IMG/VR virus record: IMGVR_UViG_3300044714_000134 | Coordinates: 1-38,276 of that record | Reading direction: 5' to 3' (one strand) | DNA from: a virus | Length of the DNA stretch: 38,276 nt | Part shown: piece after piece, positions 1 through 38,276 of the stretch | Layout of the letters: the number at the start of each line of letters is the position of its first letter | Position numbering within the stretch: the first letter of the stretch is position 1 | Program-made: the position numbers and the translations under genes | The notes under the pieces: generated by a model | Told to the model about the DNA's origin: nothing | The model's database searches: none | The model's input: the letters and a program-made list of their open reading frames with translations, nothing else

Positions 1-447
1 ATAGATAACGCCTTTCGGCCGACGCGCTTCTGGATTCGCAACCGCATTGGCGACGAGCGTCCCCGCAATCCCTCCGGCCATGGAGGGAAAGAATCCTGGA
101 GAGTTCCGTCGATACCAGAAAGACGGCGCGGGCCCCGTACTTCCATCCGGACGAACCTCCTGGAATCCACCGCCCGCATAGAAGAGCGGCGACACCTCGA
201 CGCCGGCACGGAACGTCTTTGGCACGTAAGGATGCGCCACGACGAACACCGGCCGCCCGAGGCGACGGGCCGCATCCTGCGCCCAATGCCACGGCTTCCG
301 GTCCATCATCGACCCGCGCCAGGTTCGGATGATCTTGTTCGTTCCGGAGTCCACCAGAATGAACGGGTTCTCCTTGTATCGTCCGGTCTTGCTGTGGCAC
401 GGGTTTCCCATGACGGTCATCAGGAGAGGATTCGATCTCATCGTCAT
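1..447 (-). CDS. Hypothetical protein, C-terminus cut by the window edge
   Basis: 149 codons are visible and no stop is reached before the window edge. The first ATG overlaps the stop of the upstream gene as ATGA. A second in-frame ATG at 441 lies six bases after GGGAG and is the better-spaced start. The protein begins MTMRSNPLLMTVMGNP and continues with a basic, tryptophan-containing part (RTWRGSMMDRKPWHW). I see no membrane segment and no known catalytic motif. It is the last visible gene of a minus-strand run with two anchored proteins and a transglutaminase-like protein, so a virion or envelope role is inferred only from position. Confidence 0.6.
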   Translation of the reverse strand, partial: MTMRSNPLLMTVMGNPCHSKTGRYKENPFILVDSGTNKIIRTWRGSMMDRKPWHWAQDAARRLGRPVFVVAHPYVPKTFRAGVEVSPLFYAGGGFQEVRPDGSTGPAPSFWYRRNSPGFFPSMAGGIAGTLVANAVANPEARRPKGVIY

Positions 448-1100
448 CTCCCGAAGAAATACCACAGGAGAAACAACGCACCGGCGCCAAGCACTAGGCC
501 CGTCCCGATCGAGAGGCCACTGAGCAGCGCGTTCGCCCGGTCGGACAGTTCCTGTTCGAACGCAGCCTGACCAGCGGCAGACGGACTCGTCATCGGCCCA
601 GGAAGCATCGACTGGACCTGAGCCTGATCAGCCTGGACCTGGGCCGCTAAATCCGGGGTCGCCGCCTGAACGAGGTTCAGCTGCGCCTGATACGTATTTG
701 CCGTCGACTGAGCGTTCGCAATCGTCGCGTCGTCCGGCACATGACTCGTCGTCACGATGATTGCCGTGAGAGCAGCCTGGATGTCGCTCGTTACCTGATT
801 GTAGTCGGTTGTCCCATCCGTTGTGTTGTTCCAGGCGTCCTGACCGACCGCGGTGACACCGGCAAGCAGGACGCTCAACTGGTTCTGTATGTTCGAGACG
901 TTGGTGTACCAGGACTGAGGTTTCCCAGTCAGCGCGTTCCAGGCATCGGTAAGAAATCCACCGAGCCCGGGATCGCAGCTTCCGTCGGAGCAGCAGATTT
1001 TGATCGCAAGGTCCGTCGCTTCTTCCGGAGTCCGAGCCTGCCCGCTTTTGATGAGCGAAGTCGCCTTGTCCGAGATCTCGTCGAGTAGCCCAGGGACCAT
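444..1100 (-). CDS. Putative virion/envelope protein with C-terminal membrane anchor
   Basis: 218 aa. The start is ATG in a TAATG overlap with the preceding gene, behind GAGGGG. Residues 1-45 are a helical N-terminus with a CC...C cluster (KICCSDGSCDPGLGG). The middle (about 70-170) is Ala/Gln/Thr-rich and probably helical. The last 30 residues form one membrane segment (GTGLVLGAGALFLLWYF) ending in GR. There is no signal peptide, so the protein would be tail-anchored. The N-terminal pattern SLIKSG...PEEATDLAI resembles the start of the 102-aa protein at 30687. Neighbours are another small anchored protein and a transglutaminase-like protein. A membrane-containing virion, a lysis function or an envelope protein are all possible; function is not established. 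Confidence 0.7.
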   Translation of the reverse strand: MVPGLLDEISDKATSLIKSGQARTPEEATDLAIKICCSDGSCDPGLGGFLTDAWNALTGKPQSWYTNVSNIQNQLSVLLAGVTAVGQDAWNNTTDGTTDYNQVTSDIQAALTAIIVTTSHVPDDATIANAQSTANTYQAQLNLVQAATPDLAAQVQADQAQVQSMLPGPMTSPSAAGQAAFEQELSDRANALLSGLSIGTGLVLGAGALFLLWYFFGR

Positions 1101-1429
1101 TACCGGCCCCTCACGTACGTTTCCTGAGCGACCCAGACGCCGAGCAGCACCGACAGTGCGAGCAGTCCTCCGGTAACAGCAGCAAACGTCGGTGTGTAGG
1201 CGGTCAACACGTTCATGATCGTCGGCTGCATCGACGCCATCATGCTCTGGACCATCGGAGAGGAGGCTCCGGACACCAAAGCCGTGATATCGTCGGCAGT
1301 CTGCCCGAGTCCGCGATTGACGAATGCTTCGAGTTCGCCCACGTTCCGGATCCGACCGGAATGGACTCCGTCGATCGCCTCCTGGCCGATCCTGGTGCCT
1401 TCCTGGACGAGGTACTCTCCGAGGTTCAT
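1100..1429 (-). CDS. Small putative envelope protein with C-terminal membrane segment
   Basis: 109 aa. The start ATG directly follows the stop of the upstream gene (TAGATG); no clear Shine-Dalgarno is visible, so translation is probably coupled. The first 60 residues are polar and helical (EGTRIGQEAIDGVHSGR), including VNRGLGQTADD with the GLG tripeptide that recurs in this module. Residues about 76-101 are hydrophobic (FAAVTGGLLALSVLLGVWVA) and end in a short basic tail, so it is probably C-tail anchored. Size and placement would fit a minor membrane protein of a virion or a holin-like protein. The sequence does not decide between them. Confidence 0.65.
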   Translation of the reverse strand: MNLGEYLVQEGTRIGQEAIDGVHSGRIRNVGELEAFVNRGLGQTADDITALVSGASSPMVQSMMASMQPTIMNVLTAYTPTFAAVTGGLLALSVLLGVWVAQETYVRGR

Positions 1430-3970
1430 CTATGAAGACGAGTTGTCGTCCAGGCTCGTGATCATGGAATTGTCCTGAGACGACGTGTCCACAGGCGCAG
1501 GAGGCGCGGTGGTCGCGGCGACCGCCTCCTGATTTGCGGCAAACGGATCCTGAGGAGTCGCGGTCGGCGCCGGCGCCGGCGTGGAAGCGGAAGATGGAGC
1601 GGGAGACCCAGCCGCAGCCTTGCCCGTTGCCGTAGCAGCGCCGCCAAAGATGCTGGTCAGGGCCGCCGTCCCGGCACCCGGAGCCCCAGTTGCGGTCGGC
1701 TTGAATAGGCTCATCGCGCTCGACATAAGTTTCTGGGCCAGAGTCTGAGGAGCTCCAGCGGCTGGAGTTGCCGGACCCTTGAAGATCATGTACGCCGCGA
1801 GCGCTCCGCCGCCGAGCAAAAGGTACGTCCCCGTGCTCGACTTTCCGCCCTTGCCGCCGCTGCGCCGACGAGATGGGTTCCTCTTATAGGAAAGCTTCTT
1901 CCGGCGGGTCATCCAGTACGCCAGGCCGCCGATGGCGGTCACCACGAGTAGAGGGACTCCCCACCCCGTCAAGTTGAAGGAGAACCCAGACGTCGGAGCC
2001 GCCGAACCGACGATCGCTGTGACTCCAGCCTGAACAGCTTGAGCGACAGCGGCCGAGTCTGCGGGGTCGACCACGCCAACGATGGCGTTCGTGATGTTTC
2101 CGGCGGCTGCGGAAGACGTGGCCGGGTCGACCGTCACGGACTGAGTCTGGCCGAGGCCAGATACACCGCGAGAAGGTCTTCCAAGAACGGCAGCAATTCG
2201 AGATGGATGGACTCCGGCTTTGCGGGCCGCTGCGGGAAGCATCCGCTTCACATGGGCATGGACGGTCTTATAAAGAGAGTTGCTGTTGCCGTTCCCGACC
2301 GGGATCGCCCTGACCCGGCCGCCGAGACCGCCGAGACCGGACAGGCCGTACAGTTGCGGATTCCACTCGAGGGATGGGTCGTCCAGCCAGTAATCGTTCT
2401 GGCCGGCGCGCATCGAACTGTCACGCCGAGTGCCGGCACTGACGGGGTGATGCGCCCTGGTGGCGGGCGTGCGGGCCTTCCCGCTGCCCTGCTTGATCTT
2501 CTTGACGACCGCAGCGGTGGCGGGAGTCGAAGTCGTGTTCACGATCGAAGCGTCTCCGGCCTGGACGGCATCGACCACTTTCGCAGCAGCGGTGGACGCA
2601 TCCGACGGAGCGATAGCCCCGGCGGCGACGGCGTTCGTGACATCCTTTTGGACGGCGTCCGCGACCGCAGCGACCGCGTCGTCTCCAAGACCTCCGAGAT
2701 TGACGCCTCTCGAGTAGTATTCCCCGAGGCCGGATTCCGATCCGTTCATCTTCGGAAGCCAGGAGAGAGACGGTTCGTTTTCCGATCCAGAACCGGTCGA
2801 CCCTGAGCGCGCGGACCTCTTAGTTGCGATGGCCGTGAGAGTCGCCGCAGTTGCGGGATTCTTCGAGACCGTCACGGCGTCACCTTTAGTGACAGCGTCG
2901 ACCACGGCAGCCGCATGGGCGGTGGCTTGGCTCGGGGCAATCGTACCAGCGGCAACCTTGGCTTGGGTGTCCTGGGCGACCGCAGAGACCACGGCGGCGG
3001 CCTCGTTGGGGTCCGCATCACCGAGACCTGCCATTCCGATCGCGTAACCACTCCATGCGTTTTTCATGAGATTTTTCTCCGATACATTCGGCTGAGGAAG
3101 AGCCTTCGACCAGTCGGTCTTCCAGGGTTCCATATACCCCCAAGCATTGAGGTGGATGGGGACATCCTTTCGAGCGATGAAAGACCAGGCATCCCGGTAG
3201 CTCTTCTGGCTGCGGATCGGGTAATGACCGTCGTAGGGGATCCCGCCGGCCCCTGGCTGCGTGGTCGTATCCGAGAACCGAGCGACCATGGCGCGCGGCG
3301 TGCCGGGCTGAGGCCTGGGCATGTCGATCTGCGACCCAGCGGCCGGATCCGCGTACGTGTGCGAGATGTCGTTCCGAACGTCCGGGGTCAGATTGATCGG
3401 GGACAGGCTGGATCTGAAAAATGGAGGCATTCCTAGTCCCTCGACGGTGGCGCTTTCGTACCCACTGACCCCGACGTCCTGCCGGGTCCAGATTCTCCGG
3501 TCGGTGATCCCGGCGGACGGGCGCCAGCCGACGGAACTTCCAGCGACGGTCACGTCAAGCGCGGTCCACTTCCCACGAGTGTTCAGTTCCGGATAGACGT
3601 GGCAGGGTTCCTTGTCGGGACGCGTCGAGACGGTGACGAAGCGGGAAGGGTTCCCCATCACCTCGCCCATTGCGGCGATCAGGATCGAGAAGTCGTCGCA
3701 ATCGGCGCGAGCGCGATTGATCGTGCTCCAGACGTCCTGGACCAGTTCGACGCCGTACGGGTCCCGTGTGTACTTGATGTTCGACTTCACCCAGTTGAAG
3801 ATCGACCGGACTTCGCCGGAGTAGTCTTTTCCGGGGACGGCTTGAGTGATCTGGTAGACGAGCTCCTGGAACTTTGGATCGGTGACGGCCTGGCCGACCA
3901 GCTGGTACATCCGCTGAATGGTGCTGGATGTCAGAACGTTTTCGGAAACGTCCTCGAGCATACTGGCCAC
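1430..3970 (-). CDS. Transglutaminase-like (papain-fold) protein with Ala-rich repeats and two membrane segments
   Basis: 846 aa from the GTG at 3970, which sits five bases after GGAG. An in-frame TTG at 4015 lies inside a terminator hairpin and lacks a ribosome-binding site. The N-terminal domain (about residues 50-150) carries the transglutaminase-like triad: Cys91 in RADCDDFS, His124 in CHVYPE and Asp139 in ALDVT. This fold includes proteases and peptide-crosslinking enzymes. Two Ala-rich tandem repeats (about 310-380 and 430-500) and a weaker third follow. Hydrophobic stretches occur at LLVVTAIGGLAYWM, followed by a very basic RRKK...KRNPSRRR patch, and at LLLGGGALAAYMIF. The C-terminus is Pro/Ala/Thr-rich. 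GLG tripeptides recur (VEGLGM, MAGLGDA, ESGLGE, LGGLGDD, VSGLGQ). A virion scaffold or maturation enzyme is inferred; the domain call is solid. Confidence 0.75.
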   Translation of the reverse strand: MASMLEDVSENVLTSSTIQRMYQLVGQAVTDPKFQELVYQITQAVPGKDYSGEVRSIFNWVKSNIKYTRDPYGVELVQDVWSTINRARADCDDFSILIAAMGEVMGNPSRFVTVSTRPDKEPCHVYPELNTRGKWTALDVTVAGSSVGWRPSAGITDRRIWTRQDVGVSGYESATVEGLGMPPFFRSSLSPINLTPDVRNDISHTYADPAAGSQIDMPRPQPGTPRAMVARFSDTTTQPGAGGIPYDGHYPIRSQKSYRDAWSFIARKDVPIHLNAWGYMEPWKTDWSKALPQPNVSEKNLMKNAWSGYAIGMAGLGDADPNEAAAVVSAVAQDTQAKVAAGTIAPSQATAHAAAVVDAVTKGDAVTVSKNPATAATLTAIATKRSARSGSTGSGSENEPSLSWLPKMNGSESGLGEYYSRGVNLGGLGDDAVAAVADAVQKDVTNAVAAGAIAPSDASTAAAKVVDAVQAGDASIVNTTSTPATAAVVKKIKQGSGKARTPATRAHHPVSAGTRRDSSMRAGQNDYWLDDPSLEWNPQLYGLSGLGGLGGRVRAIPVGNGNSNSLYKTVHAHVKRMLPAAARKAGVHPSRIAAVLGRPSRGVSGLGQTQSVTVDPATSSAAAGNITNAIVGVVDPADSAAVAQAVQAGVTAIVGSAAPTSGFSFNLTGWGVPLLVVTAIGGLAYWMTRRKKLSYKRNPSRRRSGGKGGKSSTGTYLLLGGGALAAYMIFKGPATPAAGAPQTLAQKLMSSAMSLFKPTATGAPGAGTAALTSIFGGAATATGKAAAGSPAPSSASTPAPAPTATPQDPFAANQEAVAATTAPPAPVDTSSQDNSMITSLDDNSSS

Positions 3971-3981
3971 AGGGTCTCCAG

Positions 3982-4032
3982 AAATAAAAAAGTCCCGGAG
4001 TACTGGATACTTCAACTCAGTACCGCGGGGCT
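3982..4032 (-). terminator. Rho-independent terminator, read on the minus strand
   Basis: Plus-strand arms at 3992-4005 (GTCCCGGAGTACTG) and 4018-4031 (CAGTACCGCGGGGC) pair over most of their length. On the minus strand the hairpin is followed at once by TTTTTTATTT. On the plus strand the other side has only CTTTT, so termination would be stronger leftwards. It separates 4099-6504 from the transglutaminase-like gene, whose GTG lies only 12 bases past the T-tract. Confidence 0.7.
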
Positions 4033-4098
4033 TTTGGTCGCTCGTTACTTCTTCGAGTTAGTATTCCCCTTCAACCGTCAGAATGCAAGAGAAATGGT

Positions 4099-4419
4099 TC
4101 ACCTTCGAATGTCGACGAGCGGGTCCCCCGGGTCGTCCACGTCCTCTTCCTCTTCACCGAAGATCTCCTCGTTCGCCTCGATGTAGGCCCGCGCGAGATC
4201 CTTGAGATCCAGCTTCTGTTTGTCCTTCATCGCGGCCAGGATCTCCATCGTGAGGCCGACGACCTCGAAGTGACCGATCAGGTCGTCCATCTTCTCGCAG
4301 AATTCCGATGCAAGCTTCGCATTCGCCTGCATCTGCACCTGGAGGGCGATCAGCGTATCCAGCATCTGGACCGCAAGCGCGTCTCCGTTCGGTTTCGGTT
4401 TCGCTTCCTCTCCGCTCAT
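4099..4419 (-). CDS. Small acidic helical protein, unknown function
   Basis: 106 aa, predicted all-helical from its heptad-like spacing (ALAVQMLDTLIALQVQM, FCEKMDDLIGHFEVVGL). It ends in a strongly acidic tail (EEIFGEEEEDVDD). The ATG overlaps the stop of the 614-aa coiled-coil gene as ATGA, so the two are translationally coupled and probably act together. The acidic tail is shared in style with the neighbour's C-terminus. It is the last gene before the terminator at 3982-4032. I recognise no family. Confidence 0.65.
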   Translation of the reverse strand: MSGEEAKPKPNGDALAVQMLDTLIALQVQMQANAKLASEFCEKMDDLIGHFEVVGLTMEILAAMKDKQKLDLKDLARAYIEANEEIFGEEEEDVDDPGDPLVDIRR

Positions 4420-6260
4420 AGACCGCTTCCCTCCTCTTCGGCTTCTACTTCGGCTTCTTCCTCGTCGGCCGGATCAAATTTCGGATTCTTCTCCAGTTCG
4501 AGCCACCAGTGATTGAGCTCTTCGATGCCGAGCGACATCCACGCGGTTGCGCGCGGAGATGAGAGAACCTTGTCCCGCATCTTGTCCAGGTCGACGGCGT
4601 TGATGCCTTCGACCTTGAAAGCCTCGAAGACTTCCGCAGGCGTCTTTGCCAGGCAGACTTTCTCGAGAACCGTCTCGGGCAGGAGCTTCCAGGCGCCTTC
4701 GTAGTTCCAGTCGTACTGACGAGGACGTGTTTCGAGTTCTCGCTCCAGAACAATGATCGTACTGCAGACCCGATAGCAGGTTTCCTGGGCAACGGACATC
4801 TGAGGTTTCACCTGAGCCGTTGCGTCGGTGGCCGGCTCAGCTACAGGGGCGTCCGTGACCAAGTGAAGGTCTGGCTTCTTTTCGGCTTCCTCAGGTTTTG
4901 CTTCCGTCGCAGGTGTTGCCGGGGCTGCCGCGCCGACGACTTTTCGTTCCATGACGTTCACCTGAGGAACCGGCTCTTTTTTCGGCGGAGGATTCTCTTT
5001 TGGTTGCGGCAGGGCTGCGATGGCTCGCTCGGTGGCGACCCGGACGGCCTCGTCCTCGGCTTTCTTCATTTCGATCTCGAGGCTTTTTTTGAAGTCCTCC
5101 TTGTTGACTTCCTTGCCGCTCTTCTGGAGGCCGTCGAGGTTCTCGAAGATCCTGTCGATCACGCGCGGGGTCAGCTTGTCGCCTAGGCGGTCGAGGGCTT
5201 TTTCCCACCAAGGGCGGTCGTCGTTGGGGTCGTCTTCGTCGTCGTCATCGTCTCCGCTGTCGCCGCCCCACCCAAACAGCTTCTTCATCTTGATCGCGCT
5301 CTCCGCGAAATCAAGGAATCCACCGCTTTCCTTGTTGGGGCGCTTCTCGAGGTTGTCGATCTTCTGGACCAGCAGATTCATCCGGTCGTCCTGCATCTGC
5401 TTCATCATGTCCCCGAACCGCTTGTCGCTGGACTCCTGCATCTTCTGCATCTGCCCAAGCAGGAGAGCGGTTTCGGATTGGCCAGCGGGCTGGACGGGTT
5501 TTTGGCTCGCGGCGATCATCGCCTTCAGCTCTCGCATCTCGTCCGCATGCCGGCGGTCGCGCGCCTCGAGTTCGGCCTGGTGTTTCGCCTCGGTCAGACG
5601 GCGGTCGAGATCGAAGATTCTGGAGTCCGCTTCCTCGGAACCCTTTTTCCCCTTTCCGGTTCTCGCCATGCGCGCTTCCTCGAGCTGGTGCTCGAGATTC
5701 TCGACCTCGAGCAGCTTCGCGGTCACCGCAGCGCGACGATCGAGGCCGTCGATGCTGACTTGAGTGGCGTCTTTCTCCTGAGGGCCGAACATCGCCTTCT
5801 CCTCAGGGGTCATCTCGGCGCTCTGGATGAGCGGGTCCCCGTCGAGCTCGAAGTTTCGAGCGTCGATGATGCCGCCGGCCTCGGGATTCACGACCGAAAC
5901 CTTGTAGGTTCCGCCGCCCGCGTTCTCCTGGACCTCGCTTTTGATCTCTTCCCACTGCAATGGGAGCTCGCTGGTCCAGACTTCGACGGCGGTCTTGACG
6001 CCCTTCCACTGTTTCGGCCGAAGACGCTTCACCTTGACGATGAATTTCGGGTTCCGGAGCAGCTTGAAGAAATTTTCGAAGTCGTCGGCGGCGGGCTCCG
6101 GCTTCGCCTCGGTCTTTTCCGTCTGGATGCCGAGCTGCTTCTTCACTTCGTCGGCGCCGCCGCTCACCACAGCCCTGATTTGAACGTCTTCTGAAGTCAT
6201 CGGCCTCGATTCATCCGCCGGATCGCTTCCATTCCCACTCTCTGACCTACGACGCGGCAT
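4416..6260 (-). CDS. Large acidic coiled-coil protein, unknown function
   Basis: 614 aa. The start ATG lies behind AAGGAG. An N-terminal globular part (about 60-160) is basic and aromatic (FKLLRNPKFIVKVKRLRPKQW, KTAVEVWTSELPLQW). A long coiled coil spans about 180-310 (LEVENLEHQLEEARMAR, ELKAMIAAS, MMKQMQDDRMNLL). An Asp run with WW follows (DDDDDEDDPNDDRPWWEKAL). A low-complexity Pro/Lys/Ala linker then leads to a compact C-terminal domain (about 490-600) ending in acidic Glu repeats. The layout suggests a scaffolding, internal virion or DNA-organising protein. No catalytic motif is seen. It overlaps the upstream gene slightly and the downstream gene by ATGA. Confidence 0.65.
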   Translation of the reverse strand: MPRRRSESGNGSDPADESRPMTSEDVQIRAVVSGGADEVKKQLGIQTEKTEAKPEPAADDFENFFKLLRNPKFIVKVKRLRPKQWKGVKTAVEVWTSELPLQWEEIKSEVQENAGGGTYKVSVVNPEAGGIIDARNFELDGDPLIQSAEMTPEEKAMFGPQEKDATQVSIDGLDRRAAVTAKLLEVENLEHQLEEARMARTGKGKKGSEEADSRIFDLDRRLTEAKHQAELEARDRRHADEMRELKAMIAASQKPVQPAGQSETALLLGQMQKMQESSDKRFGDMMKQMQDDRMNLLVQKIDNLEKRPNKESGGFLDFAESAIKMKKLFGWGGDSGDDDDDEDDPNDDRPWWEKALDRLGDKLTPRVIDRIFENLDGLQKSGKEVNKEDFKKSLEIEMKKAEDEAVRVATERAIAALPQPKENPPPKKEPVPQVNVMERKVVGAAAPATPATEAKPEEAEKKPDLHLVTDAPVAEPATDATAQVKPQMSVAQETCYRVCSTIIVLERELETRPRQYDWNYEGAWKLLPETVLEKVCLAKTPAEVFEAFKVEGINAVDLDKMRDKVLSSPRATAWMSLGIEELNHWWLELEKNPKFDPADEEEAEVEAEEEGSGL

Positions 6261-6504
6261 TCTTTGTCTCCTTAACCCTCTTCTCTTTCACCCGAACGAC
6301 GTTTGAGGCTTCGATGATTCTTCGAATGGTCTCTTTGTCCTGAATGAAAACCTTGGAGAGGTGAATCGGGCACCTTCCGTACAGATTCCCGTCCGTGCAG
6401 ATCATCAGGCCGATTTTATGAGGGGGGATGGCGCCTGCGTTTTTGGTCTGGAACCCGGATACAGGGCACCAAACCTCAGTGTCCAGGTACTTTTGCTCGG
6501 GCAC
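6247..6504 (-). CDS. Small cysteine-containing protein, possibly from a leaderless mRNA
   Basis: 85 aa from GTG 6504. The frame stays open up to 6561, but that extension crosses a TATACT box six bases before the GTG, so the GTG is preferred. Cysteines lie at WCPVSGF, MICTDGN and GRCPIHL with a histidine nearby, which could bind a metal ion. The C-terminus is basic (RVKEKRVKETKNAAS). It is the first gene of the leftward module and is divergent from the replication operon. Its position next to the divergent promoter would suit a regulator, but no DNA-binding fold is recognisable. Confidence 0.55.
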   Translation of the reverse strand: MPEQKYLDTEVWCPVSGFQTKNAGAIPPHKIGLMICTDGNLYGRCPIHLSKVFIQDKETIRRIIEASNVVRVKEKRVKETKNAAS

Positions 6505-6510
6505 GGGATA

Positions 6511-6516
6511 AGTATA
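6511..6516 (-). promoter_or_regulatory. Minus-strand -10 box of the leftward module
   Basis: TATACT read on the minus strand, ending six bases before the GTG at 6504. Transcription would start at or next to the first base of the start codon. No good -35 is seen at 16-18 bases. It lies back to back with the plus-strand promoter at 6551. Confidence 0.45.
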
Positions 6517-6550
6517 CCGACTAAGACTCGAATGAAATAGAAAAATTCGC

Positions 6551-6579
6551 TTGACAACCAATGTGATTCACTGTACTAT
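6551..6579 (+). promoter_or_regulatory. Sigma70-type promoter of the replication operon with embedded operator
   Basis: A perfect -35 TTGACA (6551-6556) is separated by 17 bases from the -10 TACTAT (6574-6579). The motif TTCACTGTAC (6567-6576) lies in the spacer and overlaps the -10. The same ten bases occur in the promoter at 26256, and a nine-base match in reverse orientation lies at 13447, so this is probably a repressor site. Transcription from about 6586 would produce a leader of about 140 bases before the helicase gene. Confidence 0.8.
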
Positions 6580-6585
6580 CCTGAC

Positions 6586-6695
6586 ATGTCACCCCGTGGA
6601 AAAGAAGTCTTTGGGAACGCATCTTCCGCCACATCTTGGAAAACGTCTACGGGGTGACATCTGTAGGCGCCGCACCTTTGTGCGGGAGATGCGTT
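6586..6695 (+). ncRNA. Structured leader RNA with two interleaved long stems
   Basis: Stem A is a perfect 12-bp inverted repeat: ATGTCACCCCGT (6586-6597) with ACGGGGTGACAT (6649-6660). Stem B is 14 bp with one G-U pair: AACGCATCTTCCGC (6616-6629) with GCGGGAGATGCGTT (6682-6695). The 5' arm of B lies in the loop of A and its 3' arm lies outside, so A and B together form a pseudoknot topology. Stem C, CCGCAC (6670-6675) with GTGCGG (6680-6685), uses bases needed by B and would compete with it. There is no U-tract. A switch, attenuator or exonuclease-resistant fold is possible; alternatively the arms of A are protein operators. Confidence 0.6.
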
Positions 6696-6724
6696 TTCAA
6701 AGGCTTCAAGAGTAGAGAGATTGG

Positions 6725-8215
6725 ATGACTGAGAGAGAGACGGTAGCGCGGGTCCCATCGAAGTACCAGGCGGCGATCTACGACTGGATCCGAACCGGAA
6801 CCGGAAATGCCGTAGTCGAGGCGGTCGCCGGATCTGGAAAAACAAGCACCGTACTGGAAGCCCTGAAGCTTGTTCGCGGCAACGTCCTCTTCACCGCCTT
6901 CAATGCTTCGATCGCTGCAGAGCTCTCCCGTCGCGCGCCAGGACACGTCAAAGTCTCAACTCTCCATTCGCTCGGCCTGAAAGCTGCCAAGAAGTATCTC
7001 CATCAAGCTGACGTCGATAAGGATGGGTCCAAGTTGGATGGGATCGCGCTTGATGCGTTCCCCGCTCGATGGGTCGGACGACTGGACGAAAATGCTGAGA
7101 TCCGGAAACTCGCTAAGCGTGCAGTCAGCCTTGCGAAAGCAACCCTGATAGACCCGACCAGCCAATCCGAGATCTCCGTCATGATGGATCGGTTTGGGAT
7201 TGAATCTGAAGATGTCGAGGACGTTGGACCAGTCGTCAGAAAACTTCCGGAGATGCTCGATGCCTGTTTAATGGATCGAGCGCAGATCGACTTCGACGAC
7301 ATGATCTGGCTTCCAGTCGTGATGGACCTGCACGTTCACAGATTCGACTGGGTCTTCGTCGATGAATGTCAGGACCTAAACCGGTGTCAGCTGGAACTGA
7401 TCATGAAAACGATTCGACCGGGGACTCGGGTCGTCTGCGTCGGAGATCGAAACCAGTCGATCTACGGATTCCGAGGAGCCGACACCGAGGCGATGACATC
7501 AACCATCGAACGATTGAAAGCTTCGGTATTTCCTCTTTCGATCACATACCGGTGCCCGACCAAGCACGTTGCCATGGCGCAGGCGATTGTCCCCGGGATC
7601 GAGGCACGTCCGGACGCTCCGGAGGGCTTGGTTGAGATCTTGGATTTCAACGAGGCGCTCGAAATGATGGCTCCAGCAGACCTCGTCCTGTGCCGAACGA
7701 ACGCTCCGCTAGCCAGGGTCGCGTTCGCACTGATCCGTGCCGAAAAAAAGGCCGTAATCCGGGGTCGAGACATCGGGACCGGGATATGCTCGCTGATCAA
7801 GAAAGTCTCTGGACGAATGGGAACGGCGACCCCCATCGACCTATTTAGAGACAAACTCGAACTGCACTACCAGAAAGAACTGAAGAAGCTTTCTTCCGCT
7901 GGCAAGTCTACCGTCAACCTGAGCGACAAAGTCGACACGATCAACGTCCTAGCTGAAGGCCTATCAACGGTCCGAGAGCTAGTCGACCGCACTCTCCGGA
8001 TCTTCGATGACACGTCCGATGGGATCGTCTGCAGCAGCGTCCACCGGGCGAAGGGCTTGGAGGCTGATCGAGTTTTCATCATCGATCCGGATCTCATGCC
8101 GCATCCCATGGCAAATAAAGCATGGGAGTACGAGCAGGAGATGCACATCAAGTACGTCGCCTTGACCAGGTCGAAAATCGAGATGTACTTCGTGCCGATG
8201 CCGAAAGAAGAGTGA
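6725..8215 (+). CDS. UvrD/Rep-like superfamily 1 DNA helicase
   Basis: 496 aa. All main SF1A motifs are present: Q-motif region SKYQAAIYDW, Walker A AGSGKT (35-40), motif Ia FTAFNASIA, Walker B DECQD (213-217), motif III GDRNQSIYGFRGA (240-252), motif IV YRCP, motif V SVHRAKGLEADRV and motif VI YVALTRSK. It is shorter than cellular UvrD (about 720 aa) and so lacks much of the accessory subdomains, as is usual for phage helicases. It should unwind DNA 3' to 5' with ATP in replication or recombination. It is the first gene of the plus-strand replication operon, behind the promoter at 6551 and the structured leader. Confidence 0.9.
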   Translation: MTERETVARVPSKYQAAIYDWIRTGTGNAVVEAVAGSGKTSTVLEALKLVRGNVLFTAFNASIAAELSRRAPGHVKVSTLHSLGLKAAKKYLHQADVDKDGSKLDGIALDAFPARWVGRLDENAEIRKLAKRAVSLAKATLIDPTSQSEISVMMDRFGIESEDVEDVGPVVRKLPEMLDACLMDRAQIDFDDMIWLPVVMDLHVHRFDWVFVDECQDLNRCQLELIMKTIRPGTRVVCVGDRNQSIYGFRGADTEAMTSTIERLKASVFPLSITYRCPTKHVAMAQAIVPGIEARPDAPEGLVEILDFNEALEMMAPADLVLCRTNAPLARVAFALIRAEKKAVIRGRDIGTGICSLIKKVSGRMGTATPIDLFRDKLELHYQKELKKLSSAGKSTVNLSDKVDTINVLAEGLSTVRELVDRTLRIFDDTSDGIVCSSVHRAKGLEADRVFIIDPDLMPHPMANKAWEYEQEMHIKYVALTRSKIEMYFVPMPKEE

Positions 8216-8271
8216 CCTATCATGACACAGTCAGACGGTATCAATAGAGAGTTGAATTAGGAGTCGGAGTA

Positions 8272-9384
8272 ATGTTCGAAGATCCGAAGCGGACGAAGAA
8301 GTACCTGAAGGTCGCGCTTCAGGGCGGTGCCAAGGTCGGAAAAACCAGGTTCGGTTTGTCGTTTCCAAATCCACAAGTCGTTGACGGCGAGCGAGGAACC
8401 GACGCTTATGCGGAGAAGTATGAATTCCAGGTGAAGCACACAAACACCTGGAAGGGGTTGGGAGAGGAAGTGACCGAGCTTTCGCGAAAGCCGATCGTTG
8501 GCGCAACGCTGGTGATCGACCCGGTCACGGTCTTCTATAAGGACATGCTCAACGATCTCGTGGAGATGGTGAAAAAGAAGCGCGGTCACGAGATCCTTTC
8601 TCAGTCCGAATGGACGATCGCCGGTCGGCGGTGGTTCGCGTTTCTGAACATGTTAATCCGACTTCCAATGCACGTAGTGCTCTGCCCGAGAGAGCGTGAC
8701 GAATTTACCGAAAGCGTCAATAGCAAAGGAGAAGAAGTTCAGAGAAAGACAGGAAACTTCATCATGGAGTGCGACAAGCAGACCCAATACATCTTCGATC
8801 TGATTCTTCGTCTGAGCACCGAGGAGAACAAGAAAGAAAAGACGTCGAAGCACTTGGTGACGGTCCTGGGAACTCGGTACGACTGGATGCCGAAGTACTC
8901 GGTCCACGACGTCACCGGCAAGCGTGCGTTCGATGAGCTGTTCAAGCCTCACGTCAAGAAGATGCTCAACGCCCCGGACGCCCCAAAACAGGAAGTAGAG
9001 AGTGAGCCGCTCGTCGTGGTCGAGCAGGACGTCCCTTCGACCGATGACCGCGGATCGGTGGACCGGGTCGGAGAGATGCTTGAGAAGTTTTCAGGCGGAG
9101 GAGATCCAGACGCTCCGAAAGTGACCACGGCCGACATTAAGGTTCTCATGACGACCTGCAACAAGATGACCTGGCCGGATGGGTCGCCATTTGACAGCGA
9201 CGACGGAAGGAAGTTGATCAAGGCGCTCTACAAGATCGAATCAACCAAAGACCTGAAGAAGTTCCAGGCTGACTTTCTTGTGCGAGAGTTCGGTGAAGTT
9301 CTTTCCGGAAGAGCGGCCCTGGAGAGGGACGAACACGGGACTCCATTCGTACGGCGACTGAGTGAGTCGAAGGTTTCTGGGTGA
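8272..9384 (+). CDS. Sak4-like phage recombination ATPase (AAA_24 type, RecA fold)
   Basis: 370 aa. The start ATG lies behind AGGAGTCGGAGTA. A P-loop near the N-terminus (LQGGAKVGKTRFGLSF, residues 16-31) is followed by PQVVDGERGTDAY and a Walker B-like strand ATLVIDPVT, the order seen in the phage AAA_24 (PF13479) family that includes Sak4 single-strand annealing ATPases. The C-terminal third is a variable helical region. Sak4 proteins usually act with an SSB partner encoded next door, which matches the following gene. Role: single-strand annealing or recombination-dependent replication. The P-loop family call is firm; the recombinase function is inferred. Confidence 0.8.
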   Translation: MFEDPKRTKKYLKVALQGGAKVGKTRFGLSFPNPQVVDGERGTDAYAEKYEFQVKHTNTWKGLGEEVTELSRKPIVGATLVIDPVTVFYKDMLNDLVEMVKKKRGHEILSQSEWTIAGRRWFAFLNMLIRLPMHVVLCPRERDEFTESVNSKGEEVQRKTGNFIMECDKQTQYIFDLILRLSTEENKKEKTSKHLVTVLGTRYDWMPKYSVHDVTGKRAFDELFKPHVKKMLNAPDAPKQEVESEPLVVVEQDVPSTDDRGSVDRVGEMLEKFSGGGDPDAPKVTTADIKVLMTTCNKMTWPDGSPFDSDDGRKLIKALYKIESTKDLKKFQADFLVREFGEVLSGRAALERDEHGTPFVRRLSESKVSG

Positions 9385-9408
9385 TTTTTTTAACTTAAGG
9401 AGAATCGT

Positions 9409-9978
9409 ATGACCCACGATCCTGAGAATCCGTTTGCGGACATGGACGTCGACTGGGGGAGCATGAAAAAGGCGCCGCCGCCGAGCACCCCCGGACGTCT
9501 GCCGCAGTTCAACGCCTATAAGGGCGTCTGCGTAGCATTCGACCCGAAGGGCGATGGGAACATGGTCGACCGGGAGTACTTCGTCACCCCGAGTGGAACC
9601 AAGGCCGTCAAGATCTCTCTCGAGATTCTCGAGCCCGCCGAGGTCGAAGGAGAAGCCGTGAAGGGTAAGACCTTCGAAAAGGTGTTCTGGATCACGCCGG
9701 ACGCATGGCCGTTCGTGATGCGGGATGCCTCAACGATCCTTGGGATTGAAGTGGCAGATCCCAAGGAGCTCCTGGACAACGTCTGGGCCGGCAAGACCGC
9801 CGAGTTCGGTCTCAGAGACAAGGCCGACCTGAATGGGTACGTCCGGTCGAACGACACCCACTGGAACGCCTGGAGCCCGGAAACGACGAAGCCGCCTCAG
9901 AAGACCGCCCAGAAACAAGGTCAAACGACGGCACAGAAGCCGGTCGCCAGCGGAGCGAGAAAGCCCGTCAAATTCTAG
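9409..9978 (+). CDS. Probable ssDNA-binding partner protein (DUF669/SSB-like)
   Basis: 189 aa, start ATG behind TAAGGAG. A predicted beta-rich core spans about 35-150 (FNAYKGVCVAFDPKG, KAVKISLEILEPAEV, GKTFEKVFWITPDAW, KTAEFGLRDKADLNGYV) and is followed by a basic, Gln/Lys/Ala-rich tail. The placement directly after a Sak4-like ATPase and before the primase, and the pattern of a short beta protein with a disordered tail, match phage DUF669 or SSB-like proteins. The classic acidic SSB tail is absent; the end is basic (RKPVKF). The fold is not provable by eye, so ssDNA binding is an inference from context. Confidence 0.55.
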   Translation: MTHDPENPFADMDVDWGSMKKAPPPSTPGRLPQFNAYKGVCVAFDPKGDGNMVDREYFVTPSGTKAVKISLEILEPAEVEGEAVKGKTFEKVFWITPDAWPFVMRDASTILGIEVADPKELLDNVWAGKTAEFGLRDKADLNGYVRSNDTHWNAWSPETTKPPQKTAQKQGQTTAQKPVASGARKPVKF

Positions 9979-10080
9979 GTCTCTTTCGGGAGGGCTCCTC
10001 AGCCCTTTCTCTCAGTCTGCCGCTTCCGCCCCCACGGAAGCGGCCCATCAGGGAGAAATAGCAAGGGTTCCGAAAGAGAC
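9979..10080 (+). ncRNA. Structured three-way-junction RNA abutting the primase ribosome-binding site
   Basis: An outer perfect 11-bp stem, GTCTCTTTCGG (9979-9989) with CCGAAAGAGAC (10070-10080), encloses two hairpins. Hairpin 1 is AGGGCT (9991-9996), loop CCTC, AGCCCT (10001-10006). Hairpin 2 is a perfect 10-bp stem (10019-10028 with 10035-10044) and loop CCCCCA. About 25 bases after hairpin 2 remain unpaired. The outer stem starts right after the TAG of the preceding gene and ends right before the Shine-Dalgarno GAGGGG (10081-10086). The loop CCTC of hairpin 1 is complementary to the GAGG of that site, so a pseudoknot could mask it. Translational control of the primase is inferred. Confidence 0.7.
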
Positions 10081-10091
10081 GAGGGGCAGGC

Positions 10092-12380
10092 ATGGGTGGA
10101 GATCGAGGGAAGACGCCGGAGGCGGCGTCCAACCAATACATTCTCGATGCAGCGCGAGCATACGTCGAGGCTGGATTATCAATAGTTCCAGTTCGAGCTG
10201 ACGGATCGAAAGCGCCATCTATTCAATGGAAAGAATACGAGAAGCGTCGAGCGACCGACGAAGAGCTTGTTCGTTGGTTTTCCGGAACAAAGCCGGTTGG
10301 CATTGCGGTCATCGGGGGAATGGTTAGCGGCGGGTTAGAAATTATAGATTTCGACGATCCAGATCTAATTCAGCCATGGATCGAAGCTGTTTGCTCAATA
10401 AAAGAAGAACTTCTTAAATCACTACCTCGCATCTTAACCCCAAAAGGGGGGGCTCATTTCTACTACCGGTCAAAATCGATCGAGCACAATAAGAAATTAG
10501 CTACAGCCGAAGATAAACATACACTGATCGAAACCCGCGGCGAAGGCGGATACGTCCTGGCTCCTCCAAGTCATCCGAAGTGCCACCCGCTTGAGAAGTC
10601 TTATGTTCACGCCGACGGGCCAATGCTAACAGAAATACCAACCCTCTCAGCAGAAGATCGGGCTCTTTTAATTGAAACAGCTAGATCATTCAACCGGGCC
10701 CCGAAAAAGATCATTGGCCCTGGGGAGAAAGGGACGCCCGCAAAAGAAGGAGAGGAAAACCCAGGAGACGATTTTAATGCAAGATCGACTTGGGAATCGG
10801 TTCTTGAACCATTTGGCTGGACGAAGGTAAAGTCTGACGGTCTTATCTCGTACTGGCGCCGACCTGGAAAGACCGACGTCGGCCACAGCGCCAGTGTCGG
10901 ATTCTGCGGGGATAACCTCCACGTTTTCAGTTCGAATGCGGACCCGTTCATCCCGGACGCGACTTATTCAAAGTGGGCGGCGCTCACATTCTTGAAGTAC
11001 GGCGGAGACTTCAAGAAATCCGCAAGAGTTCTTCTCGATGAAGGGTTTGGAAAACGAAGCGAAAAAAAGAAAAAAGAAGACGATGGACCCGTCACCGATA
11101 TCGACGCTGCTACCGTATTCGTCGGTCACTTCGGGAAAGATTTCTTGTACTGCGACCCGTGGAAAAAATGGGTCGTCTGGGACGGTCGCCGCTGGACCCA
11201 GGATAGAAGGGGTGCTGCATTCGGTCGGTCAGTTGACGTCGCGTCGAATGCTGGAGAGAAGCGCCAGAAAGCGGAAAGGATTTCCGCGACATTAAAAGTT
11301 TCCCAGCACATGCTGGCAATCGAACCGGAGCAGATGGACATCGATCCCTGGACATTGAACTGCCTGAACGGAACTTTGAACCTGAAAGACGGAACGTTCC
11401 GGGATCACCATCGAGAGGATACCCTGACTAAACTCTGTCCGACCCCATACGACCCCGATGCAAAAGCACCTCGCTGGGAACAGTTTCTGAACGAGATCAT
11501 GGGTGGGAATGAAGCTTTGGTCGCCTACCTCCAGAGGCTTGCCGGGTATTCTCTAACGGGAGTGATCCGGGAGCACATCCTTCCGATTCTGTACGGCACC
11601 GGAGCGAATGGAAAGTCGACGTTCCTTGGCGCTCTCCGGAACGTTATCGGAAACGACTACGCCGCTGAAACCGCTCCGGACCTGCTGATGACTCGCGGAG
11701 GCAGTCCGCACCCAACCGAGCGAGCCGACCTCGCCGGCAAGCGTCTGGTTACGACGGTTGAAGTCGAGGATGGCCGCCGCCTTGCGGAAAATTTCGTCAA
11801 GCAGCTGACCGGAGGGGACGAGATCAAAGTCCGCCGGATGCGAGAAGACTTCTGGACACTCAAGCCGACCTGGAAGATCTTCATGGCGACCAACAACAAA
11901 CCGGAAATCAAAGGATTAGACTTCGGGATCTGGCGTCGGGTCCGGCTGATTCCGTTCCTGTTCGTCCCAGGGCCAGACAAGATCGATTACAATCTGATGG
12001 ACAAGCTGATGAACGAGACGCCCGGGATCCTAGCCTGGGCCGTTCGTGGCTGCAAGACCTGGCTGGAAGGCGGCCTAGCCGATCCGACGGAGGTGCTCTC
12101 CGCGACCTCTGACTACCGAAGCGACTCTGATGTGATCGGAAAATTCTTCTCCGACTGCTGCGTCCTGATGCCGAGCTTGAAGGTTCGGGCGGGGGACCTC
12201 TACGAGGCTTTCTCGGAATGGCATGAGCGGGAGATCGGCGGAGAGTTGATGAGCGGGACATCATTCGGCCGGCGCTTGACCGACCTCGGATACAAGACTG
12301 AGAAGCAGGGTGTGAAGTGGCGGATTGGGATCGGACTCTCTGAACTGTCCGCGCGCCTGACGAAGGAAAATCAGTTTTGA
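10092..12380 (+). CDS. Primase-helicase: prim-pol domain plus D5-type SF3 helicase
   Basis: 762 aa, ATG behind GAGGGG. The N-terminal primase-polymerase (AEP) domain spans about 15-210. Metal-binding residues are in EIIDFDD (84-89), and later conserved stretches include GGAHFYYRSK and ETRGEGGYVLAPPS. A D5_N-like linker (about 330-480) contains DPWKKWVVWDGRRW. The SF3 helicase has Walker A GTGANGKST near 502-510, a B-motif region (GKRLVTTVEVEDG) and sensor motif C (WKIFMATNNKPEI), followed by WRRVRLIPF. Such proteins prime and unwind DNA at phage and plasmid origins. It lies just before the repeat-rich candidate origin. The first 600 bases are more AT-rich than the helicase half, hinting at a domain-level exchange. 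Confidence 0.9.
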   Translation: MGGDRGKTPEAASNQYILDAARAYVEAGLSIVPVRADGSKAPSIQWKEYEKRRATDEELVRWFSGTKPVGIAVIGGMVSGGLEIIDFDDPDLIQPWIEAVCSIKEELLKSLPRILTPKGGAHFYYRSKSIEHNKKLATAEDKHTLIETRGEGGYVLAPPSHPKCHPLEKSYVHADGPMLTEIPTLSAEDRALLIETARSFNRAPKKIIGPGEKGTPAKEGEENPGDDFNARSTWESVLEPFGWTKVKSDGLISYWRRPGKTDVGHSASVGFCGDNLHVFSSNADPFIPDATYSKWAALTFLKYGGDFKKSARVLLDEGFGKRSEKKKKEDDGPVTDIDAATVFVGHFGKDFLYCDPWKKWVVWDGRRWTQDRRGAAFGRSVDVASNAGEKRQKAERISATLKVSQHMLAIEPEQMDIDPWTLNCLNGTLNLKDGTFRDHHREDTLTKLCPTPYDPDAKAPRWEQFLNEIMGGNEALVAYLQRLAGYSLTGVIREHILPILYGTGANGKSTFLGALRNVIGNDYAAETAPDLLMTRGGSPHPTERADLAGKRLVTTVEVEDGRRLAENFVKQLTGGDEIKVRRMREDFWTLKPTWKIFMATNNKPEIKGLDFGIWRRVRLIPFLFVPGPDKIDYNLMDKLMNETPGILAWAVRGCKTWLEGGLADPTEVLSATSDYRSDSDVIGKFFSDCCVLMPSLKVRAGDLYEAFSEWHEREIGGELMSGTSFGRRLTDLGYKTEKQGVKWRIGIGLSELSARLTKENQF

Positions 12381-12410
12381 TAGCGGAGTAGCCAAAAATG
12401 ACCTGGAAAA

Positions 12411-12552
12411 TCTTGGACAGTTTTTTTGAAAAACTTGAAAATTTCTCTAATTTTGCGGTTTTCCGGACAGTTGGAGCGTTTCCCTAATTATGCCCCTTAA
12501 TCGCGCGCACGCGCGCGCGGAGAGGTGTAACAGGGTAACTGTCCAACTGTCC
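12411..12552. other. Candidate replication origin or repeat-operator region
   Basis: This 142-base gap follows the primase-helicase gene. It holds four copies of one octamer: GGACAGTT at 12415-12422 and 12465-12472 and its complement AACTGTCC in tandem at 12537-12544 and 12545-12552. The inner pair extends to a perfect 10-bp inverted repeat (12465-12474 with 12543-12552). The first 50 bases are AT-rich (T7 run, AAAACTTGAAAATTTC), like an unwinding element. Positions 12502-12519 are an alternating CG/CA tract able to adopt Z-DNA. Iterons plus a DUE next to the initiator are typical of origins. A terminator or operator cluster is the alternative. Confidence 0.55.
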
Positions 12553-12566
12553 AGAATTGAGGAGCC

Positions 12567-13031
12567 ATGGAAAGCCAAGAAACAGGGTCGATTGTGGTCG
12601 CCAGAAGGAAGGCAGCGATCCCATTTCGTCTTCAGAAAGGTGCTTCTCATCTTGGCCGTCTCTACCGTGAGGGGCAGCGGTGCCCGTCCTCCTGGCTCCG
12701 GGCCTGTCTCTGCCAGACGCCAAACGATTTTTGCCTGGTCAAACGACAGTGGATTCAGCTGCTTGAGGAATATCACGATGGACCGCCGTTTGGTCTATCC
12801 GGCAACGAGCCGTTCTACCTGATCGAGTCCATGACCGTCTCCCAGTTCCGCGCCACCGGCCTGACCGCGCTGGTCGAGGTCCCGCACGCGGACACGCCCA
12901 TCCGCGTCGGTGTCCGCGGCACCACCTGGAAGACAATCGTCGACCTGGCCGAGCTCCAGGACGACGATGCAGTGCTGGCTGTTGCAGTCGATGCCGTGAT
13001 AAAAATACAGAAAGTGGAGGGTCTGTCATGA
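12567..13031 (+). CDS. Hypothetical protein
   Basis: 154 aa. The ATG at 12567 follows GAGGAGCC with short spacing. The N-terminal half is basic with three cysteines (RCPSSWLRACLCQTP) and LVKRQWIQLLEEY. The C-terminal half looks like a small beta/alpha domain (FRATGLTALVEVPHAD, IRVGVRGTTWKTIVDLAEL). It is the first gene after the candidate origin and is joined by ATGA to the next small gene. I recognise no family. Placement suggests an early or replication-associated accessory protein. Confidence 0.6.
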   Translation: MESQETGSIVVARRKAAIPFRLQKGASHLGRLYREGQRCPSSWLRACLCQTPNDFCLVKRQWIQLLEEYHDGPPFGLSGNEPFYLIESMTVSQFRATGLTALVEVPHADTPIRVGVRGTTWKTIVDLAELQDDDAVLAVAVDAVIKIQKVEGLS

Positions 13032-13246
13032 GCAATTTATTCGGCGCCACGGATCTCGAGGCGATGAAGAAAAAAGGCTGGGCGAATCTATCTCGTACGC
13101 GGATCCAGATCGAGCGGCTGCAAGCAAAGGTGCAGGCCGGCGAGGCGTCCTGCGACGAGATGGAACGTCTGAACAATCTCTCCCAGCTGCTCGCGCGGAA
13201 TGAGCGTGAGGCTTTCGAGAAGTGGAGGAAATCCTTTGGCCGATAA
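13028..13246 (+). CDS. Small helical protein, unknown function
   Basis: 72 aa. The start ATG overlaps the upstream stop as ATGA. The sequence is highly charged and helical, probably a coiled-coil hairpin (RIQIERLQAKVQAGEAS, MERLNNLSQLLARNEREAFEKW). Its last codons carry the ribosome-binding site (GGAGGAAA) of the next gene. No family recognised. Confidence 0.6.
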   Translation: MSNLFGATDLEAMKKKGWANLSRTRIQIERLQAKVQAGEASCDEMERLNNLSQLLARNEREAFEKWRKSFGR

Positions 13247-13454
13247 ACCGACGATCGTGTTACCACCTGACGCCGTTCGAGTCCTCGAGATCCGGTCTCC
13301 GAAATGTTTCGTCTGTGCGATGATCTTGAGAGACTTCCGAGAGAACGGAAAGCTGACCGACGGGCCGAAGGATTGGGCAGGGGTCGGAACCTATCCTGTT
13401 GACGGCAAACTGAAACATCTGAAGCTTGAGGGAATTTCCTTGCTTTTACAGTGA
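13236..13454 (+). CDS. Small hypothetical protein with TTG start
   Basis: 72 aa from the TTG at 13236, four bases after GGAGGAAA. An upstream in-frame ATG at 13200 lies deep inside the previous gene without a ribosome-binding site. The product (MADKPTIVLPPDAVRV, then KCFVCAMILRDF with a CxxC) is a small beta/alpha protein that may bind metal. Its last five codons overlap the -35 box and operator of the next gene, so transcription through it may interfere with that promoter. Confidence 0.6.
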   Translation: MADKPTIVLPPDAVRVLEIRSPKCFVCAMILRDFRENGKLTDGPKDWAGVGTYPVDGKLKHLKLEGISLLLQ

Positions 13455-13469
13455 ATAACTGTACAGTTA
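13440..13469 (+). promoter_or_regulatory. Promoter and palindromic operator of the small regulator gene
   Basis: -35 TTGCTT (13440-13445), 16-base spacer, -10-like TACAGT (13462-13467). The spacer holds TACAGTGAA (13447-13455), the reverse complement of TTCACTGTA found in two other promoters. The -10 lies within a perfect 14-bp palindrome TAACTGTACAGTTA (13456-13469). The ATG at 13475 is seven bases beyond the -10, so the mRNA would be leaderless and the site would suit autorepression. Confidence 0.55.
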
Positions 13470-13474
13470 ATTCC

Positions 13475-13666
13475 ATGGGAAAACCTGTCGTCGAGAAAAA
13501 GAAAAAGAGCTGGACAGCTCTCACGGTCATGAACGACGTGAAGCTTCGCCTGGACGAGGCCCGGATCGGCCTCGAAAAAAAAGTCGGGGTGGAGCTTTCC
13601 TGGAGTAAGTTCTTCCAGCTCCTCTTGGACGAGCGAGAAGCCCACGCCGGTAACGGTAAAAAATAG
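13475..13666 (+). CDS. Putative ribbon-helix-helix DNA-binding regulator
   Basis: 63 aa from the ATG at 13475. An in-frame GTG at 13451 would place the operator inside the gene. A basic N-terminus (VVEKKKKSW) is followed by TALTVMNDVKLRLDEAR as a possible DNA-contacting strand plus helix A, then GVELSWSKFFQLLLDERE as helix B. This strand-helix-helix order and length are those of Arc/CopG-type repressors, which bind palindromes as dimers. No Shine-Dalgarno precedes the ATG. The palindrome TAACTGTACAGTTA immediately upstream and its half-sites at two distant promoters make this the best candidate repressor in the window. The fold assignment is by pattern only. Confidence 0.5.
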   Translation: MGKPVVEKKKKSWTALTVMNDVKLRLDEARIGLEKKVGVELSWSKFFQLLLDEREAHAGNGKK

Positions 13667-13687
13667 CTTCCAGGGCAGGAGAGAGGC

Positions 13688-13897
13688 ATGTCGAAGAAGC
13701 GCGGGACATCCCCCATGCTCGTCGAGCGTCCCAGCGGCGAGACGCTTCAGGTCGAGATCGCCATCGTCTACGAGGATCGGTCCGGTGGCCTCTTCGAGGT
13801 CGAGATCCTCGGGGACACACAACTTCGTGGATACCGTTTTACCGTCCCTCAGGCATCTTTGAAGCGTGTCCGGGACTCCGGGGAGCCGGTCGCGTGA
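13688..13897 (+). CDS. Small beta-rich hypothetical protein
   Basis: 69 aa, ATG behind AGGAGAGAGG. The sequence alternates hydrophobic and polar residues (LQVEIAIVYEDRSGG, FEVEILGDTQLRGYRFTV), suggesting a small beta barrel. The start is basic (MSKKRG). It is joined by GTGA to the next gene. No family recognised. Confidence 0.6.
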   Translation: MSKKRGTSPMLVERPSGETLQVEIAIVYEDRSGGLFEVEILGDTQLRGYRFTVPQASLKRVRDSGEPVA

Positions 13898-14175
13898 GCA
13901 TCAACGACGCTCCAGAGATCTACAAGTCTGAATGCGGGTGTGGGCGCCCGCTTGGACAGTACAGCTGGTGCCGTGCTTGCAACCTGGCGTTCTGTCCGTT
14001 CTGCATCGGCCGGCACGTCTGTAAACCGGTGAACAGGCCGATCTCCGGGAACGGACGCCCGGAGCGGCCGGTTTTACTTCCGGTCGTGCCGGGCGATGGG
14101 GGGTGTGGAAGGACTCCTGTCAGTCGTAATGGTACCCCGAAAAAGCCCGTAGAACGACGCAAAAGGAAAAGATGA
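13894..14175 (+). CDS. Zinc-finger-like small protein
   Basis: 93 aa, GTG start in a GTGA overlap. Cysteines are dense in the first 45 residues (CGCGRPLG, WCRACNLAFCPFCIGRHVC), enough for two zinc sites in a ring- or B-box-like arrangement. The C-terminal half is basic and Pro/Arg-rich (KKPVERRKRKR), probably disordered and able to contact nucleic acid. It overlaps the next gene by ATGA. Function unknown. Confidence 0.6.
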   Translation: MSINDAPEIYKSECGCGRPLGQYSWCRACNLAFCPFCIGRHVCKPVNRPISGNGRPERPVLLPVVPGDGGCGRTPVSRNGTPKKPVERRKRKR

Positions 14176-14480
14176 TCCCTCACATCATCCAGATCACTTT
14201 GCCTCCCTGGGTTCAGGCTCTGGTCGCGATCACGGCGATCCTGGCGAACGTCGGGACCTTCGCGTTCGTCATCTTCGTCCTCTGGCCATCGATCCGGAAC
14301 CAGGAGCGGCGATCCGGCAAGCTCGAGGCTTGGGTGGACGGTCCGGAAGGACAGCGAATCAAAGCTGCGGTCATTTCCAAGATCGACAAAGCCGATGGCC
14401 TCGGATCCGCCAGCAAGCCGGCCGATAAAGCAAGCTGGTGGACCGACAGGACTGAAGACGGTGAACGCAGTGAGCTTTGA
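14172..14480 (+). CDS. Small membrane protein with one N-terminal membrane segment
   Basis: 102 aa, ATGA overlap with the zinc-finger-like gene. Residues about 12-40 form a membrane segment (VQALVAITAILANVGTFAFVI) followed by RNQERRSG, placing the soluble helical C-terminus in the cytoplasm by the positive-inside rule. Its last codons overlap the GTG start of the large glycosyltransferase gene. A spanin- or holin-like role, or an anchor for the glycosyltransferase complex, are possible; nothing decides. Confidence 0.55.
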   Translation: MIPHIIQITLPPWVQALVAITAILANVGTFAFVIFVLWPSIRNQERRSGKLEAWVDGPEGQRIKAAVISKIDKADGLGSASKPADKASWWTDRTEDGERSEL

Positions 14481-16314
14481 ACGGATCAACCTTGTCACTG
14501 CGGTCTCCAGGCCGGAGAATCTCGTCCGGATCCACAAGTCGATCGCCTCGTCGCTCTCGAAGTCTTCACTTCGAGCCCGCTGGATCCTAGTCGTAGACCA
14601 CCCCGAAGCGATCTGGCCGGGGATCGAAATGTCGCTCCGGTCCGAGAAGATCGACGTCGACAAAGTGGTCTACTCCGGACCGAAGTGCCAGTACGGTATT
14701 CTGCAGAAAAATCTCGGCATGGACACGATCACCGACGGTTACTACCACCTGCTCGACGACGATAACTTGGTCCATCCAGAGTTCTTCACCGGTATCGAGC
14801 GGGCCATGGCCGGGAACCCATCAGCTCGCGCGTTCGTGGTCAGCCAGTGTCGGTGGGACAACGCCGGCAGCCTGCTCGCGTCTCCGGACCGGATGGAGTA
14901 CGGACAGATCGACAATACGATGTTCGTCGTCCATCGGGACCTGATCGGCCAAAAACGGTACAACATCGAAAAGTCGGGTCACGAAGACTTCTATTTTTTC
15001 AGAGAGCTCTGGGAGTCTCATCCCGGAAAGTTCGTTTTTATCCCTCAGATCCTGGCCTACTACAACTACATCCGGTGCTGGCCGGTGGAGACGTCCCACG
15101 AACCGATCGTAATCGGGGGCATATCAGACGTTTTGAGGCCGACTCTTCTGATCGCTCGGCCAGCGATGCCGCCTCAACTTCAGCAGCCCTCCTCGCATCC
15201 TTCGCTTCCTTCGGCGCCAATTCTGTCGCCTCACCCGATCGTCACCACCCCGTCCATCTGGCCAACGAATCCTATCGTTGAACCTCCGAGGAAACCGAAA
15301 ATGAAAATCGCGATGTACAGCTCGAAGCGTGAACGGTGCGGAATCTCGACCTACACGTCGCACCTGGCCGATGCACTCACCGGACTCGGATGCGAGGTCC
15401 AGTACTTCAGCAGCCAGCCTCCCTACGAGCAGAGGTTCCAGGAGATCCTGGCGTGGAAGCCCGACGTCTTCCATTTTCAGCACGAGACTTCGATCATGCC
15501 GGGAGGTGGGGACGTCGCCAGGTTCTCAGCCATGCTCCGGCAGAATGGAGCGAAAGTCTTCATCACTCTTCACACGGAAAGTCACGAGAATGTCCAGATC
15601 GGACGGTCTGCCGGACCGATCATCATTCACCGTCCGTCGCAGCACGCGCCGGACGCTAACATCCTGCCGATGCCCTGCACGAACGCGCCAAACCTTCCAG
15701 AACGGTCGGCCGCGCGCCGGCACTTCGGGATCCCGGACTCCGCGCTCCTGATCTCGACCGTCGGATTCATGATCCCATGGAAAGACCATCCGAAGGTGCT
15801 CGAGATGCTGGCTCCCTGGATGCGTAGTCGTCCGGACGTCCATATCCAGTTGATCGCGAGCGCGCATTTCAATGAGAGTCTGCAGGGGTACGCCCACCTC
15901 TGCCGCCAGCAGATTGCTCATGTCGCGGCCGGCGCCGCGATCTCCGATCGCGTCCACCACATTGACAGCTACCCTAGTGACCTGGAGCTGGTTAACCGGC
16001 TTTCCATGTCCGACCTCGGGTACGTCTGGTGTCCGTTCGACACGGGTTCGGCCTCCGCAGCCGGATCTCAGTTCATCTCTGCCAAGTGCCCGCTGGTTGC
16101 GACCGACTCCAGTCACTACATGACTTTGGGGGAGGGCACCGTCCGTGCCTCGAAAGGGAGCATGGCGGAATTCGTCGCGCTGATCCAGAGGACGGCCGAA
16201 GATCGTGGCCTGCTGGATCGGCTCCGGTCGAATCAGGACGCCGTCTACGCAGCCAGAAATTACACCGAGACCGCTCGGAAGCATCTTGTGATTTACAACG
16301 GAGGGAGAGTCTGA
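14461..16314 (+). CDS. Bifunctional glycosyltransferase: GT-A domain fused to GT-B domain
   Basis: 617 aa from the GTG at 14461. The N-terminal GT-A-like domain (about 1-225) has INLVTAVSRPENL, a DxD-type motif in YYHLLDDDNLVHPEFF and a second acidic motif at GHEDFYFFREL. A proline-rich linker (about 226-280) follows. The GT-B domain begins at MKIAMYSSKRERCGIST, has the interdomain signature VGFMIPWKDHPKVLEML and a late-domain stretch FDTGSASAAGSQFISAKCP. GT4-like enzymes use nucleotide sugars. The two modules probably add successive sugars of one glycan. An internal ATG at 15301 behind GAGGAAA could also make the GT-B part alone. It opens the glycan operon and overlaps the next gene by one base. 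Confidence 0.75.
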   Translation: MNAVSFERINLVTAVSRPENLVRIHKSIASSLSKSSLRARWILVVDHPEAIWPGIEMSLRSEKIDVDKVVYSGPKCQYGILQKNLGMDTITDGYYHLLDDDNLVHPEFFTGIERAMAGNPSARAFVVSQCRWDNAGSLLASPDRMEYGQIDNTMFVVHRDLIGQKRYNIEKSGHEDFYFFRELWESHPGKFVFIPQILAYYNYIRCWPVETSHEPIVIGGISDVLRPTLLIARPAMPPQLQQPSSHPSLPSAPILSPHPIVTTPSIWPTNPIVEPPRKPKMKIAMYSSKRERCGISTYTSHLADALTGLGCEVQYFSSQPPYEQRFQEILAWKPDVFHFQHETSIMPGGGDVARFSAMLRQNGAKVFITLHTESHENVQIGRSAGPIIIHRPSQHAPDANILPMPCTNAPNLPERSAARRHFGIPDSALLISTVGFMIPWKDHPKVLEMLAPWMRSRPDVHIQLIASAHFNESLQGYAHLCRQQIAHVAAGAAISDRVHHIDSYPSDLELVNRLSMSDLGYVWCPFDTGSASAAGSQFISAKCPLVATDSSHYMTLGEGTVRASKGSMAEFVALIQRTAEDRGLLDRLRSNQDAVYAARNYTETARKHLVIYNGGRV

Positions 16315-17132
16315 TGGAAGAATCCTGGAAGCCGGAAATCTGCATCGGGATCCCGACTTTAAATGGTCCCGAGCGTCTTGAGCGGTGCTTACGCTCGATC
16401 ATGCGATACACACGCCTGGGGAAGTTGAAAGCTCAGGTGTTTGTCTCCGACGACTGTTCGTACGAGAAGAAGCTTGCGGAGAACAAAACCGTCTGCAACG
16501 CTTACAGGGTTCCCATCCTGATGGTCAAAGAGCGAATCGGAGTCGCGCAGCAGTGGAACCTCCTCGTCCGCCATACCGAAGCTCCCATCCAGATCCTGAT
16601 GAACGACGACATCGAGGTGACCGAGCACTGGCTGGAGGCTCTGGTCTACACGGTTCGCGAGAACGCTCACGCCGGAATGGTCGCCTTGAAAGCGTACCAG
16701 GGGGTGAACTCCACGAACTGGTCTCCCCCTCCTCCGCTCTCGTACGCCGAGAGTGTTATGGAGCGGGGTTCCGGCCTTCTCTCTTCGTGCGGGTACCTCT
16801 TCGCATTCGAGAGAAAGAAATGGGAGAAGATCGGAGGGTTCGATCCTCAGTTCTTCGCCTTCTACGAGGAGATCGACTTCGGGATCAGGATGTTCAACGA
16901 GGGCTGGCCTTCGTACATGCTGTCCTACCCGATCGTGATCCACCAGGGTGGAGCGACGACTTCCGACCCCGGCAACATCGACGCCCAGAACGTCATGGCC
17001 GAGAGCCGCGAAAAGTTCAAGAAGAAGCACCCGCTGATCGCGGACATCCGGGCCAAGATGGACGAGGCGATGGAAAAGAAGACCTGTAAAAATAGGCAGT
17101 GGAACACGGCGCTCCTGAATACCATCGACTGA
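16314..17132 (+). CDS. GT2-family glycosyltransferase
   Basis: 272 aa, ATG behind GAGGGAGAG. A GT-A fold is evident: ICIGIPTLNG at the N-terminus, FVSDDCS, then the DxD-like ILMNDDIEV. The acceptor-side motif is GGFDPQFFAFYEEIDFG, containing the catalytic-base type ED pair. It is related to the intein-containing gene at 18262 (SSCGYLFAFER here, CPMGAAFAFRR there) but has no intein. It should be a cytoplasmic transferase using a nucleotide sugar. It overlaps both neighbours by single bases, so it is co-translated with them. Confidence 0.85.
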   Translation: MEESWKPEICIGIPTLNGPERLERCLRSIMRYTRLGKLKAQVFVSDDCSYEKKLAENKTVCNAYRVPILMVKERIGVAQQWNLLVRHTEAPIQILMNDDIEVTEHWLEALVYTVRENAHAGMVALKAYQGVNSTNWSPPPPLSYAESVMERGSGLLSSCGYLFAFERKKWEKIGGFDPQFFAFYEEIDFGIRMFNEGWPSYMLSYPIVIHQGGATTSDPGNIDAQNVMAESREKFKKKHPLIADIRAKMDEAMEKKTCKNRQWNTALLNTID

Positions 17133-18262
17133 TGATCAAGATCGCCTTTGTCTCGCAGACTCTTGCTCCCATGGGTGGCGGCGCAAAAGACATCGCCATC
17201 ACGTTTCTCCATCTCAATCGTCAGGTCTTCGACCCCTACGTTTTCTCGCTTTCCGATCCGGCGGCCTGGCGGGACGAGTATGGGATCCCGGCGGACCGTG
17301 CGCGCGGCGTCGACATCTGGAACATGAGCGCGATCACCGAGGCGCTTCGCGGATTCGACGTCGTCTACCTCATGGTCGGCACGACGAACGAGCCGTCGGA
17401 GTACGAGACGATCTGGGCAGCCTGCGCCGCTAACGGTGTGAAGGTTCGGGTCATGAGGATCGTCTTCGGTCTCGGGAATCCAAAACCGGAGATGGCCGAC
17501 TTGTTCCTGACCTCGAGTATGGATTCGCACTTGGTCGGAACTCCATGCCGTGGGTGCCACGTTATCTACCCTCCGCTTCCTACTCATCAGTGGATTGGAG
17601 ATCGGGTCGCCTTTCGGGCAAGGCACGGTATTGGAGAGGGAGACCGCGTCATAGGGTACTCCTGCGCGGATCATCGGCCGGAATTCTTCGAGGTTGCCAG
17701 CCTGTTTCATCAGGATGGTAACCCGACGGTATTTCTGTCTGCCTTGTCGAGGCCGGATCATGACGTCCCACCGAACATCCGGTTTTGCGGGACGCTACGT
17801 CAGCGCGAAATGGGGTCTTTCTACGAAGCAAGTGACGTGATCCTTCACACCAGGACCGAGTCGTTCGGTTATTCGCCTCACCAGGCGATGGCGGTAGGTA
17901 TTCCAGTCGTTGCGCTCTGGACTTCTTCGAGGAACGCCTTTGCAGAGACCATGTTTCCGCGCGGGGGATGGCTTTCGAAGACGTCAGCCGGTCTTGTAAA
18001 AGCCCTAAACTCCATACCGACATTTGAGTGGGGTGGAACGTCTCGTGCGGAGTTTGCTAAAAACCGGACGCTAAAAATGATTCCTGAAAACTCTGTCGGG
18101 CGGCTCCAGAATTTAATCCTAGACTCTCTCTGTGGGAAGGGTCACTTCATGGACGCGTCATCAATCATGCCGAATCAATATGTGACCGATAACGATGTGG
18201 AAATTTGGAGGAACAGCAGGATCGAGATCGAACGACGTCTCGCGTCCGAGCTGTACATCTAA
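17132..18262 (+). CDS. GT-B (GT4-like) glycosyltransferase
   Basis: 376 aa, ATG in a TGATG overlap. A Rossmann start (IKIAFVSQTLAPMGGGAKD) with a glycine-rich loop is followed by DVVYLMVGTTNEPSEYE. The C-terminal nucleotide-sugar domain has RVIGYSCADHRPEFFEVA and the EX7E-like signature ESFGYSPHQAMAVGIPVVA. Length fits GT4 enzymes. The last 60 residues are divergent. Its stop overlaps the next ATG as TAATG. Substrate unknown. Confidence 0.8.
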   Translation: MIKIAFVSQTLAPMGGGAKDIAITFLHLNRQVFDPYVFSLSDPAAWRDEYGIPADRARGVDIWNMSAITEALRGFDVVYLMVGTTNEPSEYETIWAACAANGVKVRVMRIVFGLGNPKPEMADLFLTSSMDSHLVGTPCRGCHVIYPPLPTHQWIGDRVAFRARHGIGEGDRVIGYSCADHRPEFFEVASLFHQDGNPTVFLSALSRPDHDVPPNIRFCGTLRQREMGSFYEASDVILHTRTESFGYSPHQAMAVGIPVVALWTSSRNAFAETMFPRGGWLSKTSAGLVKALNSIPTFEWGGTSRAEFAKNRTLKMIPENSVGRLQNLILDSLCGKGHFMDASSIMPNQYVTDNDVEIWRNSRIEIERRLASELYI

Positions 18263-20331
18263 TGGTCCGTCCAGGCGCCTGCATAGGAATCCCGACTTAC
18301 CGTGGTTGGCAACGGGTCCGCGGCCTGCTCGAGAACATCAAGCAGCGGACTGACGGTGCCAGCTACCCATTCACTGTAGTCGTCTGCGATGATTCCGGCC
18401 GTGAAGAGCATCGTGAGAGGGTCAGGGAGGCGTGTCGCGATTACAGGGCCGAGCTCATCGAGCACCCGGTCAATCGCGGCCTGCCGGCCGGATGGAACAG
18501 CCTGGTCCGTGCCACCGATCACGAGATGGTCGTCCTGTTGAACGACGATGTGCTGCTGTCCAGGGATTGGCTTTCCTACTTGTCCTACGCCGTCCTCCAG
18601 AATCCGAAAGTCGCGACCGTCTCGCTCAACTGCCGGTTCATCACGCCGGACGACGCGACGGAAATCTTGAAGGGGCCGGAGGCGAAGGTCATCCCGCTCA
18701 ACGTCCGGTACGTAAACGGAGTTCTGATCCGTCACGAACGCTTCTCGACGATGCCGGAGCAGCCCGACGACTGGCCCGGCAAGGTCATGTGCCTTCCTCC
18801 TGGGCAAGAAATAGTAACTGACCGTGGGTTGCTAAAGATTGAAGATGTATGTATCGGTGATTATGTTCTTTCCCATAAAGGTCGCTGGCGGCGCGTTTGG
18901 AAAACAATTCAAAGCGATTATGAGGGTCTTCTTTATAAGATTCTCCCGTCTCGCGTGAACTTGCCGTTTACGGTTACAGAAGACCATCCTATTTTAGTAG
19001 CAAGTGGAGAGAAATGTAACTACAACGGCGGATACTGTACCTCTAAGAAAGCGGAACACTGCCGAGACCATTCCGACGATCGTCTCCCAAGTGAGAATTG
19101 GGTAGCCCCTCGGGATCTGTCTAGTGGTTCCTTCTTAATGCTTCCTCGTTTCACAGCTGTTACACCTCGAGTTAGAATTGACTTGGCAGATGGAATAAAA
19201 CTTCCAGAACTTTCACGTTGGAGTATTACGAAAGATAAATTTATCCTTCATGGGACAAATAAAAAATCAATTCCACGGTACGTGTCAATCACTCCTGACC
19301 TTCTTCGTTTTTTTGGTCTTTTTATAGCCGAAGGATCTACAGAGCTTAGTAACGGTGGATGTATTAGTTTTAGTTTTAACGAAAGTGAAAATGATTTCTG
19401 CGATCTCGTTCAGAAAGTCGCTAAGAAATCTTTCAATCTCTCAAGCAGTATCCATCGAGAAAAAGAGGACCACAGTGTTTACGTGAACATCCATTGCCTT
19501 CCGTTGGCACTTGCGCTTCGTCATATGTTTGGAGAGAAAGCAAACCAAAAACGTATCCCCTGGTGGATGATGGAGCTTCCTCCATATCTACAAAAATATA
19601 TTACTGACGGGATGCTTGACGGTGACGGCTGCTCTAGCATCCACGAAAGTGGATACATGAGAGCTCATTACGATACCGTTTCACCTCTATTGGCGTGGCA
19701 GTTTTTTCAATTACTTTGTCGTCAAGAAATCCTATGCACATTTAGTAAGGTTTCCAGGAAACCTACAAATGAGAAGTGGCAAGATATTTACCATTTTACA
19801 ATGACCCAGAACCCTCAGGGAGGGTTCATGGATAAAAAATACGTCTACCTTCCGATTCGAGAGATCACGGAATCTCCGTACAAAGGAAAGGTCTACAATC
19901 TTGAGGTAGAAGAGGACGAATCCTATTGCGTCCCGTCATGTGCAGTTCACAACTGCCCCATGGGCGCAGCCTTCGCTTTCCGTCGGTCCGTCTACGACCA
20001 GGTCGGCGGCTTCGACGAGCGGTATCGCTGCTTCTACGAGGAGACGGACTTCGGGGTCGCCTGCGCCCGTCAAGGAATGCCGTCGATCACGATCCCGGTC
20101 CCTCACGACAACTACCACATGTGGTCGGCCACGTTCGCGTCGTCCCCCGAGGTCCCCGCTGGCCAGATCATGAACGAGTCTCGCGCCAAGTTCGTCGCAA
20201 AGTGGTCGGAGATCCTGGGCGTGAAGTTCAACGACGCTCCGGAGATCCACAATCTTCTTATGGACAAGATCCCTCAGTTCGAGGTCAAGTGGCTCGGCGT
20301 CGGAAAGAGGCAGCGAGCCCAGGTCATGTGA
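18262..20331 (+). CDS. GT2 glycosyltransferase interrupted by an in-frame intein
   Basis: 689 codons: N-extein 176 aa, intein 388 aa, C-extein 125 aa. The spliced enzyme would be about 301 aa, the normal GT2 size. The N-extein has CIGIPTYRG, VVVCDDSG and VVLLNDDVLLSRDW. The C-extein starts CPMGAAFAFRRS and continues GGFDERYRCFYEETDFGVA, the ED motif. The intein therefore sits just before the conserved strand ahead of the catalytic-base motif, a typical conserved-site insertion. Without splicing, the nucleotide-sugar half and acceptor half would be separated by 388 residues. TAATG overlap with the preceding gene. Extein codons are GC-rich and intein codons clearly AT-richer. Confidence 0.9.
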   Translation: MVRPGACIGIPTYRGWQRVRGLLENIKQRTDGASYPFTVVVCDDSGREEHRERVREACRDYRAELIEHPVNRGLPAGWNSLVRATDHEMVVLLNDDVLLSRDWLSYLSYAVLQNPKVATVSLNCRFITPDDATEILKGPEAKVIPLNVRYVNGVLIRHERFSTMPEQPDDWPGKVMCLPPGQEIVTDRGLLKIEDVCIGDYVLSHKGRWRRVWKTIQSDYEGLLYKILPSRVNLPFTVTEDHPILVASGEKCNYNGGYCTSKKAEHCRDHSDDRLPSENWVAPRDLSSGSFLMLPRFTAVTPRVRIDLADGIKLPELSRWSITKDKFILHGTNKKSIPRYVSITPDLLRFFGLFIAEGSTELSNGGCISFSFNESENDFCDLVQKVAKKSFNLSSSIHREKEDHSVYVNIHCLPLALALRHMFGEKANQKRIPWWMMELPPYLQKYITDGMLDGDGCSSIHESGYMRAHYDTVSPLLAWQFFQLLCRQEILCTFSKVSRKPTNEKWQDIYHFTMTQNPQGGFMDKKYVYLPIREITESPYKGKVYNLEVEEDESYCVPSCAVHNCPMGAAFAFRRSVYDQVGGFDERYRCFYEETDFGVACARQGMPSITIPVPHDNYHMWSATFASSPEVPAGQIMNESRAKFVAKWSEILGVKFNDAPEIHNLLMDKIPQFEVKWLGVGKRQRAQVM
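18790..19953 (+). mobile_element. Intein with LAGLIDADG homing endonuclease
   Basis: 388 aa. Block A starts at Cys1: CLPPGQEIVTDRG...KIEDVCIGDYV. Block B has the TxxH pattern (FTVTEDHPILV, about residue 60-70). Two LAGLIDADG-type motifs follow: RFFGLFIAEGST (about 174-184) and YITDGMLDGDGC (about 270-282). Block F is YKGKVYNLEVEEDESY and block G ends SCAVHN, with penultimate His and terminal Asn; the +1 extein residue is Cys. All residues for class 1 splicing and both endonuclease catalytic acidic positions are present, so splicing and homing activity are likely. Lower GC than both exteins supports horizontal acquisition. Confidence 0.92.
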
Positions 20332-20342
20332 TTGGAGGCGAT

Positions 20343-21104
20343 ATGAACTTTGAAGAACTCTCCGAGTTGGCCAGGTCCTTCGTCAAGGTGACCAAGGAAG
20401 AATGGAACGTCCTTTTCGAGACGCTCAAGGACGACGCGGCGATGAACCTCATCATGAAGAATGAGTGGTTCAGCAAACCCAGGGACAGCGATCAGGCGGT
20501 GATCGAGTATTACCGAGAGAGCAAGATCTGGTTTGTTAATACGTTCAATCACGCCTACCGGGCGCTGCTGTCCCTGGCCAACAAGGACTCCGGCGGCCTG
20601 TCCAGGGAGGCGTGGCATCAGTTTTTCGAGGCCGAGCTCAACACGGGGGACCGTATCTTGGATTACGGAGGAGGATTCTGGAACGACACCGCGATCCTGG
20701 CGCTCGACGGATGGAACGTGACGCAGGCCGAAGTTCTCGGACCGACGACCGATTTTCTGACGGCATTCGTGAACTTGACCGGGACACAAAAGAACCTTCA
20801 GGTGCTTCCGGTCGACAGCGGCTCTCCGATCCGTGAGACCTACGAAGCTGTCACCTGCTTCGAGCTCCTGGAGCATCTTCTACATCCGAAGGAGTTCACG
20901 GTCCATCTGAGAGATCATCTGGCTCAAGGGAAGCCGTTCGCCTCGTCCGTCTCTTTTAGCGCACCCGAGCACGCCCCCTACCACGTCGCCTCAAACGAGC
21001 CGCTCGGACGCGGGTACATTTGGCTGGATACGATGCAGGAGATGGGGTTCGAGCAGATCTGGGCTCCTAGGGGATCGCATCGTAGGATCTGGAGGAAACG
21101 ATGA
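20343..21104 (+). CDS. SAM-dependent methyltransferase (class I), glycan operon
   Basis: 253 aa, ATG behind GGAGG. The N-terminal 100 residues are helical. The Rossmann core carries the SAM-binding motif RILDYGGGFWNDTAIL (about 103-118), the acidic strand WNVTQAEVLG, and post-motif stretches EAVTCFELLEHL and FASSVSFSAPEH. The ELLEHL variant is common in sugar and small-molecule methyltransferases of glycan loci. It may methylate a sugar of the glycan made by the surrounding enzymes. Overlaps the next gene by ATGA. Substrate not determinable. Confidence 0.75.
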   Translation: MNFEELSELARSFVKVTKEEWNVLFETLKDDAAMNLIMKNEWFSKPRDSDQAVIEYYRESKIWFVNTFNHAYRALLSLANKDSGGLSREAWHQFFEAELNTGDRILDYGGGFWNDTAILALDGWNVTQAEVLGPTTDFLTAFVNLTGTQKNLQVLPVDSGSPIRETYEAVTCFELLEHLLHPKEFTVHLRDHLAQGKPFASSVSFSAPEHAPYHVASNEPLGRGYIWLDTMQEMGFEQIWAPRGSHRRIWRKR

Positions 21105-22363
21105 AGAGGATCCTACTTCTAGACCATCCTCAGTTCACCTCCTGCACGTTCTATCTCTGGCACGGACTTCGGGAGATCGAGGAGGCCTATCCCGGGTCGT
21201 TCGAAGTGTCGGTCTACCCGTACATTCCGACGCACTACGACAAGCAAACTTTCCGGCTCTCGGACCTCCCCTGGTTCCGGTGGCTGAACGCTCAAGTGGA
21301 GGCGTGGAAGAGCACCGGCAAGTATCCGGACGGGATCCCGCCATTCCAAGCCACCGAAACGCTCACGTCGCTCGACACGAACGAGATCATTCGAAGCCAG
21401 ACCACTCCAAGGCTGTTCCACGAACGGAACCTACTTCCGGACGAGGATTCGGTCGTTCGAAAGTTGGAGGCTGGAGAGTTCGACTTGATCGTTCTTGGGA
21501 ACAGCCATCGAGTTCCGACGATCCTGCTCGCGCTGCTCAAGGCTCGGGTCAGGAATCTTCCTCCGATCGTCTACCTGGACGCCGGCGAGCGCGACGAACT
21601 GAACGAGCACTGGATCCACGTCTTCCGTCCGAATTTAATCTTCAAGCAGATTCTGACGCCGGCAGTGAAGGTAAAAGGCCTGACCACTCCGATCCCTGGG
21701 TACCCGTTCAAGATCTACCCCCTTCCTCTCTCGTCACCCCTGGTCGACCAGAGCATCGAGTTCTTCGGGGTCTCTGTCCAGTGGCTCCGTTCGTTCTCGA
21801 ACTGCAAGAAGAATCCGAAGGTCTTCCCGGTCTTCTACCCTTTCGGGATGACTTGGCCGGAGCGGGCGAACGTCGTCGCGGCGCTCGATCAGTGGGTCCT
21901 GGAGGGAAAGTACTCTGTCGCGCGCGGAGCTCCGACGGGCCCGTACCACATCCTGATCGCGATGTCCAAGATGGCCGTCTCGATGCGCGGATCCGGACGG
22001 GACACCGATCGCTACTGGAGCATTCCGCTCTACCAGACCGCCATGATTTGTGACGGAACGATGGGCTGCATCCACCCATACCCGTTCGAGGATCGGAAAA
22101 CGGCCTACTTCTACAGGTCGATTCCGGAACTGATCGACATCGTTAATCGGATCCAGAAGGACGATCGGGAGATGCTGGATGTCGCCGTCGCCGGCCAAGC
22201 ACACCTACAGAAGTACCACTCGACGGCGGCCCGGGCGGTGTTCTTCCTGGACATCCTGGACAAAGAGCTCGGCTTCCAGGACCAAACGCTCCGAGAGTCG
22301 CTCGCACACTTTAAGTCGAGTAGAGGGTGGGACGGAAGGGCCTGGGAGGGCCCGGTCGTATGA
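21101..22363 (+). CDS. Glycosyltransferase-like protein (GT-B, exostosin/CgeB-like pattern), copy 1
   Basis: 420 aa, ATGA overlap. It starts KRILLLDHPQFTSCTFYLWHG. Other signature stretches are DLIVLGNSHRVPTILLALL, YLDAGERDELNEHWIHVF and FKQILTPAV. A late motif SMRGSGRDTDRYWSIPLYQTA then precedes a G-CIHPYPFEDRKT segment. The GSGRDTxRYW...G stretch resembles the nucleotide-sugar site of exostosin- or CgeB-like GT-B enzymes. A close tandem paralogue follows at 22360. Both end in WEGPVV. This copy is GC-richer. Sugar specificity unknown; the family call is by motif pattern. Confidence 0.6.
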   Translation: MKRILLLDHPQFTSCTFYLWHGLREIEEAYPGSFEVSVYPYIPTHYDKQTFRLSDLPWFRWLNAQVEAWKSTGKYPDGIPPFQATETLTSLDTNEIIRSQTTPRLFHERNLLPDEDSVVRKLEAGEFDLIVLGNSHRVPTILLALLKARVRNLPPIVYLDAGERDELNEHWIHVFRPNLIFKQILTPAVKVKGLTTPIPGYPFKIYPLPLSSPLVDQSIEFFGVSVQWLRSFSNCKKNPKVFPVFYPFGMTWPERANVVAALDQWVLEGKYSVARGAPTGPYHILIAMSKMAVSMRGSGRDTDRYWSIPLYQTAMICDGTMGCIHPYPFEDRKTAYFYRSIPELIDIVNRIQKDDREMLDVAVAGQAHLQKYHSTAARAVFFLDILDKELGFQDQTLRESLAHFKSSRGWDGRAWEGPVV

Positions 22364-23616
22364 AGAGGATCCTGTTCCTGGATCACCCTCAGTTCACCTC
22401 GGCCACCTACTTTCTTTGGCAGGGCCTGAAGGAGTTGGAAGCGGCCTTTCCGAAGGATCTGATGATCTCGAGCTATCCGTATATTCCAATCAACTACGAC
22501 GAGGACTCCTGCGATCTCCGATCGCTCACTTGGTTCAACCAGCTTCGAGATCTAGTTGAGTGGTCGAAAAGCGGTAGGACGCACCTTCCTGACGGGGTTC
22601 CTTCATTTCACGATACAGAATATCTGACCGCTGAGAACGCATCTGGAATCACCCGAGGACATCCATGGTTCCGCCCAAAGAAGGAGAACATCGTCGAGAG
22701 CGAGGATCAAGCGATCCGGATGCTCCGTGACCATAAGTTTGACGTAATTGTTCTCGGAAACAGCCACCGGGTGCCTACGTTGCTGCTGGCGCGGCTCCGG
22801 GACTGGGTAAAAGAACTTCCTCCGATCATCTACTACGATGCTGGCGAGCGCGACGAATTGAACGAGCACTGGATTCATGTATTCAAACCTGCGGTAGTGT
22901 TCAAGCAAATCCTGACGCCGGCAGTCAGAAATCTTGGGATGACCCAGAAGATCGAAGGATACGAATTAAAGCTTTATCCACTCCCGTTGTCCTCACCGAT
23001 CGTCGATCATGACATCAGTCTCGAAGGGGTTTCGATTCAATGGCTCAGAAACCGGTCAAGGACAACGAAAAAGCTTCTTCAGATTTTTTACCAGATGGGG
23101 GAGACCTGGATTGAGCGTGCTTCCGTAATGGAAGCTCTCGATGATCTTCTTTACGAGAAGAGGATTTCATCGATAGGGAAGTGCTCGTACATCGACTACC
23201 ACTACGTCATTGCAAACTCGAGAATGGCCGTCACGATGAGAGGGTCCGGACGAGATACCAGCAGATACTGGGAGATCCCACTGTACTCCACTGCGATGAT
23301 CTCTGACGGGACGATGGGGTGCATTCATCCGTATCCGTTCGAGGACAAGAAAACCGCGCTCTTCTACAGATCAATCGAAGAGCTCGTAAGCGTTGTTAGC
23401 GAAGGAATATCCGACGATTCTCAGATCTATAGGGTTTCTGTCAACGGTCAGGAGCATCTCCAGAAGTACCATTCCGTCTCGGCAAGGGCCGCATTCTTTC
23501 TGGACATCCTCGACAAGGAGATCAACCTTTTCGACAAAAACCTCAGAGATTGCCTTAACGGATGGAAGATCAACAGGAAGTGGGACAGTCGCCCTTGGGA
23601 AGGTCCGGTCGTATGA
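22360..23616 (+). CDS. Glycosyltransferase-like protein, tandem paralogue copy 2
   Basis: 418 aa, ATGA overlap with copy 1. Nearly every block of copy 1 is kept (KRILFLDHPQFTSATYFLW, VIVLGNSHRVPTLLLARL, YDAGERDELNEHWIHVF, TMRGSGRDTSRYWEIPLY, CIHPYPFEDKKTA, final WEGPVV). The middle regions have diverged and the codons are AT-richer. This looks like an older duplication or the import of a homologue from another phage rather than a recent copy. The pair probably adds related sugars to different acceptors. Joined by ATGA to the next gene. Confidence 0.6.
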   Translation: MKRILFLDHPQFTSATYFLWQGLKELEAAFPKDLMISSYPYIPINYDEDSCDLRSLTWFNQLRDLVEWSKSGRTHLPDGVPSFHDTEYLTAENASGITRGHPWFRPKKENIVESEDQAIRMLRDHKFDVIVLGNSHRVPTLLLARLRDWVKELPPIIYYDAGERDELNEHWIHVFKPAVVFKQILTPAVRNLGMTQKIEGYELKLYPLPLSSPIVDHDISLEGVSIQWLRNRSRTTKKLLQIFYQMGETWIERASVMEALDDLLYEKRISSIGKCSYIDYHYVIANSRMAVTMRGSGRDTSRYWEIPLYSTAMISDGTMGCIHPYPFEDKKTALFYRSIEELVSVVSEGISDDSQIYRVSVNGQEHLQKYHSVSARAAFFLDILDKEINLFDKNLRDCLNGWKINRKWDSRPWEGPVV

Positions 23617-24476
23617 ATCGGGCGATCATGACCTCGACTACCTCAAGCACTTACGACTTCTTCCTTCCGATCTGCGCGAAGCTTTGGAGAGATAGGATCG
23701 GGTACGAGCCCCTTATTTTTTTTGTTGGGACTCCAGAGGAATGGAGTTCAGGGCACAGAAAAGTTGTCCTCGATGAGGTATCGAAAGAGAATTACCCGGT
23801 AGAGTGGGTTGGTCACATAGAAGGCATCGAAGACTTCACGGTAGCTACGTGCATGAGGCAGCACGGTGCAGCACTTTCGTGGCTCGACCCGTCAGATCTC
23901 ATGGCCGTTGGAGACGTTGACCTCTTTCCGGTCAGCAGGGAATTCCACAGTCCTCATGATACCCGTAAGAACGAACTCGCGATCCGGCACGCCTCCAACT
24001 ATGGACAAAACGGAAAATACCCGGCCTATGGTCCGTGTATGCCAGTCTCAACCTGGAGAGAGGTAATGAGATTGACTGTCGGGGATCCAATTGGGTCCAT
24101 GCTTAAGACATTCCAAGAATTTGGTCTTTACGAGATCGTCAAGCTTCAAAAAGCGAACCCAATGAAAGAGGACCGGCTGTGGTTTTTCGATGAAATAACA
24201 CTGTCGAAGAGAATCTGCGAAAGCAGGTTTGGGTCTAGTTTTTTACCAGTAGAAGGAGCTCCAGGACAAAGACTATGTAGGACGGCCTGGCCCGGTAGAG
24301 TGGTCGCGTCGAATTACGTCGACGCTCACTGTCCGAGACCTGGGTGGACCTACGAAAACTGGAAGAAAATAAAAGATCTATTGAAGCAAATCGAGCCGAA
24401 TTACTTCCCATGGCTTGATCGTTATCTCGCTGCATATAGAAAATCAGGGCCGTCTGTTGGGGATCCGTTCGCATGA
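23613..24476 (+). CDS. Putative GT-A-type glycosyltransferase with DxD motif
   Basis: 287 aa, ATGA overlap. It starts with TSTTSSTYDFFLPICAKLW and EPLIFFVGTPEEW. The GDVDLFPV stretch is a metal-binding DxD motif at the end of a hydrophobic strand (LMAVGDVDLF). Downstream blocks include KYPAYGPCMPVSTWREVM and DRLWFFDEITLSKRI, where acidic residues could act on the acceptor. Together these suggest a retaining or inverting GT-A enzyme of an uncharacterised family. AT-richer than the upstream methyltransferase gene, like its neighbour copy 2. Overlaps the acetyltransferase gene by ATGA. Confidence 0.6.
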   Translation: MNRAIMTSTTSSTYDFFLPICAKLWRDRIGYEPLIFFVGTPEEWSSGHRKVVLDEVSKENYPVEWVGHIEGIEDFTVATCMRQHGAALSWLDPSDLMAVGDVDLFPVSREFHSPHDTRKNELAIRHASNYGQNGKYPAYGPCMPVSTWREVMRLTVGDPIGSMLKTFQEFGLYEIVKLQKANPMKEDRLWFFDEITLSKRICESRFGSSFLPVEGAPGQRLCRTAWPGRVVASNYVDAHCPRPGWTYENWKKIKDLLKQIEPNYFPWLDRYLAAYRKSGPSVGDPFA

Positions 24477-25111
24477 TCGCGACCCATTCCCAGATGTACA
24501 GCGATGTCTTCGACTTCAAGGTTGGAGTCCTCGAGACGAAGCCGCCGATCTACGCGTACGACGTGAAGTCCAACAACAAAGGGCATTTCGACGTTGTGTT
24601 CGTGAAGTCCGATTCTTGGGTGGATCCCCATGGAGACGTGACTGCGCTCGACTATCTGTACGACATGGAATTTGAGCCAGGTCATAAGATCACGAAGCCG
24701 ACCACGAGCTACCAAGTCTCGGACTTCGAACACGTCAAGATCGCTCAAACGGCGTTTAAGGATAGCCGGTTCCTGAGAGACCACATGCTCCACCAGAACG
24801 TCGAGCGGATGTTCTCTGGGTGGATCTCCAGAAAAATGGTGCATGTTTTTGGCGGAGCCCCTCTCGATGCGTTCCTCTACGAGAACTCCGACGAAGACGG
24901 CGCCAGAAGAATATCCCTCCTGGCGGTAAAGGATTCCTGCCGAGGAACCGGCCTTGGAAAGCTCCTGGTGAACGGCGTCCTCGATACTGCCCCAGTTTCG
25001 TTGTGGCGCGTCAAGGTTTCCTGTAGGAACCACCGGGCGCTCAGGTTCTACGAGAGCATCGGTTTCCAGGTAAAATCCGTGAGCACTGCTTTTCACGTCT
25101 GGACCGTATGA
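24473..25111 (+). CDS. GNAT-family N-acetyltransferase, WecD-like
   Basis: 212 aa, ATGA overlap. The C-terminal GNAT domain has the acetyl-CoA pyrophosphate-binding motif A (SLLAVKDSCRGTGLGKLL, about 148-165) and motif B (VSCRNHRALRFYESIGF, about 182-198). The N-terminal half is a separate alpha/beta domain, as in WecD (dTDP-fucosamine acetyltransferase, 224 aa in E. coli). Directly upstream of a WecE-like aminotransferase, as wecD and wecE are adjacent in enterobacteria. Predicted role: N-acetylation of the 4-amino sugar nucleotide made by the aminotransferase. The GNAT call is firm; WecD function is inferred from the pair. Confidence 0.75.
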   Translation: MIATHSQMYSDVFDFKVGVLETKPPIYAYDVKSNNKGHFDVVFVKSDSWVDPHGDVTALDYLYDMEFEPGHKITKPTTSYQVSDFEHVKIAQTAFKDSRFLRDHMLHQNVERMFSGWISRKMVHVFGGAPLDAFLYENSDEDGARRISLLAVKDSCRGTGLGKLLVNGVLDTAPVSLWRVKVSCRNHRALRFYESIGFQVKSVSTAFHVWTV

Positions 25112-26247
25112 CCGTACCGACAATTCCATTCAACCGGCCGTCTTTAGAGGGGCGGGAGATCGAGTATATCCAGGACGCGCTTAGGGTCGGGCACGTCTCT
25201 GGGGATGGGCCATACACGCATCGCTGCTGCGAGCTCCTTGAAAAGACCTTGGAGGCCAAAAAAGTCATCCTTACGACGTCCTGCACCCACGCTCTCGAGA
25301 TGTCGAGCCTTCTCCTGGGTCTTCAGCCTAGCGACGAGGTTATCGTTCCGTCGTTCACTTTCGTTTCGACGGCAGCTGCCTTTGCGATCCGCGGTATCAG
25401 GCCGGTCTTCGTCGACATCCGGCCGGATACGCTCAACATGAACGAGTCCGACCTGGAGTCGAAAATAAGTTCGAAAACGCGCGCCATCGTTCCGGTCCAC
25501 TACGCCGGCGTCGGGTGCGAGATGGACTGGATTTTGGACGTCGCCATTCGCCACGGGCTTCGTATTATTGAGGACAACGCTCACGGATTGTTTGGAAAGT
25601 ACCGTGGACGTGAACTTGGAACGTTCGGTGCCCTCGGCACCCTCAGCTTTCACGAAACGAAAAACATCATTTGCGGAGAGGGCGGAGCCTTGATCGTGAA
25701 TGACCAGGCGCTGGCACAGCGGGCCGAGATCCTGTGCGAGAAGGGAACTAATCGGTCGACGTTCTTGCGCGGCTTGGTCGACAAGTATACCTGGGTGGAT
25801 CTGGGGTCGAGCTGGCATCCGTCGGACATCCTGGCTGCTTTCCTGTACGCCCAACTCGAGGCGAGAGAGCGGATCCTGCAGAAGCGCCGGCGCGTCTGGG
25901 AGCTCTACGACAACTACCTTGAGAGCTGGGCGTACCAAAACGGAATCAAGCGCCCACTGGTCCCAGCTCACTGCGAGCAGTCGTACCACATGTACTACCT
26001 TGTCCTCTCCTCTCCCGAGGAAAGGGATTCGCTGATGTCTCATCTTAAGAAGGCCGGAATCTCCAGCGTATTCCATTACGTCCCTCTCCACAGCTCTCCG
26101 ATGGGACTTCAGCTCGGTGGAAAAGTTGGAGATTGTCCGGTCACGGAATGGGTCAGCAGCCGCCTGGTCCGCCTTCCTTTCTACAACAACCTGACCTTCG
26201 ACGATCAGAGCCGAGTCGTCGAATCCCTGGTCGGATGGAAATTCTAA
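25108..26247 (+). CDS. wecE: DegT/DnrJ/EryC1-family sugar aminotransferase, WecE-like
   Basis: 379 aa, ATGA overlap. Very similar in layout to WecE (dTDP-4-amino-4,6-dideoxy-D-galactose transaminase): IPFNRPSLEGREIEYIQ, SGDGPYTHRC, TTSCTHALEMSSLLL, PSFTFVSTAAAFAIRG, VPVHYAGVGCEMD and the PLP lysine K185 in SFHETKN. The next blocks EGGALIVND, EKGTNRSTFLRG and DKYTWVDLGSS also match. A PLP enzyme using glutamate to aminate dTDP-4-keto-6-deoxyglucose. The genes making that substrate (rmlA, rmlB) are not in the window. Last gene of the glycan operon, followed by a new promoter at 26256. Confidence 0.9.
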   Translation: MTVPTIPFNRPSLEGREIEYIQDALRVGHVSGDGPYTHRCCELLEKTLEAKKVILTTSCTHALEMSSLLLGLQPSDEVIVPSFTFVSTAAAFAIRGIRPVFVDIRPDTLNMNESDLESKISSKTRAIVPVHYAGVGCEMDWILDVAIRHGLRIIEDNAHGLFGKYRGRELGTFGALGTLSFHETKNIICGEGGALIVNDQALAQRAEILCEKGTNRSTFLRGLVDKYTWVDLGSSWHPSDILAAFLYAQLEARERILQKRRRVWELYDNYLESWAYQNGIKRPLVPAHCEQSYHMYYLVLSSPEERDSLMSHLKKAGISSVFHYVPLHSSPMGLQLGGKVGDCPVTEWVSSRLVRLPFYNNLTFDDQSRVVESLVGWKF

Positions 26248-26255
26248 AATAGCTG

Positions 26256-26298
26256 TTGCTTTTCACTGTACTTCACAGTATATATTCTGTACGGTGAA
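26256..26298 (+). promoter_or_regulatory. Promoter with paired operator sites before the accessory operon
   Basis: -35 TTGCTT (26256-26261), 17 bases, -10 TATATA (26279-26284). TTCACTGTAC (26262-26271) lies in the spacer exactly as at 6567. Its near-perfect inverted partner GTACGGTGAA lies just past the -10 (26289-26298). The two sites straddle the -10, a layout for cooperative repression. The downstream gene has a strong AGGAGG site. Confidence 0.7.
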
Positions 26299-26311
26299 TG
26301 CAGGAGGTTAG

Positions 26312-27052
26312 ATGGTTGCTCTGATGGTGATCCTTCTTCAGACCCTTCCGTCTTCCGACCAAACTCTGAAGCCGATTTTCGACCACGAGACCACCCCTGG
26401 TTACACGGAGAGCAGCCTCCAGAAAATTGGGATGGGGGACGAATGGGTTGCCGCCGCGAAAAAGCTCCCGTCATTCAGGGTTCAACTGTACGACCGGGCC
26501 TCAGAGTGGTACGTCAAAGCGTGGCCCGATCTAGACCCTTTTTGGAAGACCAGGGCGAGGGAGCAGGGGGCTAGGATGGCCGCGTCTCGCTCTCCAGGGG
26601 TGAGCGGAAAGCGTCTCCCTAGTGGATGGAACTCGTCGATGGGTGCAGCTTTCCTAGACGGGACCGTGGCGAGGACGGGATCATATTCGATCAGGATCCC
26701 CGGAGGTAAGGGAGAGACGTACTTTGGGAGCGACCCAATACCGCTCACCGGAAAGACGGTCGAGGTCTCTGTTTGGGTCAGAAGCGACGGGACGGACTCC
26801 CATAACGACGTGATCACCATTTACCTGCTGGACAAAAATAAGCGCGGCCTTGACTCTGACAGGTTCAACGCACCCATGGACACTCCGTTCTGGGTCCGCG
26901 TGACCGGCAAAAAAGACGCCATCCGCGATGCCGCATTTGTCGGGGTTGGGGTGGCGGTTCGATCCGGAAGTGGAAACGTCTGGCTGGACGACTATTCAAT
27001 GAAGATCGACGGGAAGGAAGTCCTGAAGAATCCGTCTTTTGAGGAAAGGTAA
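26312..27052 (+). CDS. Secreted or exposed protein with carbohydrate-binding-like domain
   Basis: 246 aa, ATG behind AGGAGG. It starts with a short hydrophobic stretch (MVALMVILLQTLP) that could be a weak signal peptide. A helical region with tryptophans follows (about 40-95). The C-terminal domain (about 105-245) has the galactose-binding-like jelly-roll pattern of CBM4/9/22 modules: GWNSSMGAAFLDGTVARTGSYSIRI, VEVSVWVRSDG and a closing strand VWLDDYSMKIDGK...NPSFEER. It would bind a glycan; next to the glycan operon it may be a virion decoration or attachment protein. First gene of the 26256 promoter. Domain call moderate, role inferred. Confidence 0.6.
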   Translation: MVALMVILLQTLPSSDQTLKPIFDHETTPGYTESSLQKIGMGDEWVAAAKKLPSFRVQLYDRASEWYVKAWPDLDPFWKTRAREQGARMAASRSPGVSGKRLPSGWNSSMGAAFLDGTVARTGSYSIRIPGGKGETYFGSDPIPLTGKTVEVSVWVRSDGTDSHNDVITIYLLDKNKRGLDSDRFNAPMDTPFWVRVTGKKDAIRDAAFVGVGVAVRSGSGNVWLDDYSMKIDGKEVLKNPSFEER

Positions 27053-27053
27053 C

Positions 27054-27506
27054 GTGGAAGAATTCCTGGAAGAGAGCGACGGGGACCGGAAGGCGATCGA
27101 GCTTAAGAAAGCGCAAAAGACCACCCTGATCGCGGACATGTCCGCGCGCCAGGCTCCATTCCTGGACCTGATCGGTCAATTCCATAAGCTCTTCTGGGAA
27201 CTCCCAAATCTGACCACCAGGGACGTCGACGCGCGTCTCCAGGCTATGTTCGAGAAATTGATGGAGGCTTCCGCAACGGTCGGGATCTCCAGGAATTCCG
27301 TACCGTCCCTCAAAGAATGCTGTGGCAAGAAGAGGGTCTGGCCGGATGAGATCGGACAGTCTGGGATCCTGCCGACTGTTCAGAAGTCCGGCCTTGGAGA
27401 CCTGATCAAGAAGTTGACGGAACTGTGCGGGATCAAACCTTGCGAAGGATGTGAACGGCGGCGCCGCTGGCTCAATGGGATCCGGTGGCCTTGGAATAAA
27501 AGCTAA
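27054..27506 (+). CDS. Hypothetical protein with C-terminal cysteine cluster
   Basis: 150 aa from GTG 27054, four bases after GAGGAAAGG. An in-frame TTG upstream lies inside the previous gene. Helical N-terminus (FLDLIGQFHKLFWELPNL). The C-terminal third contains CCGKK and CGIKPCEGCERRRRW, which could bind zinc and nucleic acid. No family recognised. Co-transcribed with the carbohydrate-binding protein. Confidence 0.55.
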   Translation: MEEFLEESDGDRKAIELKKAQKTTLIADMSARQAPFLDLIGQFHKLFWELPNLTTRDVDARLQAMFEKLMEASATVGISRNSVPSLKECCGKKRVWPDEIGQSGILPTVQKSGLGDLIKKLTELCGIKPCEGCERRRRWLNGIRWPWNKS

Positions 27507-27516
27507 GGAGAGAGAG

Positions 27517-27783
27517 ATGGGCGTCACTTCAAGCGAGGCAGTCCAGCGGATCCAGAAGCTGATCGAGACGGTCGAGGAGAAGAGGCTGTCCCTGGTTGTG
27601 GCAACCTCCAACTACAATCGCCTCAAGATCGAGATCGAAGCTTCCCTGCGGAAGGCCGAGAAGGATTTCGAGGCCTCGAAGGAGTCCTTGCAGCAGGTCC
27701 GCAAGCAGCTCGAGGTCGAGCTGGTGAAGTTCGACCCGGCCCTGTTCGTCGCGGGAGGTGAGCCGTGCCTCAAGAAAAGCTAA
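27517..27783 (+). CDS. Small coiled-coil protein
   Basis: 88 aa from ATG 27517 behind AAGGAGAGAGAG. Almost entirely heptad-like helix (VQRIQKLIETVEEKRLSL, IEASLRKAEKDFEASKE, LQQVRKQLEVELVKF). Probably a dimeric coiled coil; a scaffold or adaptor is possible. Overlaps the next gene. Confidence 0.55.
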   Translation: MGVTSSEAVQRIQKLIETVEEKRLSLVVATSNYNRLKIEIEASLRKAEKDFEASKESLQQVRKQLEVELVKFDPALFVAGGEPCLKKS

Positions 27784-27992
27784 CACCTCTCGAGATGGCT
27801 CTGGCACTCAACAAGATGAGCCGCTCCCTCGAGACCGACTTCGAGTGCGACTTCCACGATTCCGTCCTGACAAAGCTCCAGGCCGGCGGAATTCTAACCA
27901 CGAAGCAGGACGCCAAGCTCCGGGAGCTCTACGAGAAGTACTTCCGTGACGGTGAAGAAGACGTTGACGTGGAAGACGAGGTCGACCTTTAG
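27765..27992 (+). CDS. Small acidic helical protein
   Basis: 75 aa, GTG start behind GGGAGGTGAGCC, overlapping the coiled-coil gene by 19 bases. Helical with LTPLEMALALNKMSRSLE and TTKQDAKLRELYEKYF; the tail is strongly acidic (DGEEDVDVEDEVDL). Partner of the preceding coiled-coil protein by context. Function unknown. Confidence 0.55.
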   Translation: MPQEKLTPLEMALALNKMSRSLETDFECDFHDSVLTKLQAGGILTTKQDAKLRELYEKYFRDGEEDVDVEDEVDL

Positions 27993-28014
27993 AAATCAGA
28001 ACCCCTTTATCGGG

Positions 28015-28048
28015 CGCCCAGCCCTCTCTATCCTGTTTGGACTGGGCG
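28015..28048 (+). terminator. Hairpin after the small-gene cluster, possible terminator
   Basis: CGCCCAG (28015-28021) pairs with CTGGGCG (28042-28048) around a 20-base loop. No T-tract follows, so factor-independent termination would be weak; it may instead stabilise or end the upstream transcript. Confidence 0.35.
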
Positions 28049-28062
28049 TCACATAAATGGGC

Positions 28063-28086
28063 TTTATTTTATGATGGGAAGATAAA
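28063..28086 (+). repeat. Intergenic hairpin, divergent member of the TAATCTTC family
   Basis: TTTATTTT (28063-28070) pairs with AAGATAAA (28079-28086) with one G-U, loop eight bases. The 3' arm GGAAGATAA is the family signature. AAGGAG and the ATG of the next gene follow. Confidence 0.45.
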
Positions 28087-28096
28087 AGGAGTGGTT

Positions 28097-28597
28097 ATGG
28101 GATCTGTTCTTCAACCGTGGGTTCACGAGCTTCCTCTTATGCAGCAGTCAGTTTTGATCGCGTCGGTTCGTGGGCCGGATGGAATTAAGAAGGACCATCC
28201 GGTGAAGGTGCTGTGCCGCTGGCTTCGTCGGAGTTTTTTGATCTCAGCCTTCGATGGAAAGGCACTCGATGACCCATACGTCCCGGGCGGTGGTTCGTTC
28301 ACGGGGCCATGCGTTCAGCAGACAAAAGAAGGCCTTACCGGCCTAGACTGGCACGCGAAGGAGTACCTTCGGTGTGTTGACGAGCTTCCTCACCACTTCC
28401 AACTTCATTTGATGCACGCGGCCGAAATCCTTGGATACAAGCATCCGAACGATGGCGTCCGGATCTGGTGGAACGACTTCTACCTTTCCATCGTAAACGA
28501 CGCGCACCTGGTCCCTGAGACGAAAGAAAAGATGGAGTTCCGTCTTGGAGATAAAGAGAAACAGTGGCGCTCATGCGAGGAGGTTACCGCAAAATGA
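28097..28597 (+). CDS. Conserved phage protein of unknown function
   Basis: 166 aa from ATG 28097, five bases after AAGGAG. The frame is open from 28037 but without a ribosome-binding site. Signature blocks include ASVRGPDGIKKDHPVKVL, RWLRRSFLISAFDG, GGGSFTGPC, the very conserved VDELPHHFQLHLMHAAEILGYKHP, and WWNDFYLSIVNDAHLVPETKEKM. I recall this block pattern from uncharacterised phage and prophage proteins. His-rich, so possibly metal-binding. It overlaps by ATGA with a MazG-like gene, hinting at a role in nucleotide or DNA metabolism. Confidence 0.7.
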   Translation: MGSVLQPWVHELPLMQQSVLIASVRGPDGIKKDHPVKVLCRWLRRSFLISAFDGKALDDPYVPGGGSFTGPCVQQTKEGLTGLDWHAKEYLRCVDELPHHFQLHLMHAAEILGYKHPNDGVRIWWNDFYLSIVNDAHLVPETKEKMEFRLGDKEKQWRSCEEVTAK

Positions 28598-28908
28598 CCA
28601 TGACGATTAAGCAGCTTCAGCTCGATATGAAGCCGTGGGCCGTCGAGCCGCACTTCTCAAACAACGCGGACCCGTGCTTCATGCTCAAGCACGCCCTGTT
28701 CCATGCGACCAAGGCTACTGGAAAGATTGCCGGCGCCGCAGACGAGCACGACCATAGCGGTGCCTCTGGCGTTCCAGCCGTCAGCTTCAGGGGATGCGAG
28801 AAGTACCTTGCTGACCTGGTGATCTGCGCCATGAAGATGGCGTCTGAGACGGGGGTCGACCTTGGACAAACCGTCGAAGATCGTATGAGGGACAAGGGAC
28901 TCCTGTAG
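28594..28908 (+). CDS. MazG-like nucleotide pyrophosphohydrolase-type protein
   Basis: 104 aa, ATGA overlap; GAGGAGG lies 11 bases upstream, and a second ATG two codons later is also possible. All-helical with FMLKHALFHATKATGKIAGAADEHDHS, then YLADLVICAMKMASETGVDL and VEDRMRDKGLL. The order of a helix with H/K/E metal-ligand candidates, a flexible loop and a LADLxICAxxMA helix is that of phage MazG-like proteins, which hydrolyse NTPs or (p)ppGpp. The canonical EExxE motif is weak, so activity is uncertain. Confidence 0.55.
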   Translation: MTMTIKQLQLDMKPWAVEPHFSNNADPCFMLKHALFHATKATGKIAGAADEHDHSGASGVPAVSFRGCEKYLADLVICAMKMASETGVDLGQTVEDRMRDKGLL

Positions 28909-28915
28909 GGATTTG

Positions 28916-28937
28916 TAATCTTCGATTCGGAAGATAA
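28916..28937 (+). repeat. Intergenic hairpin of the TAATCTTC/GAAGATAA family
   Basis: TAATCTTC (28916-28923), loop GATTCG-like, GAAGATAA (28930-28937). ATG follows immediately (28938), opening a 21-codon frame that is probably not a gene. Confidence 0.7.
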
Positions 28938-28957
28938 ATGAATATCCAACACCTTCT

Positions 28958-28998
28958 GACTCTGGCGGGTTCCCCCTGCCGGAGTCCTATTAAGTTTT
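28958..28998 (+). terminator. Probable rho-independent terminator
   Basis: GACTCTGGCGGG (28958-28969), loop TTCC, CCCTGCCGGAGTC (28974-28986): a stem of about 12 bp with two G-U pairs, followed by CTATTAAGTTTT. The T-tract is imperfect, so efficiency may be partial. Confidence 0.55.
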
Positions 28999-29013
28999 CG
29001 TGATACTTAGCTT

Positions 29014-29115
29014 ATGAGAGTACAAATGGAACAGACAGCCAAAGAAAACGCCCTCTGTGAGGCCACGGACTTCTTTCACGAATGGCTGACCGACTTAGAG
29101 GAGCACCTTTCATGA
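29014..29115 (+). CDS. Very small acidic protein
   Basis: 33 aa (or 29 aa from the second ATG at 29026). It runs QTAKENALCEATDFFHEWL and ends LTDLEEHLS. The final codons contain AGAGGAG, the ribosome-binding site of the next gene, and the stop overlaps that gene's start as ATGA. The tight coupling is the main evidence that it is translated. Confidence 0.45.
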   Translation: MRVQMEQTAKENALCEATDFFHEWLTDLEEHLS

Positions 29116-29321
29116 CTTGTGAGAACGCCGATCTTGGAATCCTTGGGGTTCACAAGATCCAGTATTACGACGACGACACGGGCTATGGGACAACCCAGTG
29201 TGGGCTGGCCATCTTCCCGCATGAAGTCGTCTGGACCGACAAGCCCGTGTGGGGCTGCAACGGCTGTGACCACGACAAGAAACAGGAAGAGAAACCCAGC
29301 GAATCGAGAGAGAAAAAGTAG
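29112..29321 (+). CDS. Small hypothetical protein with CxxC
   Basis: 69 aa from ATG 29112, eight bases after AGAGGAG (an upstream in-frame start at 29082 has no ribosome-binding site). Acidic aromatic start (VHKIQYYDDDTGYG), then CGLAIFPHEVVW and WGCNGCDHDKKQ, ending in a charged tail (EEKPSESREKK). A single metal site is possible. Followed by a family hairpin and the methyltransferase gene. Confidence 0.6.
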   Translation: MTCENADLGILGVHKIQYYDDDTGYGTTQCGLAIFPHEVVWTDKPVWGCNGCDHDKKQEEKPSESREKK

Positions 29322-29325
29322 GCTC

Positions 29326-29345
29326 AATCTTCTCAAGCTAAGATT
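29326..29345 (+). repeat. Intergenic hairpin of the TAATCTTC family
   Basis: AATCTT (29326-29331) pairs with AAGATT (29340-29345), loop CTCAAGCT; ATAGG and the ATG of the methyltransferase gene follow within five bases. Confidence 0.6.
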
Positions 29346-29350
29346 ATAGG

Positions 29351-30592
29351 ATGGTAGAGGGTGTGGATTTTCATTCCTCCAGGATCCTGTCCGTCTGCTC
29401 CGGAGTCGGGCAGCTCGATACCGGCATCCGTGTGGCGCTCCCAAGGTCTCGCGTCGTCTGCTGCGTTGAGCACGAAGCATACGCCGCCCACGTCCTGGCT
29501 TCGCGCATGGAAGATGAAGCCCTGGATGCGGCGCCTATTTGGACGAATCTACGAACCTTCGATGGCCGTCCGTGGCGTGGCCTTGTGGATGGAATCGTTG
29601 GCGGCTATCCCTGTCAGCCCTTCTCTCAGGCCGGAAAGCGGCTTGGGGCAGAAGACCCACGCCACCTCTGGCCGGAAATCCTCCGACTCATCGGAGAGGT
29701 TGAGCCTGGGTGGTGTTGGTTTGAGAACGTCCGCGGACACCTTACAAAAGGATTCGACGTCGTCTACCGAGACCTTCGCGCAGCTGGTTACCGAGTTAAA
29801 GCGGGACTTTTCAGCGCGGAGGAAGTCGGCGCGAGCCACCAGAGAGAGAGACTCTTCATCCTCGCAATGGCAGACACCGGCGACGGACGCCTTCCGGTGC
29901 CGTGGCGGGGATCGGAAGGACGAGATGGGTCTGGATCAGAAAGCGCGAAACTGGTCGACCCCGACAGCTTCCGGCGAGGAGAGGGGCCCTGCCACGTACA
30001 AGCAGGGCGGGACGCCGCTGAAGCAGCAGGCTATGAAATGGCCGACGGCCACGGCACAGGACGCCGGTGGATCCGGACGGCACACGACGAAGTCAGGATC
30101 GATGCACCCAGGAACGACGCTGATGGATGCGATCCAGCTCTGGCCAACACCAAGGACGATCACGGGCGGTGCGGAGAGCGCGGAGCGGAAGCAGGAGCTC
30201 GGCCGGGAGAACTCGGGCGGCGGGGATCTTCAGGCAGCGGTGGAGAAGTGGCCAACGCCGAACCAGAGGGACTACAAGGGCCCGGACCTGAAGAGCCGGC
30301 ACGGCGGAGCGTCCCTCCCTCACTTCGTGGAGACTGGGGAGCGAGTTCACTCCCAATCTTTGCCCCAGGTCCCGGTGACGTCCGTATCTGGGGGCGAGTT
30401 GTCGAAGACGGGTCTACAAACGGCCTTGCGCCGTCGACTCAACCCGGCGTTCGTATGCTGGCTGATGGGGTGGCCTTGGTGGTGGACGAATCCCGGAGAG
30501 ATCAGCTCCGCGCGATCGGCAACGGGGTGGTACCTCTTCAGGCTTCGTTCGCATTTAGCGTCCTTACTCGCAAGATGGGAGTCGTTATCTAG
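29351..30592 (+). CDS. C5-cytosine DNA methyltransferase (Dcm-type)
   Basis: 413 aa. Motif I SVCSGVGQLDTG (14-25), motif IV with catalytic Cys88 in GGYPCQPFSQAG, motif VI ENVRGH (125-130), motif VIII QRERLFI (164-170) and motif X RAIGNGVVPLQASFAF near the end are all present, so the enzyme should be active. It transfers methyl from SAM to C5 of cytosine, probably to protect phage DNA from host restriction. The region between VIII and X is long, Gly/Arg-rich and includes repeated ADT/ANT/ANA triplets. The same DNA is also open and motif-rich in the +1 frame (see next entry). No restriction endonuclease is adjacent, so it is an orphan enzyme. Confidence 0.9.
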   Translation: MVEGVDFHSSRILSVCSGVGQLDTGIRVALPRSRVVCCVEHEAYAAHVLASRMEDEALDAAPIWTNLRTFDGRPWRGLVDGIVGGYPCQPFSQAGKRLGAEDPRHLWPEILRLIGEVEPGWCWFENVRGHLTKGFDVVYRDLRAAGYRVKAGLFSAEEVGASHQRERLFILAMADTGDGRLPVPWRGSEGRDGSGSESAKLVDPDSFRRGEGPCHVQAGRDAAEAAGYEMADGHGTGRRWIRTAHDEVRIDAPRNDADGCDPALANTKDDHGRCGERGAEAGARPGELGRRGSSGSGGEVANAEPEGLQGPGPEEPARRSVPPSLRGDWGASSLPIFAPGPGDVRIWGRVVEDGSTNGLAPSTQPGVRMLADGVALVVDESRRDQLRAIGNGVVPLQASFAFSVLTRKMGVVI

Positions 30593-30596
30593 ATGA
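29868..30596 (+). CDS. Possible overprinted +1-frame protein with WPTP repeats inside the methyltransferase gene
   Basis: This frame is open from 29361 to the TGA at 30596. From 29868 it carries five W-x-T-x repeats: WQTPATDAF, WSTPTASGE, WPTATAQDA, WPTPRTITG and WPTPNQRDY, at TGG positions 29868, 29952, 30039, 30141 and 30249. A C-terminal block RRRLNPAFVCWLMGWPWWWTNP follows near 30430-30490. I recall these motifs from phage proteins found at methyltransferase loci. The same bases read in the methyltransferase frame give MADT, LVDP, MADG, LANT and VANA. No clear ribosome-binding site or shift site is identified, so expression is unproven. Confidence 0.4.
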   Translation, partial: WQTPATDAFRCRGGDRKDEMGLDQKARNWSTPTASGEERGPATYKQGGTPLKQQAMKWPTATAQDAGGSGRHTTKSGSMHPGTTLMDAIQLWPTPRTITGGAESAERKQELGRENSGGGDLQAAVEKWPTPNQRDYKGPDLKSRHGGASLPHFVETGERVHSQSLPQVPVTSVSGGELSKTGLQTALRRRLNPAFVCWLMGWPWWWTNPGEISSARSATGWYLFRLRSHLASLLARWESLSR

Positions 30597-30676
30597 GCTG
30601 TCCAATATGCGGTGAACACGGGATCCCCTGCGGGTGCGGCGATGAAGATGAGGATTTCGAGGACGAGGTAAGGTAG
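30593..30676 (+). CDS. 27-residue zinc-knuckle-like peptide
   Basis: The ATG directly follows the methyltransferase stop (TAGATG). It reads MSCPICGEHGIPCGCG, four cysteines and a histidine suited to one zinc ion, followed by an acidic tail (DEDEDFEDEVR). Stop TAG at 30674-30676. Too short for routine gene finding; the dense Cys pattern and coupling favour a real gene. Confidence 0.45.
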   Translation: MSCPICGEHGIPCGCGDEDEDFEDEVR

Positions 30677-30686
30677 AATTCTTACC
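30667..30686 (+). promoter_or_regulatory. Hairpin directly before the 30687 start codon
   Basis: GGTAAG (30667-30672) pairs with CTTACC (30681-30686); ATG follows at once. It contains the preceding stop codon in its loop. No Shine-Dalgarno lies between, so initiation may depend on coupling. Not of the TAATCTTC family. Confidence 0.35.
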
Positions 30687-30995
30687 ATGGACATCACCAG
30701 TGTCGTATCGAACAGGGCGCTCGAGCTTATCCGGGCGGGAGTCGATCCGGACGTGGCGATCGACACGGCCTGCCGAGAGTACCGCGGGCTGGCCGGCCTC
30801 GGTGACGATCCGCCGACAGATCCATCTCTCCTTAACCAAGCGCAGTCCTCGATTCAATCGATCAGTACCTCGATCGCCCCATACCTCTGGATAATGTCTG
30901 TGATCGGCTTCATTATGGGCGTGATGAACAAGGCCGAGATCACCAAGATGTACGGATCCTGGAAGCGCGCGAAGCAGAAGCTGCTCGGAGGATAG
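30687..30995 (+). CDS. Small membrane protein related to the left-hand structural proteins
   Basis: 102 aa. N-terminal helix SNRALELIRAGVDPDVAIDTAC matches the pattern of the 218-aa protein at 444 (SLIKSGQARTPEEATDLAI). A GLAGLGDDPP segment follows, like MAGLGDADP in the transglutaminase-like protein. One membrane segment at about 64-84 (IAPYLWIMSVIGFIMGVMN) and a basic tail (WKRAKQKLLGG). Probably a virion or envelope membrane protein encoded away from the main module. The start relies on a distant AAGG and an intervening hairpin. Confidence 0.6.
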   Translation: MDITSVVSNRALELIRAGVDPDVAIDTACREYRGLAGLGDDPPTDPSLLNQAQSSIQSISTSIAPYLWIMSVIGFIMGVMNKAEITKMYGSWKRAKQKLLGG

Positions 30996-31274
30996 ATGCC
31001 AGACGCAGACAAACCGGTCGCAAGGCTTCAGATCGACACCAGGGCCTACGGGCCTTTGATCTGCGAGCACTGCGACGAGTACGACGAAGAGCACGCTGAG
31101 GCCGAGACCGCCCTTCTTATGGAGGATGGCGGGATCGTATGCGAACAGTGCCATACCCCATTCAAGGCCTTCGAGCAGTTCAGCGGGATCGTGACCTCCG
31201 TTGAGCCGGTCAAGGTGAGACGGTCGACCGGAGCTCGCGGCGTCGACAAGGGGTTTGAAGTCGTCGAGGAATAA
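30996..31274 (+). CDS. Zinc-ribbon-like small protein
   Basis: 92 aa, ATG behind GGAGGAT, directly after the previous stop (TAGATG). Two CxxC pairs, ICEHCDEY and VCEQCHTPF, are 30 residues apart and flank an acidic helix (EEHAEAETALLM), the layout of a treble-clef or ribbon zinc site. The basic C-terminus (VKVRRSTGARG) could touch nucleic acid. The stop TAA lies in the 5' arm of the next hairpin. Confidence 0.6.
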   Translation: MPDADKPVARLQIDTRAYGPLICEHCDEYDEEHAEAETALLMEDGGIVCEQCHTPFKAFEQFSGIVTSVEPVKVRRSTGARGVDKGFEVVEE

Positions 31275-31293
31275 TCTTACCAACGGAAGATAA
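31272..31293 (+). repeat. Intergenic hairpin of the TAATCTTC/GAAGATAA family
   Basis: TAATCTT (31272-31278), loop ACCAACGG, AAGATAA (31287-31293). The TAA of the 5' arm is the stop codon of the 30996 gene; TAGGATCAAAAATG follows. Confidence 0.75.
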
Positions 31294-31304
31294 TAGGATC
31301 AAAA

Positions 31305-31589
31305 ATGAGACCAATGTACAGAGCACTCGGGGGGATGGGCGGCGAGGACAGCGTGAGTATCACGAAGGCCGAGAACGGCTACTTTGTGACTCTCAGTCCT
31401 CGCTGTGACATGGGAGATATGCTTGGGGCTCCTTACATCATGGAGCGTCCAGAGCCGCACCAGATCGAATCAATGAAGAAGGAGCACGAAAAATCTCGCC
31501 CGAAAGTCTTCGTATACCACAGCCTAGATGACGCCTGGGCGGCTGTGAAGGAGTTCTTGATGGACGGGCGTATCCCGCAGGTCCACTAG
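31305..31589 (+). CDS. Hypothetical protein
   Basis: 94 aa, ATG preceded by AGGATCAAAA. It has MYRALGGMGGEDSVSITKAENGYFVTLSPR, a beta-hairpin-like start, and ends with VFVYHSLDDAWAAVKEFL, a helix. Small alpha/beta protein. No family recognised. Stop TAG abuts the next hairpin. Confidence 0.6.
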   Translation: MRPMYRALGGMGGEDSVSITKAENGYFVTLSPRCDMGDMLGAPYIMERPEPHQIESMKKEHEKSRPKVFVYHSLDDAWAAVKEFLMDGRIPQVH

Positions 31590-31590
31590 G

Positions 31591-31612
31591 TAATCTTCCA
31601 ACGGGAAGATAA
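31591..31612 (+). repeat. Intergenic hairpin of the TAATCTTC/GAAGATAA family
   Basis: ATCTTCC (31592-31599) and GGAAGAT (31604-31610) form a 7-bp stem with an AACG-type loop. GTAATC directly follows the TAG of the upstream gene. GAGGGG and the next ATG follow. Confidence 0.78.
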
Positions 31613-31623
31613 TAGAGGGGTTT

Positions 31624-31806
31624 ATGACCAAGGCTCAGAGAGACAAGGCGTTCTACGTGTCCCTCACCCTCTGCGGCCCGAGGAAGAAAGGGAAGCGCGG
31701 GTACTTGGCCGGTGGAGGTCAGTGCGTTGCCAGTGGACGAGAAGCCAAGAAGCTGTTCAAGGCCGTCTTCAAGAAGCTCACCGGGCACGAGGCGATCCCA
31801 TGGTAA
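31624..31806 (+). CDS. Small basic hypothetical protein
   Basis: 60 aa, ATG behind GAGGGGTTT. Lysine-rich (KAQRDKAFYVSLTL, GPRKKGKRGYLAGGGQ, AKKLFKAVFKKL). Possibly nucleic-acid binding. Its TAA stop lies in the 5' arm of the next hairpin. Confidence 0.55.
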   Translation: MTKAQRDKAFYVSLTLCGPRKKGKRGYLAGGGQCVASGREAKKLFKAVFKKLTGHEAIPW

Positions 31807-31825
31807 TCTTAGTGGAAGAAGATAA
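31804..31825 (+). repeat. Intergenic hairpin of the TAATCTTC/GAAGATAA family
   Basis: TAATCTT (31804-31810), loop AGTGGAAG, AAGATAA (31819-31825). The 5' arm supplies the upstream stop codon. AGGAGAGAAGG and ATG follow. Confidence 0.72.
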
Positions 31826-31840
31826 ATAGGAGAGAAGGCT

Positions 31841-32050
31841 ATGCGCTGGACGATCGACGATCACGACTACAGAATAGAGAGCGTAGACTACGTCTACGTC
31901 ATCCCTGACCAGTATGGAGAGTTCACGTCCCAGTCCAAGGCAGTCGCCGCGGCCAGGAGAAGCAGAAAGTACGTGGGCGCAGGGATCGAGGTGAAGAGGC
32001 TCAGCGGATCAGAATTCCGCGTCGTTCGGTGGCCCGCGCAGTCGTACTAG
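31841..32050 (+). CDS. Small hypothetical protein
   Basis: 69 aa, ATG behind AGGAGAGAAGG. IDDHDYRIESVDYVYVIPDQYG, a basic helix (AVAAARRSRKY) and a final strand EFRVVRWPAQ suggest a small alpha/beta fold. No family recognised. Stop TAG abuts the next hairpin. Confidence 0.55.
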   Translation: MRWTIDDHDYRIESVDYVYVIPDQYGEFTSQSKAVAAARRSRKYVGAGIEVKRLSGSEFRVVRWPAQSY

Positions 32051-32051
32051 G

Positions 32052-32070
32052 TAATCTTATCGGAAGATAA
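32052..32070 (+). repeat. Intergenic hairpin of the TAATCTTC/GAAGATAA family
   Basis: TAATCTT (32052-32058), loop ATCGG, AAGATAA (32064-32070). The ATG of the next gene comes two bases later; GGAAG in the 3' arm is its only Shine-Dalgarno-like sequence. Confidence 0.75.
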
Positions 32071-32072
32071 AA

Positions 32073-32312
32073 ATGACGCATGGTGACGGTTCCCTGTGTA
32101 AATGCCCCACTAAGCGATTTAAGCCGGGAGATCGCGTTAGGTTGATCCGTCCAGGCTCACCGTTTCACGGGGAATTACTTGAAATCGTGATTGCGGAGTG
32201 GTCCGAAGATGCTAAGCGATCCGATGCAAACACCTGTTGCTATCAGGTTCGCACTATTGAGCATGGTCATTTAACCTACATGATGCCAGATGAGCTTGAA
32301 CTCGTTTCCTAG
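32073..32312 (+). CDS. Small beta-barrel-like hypothetical protein
   Basis: 79 aa. KPGDRVRLIRPGSPFHGELLEI has the strand-turn pattern of SH3/KOW-like barrels. Cysteines at LCKCPTKR and NTCCYQV may pair or bind metal. Final DELELVS. The only ribosome-binding candidate is GGAAG within the preceding hairpin. AT-richer than most neighbours. Confidence 0.55.
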   Translation: MTHGDGSLCKCPTKRFKPGDRVRLIRPGSPFHGELLEIVIAEWSEDAKRSDANTCCYQVRTIEHGHLTYMMPDELELVS

Positions 32313-32313
32313 G

Positions 32314-32335
32314 TAATCTTCTCGGCATAGGAGGA
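32314..32335 (+). repeat. Degenerate copy of the intergenic hairpin
   Basis: The 5' part GTAATCTTCTCGGCA equals that of the element at 32587, but the 3' arm has changed to TAGGAGGAGG. The pairing is lost and a strong ribosome-binding site has replaced it. Directly follows the TAG of the upstream gene. Confidence 0.6.
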
Positions 32336-32346
32336 GGCGTGTTGTT

Positions 32347-32589
32347 GTGAAAAAAGTCAATATCGTCACGATGGCAGCGATGAGCCCTATGTGGCTTGCC
32401 ATTGTCTGCAAGGACACAAATATCTACAGCATTTCTCCGATGCCACTTGATTCGGTAGTCGCACTTCACAAAGACGATCTTCTAGCTGACGCGATGTTGA
32501 TTGTTGGTGGAAGTGAAGAGGCGGTTCAACGTGGTGTGGATAATGCGTTTCCCGGCTATCGGAAGAAGAAACTGCTGTCCCCTAGGTAA
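32347..32589 (+). CDS. Small hypothetical protein
   Basis: 80 aa, GTG start about ten bases after GGAGGAGG. A hydrophobic strand (MWLAIVCKDTNIYSI) is followed by ADAMLIVGGSEEAVQRGVDNAF and a basic end. Small alpha/beta protein, not recognised. The TAA stop is in the 5' arm of the next hairpin. Confidence 0.55.
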   Translation: MKKVNIVTMAAMSPMWLAIVCKDTNIYSISPMPLDSVVALHKDDLLADAMLIVGGSEEAVQRGVDNAFPGYRKKKLLSPR

Positions 32590-32608
32590 TCTTCTCGGCA
32601 GAAGATAA
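32587..32608 (+). repeat. Intergenic hairpin of the TAATCTTC/GAAGATAA family
   Basis: TAATCTTC (32587-32594), loop TCGGCA, GAAGATAA (32601-32608). The upstream stop TAA is in the 5' arm; AGGATTAGGTT and ATG follow. Confidence 0.78.
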
Positions 32609-32619
32609 AGGATTAGGTT

Positions 32620-33153
32620 ATGCAGAAGATTCCGACGATGTACCCTAGAGACGAGACCAAGAAGGGACATCCCGTCATGCCGGGCGTGAAGCCGGAATGC
32701 GCCTGGGTTGAGGCTGGTGAAGGGGTTCCCACGAGGAAGCTAGACGGAACGAATGTGAAAGTTGAAGGTGGGAAGCTCTTCAAGCGGCAGAAGCCGAAGA
32801 ACGGCGAGCCCTACGACGAGGCGGCCTACGTGGAGGCCCGCCGCGACGATCCCAGCGACAAATACATCTTCGAGGGGTTCGATTGTCACCCTGACAAGAA
32901 GGATGGGATCTACGAGGCCGTCGGCCCGAAGATTCAAGGGAATCCTGAAGGTCTCCCGTCCCACATGATCGTACCAGTCTCCCCTCCAAGTCCAAGTCTT
33001 CAGTTACCGCTTGGCGTCCATCGGACGTTCGACGCGATAAAACAATACCTCGAATACAACAAGATCGAGGGGATCGTCTTTCATCATCCGGACGGCCGGT
33101 TCGCAAAGATCAAGCGGCGGGACTTCGAGCTGCCCTGGCCGCCCCCTAAGTAA
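32620..33153 (+). CDS. Small RNA ligase (covalent nucleotidyltransferase, DUF5565-like)
   Basis: 177 aa. Motif I KLDGTN with catalytic Lys40 is preceded by Arg39. A motif III-like stretch DGIYEAVGPKIQGNPEG lies near 95-110. Motif IV EGIVFHH runs straight into motif V RFAKIKRRDFEL (about 149-170). All nucleotidyltransferase core motifs fit in 177 residues, without the C-terminal specificity domain of T4 Rnl1, as in short phage RNA ligases. Role: ATP-dependent sealing of cut RNA, for example host tRNA broken by anticodon nucleases. No kinase/phosphatase partner (Pnkp) is in the window. Confidence 0.85.
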   Translation: MQKIPTMYPRDETKKGHPVMPGVKPECAWVEAGEGVPTRKLDGTNVKVEGGKLFKRQKPKNGEPYDEAAYVEARRDDPSDKYIFEGFDCHPDKKDGIYEAVGPKIQGNPEGLPSHMIVPVSPPSPSLQLPLGVHRTFDAIKQYLEYNKIEGIVFHHPDGRFAKIKRRDFELPWPPPK

Positions 33154-33172
33154 TCTTCTTGGTGGAAGATAA
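33151..33172 (+). repeat. Intergenic hairpin of the TAATCTTC/GAAGATAA family
   Basis: TAATCTTC (33151-33158), loop TTGGTG, GAAGATAA (33165-33172). The stop TAA of the ligase is in the 5' arm; ATG begins immediately after the 3' arm, with GGAAG five bases before it. Confidence 0.8.
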
Positions 33173-33508
33173 ATGACCGACTTCGTTCACTCACGAGACT
33201 GCAAGAACTGGTTTTGCCGCCTGCTCTGGTGGCTGCTTCGTCGTCCAAAAGTGACGGCGAATGAAAGCCGTAGCCCATACCTGACCGGAAGAAAGCCTTA
33301 CAAGATCTGCACGAACACCGGATGTAGATTCAAGCCAGGAACGGGAAATATCCACGACCCGGATTGCCCTAATCGGTTTGAGCAGTGCTCGTCAACGTTA
33401 GAAGATCCGGAAGGAACGAATACGCCCCCGCAGTTACAGTGCAGCAAGTTCAGAGGCCACGATGGGCTGCACGAGGCCGGTGGGATGCGCTGGGTTGCCC
33501 CTACGTAA
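33173..33508 (+). CDS. Cysteine-rich hypothetical protein
   Basis: 111 aa. CKNWFCRLLWWLLRRP near the N-terminus is amphipathic and could lie on a membrane. Six further Cys and two His (CTNTGCRF, IHDPDCPNRFEQC, QCSKFRGHDGLHEA) suggest one or two zinc sites. The end region KFRGHDGLHEAGGMRW is a histidine-containing motif I have seen in other small phage proteins. Last gene of the rightward operon, converging on the leftward operon at a perfect hairpin. Confidence 0.55.
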   Translation: MTDFVHSRDCKNWFCRLLWWLLRRPKVTANESRSPYLTGRKPYKICTNTGCRFKPGTGNIHDPDCPNRFEQCSSTLEDPEGTNTPPQLQCSKFRGHDGLHEAGGMRWVAPT

Positions 33509-33528
33509 TCTTCTCTGCGGAAGATTAC
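33505..33528. repeat. Perfect 9-bp hairpin shared by two convergent genes
   Basis: GTAATCTTC (33505-33513), loop TCTGCG, GAAGATTAC (33520-33528). The arms contain the TAA stops of the plus-strand gene (33506-33508) and of the minus-strand gene (33525-33527). It is the only fully symmetric nine-base copy at a gene end and may act for both transcripts. Confidence 0.8.
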
Positions 33529-33695
33529 TTGGTATCGTCAGGCTGGCCCCATACATTAAGAGCCTCGCCACCAATTTCAAAACCAGCCTTGATGGCTTCG
33601 AAAGCTAAACAGAGGGCGAACCCGACCGGAAAAAGGATGCACAGGAAGGGCCACCAAAGGATGAACATTATTGTTCTCTTTAATTCCAAAATCAT
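33525..33695 (-). CDS. Small membrane protein
   Basis: 56 aa from ATG 33695. A GTG at 33707 would start inside the hairpin. One strongly hydrophobic segment with tryptophans (TIMFILWWPFLCILFPVGFAL), then an amphipathic tail (FEIGGEALNVWGQPDDTK). The basic residues before the segment (LELKR) favour the N-terminus inside. Could be a holin-like or host-membrane-modifying peptide. Confidence 0.55.
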   Translation of the reverse strand: MILELKRTIMFILWWPFLCILFPVGFALCLAFEAIKAGFEIGGEALNVWGQPDDTK

Positions 33696-33716
33696 TATCT
33701 TCTCCACCTAAGATTA
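33695..33716 (-). repeat. Intergenic hairpin of the family, minus orientation
   Basis: On the minus strand TAATCTT, loop AGGTGGAG, AAGATAA, with the ATG of the next minus gene sharing the last A. AGGTGGAG in the loop could serve as its Shine-Dalgarno. Confidence 0.7.
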
Positions 33717-33717
33717 T

Positions 33718-34104
33718 TCAGGTCTTTACGATCGTGCCGCCGCAGATGATATGGAACGTAGGGAGGTTTGGAAGTTGTGGATGCTCGAAGTATGTCTGCC
33801 GGCAGACTTTACACTCCACATCTCCGCCAACACGCTCGTATTTACCGTCCTCCATAGCGGCCAGCCACGGCCTCTCGTCCGCCCACTCGAACATGTGCCT
33901 AGCCATAAGCTGAAACCCGCGCGCCCGGTCCTTTTGACGACGGATCTCAATGATCTGAGGCTCAACCGTCTTTATCAGCGCACAGACAATCCCAGACATC
34001 GCCGTTGTCTCCGGTCCAAGTCCGATTAGATCGGCCACCGACTTGGCGATGTCCCTAAGGACGTCCATCTGCTCACGCGTCAGGACTCTCGATTCTGGGT
34101 CCAT
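33718..34104 (-). CDS. Hypothetical protein with a CxxC near the C-terminus
   Basis: 128 aa from ATG 34104 behind GGAGGGGGAAG, in a TAATG overlap. Helical N-terminal two-thirds (LTREQMDVLRDIAKSVADL, FQLMARHMFEWADERPWLA), then VECKVCRQTYFEHPQLP and HIICGG, a probable zinc site. No family recognised. Confidence 0.6.
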   Translation of the reverse strand: MDPESRVLTREQMDVLRDIAKSVADLIGLGPETTAMSGIVCALIKTVEPQIIEIRRQKDRARGFQLMARHMFEWADERPWLAAMEDGKYERVGGDVECKVCRQTYFEHPQLPNLPTFHIICGGTIVKT

Positions 34105-34307
34105 TACTTCCCCCTCCAAAGCAAATCGATCTTCTCCGTCAGCGTCTCGATGTCGACCCGGATGTCCGCGAGCAGGTTCTTCTGCTCCTTCGAGAGGAAC
34201 TCGATCGCACCCTGGGCGACGATCGCCAGGTGCCAGACCTTCAACGCTTCGATGGCCAGGGCCATCTCGTCGTCGGTCATCGGGATCTTGACGACCCTCT
34301 TTGTCAT
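34104..34307 (-). CDS. Small helical protein
   Basis: 67 aa, ATGA overlap upstream and TAATG overlap downstream. MTKRVVKIPMTDDEMALAIEALKVWHL, then SKEQKNLLADIRVDIETL, probably a helical hairpin. Member of a four-gene overlapped set. Function unknown. Confidence 0.55.
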   Translation of the reverse strand: MTKRVVKIPMTDDEMALAIEALKVWHLAIVAQGAIEFLSKEQKNLLADIRVDIETLTEKIDLLWRGK

Positions 34308-34495
34308 TTCGATCCGGGCCAGAACGCCTTCGCAGCCTTCACCAGGATCCCGCTGATCTTCCCTTGGTCCTTCGCTTCTCCGTGCTCGACGGCCTTTTGG
34401 ACCAGCTCGAGGAGGTCCGCTTTCATCGCCGGCGCCTTCGGGCCGCCGTACAGCTCGATGAAGCGATCGATGCGGTTTACGAGGTCGACTATCAT
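34304..34495 (-). CDS. Small helical protein
   Basis: 63 aa from ATG 34495, eight bases after GGAGG. Helical (VDLVNRIDRFIELYGG, MKADLLELVQKAVEHGEA), basic end (AKAFWPGSK). Overlaps the next gene by ATGA. Confidence 0.55.
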   Translation of the reverse strand: MIVDLVNRIDRFIELYGGPKAPAMKADLLELVQKAVEHGEAKDQGKISGILVKAAKAFWPGSK

Positions 34496-34541
34496 GTCTG
34501 TTTCCTCCAAATACCCCTGGTTACCGGTGCGGAATTAGGCC

Positions 34542-34787
34542 TCAAAATGGGATGTCAACATCGTCTTCAGGCGTGTACGCCAGCTCTTTCCTTGCGATCA
34601 TCCCCCATACGCCTCGACCCTTCCACGCCCTCACGAATTTGTCGTATGATGACGCTGGCATCCTACACCTGTCAAATGCACCGATCGGATTGTATCCGTC
34701 TACTTCTACTCCAAGCTTCTCTAGCTCATCGCGATCAGATTCTTTGGCTCCGATCCATCCGCGGTAGACTAGAATTTCCTTCGGCAT
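34542..34787 (-). CDS. Small hypothetical protein
   Basis: 81 aa, ATG immediately after the 3' arm of a family hairpin. EILVYRGWIGAKESDRDELEKLGVEVDGYNP looks like a strand-helix-strand start, followed by YDKFVRAWKGRGVWGMIARKEL. No family recognised. No separate Shine-Dalgarno, so initiation must involve the hairpin region. Confidence 0.55.
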   Translation of the reverse strand: MPKEILVYRGWIGAKESDRDELEKLGVEVDGYNPIGAFDRCRMPASSYDKFVRAWKGRGVWGMIARKELAYTPEDDVDIPF

Positions 34788-34810
34788 TTATTTTCTAACA
34801 AGAAGATTAC
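34788..34810 (-). repeat. Intergenic hairpin of the family, minus orientation, one mismatch
   Basis: On the minus strand TAATCTTC, loop TTGTTA, GAAAATAA, then ATG. The 5' arm carries the TAA stop of the gene at 34807. One base differs from GAAGATAA. Confidence 0.65.
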
Positions 34811-35034
34811 ATAGAGAGAGGCGTTCCGACAGGCCCCGTAAGCCAGATCTGAAACTCGCACCAAACCTTATCAACCTCTGTCCCGTCCTTGATCTTCAGA
34901 GACACCCCCATTGGGTCGAACAACTTGATCCACAGGACTCCTTCGGCGCGCTCCATTTTCACGACCTTGTCGAACGGAAGAAGGACCCGATTCCCGTCCG
35001 CGTTCAGCACTTCCATACCCTTCTTTGTTCTCAT
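34807..35034 (-). CDS. Small beta-rich hypothetical protein
   Basis: 75 aa, ATG directly after a family hairpin. RVLLPFDKVVKMERAEGVLWIKLFD and VSLKIKDGTEVDKVW alternate like beta strands. No family recognised. Its stop lies in the next hairpin. Confidence 0.55.
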   Translation of the reverse strand: MRTKKGMEVLNADGNRVLLPFDKVVKMERAEGVLWIKLFDPMGVSLKIKDGTEVDKVWCEFQIWLTGPVGTPLSM

Positions 35035-35057
35035 TTATCTTCTCTCCAGAGGATTAC
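35035..35057 (-). repeat. Intergenic hairpin of the family, minus orientation
   Basis: On the minus strand TAATCCTC, loop TGGAGA, GAAGATAA, then ATG. It follows the TAG of the DUF3310 gene (TAG-GTAATC), the same junction seen on the plus strand. Confidence 0.7.
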
Positions 35058-35276
35058 CTAAGGACTCTCAAGTTTTCCAATCTCACGATCCAAGTACCAG
35101 CGAGCCTTCTTCAGGTCCTCTATTGTCGCCGCAGGGTCCTTTTTCCCGGCCCGAGAGATGTACTTCACGGCGTTCCCGAGGCAGAAGCCGAGCTCCCAAG
35201 CTTCGATTACCTTGATCGTTTCGTAGGTCGTGTCGCCGCCGTAGTGAGTTGGATGGTTGATCTTCTCGGCGCTCAT
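35058..35276 (-). CDS. DUF3310 (SaV-like) phage protein
   Basis: 72 aa. INHPTHYGG, YETIKVIEAWELGFCLGNAVKYISRAGKKD and DLKKARWYLDREI are the hallmark blocks of PF11753 (DUF3310), small phage proteins usually encoded beside nucleotide-metabolism genes and sometimes called nucleotide kinase-like. It overlaps the ThyX gene by ATGA, which supports a role in nucleotide supply. The biochemical function is unknown. Confidence 0.9.
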   Translation of the reverse strand: MSAEKINHPTHYGGDTTYETIKVIEAWELGFCLGNAVKYISRAGKKDPAATIEDLKKARWYLDREIGKLESP

Positions 35277-36049
35277 ATCTTCTTCGCCTCAGAAATCCAC
35301 TCCCCGTCATCGTTCCGTCGAAAGTCCTGGAAGAGCGACGGCCACTGATCCGACGCGATGAACGCAATCTTGTCGAAGACCTCCCGAATCTCGACCTCGG
35401 CGCCCTTCGAGGTACGCAGCTCCAGGACGTGCCGGAGCGCCCGATGATTGATCGTGAAGCCGATCGCCGTTGCCATCCCGTCCGGCGCGAACCGCCGCAT
35501 GAAGGAGGTCCACTTCTTCTTGTACTCGAAGCTCCGGCCTGGTCCGTCCAGGTCGAGTTTCTCGGCAAGGCGCTTCAGAAAGGCCTCGTCGGACCGAACC
35601 TTCTCCTCGCACATCTCGACGAGGTCGGCGATCTCCTCGGCTTCGGGAGGGATCCAGAGGCCGAGATCGTCCAGGCGGACGTAGCGCATCGACTCCTGGC
35701 TGAAGGCAGTTCCGGCACGATGCCGTACGAGCTCGTGTGTGAAGACGCGGGAGACATCCTGGACGACCCAGTTCGATGATCCGTGTTCGAGGACCGAGCC
35801 GTGACCTGAGGAGATGATGTTCTTCAGGTACGGAGCGTTCCCCTCGCGGACCTTCGTCACGTTCGCATTCAGGCCTGGCTTCCAGGAGCGGTAGCAGAGG
35901 CGTCCCATGAACTCAGAAAGGACGTCAGAGTCGCTCCGGCCATCGGAGTCCCAGTCAGGAGCACCGACCGACTCTAGATACGCCTCAATCGCTTCGTAGT
36001 CGAGCTTAGTCTCACCGACCAGCCAGACCTTTGGTTGGACTCTATGCAC
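35273..36049 (-). CDS. thyX: Flavin-dependent thymidylate synthase
   Basis: 258 aa from the GTG at 36049, eight bases after GGGAGGG; longer in-frame starts lie inside the regulator gene. The ThyX signature is RHRAGTAFSQESMRY (109-123), one residue longer between RHR and SxR than the common RHRxxSxxxxSxR form. Upstream HGSVLEHGSSNW (83-94) and the helix near GFTINHRALRHVLELR also fit. It makes dTMP from dUMP using methylene-tetrahydrofolate and FADH2/NADPH, serving phage DNA synthesis. Co-transcribed with the winged-helix gene upstream and DUF3310 downstream. Confidence 0.93.
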   Translation of the reverse strand: MHRVQPKVWLVGETKLDYEAIEAYLESVGAPDWDSDGRSDSDVLSEFMGRLCYRSWKPGLNANVTKVREGNAPYLKNIISSGHGSVLEHGSSNWVVQDVSRVFTHELVRHRAGTAFSQESMRYVRLDDLGLWIPPEAEEIADLVEMCEEKVRSDEAFLKRLAEKLDLDGPGRSFEYKKKWTSFMRRFAPDGMATAIGFTINHRALRHVLELRTSKGAEVEIREVFDKIAFIASDQWPSLFQDFRRNDDGEWISEAKKI

Positions 36050-36051
36050 TT

Positions 36052-36315
36052 TTATTGCCCTCCCTTGTAATGGCGCTTCTTCGGAGCCTTCACCTCGGCC
36101 CCGTACTTCGTGAGCTCGTAGCGGACAGACTTCCCGCCGAGCTCCGACTGGCCGGCACGCCGCAGGTATCCCCATCGAACGAGCTTACAGAGCCACGCGG
36201 AGGCGTCCGATGGGTCTATTTCGGCCGCTTTACCCAGGGTTTGGGAGTGGATTTCACCCTCCTGGGCGATCTCCCGGACCGTCTGCAGCAGGAGAAACCA
36301 CGTTGGAGCCTTCAT
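36052..36315 (-). CDS. Winged helix-turn-helix regulator
   Basis: 87 aa from ATG 36315. The TTG further upstream would read through the promoter. PTWFLLLQTVREIAQ, then HSQTLGKAAEIDPSDASAWLCKLVRWGYLRRAG (helix-turn-helix plus start of the wing) and VRYELTKYGAEV (wing strand) form an MarR/PadR-like compact winged helix. The basic end is KAPKKRHYKGGQ. The -10 box ends seven bases before the ATG, so the mRNA would be leaderless, as for phage repressor genes such as lambda cI. A perfect palindrome lies just upstream of its -35. It probably regulates itself, thyX and DUF3310. Confidence 0.7.
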   Translation of the reverse strand: MKAPTWFLLLQTVREIAQEGEIHSQTLGKAAEIDPSDASAWLCKLVRWGYLRRAGQSELGGKSVRYELTKYGAEVKAPKKRHYKGGQ

Positions 36316-36322
36316 ACTGGGC

Positions 36323-36351
36323 ACTCTACCGCGGATCCGGATCTTTGTCAA
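36323..36351 (-). promoter_or_regulatory. Promoter of the winged-helix/thyX operon
   Basis: On the minus strand -35 TTGACA (36351-36346), 17-base spacer, -10 TAGAGT (36328-36323). The ATG at 36315 is seven bases past the -10, which predicts a transcript starting at the start codon. Confidence 0.7.
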
Positions 36352-36357
36352 CGTCAA

Positions 36358-36372
36358 ACTACATCATGTAGT
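36358..36372 (-). promoter_or_regulatory. Palindromic operator upstream of the regulator promoter
   Basis: ACTACATCATGTAGT is a perfect 7-1-7 palindrome centred at 36365, six bases upstream of the -35. It is the size and symmetry of a winged-helix dimer site; the position would allow activation or repression. Confidence 0.6.
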
Positions 36373-36382
36373 ATCTTGAGAA

Positions 36383-36412
36383 TCTATAATCTTCTGTAAG
36401 GAAGATTATAGA
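36383..36412. repeat. Longest perfect hairpin of the family (12 bp)
   Basis: TCTATAATCTTC (36383-36394), loop TGTAAG, GAAGATTATAGA (36401-36412). It contains the TAATCTTC/GAAGATTA core and lies between the cold-shock gene and the regulator promoter. Confidence 0.8.
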
Positions 36413-36413
36413 A

Positions 36414-36446
36414 CCTCCCGGTGGAGTGTGACCTCCACACGGGAGG
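36414..36446. terminator. GC-rich hairpin after the cold-shock gene, possible terminator
   Basis: CCTCCCGGTGGAG (36414-36426), loop TGTGAC, CTCCACACGGGAGG (36433-36446): 13 bp with one bulged A. On the minus strand TTCTATAATCTTCC follows, so the U-tract is poor. It probably separates the integrase-csp operon from the regulator operon. Confidence 0.45.
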
Positions 36447-36494
36447 GTGTACAGGGAGGACATATGCGGACTCCAACTCCTACTCCTAAGGGGT

Positions 36495-36722
36495 TTACTT
36501 CGCCGGCACCGCCGGCTTCCCCTCGATCAACCGGACCTTCACAGCCTTCAGGCCACGCGTATCGGTCTTCAGCTCGAACTCGACCTCCTGGTCAGGGAAG
36601 AGGACCCGGTACCCCTCCATGTGGATGGCGGATTGGTGGACAAAGATGTCCTCCGGGACCTCGGCCGTCTTGATGAAACCATAGCCTTTTTTATCATTGA
36701 ACCACTTCACACGGCCTGTCAT
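36495..36722 (-). CDS. Cold-shock domain protein (CspA family)
   Basis: 75 aa, ATGA overlap with the integrase gene. GRVKWFNDKKGYGFIK has the RNP1 motif (KGYGFI) and DIFVHQSAI has RNP2, in the normal spacing for an OB-fold single-stranded nucleic-acid binder. Residues VEFELKTDTRGLKAVKVRL complete the barrel. CspA proteins melt RNA hairpins, which is notable here because the region is full of intergenic hairpins. Whether it acts on them is speculation. Confidence 0.93.
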   Translation of the reverse strand: MTGRVKWFNDKKGYGFIKTAEVPEDIFVHQSAIHMEGYRVLFPDQEVEFELKTDTRGLKAVKVRLIEGKPAVPAK

Positions 36723-37549
36723 CTGCTCCCTCCTCTAAGTTTTTCGGCTTCAGCGAGAACGTCCTTCGCGCCGAGCTTTGAATATCCACGAGTGGTATTG
36801 AGATTGGAATGACCGAGGATCTCGGCCGCGATCATGAGGCCATTGTCGCCCTTCCCGTGGACGAGCTCCGTACCCAGGCTGTGACGAAGATCGTGCCAGC
36901 GGAACTCCTCGCCGGTCTCCGAGTTCTTGATCCCCAGGCCTTCCTGGAGCTTGATGAACCAGGTGTAGATCTCCGACTCCCAGAACGGGAACACACGCTC
37001 TTCGGGGGCGCCCTTCTTCATCTTGGACAGGACCGGGATCGCCTTCGCCATGAAGTAGCCCAGCTTCCCGGTACCGACCTTCATGACCTTGAAGCCGCCG
37101 ATGTCGTCCCACTGGCCCTGGATCTCGAACGAGCTCTTGATCTTCCCATCGTCGTCCACGATGTCCCGCCAGGTCAACCCGAGGAGCTCTCCCTTCCGGA
37201 GGCCGCTCTCGCGCGCGGCGATCATGCAGGCGTGTTCGAGGTGGTAGGCCAGGGCCGCCTTCTCGATCTTCTTGAAGATCTCTGGCGGGATCCCCCGAGG
37301 AGGCTTCCGGATCTTCGCCCAATAGCCGCGGTACCATTCCGTACAGCTCTGGCGGACCTTCCCGGTCTTGCCGCACTTCCAGCAGGGCTGCCCCTGTTTC
37401 TTTCCAGATCCCTTGCAGGACCGGCACTGGACGATGTAACTGTGTTCCTTTCCGCTGCCGACCTTCTGCCGCTTTCCGTAGTGACCGGGTTGGTAGCTCT
37501 TTTTGCAGTTCGGATTCAAACAGATCTTCGGCTCGTGCTTGACCTTCAC
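36719..37549 (-). CDS. Tyrosine recombinase/integrase with N-terminal zinc finger
   Basis: 276 aa from GTG 37549 (GTGA overlap with the upstream gene). The catalytic set is R118 in SGLRKGELL, H219 and R222 in WHDLRHSLG, H247 in LGHSNL and nucleophile Y256 in TTRGYSKLG. The N-terminus (10-70) has CLNPNC and a DnaJ-type CRSCKGSG...CWKCGKTGK cysteine pattern, with only about 30 residues before the catalytic domain. The usual helical core-binding domain is therefore absent or very short. The zinc module may bind the arm or core DNA instead. Predicted to integrate or resolve the element. No attachment site is recognisable in the window. Confidence 0.88.
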   Translation of the reverse strand: MKVKHEPKICLNPNCKKSYQPGHYGKRQKVGSGKEHSYIVQCRSCKGSGKKQGQPCWKCGKTGKVRQSCTEWYRGYWAKIRKPPRGIPPEIFKKIEKAALAYHLEHACMIAARESGLRKGELLGLTWRDIVDDDGKIKSSFEIQGQWDDIGGFKVMKVGTGKLGYFMAKAIPVLSKMKKGAPEERVFPFWESEIYTWFIKLQEGLGIKNSETGEEFRWHDLRHSLGTELVHGKGDNGLMIAAEILGHSNLNTTRGYSKLGAKDVLAEAEKLRGGSR

Positions 37550-37788
37550 TTCTTTTTCTCGACCTTTCTGAGTTTCTCGAGCGCCCAGCCGATTGTCTCC
37601 TGGATCCGGATGCAGTCCTTGCAGCTCTCGCTCATGGGAGACTTGCAATTGGCGCAGTCCATGAGCATGTCCTTGAGCTGGTTGATGTACTTCAGGAGCT
37701 TTTCTTTGACGAGGGTGAAGGTCTCGGCGGTGGCTGCGTCGGAAAACAGGGAGATCCGGTCCCTGATCGACTGCAGGCTATACTTCAA
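37546..37788 (-). CDS. Small cysteine-containing helical protein
   Basis: 80 aa, TTG start four bases after AGAGGG. Helical N-terminus (LQSIRDRISLF, TFTLVKEKLLKYINQLKDM), then CANCKSPMSESCKDC as a four-cysteine zinc motif, and a basic helical end. Overlaps the integrase start by GTGA; may be an accessory factor for it. Function unknown. Confidence 0.55.
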   Translation of the reverse strand: MKYSLQSIRDRISLFSDAATAETFTLVKEKLLKYINQLKDMLMDCANCKSPMSESCKDCIRIQETIGWALEKLRKVEKKK

Positions 37789-37806
37789 CTTTCCCTCTTT
37801 CCCCTT

Positions 37807-37828
37807 TGATCTTCGAGATGGAAGATTA
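37807..37828 (-). repeat. Intergenic hairpin of the family, minus orientation
   Basis: On the minus strand TAATCTTC, loop CATCTC, GAAGATCA. The 5' arm carries the TAA stop of the gene at 37826. GGGGAAAGAGGG and the TTG start follow. Confidence 0.7.
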
Positions 37829-38182
37829 TACCGTGCGGATGACGCCAGGTCTAGCTTCGTACACTGTGGAAGTCCCGGGAGGGGCCTCGATCGTGTCCAG
37901 GGGTGGGGTCAGGAGGGCTTTTTTCAGGATGGCGCCCCCTGCAGAGATGAAGAAGATCTCGAACGGCTCAGGGACATTACGGGAATGGAATACGGTGCCG
38001 GCGGGGATCCTCGGAAACTTGAAGATCGTGTCGGCCGGGATTGTCGAGAAATGCTGCAGACCGAGCGACTGCTGCTCGCGCGTCTCGAAAACGACCGTCT
38101 TCACACGCTTCCTCGGGTAGCTGACCTGATCCGTATTCCGGTACATCCTGATCAGAGTCCGGACCAGGCTTTCGTCCTTCAC
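37826..38182 (-). CDS. Beta-rich hypothetical protein
   Basis: 118 aa from GTG 38182, overlapping the preceding stop (GTGTGA). Alternatives are GTG 38227 and ATG 38146; none has a good Shine-Dalgarno. The sequence alternates beta-like segments: KRVKTVVFETREQQSLG, FSTIPADTIFKFPRIPAGTVF, FEIFFISAGGAILKKALL. Possibly a jelly-roll or beta-sandwich domain. Function unknown. The stop lies in a family hairpin. Confidence 0.5.
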   Translation of the reverse strand: MKDESLVRTLIRMYRNTDQVSYPRKRVKTVVFETREQQSLGLQHFSTIPADTIFKFPRIPAGTVFHSRNVPEPFEIFFISAGGAILKKALLTPPLDTIEAPPGTSTVYEARPGVIRTV

Positions 38183-38276
38183 ACCCCGGCAACACCGTGG
38201 AGGGCTACCAGGTCCTGACCGTTGCACGAAGGGTCGATCGCGGCGGCGGCCAGGATAGCAGTTGCTGCGGCAGCAT
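38179..38276 (-). CDS. C-terminal fragment of a gene entering from the right edge
   Basis: Only the last 31 residues are visible: an alanine-rich stretch (AAAATAILAAAAIDPS), then CNGQDLVALHGVAGV and TGA. It overlaps the next gene. The frame choice rests on this overlap, so confidence is limited. Confidence 0.4.
   Translation of the reverse strand, partial: AAAATAILAAAAIDPSCNGQDLVALHGVAGV

Follow-up and report, generated by a model that had tools for sequence, protein, structure and literature searches.

Inteins have mostly been described from DNA-handling proteins. A gene in the metagenomic IMG/VR virus record IMGVR_UViG_3300044714_000134 raises the question of whether a complete intein can also reside in the catalytic core of a phage glycosyltransferase, and whether it may still be mobile there. 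The record is a complete linear one of 38,276 bases, and this whole stretch was analysed and is called here the window. The reading that we favor, at a probability of approximately 0.93, is that the catalytic core of a phage GT2 glycosyltransferase has acquired a mobile intein of class 1 that carries a LAGLIDADG homing endonuclease, the splicing and homing activities of the intein being predicted from the sequence and from structural modelling. The mechanism of such an intein is ordinary; it is the host and the site that are new.

Organization of the interrupted gene

The open reading frame containing the insert extends over positions 18205-20331 of the plus strand. Its translation probably starts at the ATG at 18262, which overlaps the stop of the GT4 gene lying upstream, and ends with the stop at 20331. 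The gene thus delimited (18262-20331, plus strand) would encode a GT2 glycosyltransferase precursor of 689 amino acids (Pfam PF00535, 1.5e-13), composed of three parts. The N-extein (18262-18789, 176 aa) corresponds to the nucleotide-sugar-binding half of the GT-A domain and carries the Pfam GT2 match (1.5e-13). It is followed by the intein (18790-19953, 388 aa, precursor residues 177-564), a class 1 intein with a LAGLIDADG endonuclease by homology, motifs and model, and by the C-extein (19954-20328, 125 aa), which comprises the CPMGAAFAFRR strand and the YEETDFG motif and aligns to both an intein-free ortholog and a paralog. The lengths of 528, 1164 and 375 nt, respectively, are each divisible by three. 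The first cysteine of the insert (Cys1) is encoded at 18790-18792, the terminal His-Asn pair ends at 19953 and the codon of the +1 Cys occupies 19954-19956, so that the boundaries given in the initial annotation are exact to the base. When the intein is removed in silico, the joined exteins form an uninterrupted GT2 of 301 residues, the size that had been predicted for the spliced product.

Identity of the insert

All the motifs expected of a splicing and homing protein, i.e., blocks A, B, F and G, the two nucleophilic cysteines, the His-Asn terminus and two endonuclease motifs, had been listed in the initial annotation, and all of them are present; their conservation was read from an alignment of the intein with 63 relatives (64 sequences in total). 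Block A (18790-18828, CLPPGQEIVTDRG) begins with Cys1, which is found in 63 of the 64 sequences, the remaining row having a gap at this position. Block B (18976-18987) contains the T-x-x-H motif as TEDH, where H66 is invariant and T63 is present in 60 of 64. The first LAGLIDADG motif (19300-19338, LLRFFGLFIAEGS), recognized by Pfam and by the alignment, includes IAEG with the catalytic acid E181, and the second (19594-19632, KYITDGMLDGDGC) includes DGDG with D279, conserved in 63 of 64; both acids together are retained in 61 of the 64 sequences. In block F (19885-19932, GKVYNLEVEEDESYCV) V368, N370, V373 and D376 are invariant, and block G (PSCAVHN), together with the codon for the +1 Cys that opens the C-extein, lies at 19933-19956, with His-Asn in all 64 sequences. 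Residues invariant throughout the alignment include H66, N370, V373, D376, H387 and N388.

Profile and similarity searches gave the same picture. The insert alone matched the Pfam family LAGLIDADG_3 (PF14528, 2.7e-7), and the NCBIfam model for intein C-termini TIGR01443 was matched with 16.8 bits against a cut-off of 15.6. The profile made of the 64 sequences aligned with the whole of yeast PI-SceI (E 1.4e-20). In a tblastn search of the insert against 50,697 phage records, phage inteins aligned from Cys1 to His-Asn, the best at 8e-31. The end-to-end matches were to the portal protein of Eggerthella phage LE2-3 and to the cytosine methyltransferases of EBPR siphovirus 2, P1 (Dmt) and Pseudomonas phage Lana, and inteins of polymerases, reductases and terminases were matched at least in part. 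One of these records (L014:1003-3528), the dmt gene of Escherichia phage P1, is annotated as a DNA methyltransferase only; its intein homolog, end to end from Cys1 to His-Asn, sits at the P/C motif of the cytosine methyltransferase part, and similar matches were found in many Escherichia plasmids.

The AlphaFold2 model of the intein (pLDDT 90.8, pTM 0.90) displays a Hint fold in which the N- and C-terminal parts form one domain, and the solved structure of the TliVMA intein was superimposed on it with a Z-score of 30.0 (rmsd 3.3 over 316 residues, spanning residues 1-388). The Z-scores were approximately 21 for PI-SceI and 18 for the DnaB and RecA mini-inteins. A fold match to I-DmoI was obtained as well; the endonuclease core was modelled at high confidence, and both LAGLIDADG helices are present. 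Based on the end-to-end homology to phage inteins, the full set of splicing and endonuclease motifs and the model, positions 18790-19953 are classified as a complete class 1 LAGLIDADG intein inside a GT2 gene, as the initial annotation had proposed from the letters of the DNA.

Host enzyme and insertion site

The host is, by sequence and model, a GT2 glycosyltransferase with a GT-A fold. Its intein-free ortholog matches PF00535 with 5.7e-18, and the model of this ortholog, for which the pLDDT is only 61.5 overall and 70-90 in the core, resembles GalNAc-T2, PcManGT, K4CP (K4 chondroitin polymerase) and cellulose synthase with Z-scores of approximately 19. The Asn-Asp-Asp triplet of LLNDDVLL (18541-18549), aligned with both the paralog and the ortholog, forms a DXD-like motif predicted to bind metal and nucleotide sugar, and YEETDFG (20035-20055), conserved in the same two proteins, is the predicted catalytic acidic motif of GT2 enzymes. 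The intein lies between the two and adjoins the strand that leads into YEETDFG; the C-extein opens with CPMGAAFAFRR, and the initial annotation likewise had placed the intein just before the FAFRR strand and the acidic motif. Since the two halves of the active center must share one fold, the unspliced precursor of 689 residues is probably inactive.

The gene belongs to a cluster of glycosyltransferase and sugar genes on the plus strand (14395-26247), which is partly common to the phage carrying the ortholog. In addition to the gene under study, the cluster comprises a GT4-like gene (14395), a GT2 gene (16314), a GT4 gene (17099), a methyltransferase (20343), two further glycosyltransferases (21101 and 22327), an acetyltransferase (24473) and a DegT aminotransferase (25108).

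Two other genes of the window are recorded here as separate observations. In the C5 cytosine methyltransferase at 29351-30592 a Gly/Glu-rich stretch of approximately 135 residues separates the conserved parts; as a candidate intein these extra residues were rejected, their sequence having no intein features. The protein of 861 amino acids encoded at 1430-4015 on the minus strand contains a core resembling transglutaminases (PF01841, 3.1e-12) and matches no PHROG.

The empty site

A profile search of viral contigs retrieved an intein-free ortholog of the host gene (L097:2483-3379) from an IMG/VR phage contig of 132,563 bases, with 51% identity over 291 amino acids. The two proteins align across the junction without a gap: the ortholog reads APGRTM/CPTGCAFGFRREMWEKVGGFDERY and the window, with the intein taken out at the slash, reads WPGKVM/CPMGAAFAFRRSVYDQVGGFDERY, giving junction cores of PGRTM/CPTG and PGKVM/CPMG, respectively. 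At the DNA level 24 of the 40 bases flanking the junction are shared. The gene neighborhoods are also related, as the ortholog is accompanied by a GT4-like gene, by a GT2 akin to that at 16314 (39%), by a glycosyltransferase akin to those at 21101 and 22327 (37%) and by a methyltransferase weakly similar to that at 20343. Elsewhere in this phage contig no match to the intein of the window was obtained, in a search run without a positive control. From these alignments, the ortholog is regarded as a true empty-site form and constitutes the strongest new evidence for the intein. Where an intein relies on a +1 nucleophile supplied by the host, the Cys is expected to be there already when the intein enters. 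Because the ortholog reads through the junction gapless and with this Cys, the host Cys at +1 probably predates the insert.

The initial annotation had assigned the role of the empty site to the intein-free GT2 gene at 16314-17132 (plus strand). This paralog is continuous at the site in the protein alignment. As an empty allele the gene was discarded: it is only 31% identical, its DNA at the site has no similarity beyond a chance 10-mer, and it therefore shows only the insert-free form of the family. A near-identical intein-free allele, that is, an exact homing target, was not found either, the nearest sequence being the 51% identical ortholog with its 24 of 40 junction bases.

According to the proposed mechanism, the intein would have been inserted immediately 5' of the pre-existing Cys codon and the precursor would be made as a single chain of 689 residues. 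The Hint domain would then excise itself through a thioester at Cys1, transfer to the +1 Cys and cyclization of Asn388 assisted by His387, upon which the exteins would be ligated into the GT-A enzyme of 301 residues. The freed intein may cut intein-free copies of the gene, and repair of the break would copy the intein in.

Composition and alternative explanations

The third-position GC content (GC3) is 0.80 in the N-extein, 0.39 in the intein and 0.86 in the C-extein, and the step coincides with the boundaries. The AT-rich codons had been taken as a sign of recent transfer. By itself this argument is weak, since in 65 of 71 related cases, too, the intein is AT-richer than its host. The size of the gap, however, is exceptional: the difference in GC3 between intein and host averages -0.09 in these 71 relatives (s.d. 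0.08, minimum -0.30) and is -0.43 in the window, beyond all of them. This extreme position among the relatives supports the view that the intein was acquired recently and came from a genome richer in AT. AT-rich phages with the orthologous gene do exist, the GC3 of L097 being 0.22, although the contig of L097 has no match to the intein.

The same compositional step could also be read in another way, namely that the intein gene of a foreign genome was joined to the glycosyltransferase during assembly, as the contig is metagenomic and the GC content shifts abruptly at both boundaries. The boundaries nevertheless fall exactly between a Met and a Cys codon, the latter being present in the intein-free ortholog as well, and the frame is kept over all three parts, with Cys1 at the start, His-Asn at the end and the +1 Cys behind it. 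Two independent joins of such precision would be needed, which makes a chimera very unlikely. Even more improbable is that the LAGLIDADG protein is the product of a group I or group II intron, spliced out at the RNA level. LAGLIDADG enzymes are indeed known from introns too, but an Rfam search of positions 18000-20600 gave no match even at an E-value of 0.1, the reading frame is open throughout the insert, and the Hint splicing motifs and fold are complete.

The most probable of the alternatives concerns mobility only. The intein might splice while its endonuclease is inactive, in which case it would be a vertically inherited passenger that has lost the ability to move. Decay of LAGLIDADG domains is frequent, and no near-identical copy of the intein was found in another phage. 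On the other hand, the catalytic acids and the LAGLIDADG helices are intact and the core is confidently modelled. The sharp composition step speaks for a recent arrival, which would have left little time for the endonuclease to decay. Loss of mobility is thus a possible outcome but the less probable one, and a mobile, self-splicing intein remains our preferred interpretation.

Inteins in other glycosyltransferases

Searches with the single sequences of intein and host revealed no close relatives of either in viral contigs, and at the DNA level the phage collection contained nothing similar. Of 315 related loci in IMG/VR the best 80 were kept; their homology to the intein is end to end, from Cys1 to His-Asn, and even the nearest relatives are only approximately 30% identical to it. 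Twelve of these best 80 (of 315) viral loci have glycosyltransferases as hosts. Eight hosts are GT4-like, with the intein at or adjoining the EX7E motif (L017, L023, L035, L028, L049, L053, L055 and L058), and four are GT2-like, with the intein at or adjoining DXD (L036, L040, L095 and L082). Pfam was applied to ten of the 12 spliced hosts, and eight of them scored above the curated glycosyltransferase cut-off, L058 and L082 being below it; the host class of L035 and L049 was taken from L023 and L028, which they resemble. The N-terminal portion of L053 appears to contain another LAGLIDADG intein. The intein of a further locus (L080:3001-4293) lies in a protein similar to nucleotide-sugar reductases (TTTD/CVFNG), an additional sugar-pathway host whose family was judged by eye.

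In a tree of 77 inteins those hosted by glycosyltransferases are not united. The four DXD-site inteins form one well-supported clade, outside of which the intein of the window is located, and its nearest row by path, the GT4-hosted intein of L017, is placed next to it without support. A second intein at the same site of other GT2 enzymes, a check suggested in the initial annotation, was sought in viral contigs and genomes with DNA patterns of the C-terminal junction, which gave either chance matches or none. The patterns demanded His-Asn followed by Cys, Ser or Thr at the exact site, some of them also Arg at a fixed place, and the one used for genomes additionally Val ahead of His-Asn. As such patterns would miss many variants, the result is weak evidence. 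Among the top 50 matches of a structure search of viral proteins, many rows of which are nameless, the named hosts were reductases, polymerases, terminases, methylases and the like, and no glycosyltransferase was named.

We tentatively suggest that phage glycosyltransferases are a recurrent and largely unreported niche of homing inteins, in which separate lineages have settled at different catalytic motifs of GT-A and GT-B enzymes, i.e., at DXD, at EX7E and at the strand before the acidic motif, making sugar transfer dependent on splicing. Although this is at present rather doubtful, if it holds true, sugar transfer by such phages could be timed by splicing. The pattern of glycosyltransferase hosts is the more interesting result of the analysis, and a claim of preference needs a complete host count. 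The host described here together with the 12 loci of uncultured viruses extends the target range of inteins into the chemistry of surface sugars. This is in favor of the rule by which conserved catalytic sites, and not a function, are what inteins select. In addition, PGKVM/CPMG is a new extein context for splicing, and the empty-site ortholog allows direct tests of both splicing and homing.

Comparison with known systems

Chitin synthase is a GT2-family glycosyltransferase. Fungal chitin synthases (CHS) carry inteins, which are grouped with the fungal GLT inteins (PMC5784728). GT2 enzymes are consequently a known class of intein hosts, although the fungal CHS inteins reside in a eukaryotic nuclear gene and the one described here in a phage gene. 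Together with the 12 of the best 80 (of 315) viral loci, they modify the claim of an unusual GT2 host: unusual it is, but not unique. In the open-access literature we found no papers on inteins in phage glycosyltransferases, and the host class, unusual in general, is apparently unreported for phages. In a survey of mycobacteriophages every intein-hosting protein binds nucleic acid (PMC5050341). Cluster J mycobacteriophages have similar sugar gene clusters, with neighboring glycosyltransferase and methyltransferase genes, but their intein is in the terminase and not, as in the window, in a glycosyltransferase (PMC3706429).

Similarly to PI-SceI of the yeast VMA, TliVMA and PI-PkoII, the intein combines Hint and LAGLIDADG domains with blocks A, B, F and G and uses identical nucleophiles. 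It agrees with them in profile and in fold from end to end, at a sequence identity of approximately 15-20%. The hosts of these inteins are ATPases or polymerases, whereas that of the window is a phage glycosyltransferase. The inteins of EBPR siphovirus 2 gp44 and P1 Dmt are located at the P/C motif of cytosine methyltransferases, and that of Pseudomonas phage Lana is similarly placed. Along with the portal intein of LE2-3, these methyltransferase inteins share 23-28% identity and the +1 Cys with the intein of the window, but they occupy other hosts and sites and are not its nearest branch in the tree. The GT4- and GT2-hosted inteins of IMG/VR are homologous to it and, like it, are found at or adjoining catalytic motifs, the sites themselves being different (EX7E or DXD).

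Follow-up and report, generated by a model that had tools for sequence, protein, structure and literature searches.

The viral DNA analysed here (an IMG/VR virus record of 38,276 bp, termed the window) contains a cytosine-5 (m5C) DNA methyltransferase gene that is doubly open, both in frame one and in the +1 frame, and that, judging from patterns of sequence conservation, almost certainly codes in both. The two products, termed here alpha and beta, are very likely the subunits of a single, split m5C methyltransferase. Beyond this locus, they probably typify a large and apparently undescribed phage family in which both subunits of such an enzyme occupy two full-length frames with paired starts and exchangeable cassettes--a family within which, it likewise seems probable, each frame supplies what the other frame lacks and is kept open as a linker elsewhere. 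The analysis shows that both frames are open, that they are conserved together, that the selection acting on them is complementary, that their starts are paired, and that the structural model of alpha has no recognition domain.

Frame one is open from 29351 to 30592 (413 aa), with an in-frame ATG at 29351 upstream of GTG 29363, the start that agrees with the relatives. Alpha residues 11-173 match PF00145 (E=2.7e-28), and alpha carries motifs I, IV (PCQ), VI (ENV), VIII and X, as an m5C DNA methyltransferase does. The +1 frame, described in a first-pass annotation as open over the whole gene, is indeed uninterrupted from 29361 to 30596, so that the start codons of alpha and beta lie 2 nt apart and their stops (TAG 30590 and TGA 30594) 4 nt apart. 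That annotation had pointed to two meaningful frames, which is borne out by PF00145 and motifs through X in frame one and by PHROG matches in the +1 frame; the dual coding that it proposed for the C-terminal half is supported, but the overlap spans the whole gene and not only the part from 29868. The features of the locus are as follows:

29348..29366, + strand: shared initiation region (AGGA 29348-29351, beta GTG 29361, alpha GTG 29363)
29361..30596, + strand: beta ORF, +1 frame, 411 aa (MWIFIP... start, W-x-T-P cassettes, motif IX, C-terminal helix)
29363..30592, + strand: alpha ORF, m5C DNA methyltransferase frame (motifs I-VIII and X; PF00145, start context)
29390..29863, + strand: alpha catalytic region (motif I 29390-29410, IV 29600-29626, VI 29720-29731, VIII 29837-29863)
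29868..30335, + strand: putative target-recognition cassettes of beta (W-x-T-x repeats at 29868, 29952, 30039, 30141 and 30249)
29927..30343, + strand: alpha linker (ADT/ANT/ANA readings of the beta repeats; predicted disordered, unselected, kept open)
30341..30475, + strand: doubly constrained block (alpha FAPGPxDxxxW...QPGVRMLADG, beta ...LNPAFVCWLMGW)
30438..30488, + strand: beta motif IX region LNPAFVCWLMGWPWWWT, near-invariant in 67 relatives
30509..30544, + strand: alpha motif X (RAIGNGVVPLQA), under alpha-frame selection in relatives

Read in the +1 frame, motif IX is LNPAFVCWLMGWP; the chain that holds the catalytic motifs, alpha, includes neither a recognition domain nor motif IX. The whole enzyme would be a member of the m5C DNA methyltransferase family (PF00145) only as alpha plus beta. 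Rather than representing two unrelated families, alpha and beta appear to complement each other within a single enzyme.

In the proposed mechanism, one cytosine-5 DNA methyltransferase would be encoded as two polypeptides by the same DNA read in two frames. Alpha would provide the SAM-binding and catalytic core (motifs I-VIII) together with motif X, the two being bridged by a long disordered linker; beta, starting about 2 nt from alpha and downstream of the same ribosome-binding region, would provide modular target recognition and motif IX. On the simplest reading, alpha and beta would be initiated side by side from one message and would form a heterodimer: that is, both frames would be translated, alpha would bind beta, and the cassettes would set specificity. 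The probable target of the assembled enzyme is the phage genome, whose methylation could, for instance, protect it from host restriction.

The beta product matches phrog_1008 (E=7e-23) and phrog_27243 (8.6e-8), as do all 67 of the 67 aligned beta relatives (both families in each case). PHROG 1008 is labelled 'DNA methyltransferase' and PHROG 27243 is listed as of unknown function; the window's beta and its 67 relatives fit both, and neither entry mentions a second, overlapping methyltransferase frame over its members. A single tblastn search with beta yielded relatives in 35 IMG/VR contigs, several of them matched along the entire protein (residues 1-403). Among sequenced isolates, relatives occur in the Acidovorax phages Alfacinha1 and 3 and in a pair of Synechococcus phages. 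No Pfam or NCBIfam family was matched by beta, and its weak PDB profile matches to the coat protein of MS2 (27 residues, E 0.0016) were taken as chance. Nor did a single-sequence query with the window's methyltransferase find a relative among viral contigs, because several of the patterns used fell in the unconserved linker. A search of the open-access literature found no paper describing this family.

Altogether, both frames co-occur at the same +1 offset in more than 100 distinct phage loci, where they are open for hundreds of codons; among the loci examined the offset is the same throughout, except where one frame breaks mid-gene. Loci L011-L129 were found mostly through the +1 frame and are thus biased towards it. 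A further 80 loci were fetched by methyltransferase-frame alignment, with patterns placed on motif IV and motif X only; in 76 of these 80 the N-half has no +1 stop whatsoever, and in 69 the +1 frame spans more than 85% of the methyltransferase frame. Of the 117 alignment-fetched loci where motif IX was recognised by pattern, 114 have it in the +1 frame. Moreover, the lengths of alpha and beta co-vary, from ~300 to 508 aa, over the 69 loci with both ORFs delimited.

Stop codon avoidance was assessed by synonymous permutation. When the codons of the window's own methyltransferase gene were permuted, the +1 frame was equally open in only 2 of 500 trials. For the relatives, the test is quoted on the methyltransferase-fetched set because of the bias noted above for L011-L129: with the methyltransferase protein kept, the N-halves of the 80 loci contain 12 stops in the +1 frame versus 167.8 ± 8.6 expected. 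The +2 frame of the same N-halves contains 534 versus 502 expected, so that the depletion in the +1 frame does not reflect a general avoidance of stops. Conversely, with the beta protein kept, the methyltransferase frame of the recognition region contains 41 stops versus 481 ± 17 expected (128 loci). This depletion in both directions implies that each frame is kept open even where it is the other frame that is functional.

Which frame is selected where was explored using disjoint pairs of relatives, with changes sorted into four classes (nonsynonymous or synonymous in each frame); rates were taken from the relatives because the window itself has no close relative. Within the recognition region, beta yields a dNN/dSN of 0.11 [0.09-0.14] and alpha a dNN/dNS of 0.91 [0.69-1.22], which corresponds to no selection (1.42 in more distant pairs). 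Within the motif IX block both frames are selected (beta 0.21 [0.16-0.27], alpha 0.54 [0.41-0.71]), and permutation of the block at 30341-30475 gives z=27 in one direction and z=15 in the other. Over the motif X region selection acts on alpha (0.29 [0.20-0.38]), with only a weak effect on beta (0.61 [0.41-0.90]). An independent permutation test reproduces this regional map. Overall, motifs I-VIII and X are under selection in the alpha frame, the recognition region and motif IX in the beta frame.

Over the N-half, alpha is the main selected frame. Beta's dSN/dSS there is 0.24 [0.14-0.39], whereas flanking genes give 1.12 [0.78-1.71] and the third frame gives 0.89 (the N-half dSS being based on few sites, about 97), and its dNN/dNS differs little from that of the controls (0.59 vs 0.70). 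At matched DNA identity, four-fold divergence of the N-half is similar overall to that of the controls; within genome pairs it is 0.256 vs 0.362 (p=0.0015), a reduction that is not in itself decisive because alpha is also more conserved at the protein level. Hence the argument for the N-half rests on stop depletion and on dSN/dSS. Selection on this part of beta at the protein level appears to be modest, and it may be little more than an open leader.

A homologue search with the +1 product alone and an analysis of synonymous-site evolution across homologues, the two sequence-based checks that had been suggested at the outset, both speak for the second frame: homologues were found among PHROGs, IMG/VR contigs and phage isolates, and synonymous-site evolution reveals selection on the +1 frame, so that the +1 product is neither an orphan nor free of constraint.

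The five W-x-T-x repeats reported from 29868 onward, along with LNPAFVCWLMGWPWWWT, are present where they had been placed, and their reported base-for-base coincidence with alpha triplets is exact at all five: the alpha-frame readings are MADTG, LVDPD, MADGH, LANTK and VANAE. This coincidence is automatic, inasmuch as TGG-CCN-ACN-CCN, when read one base earlier, becomes xTG-GCC-NAC-NCC, that is, [LMV]-A-[DNHY]-[TASP]; the ADT/ANT triplets are a by-product because it is the +1 frame, not the methyltransferase frame, that is under protein-level selection over the recognition region.

Cutting the recognition region of beta at W-x-[TS]-[PAVS] defines 458 cassette segments from 133 loci, with a median length of 33 residues. 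Members of the same cassette cluster occur at differing positions and next to differing neighbours among the loci, and copy number varies (the largest cluster is held together by single links in a chain, and different cassettes may be mixed within it). This pattern looks like, and is suggestive of, recognition modules being swapped, as is seen in multispecific phage methyltransferases. Across 22 distinct copies of the cassette WQTPATDSFRSRGGDRKDEMGLDQ, variation falls on +1-frame third positions, with entropies by beta codon position of 0.39/0.20/0.96. Within one group of related loci (L028, L029, L037, L039, L040, L043 and L047) cassettes differ between close relatives. One or both frames of these loci are also interrupted mid-gene, which may reflect phase variation, insertions or decay.

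Initiation in the window involves a GTG/GTG pair behind a modest AGGA. Among relatives, 87 loci show the W[LI]Y[VI]P opening, and in every one of them the Trp codon is preceded, at 3 or 6 nt, by a start codon for beta (62 ATG, 23 GTG and 2 TTG), where the chance of a start codon at that spacing is about 0.125 per locus. This codon lies a few bases from the alpha start, and a Shine-Dalgarno-like 4-mer lies upstream in 69 of the 87. A common form is RTGAATGTGG, in which the alpha RTG is followed four bases on by the beta ATG. The placement of an alpha start beside a beta start is partly automatic, since NTG followed by TGG always yields a GTG two bases on.

AlphaFold, given the 67 aligned relatives, predicts the core of alpha (residues 1-175) with confidence, pLDDT being mostly above 90, and likewise the motif X segment at about 390-409; residues 189-327 fall below 50. 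The alpha model matches the M.HhaI fold at a Z of about 20, the alignment taking in about 200-215 of 327 residues; the part missing from this predicted structure is what beta carries. Beta alone is predicted weakly (mean pLDDT 56), better at the helices around 22-81 and 139-152 and in the motif IX/C-terminal part, and such a poor prediction would not be surprising if beta is a subunit that acquires its fold on alpha. A Foldseek search with the beta model matched no fold in the PDB and yielded only one significant match in BFVD, to a phage protein (394 aa, uncharacterised) that could itself be a beta.

A different arrangement occurs in mycobacteriophages Medusa and BabyBack (L004 2008-3103 and L010 1987-3220), where the enzyme is split into two consecutive genes: motifs I-VIII come first, and the recognition repeats, IX and X then follow in the +1 frame. 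Another locus (L024/L108, from IMGVR_UViG_3300040801_001081) has its motif IX and X frames displaced relative to the N-half, such that the alpha N-half and beta motif IX fall within one ORF; this could be a natural frame switch, a pseudogene or an assembly error. An evolutionary history of frame switching, which had been offered as an alternative to dual coding, is glimpsed only in this locus and in the split mycobacteriophage versions.

These data bear on how else the two frames might be understood. That beta is a separate protein--a regulator or an anti-restriction factor, for example--overlapping a self-sufficient methyltransferase would accord with its full length, its own start and its predicted N-half helices (pLDDT about 70-85), yet we regard this as unlikely: alpha is without a selected or structured recognition domain and without motif IX, both of which an m5C methyltransferase needs and which are exactly what beta has, and in the mycobacteriophage relatives the portion corresponding to beta is just the enzyme's second half. 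Programmed frameshifting, whereby a single chain would pass from the alpha frame into the +1 frame after motif VIII and back again for motif X, fits the fact that the selected regions follow the normal m5C methyltransferase order along the gene, and in Medusa and BabyBack the two consecutive genes make just such a frame change after motif VIII, with motif X in the second. It would, however, require two shifts per protein, and it leaves unexplained the openness of the +1 frame in the N-half (12 vs 168 stops), the openness of alpha in the recognition region (41 vs 481 stops) and the conserved, separate beta start; we consider it very unlikely. Finally, that alpha alone is made and that the +1 frame is an accident of codon usage is extremely improbable and is already contradicted at the sequence level: alpha alone does contain a recognisable Pfam domain and long chance open frames are frequent in GC-rich genes, but a chance open frame is ruled out by the synonymous permutations and by the third-frame and flanking-gene controls, the bases that vary within cassettes are beta's third positions, and the recognition region of alpha is unselected.

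Deposited annotation of the family is inconsistent, listing beta in Alfacinha1 and 3 and in a Sphingomonas plasmid and alpha in Synechococcus phage Yong-M2-251. A locus in E. coli 914033 (L213 1221-2390) is 95% identical to the two-frame locus of Klebsiella phage RCIP0114, in which both frames are open over the C-terminal part; for the E. coli version PGAP records two pseudogene fragments, both incomplete and named 'DNA cytosine methyltransferase', and relatives of the RCIP0114 locus also occur in other E. coli genomes. Within the window itself, helicase, Sak4-like and primase genes match PHROGs well, and several long ORFs have no PHROG match at E 0.001: on the + strand, 14395-16314, 21101-22363, 22327-23616 and 36809-38218 and, on the - strand, 1430-4015 and 4416-6260.

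Same-strand overlaps of more than 1.2 kb with complementary selection are rare, and recurrence in more than 100 distinct loci makes this one a strong natural test case for the origin and maintenance of overlapping genes. Methyltransferase annotation is likewise affected, as pipelines list alpha in some genomes, beta in others and pseudogenes in E. coli 914033. And naturally exchanged recognition cassettes on a separate subunit would bear on how methyltransferase sequence specificity evolves.

In the phage m5C methyltransferases SPR, phi3T and H2, the stretch from motif VIII to motif IX holds several recognition modules in tandem. The window enzyme likewise has several putative tandem modules there, each W-x-T-P cassette possibly with a target of its own; those enzymes, however, are single chains encoded in one frame.

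M.AquI is a naturally split m5C methyltransferase: the break falls after motif VIII and before motif IX, in its variable (recognition) region, and its second subunit holds motifs IX and X (PMC3404938). M.AquI thereby offers a precedent for a split at this place. The window enzyme would also be split in the variable region, but motif X stays on alpha, in whose frame it is conserved, apart from motif IX. Motif order as in M.AquI is found instead in the Medusa and BabyBack versions.

The second polypeptide of M.EcoHK31I is reportedly short and read from another frame inside the first gene; the window, in contrast, does not have a short beta nested within alpha, as beta is 411 aa long and the two starts are 2 nt apart. 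As summarised in PMC3404938, the larger subunit of M.EcoHK31I (Lee, Kam and Shaw 1995) carries motifs I-VIII and X and has the predicted TRD, with motif IX on the second polypeptide; for this placement of motif IX the enzyme is a biochemical precedent. The window locus resembles this in having motifs I-VIII and X on alpha and motif IX in the alternative frame, where beta would be translated; it differs in that beta is as long as alpha, has an adjoining start and overlaps it end to end, and in that selection on the recognition region acts on beta rather than on the larger subunit. Closer to M.EcoHK31I are loci L206 and L207, with a methyltransferase frame of 310-320 codons and a beta of about 215 that opens inside alpha. 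The window locus would thus appear to belong with M.EcoHK31I among split m5C methyltransferases, but with the overlap running from end to end and recognition, in modules, carried by the second frame; this layout is common in phages.
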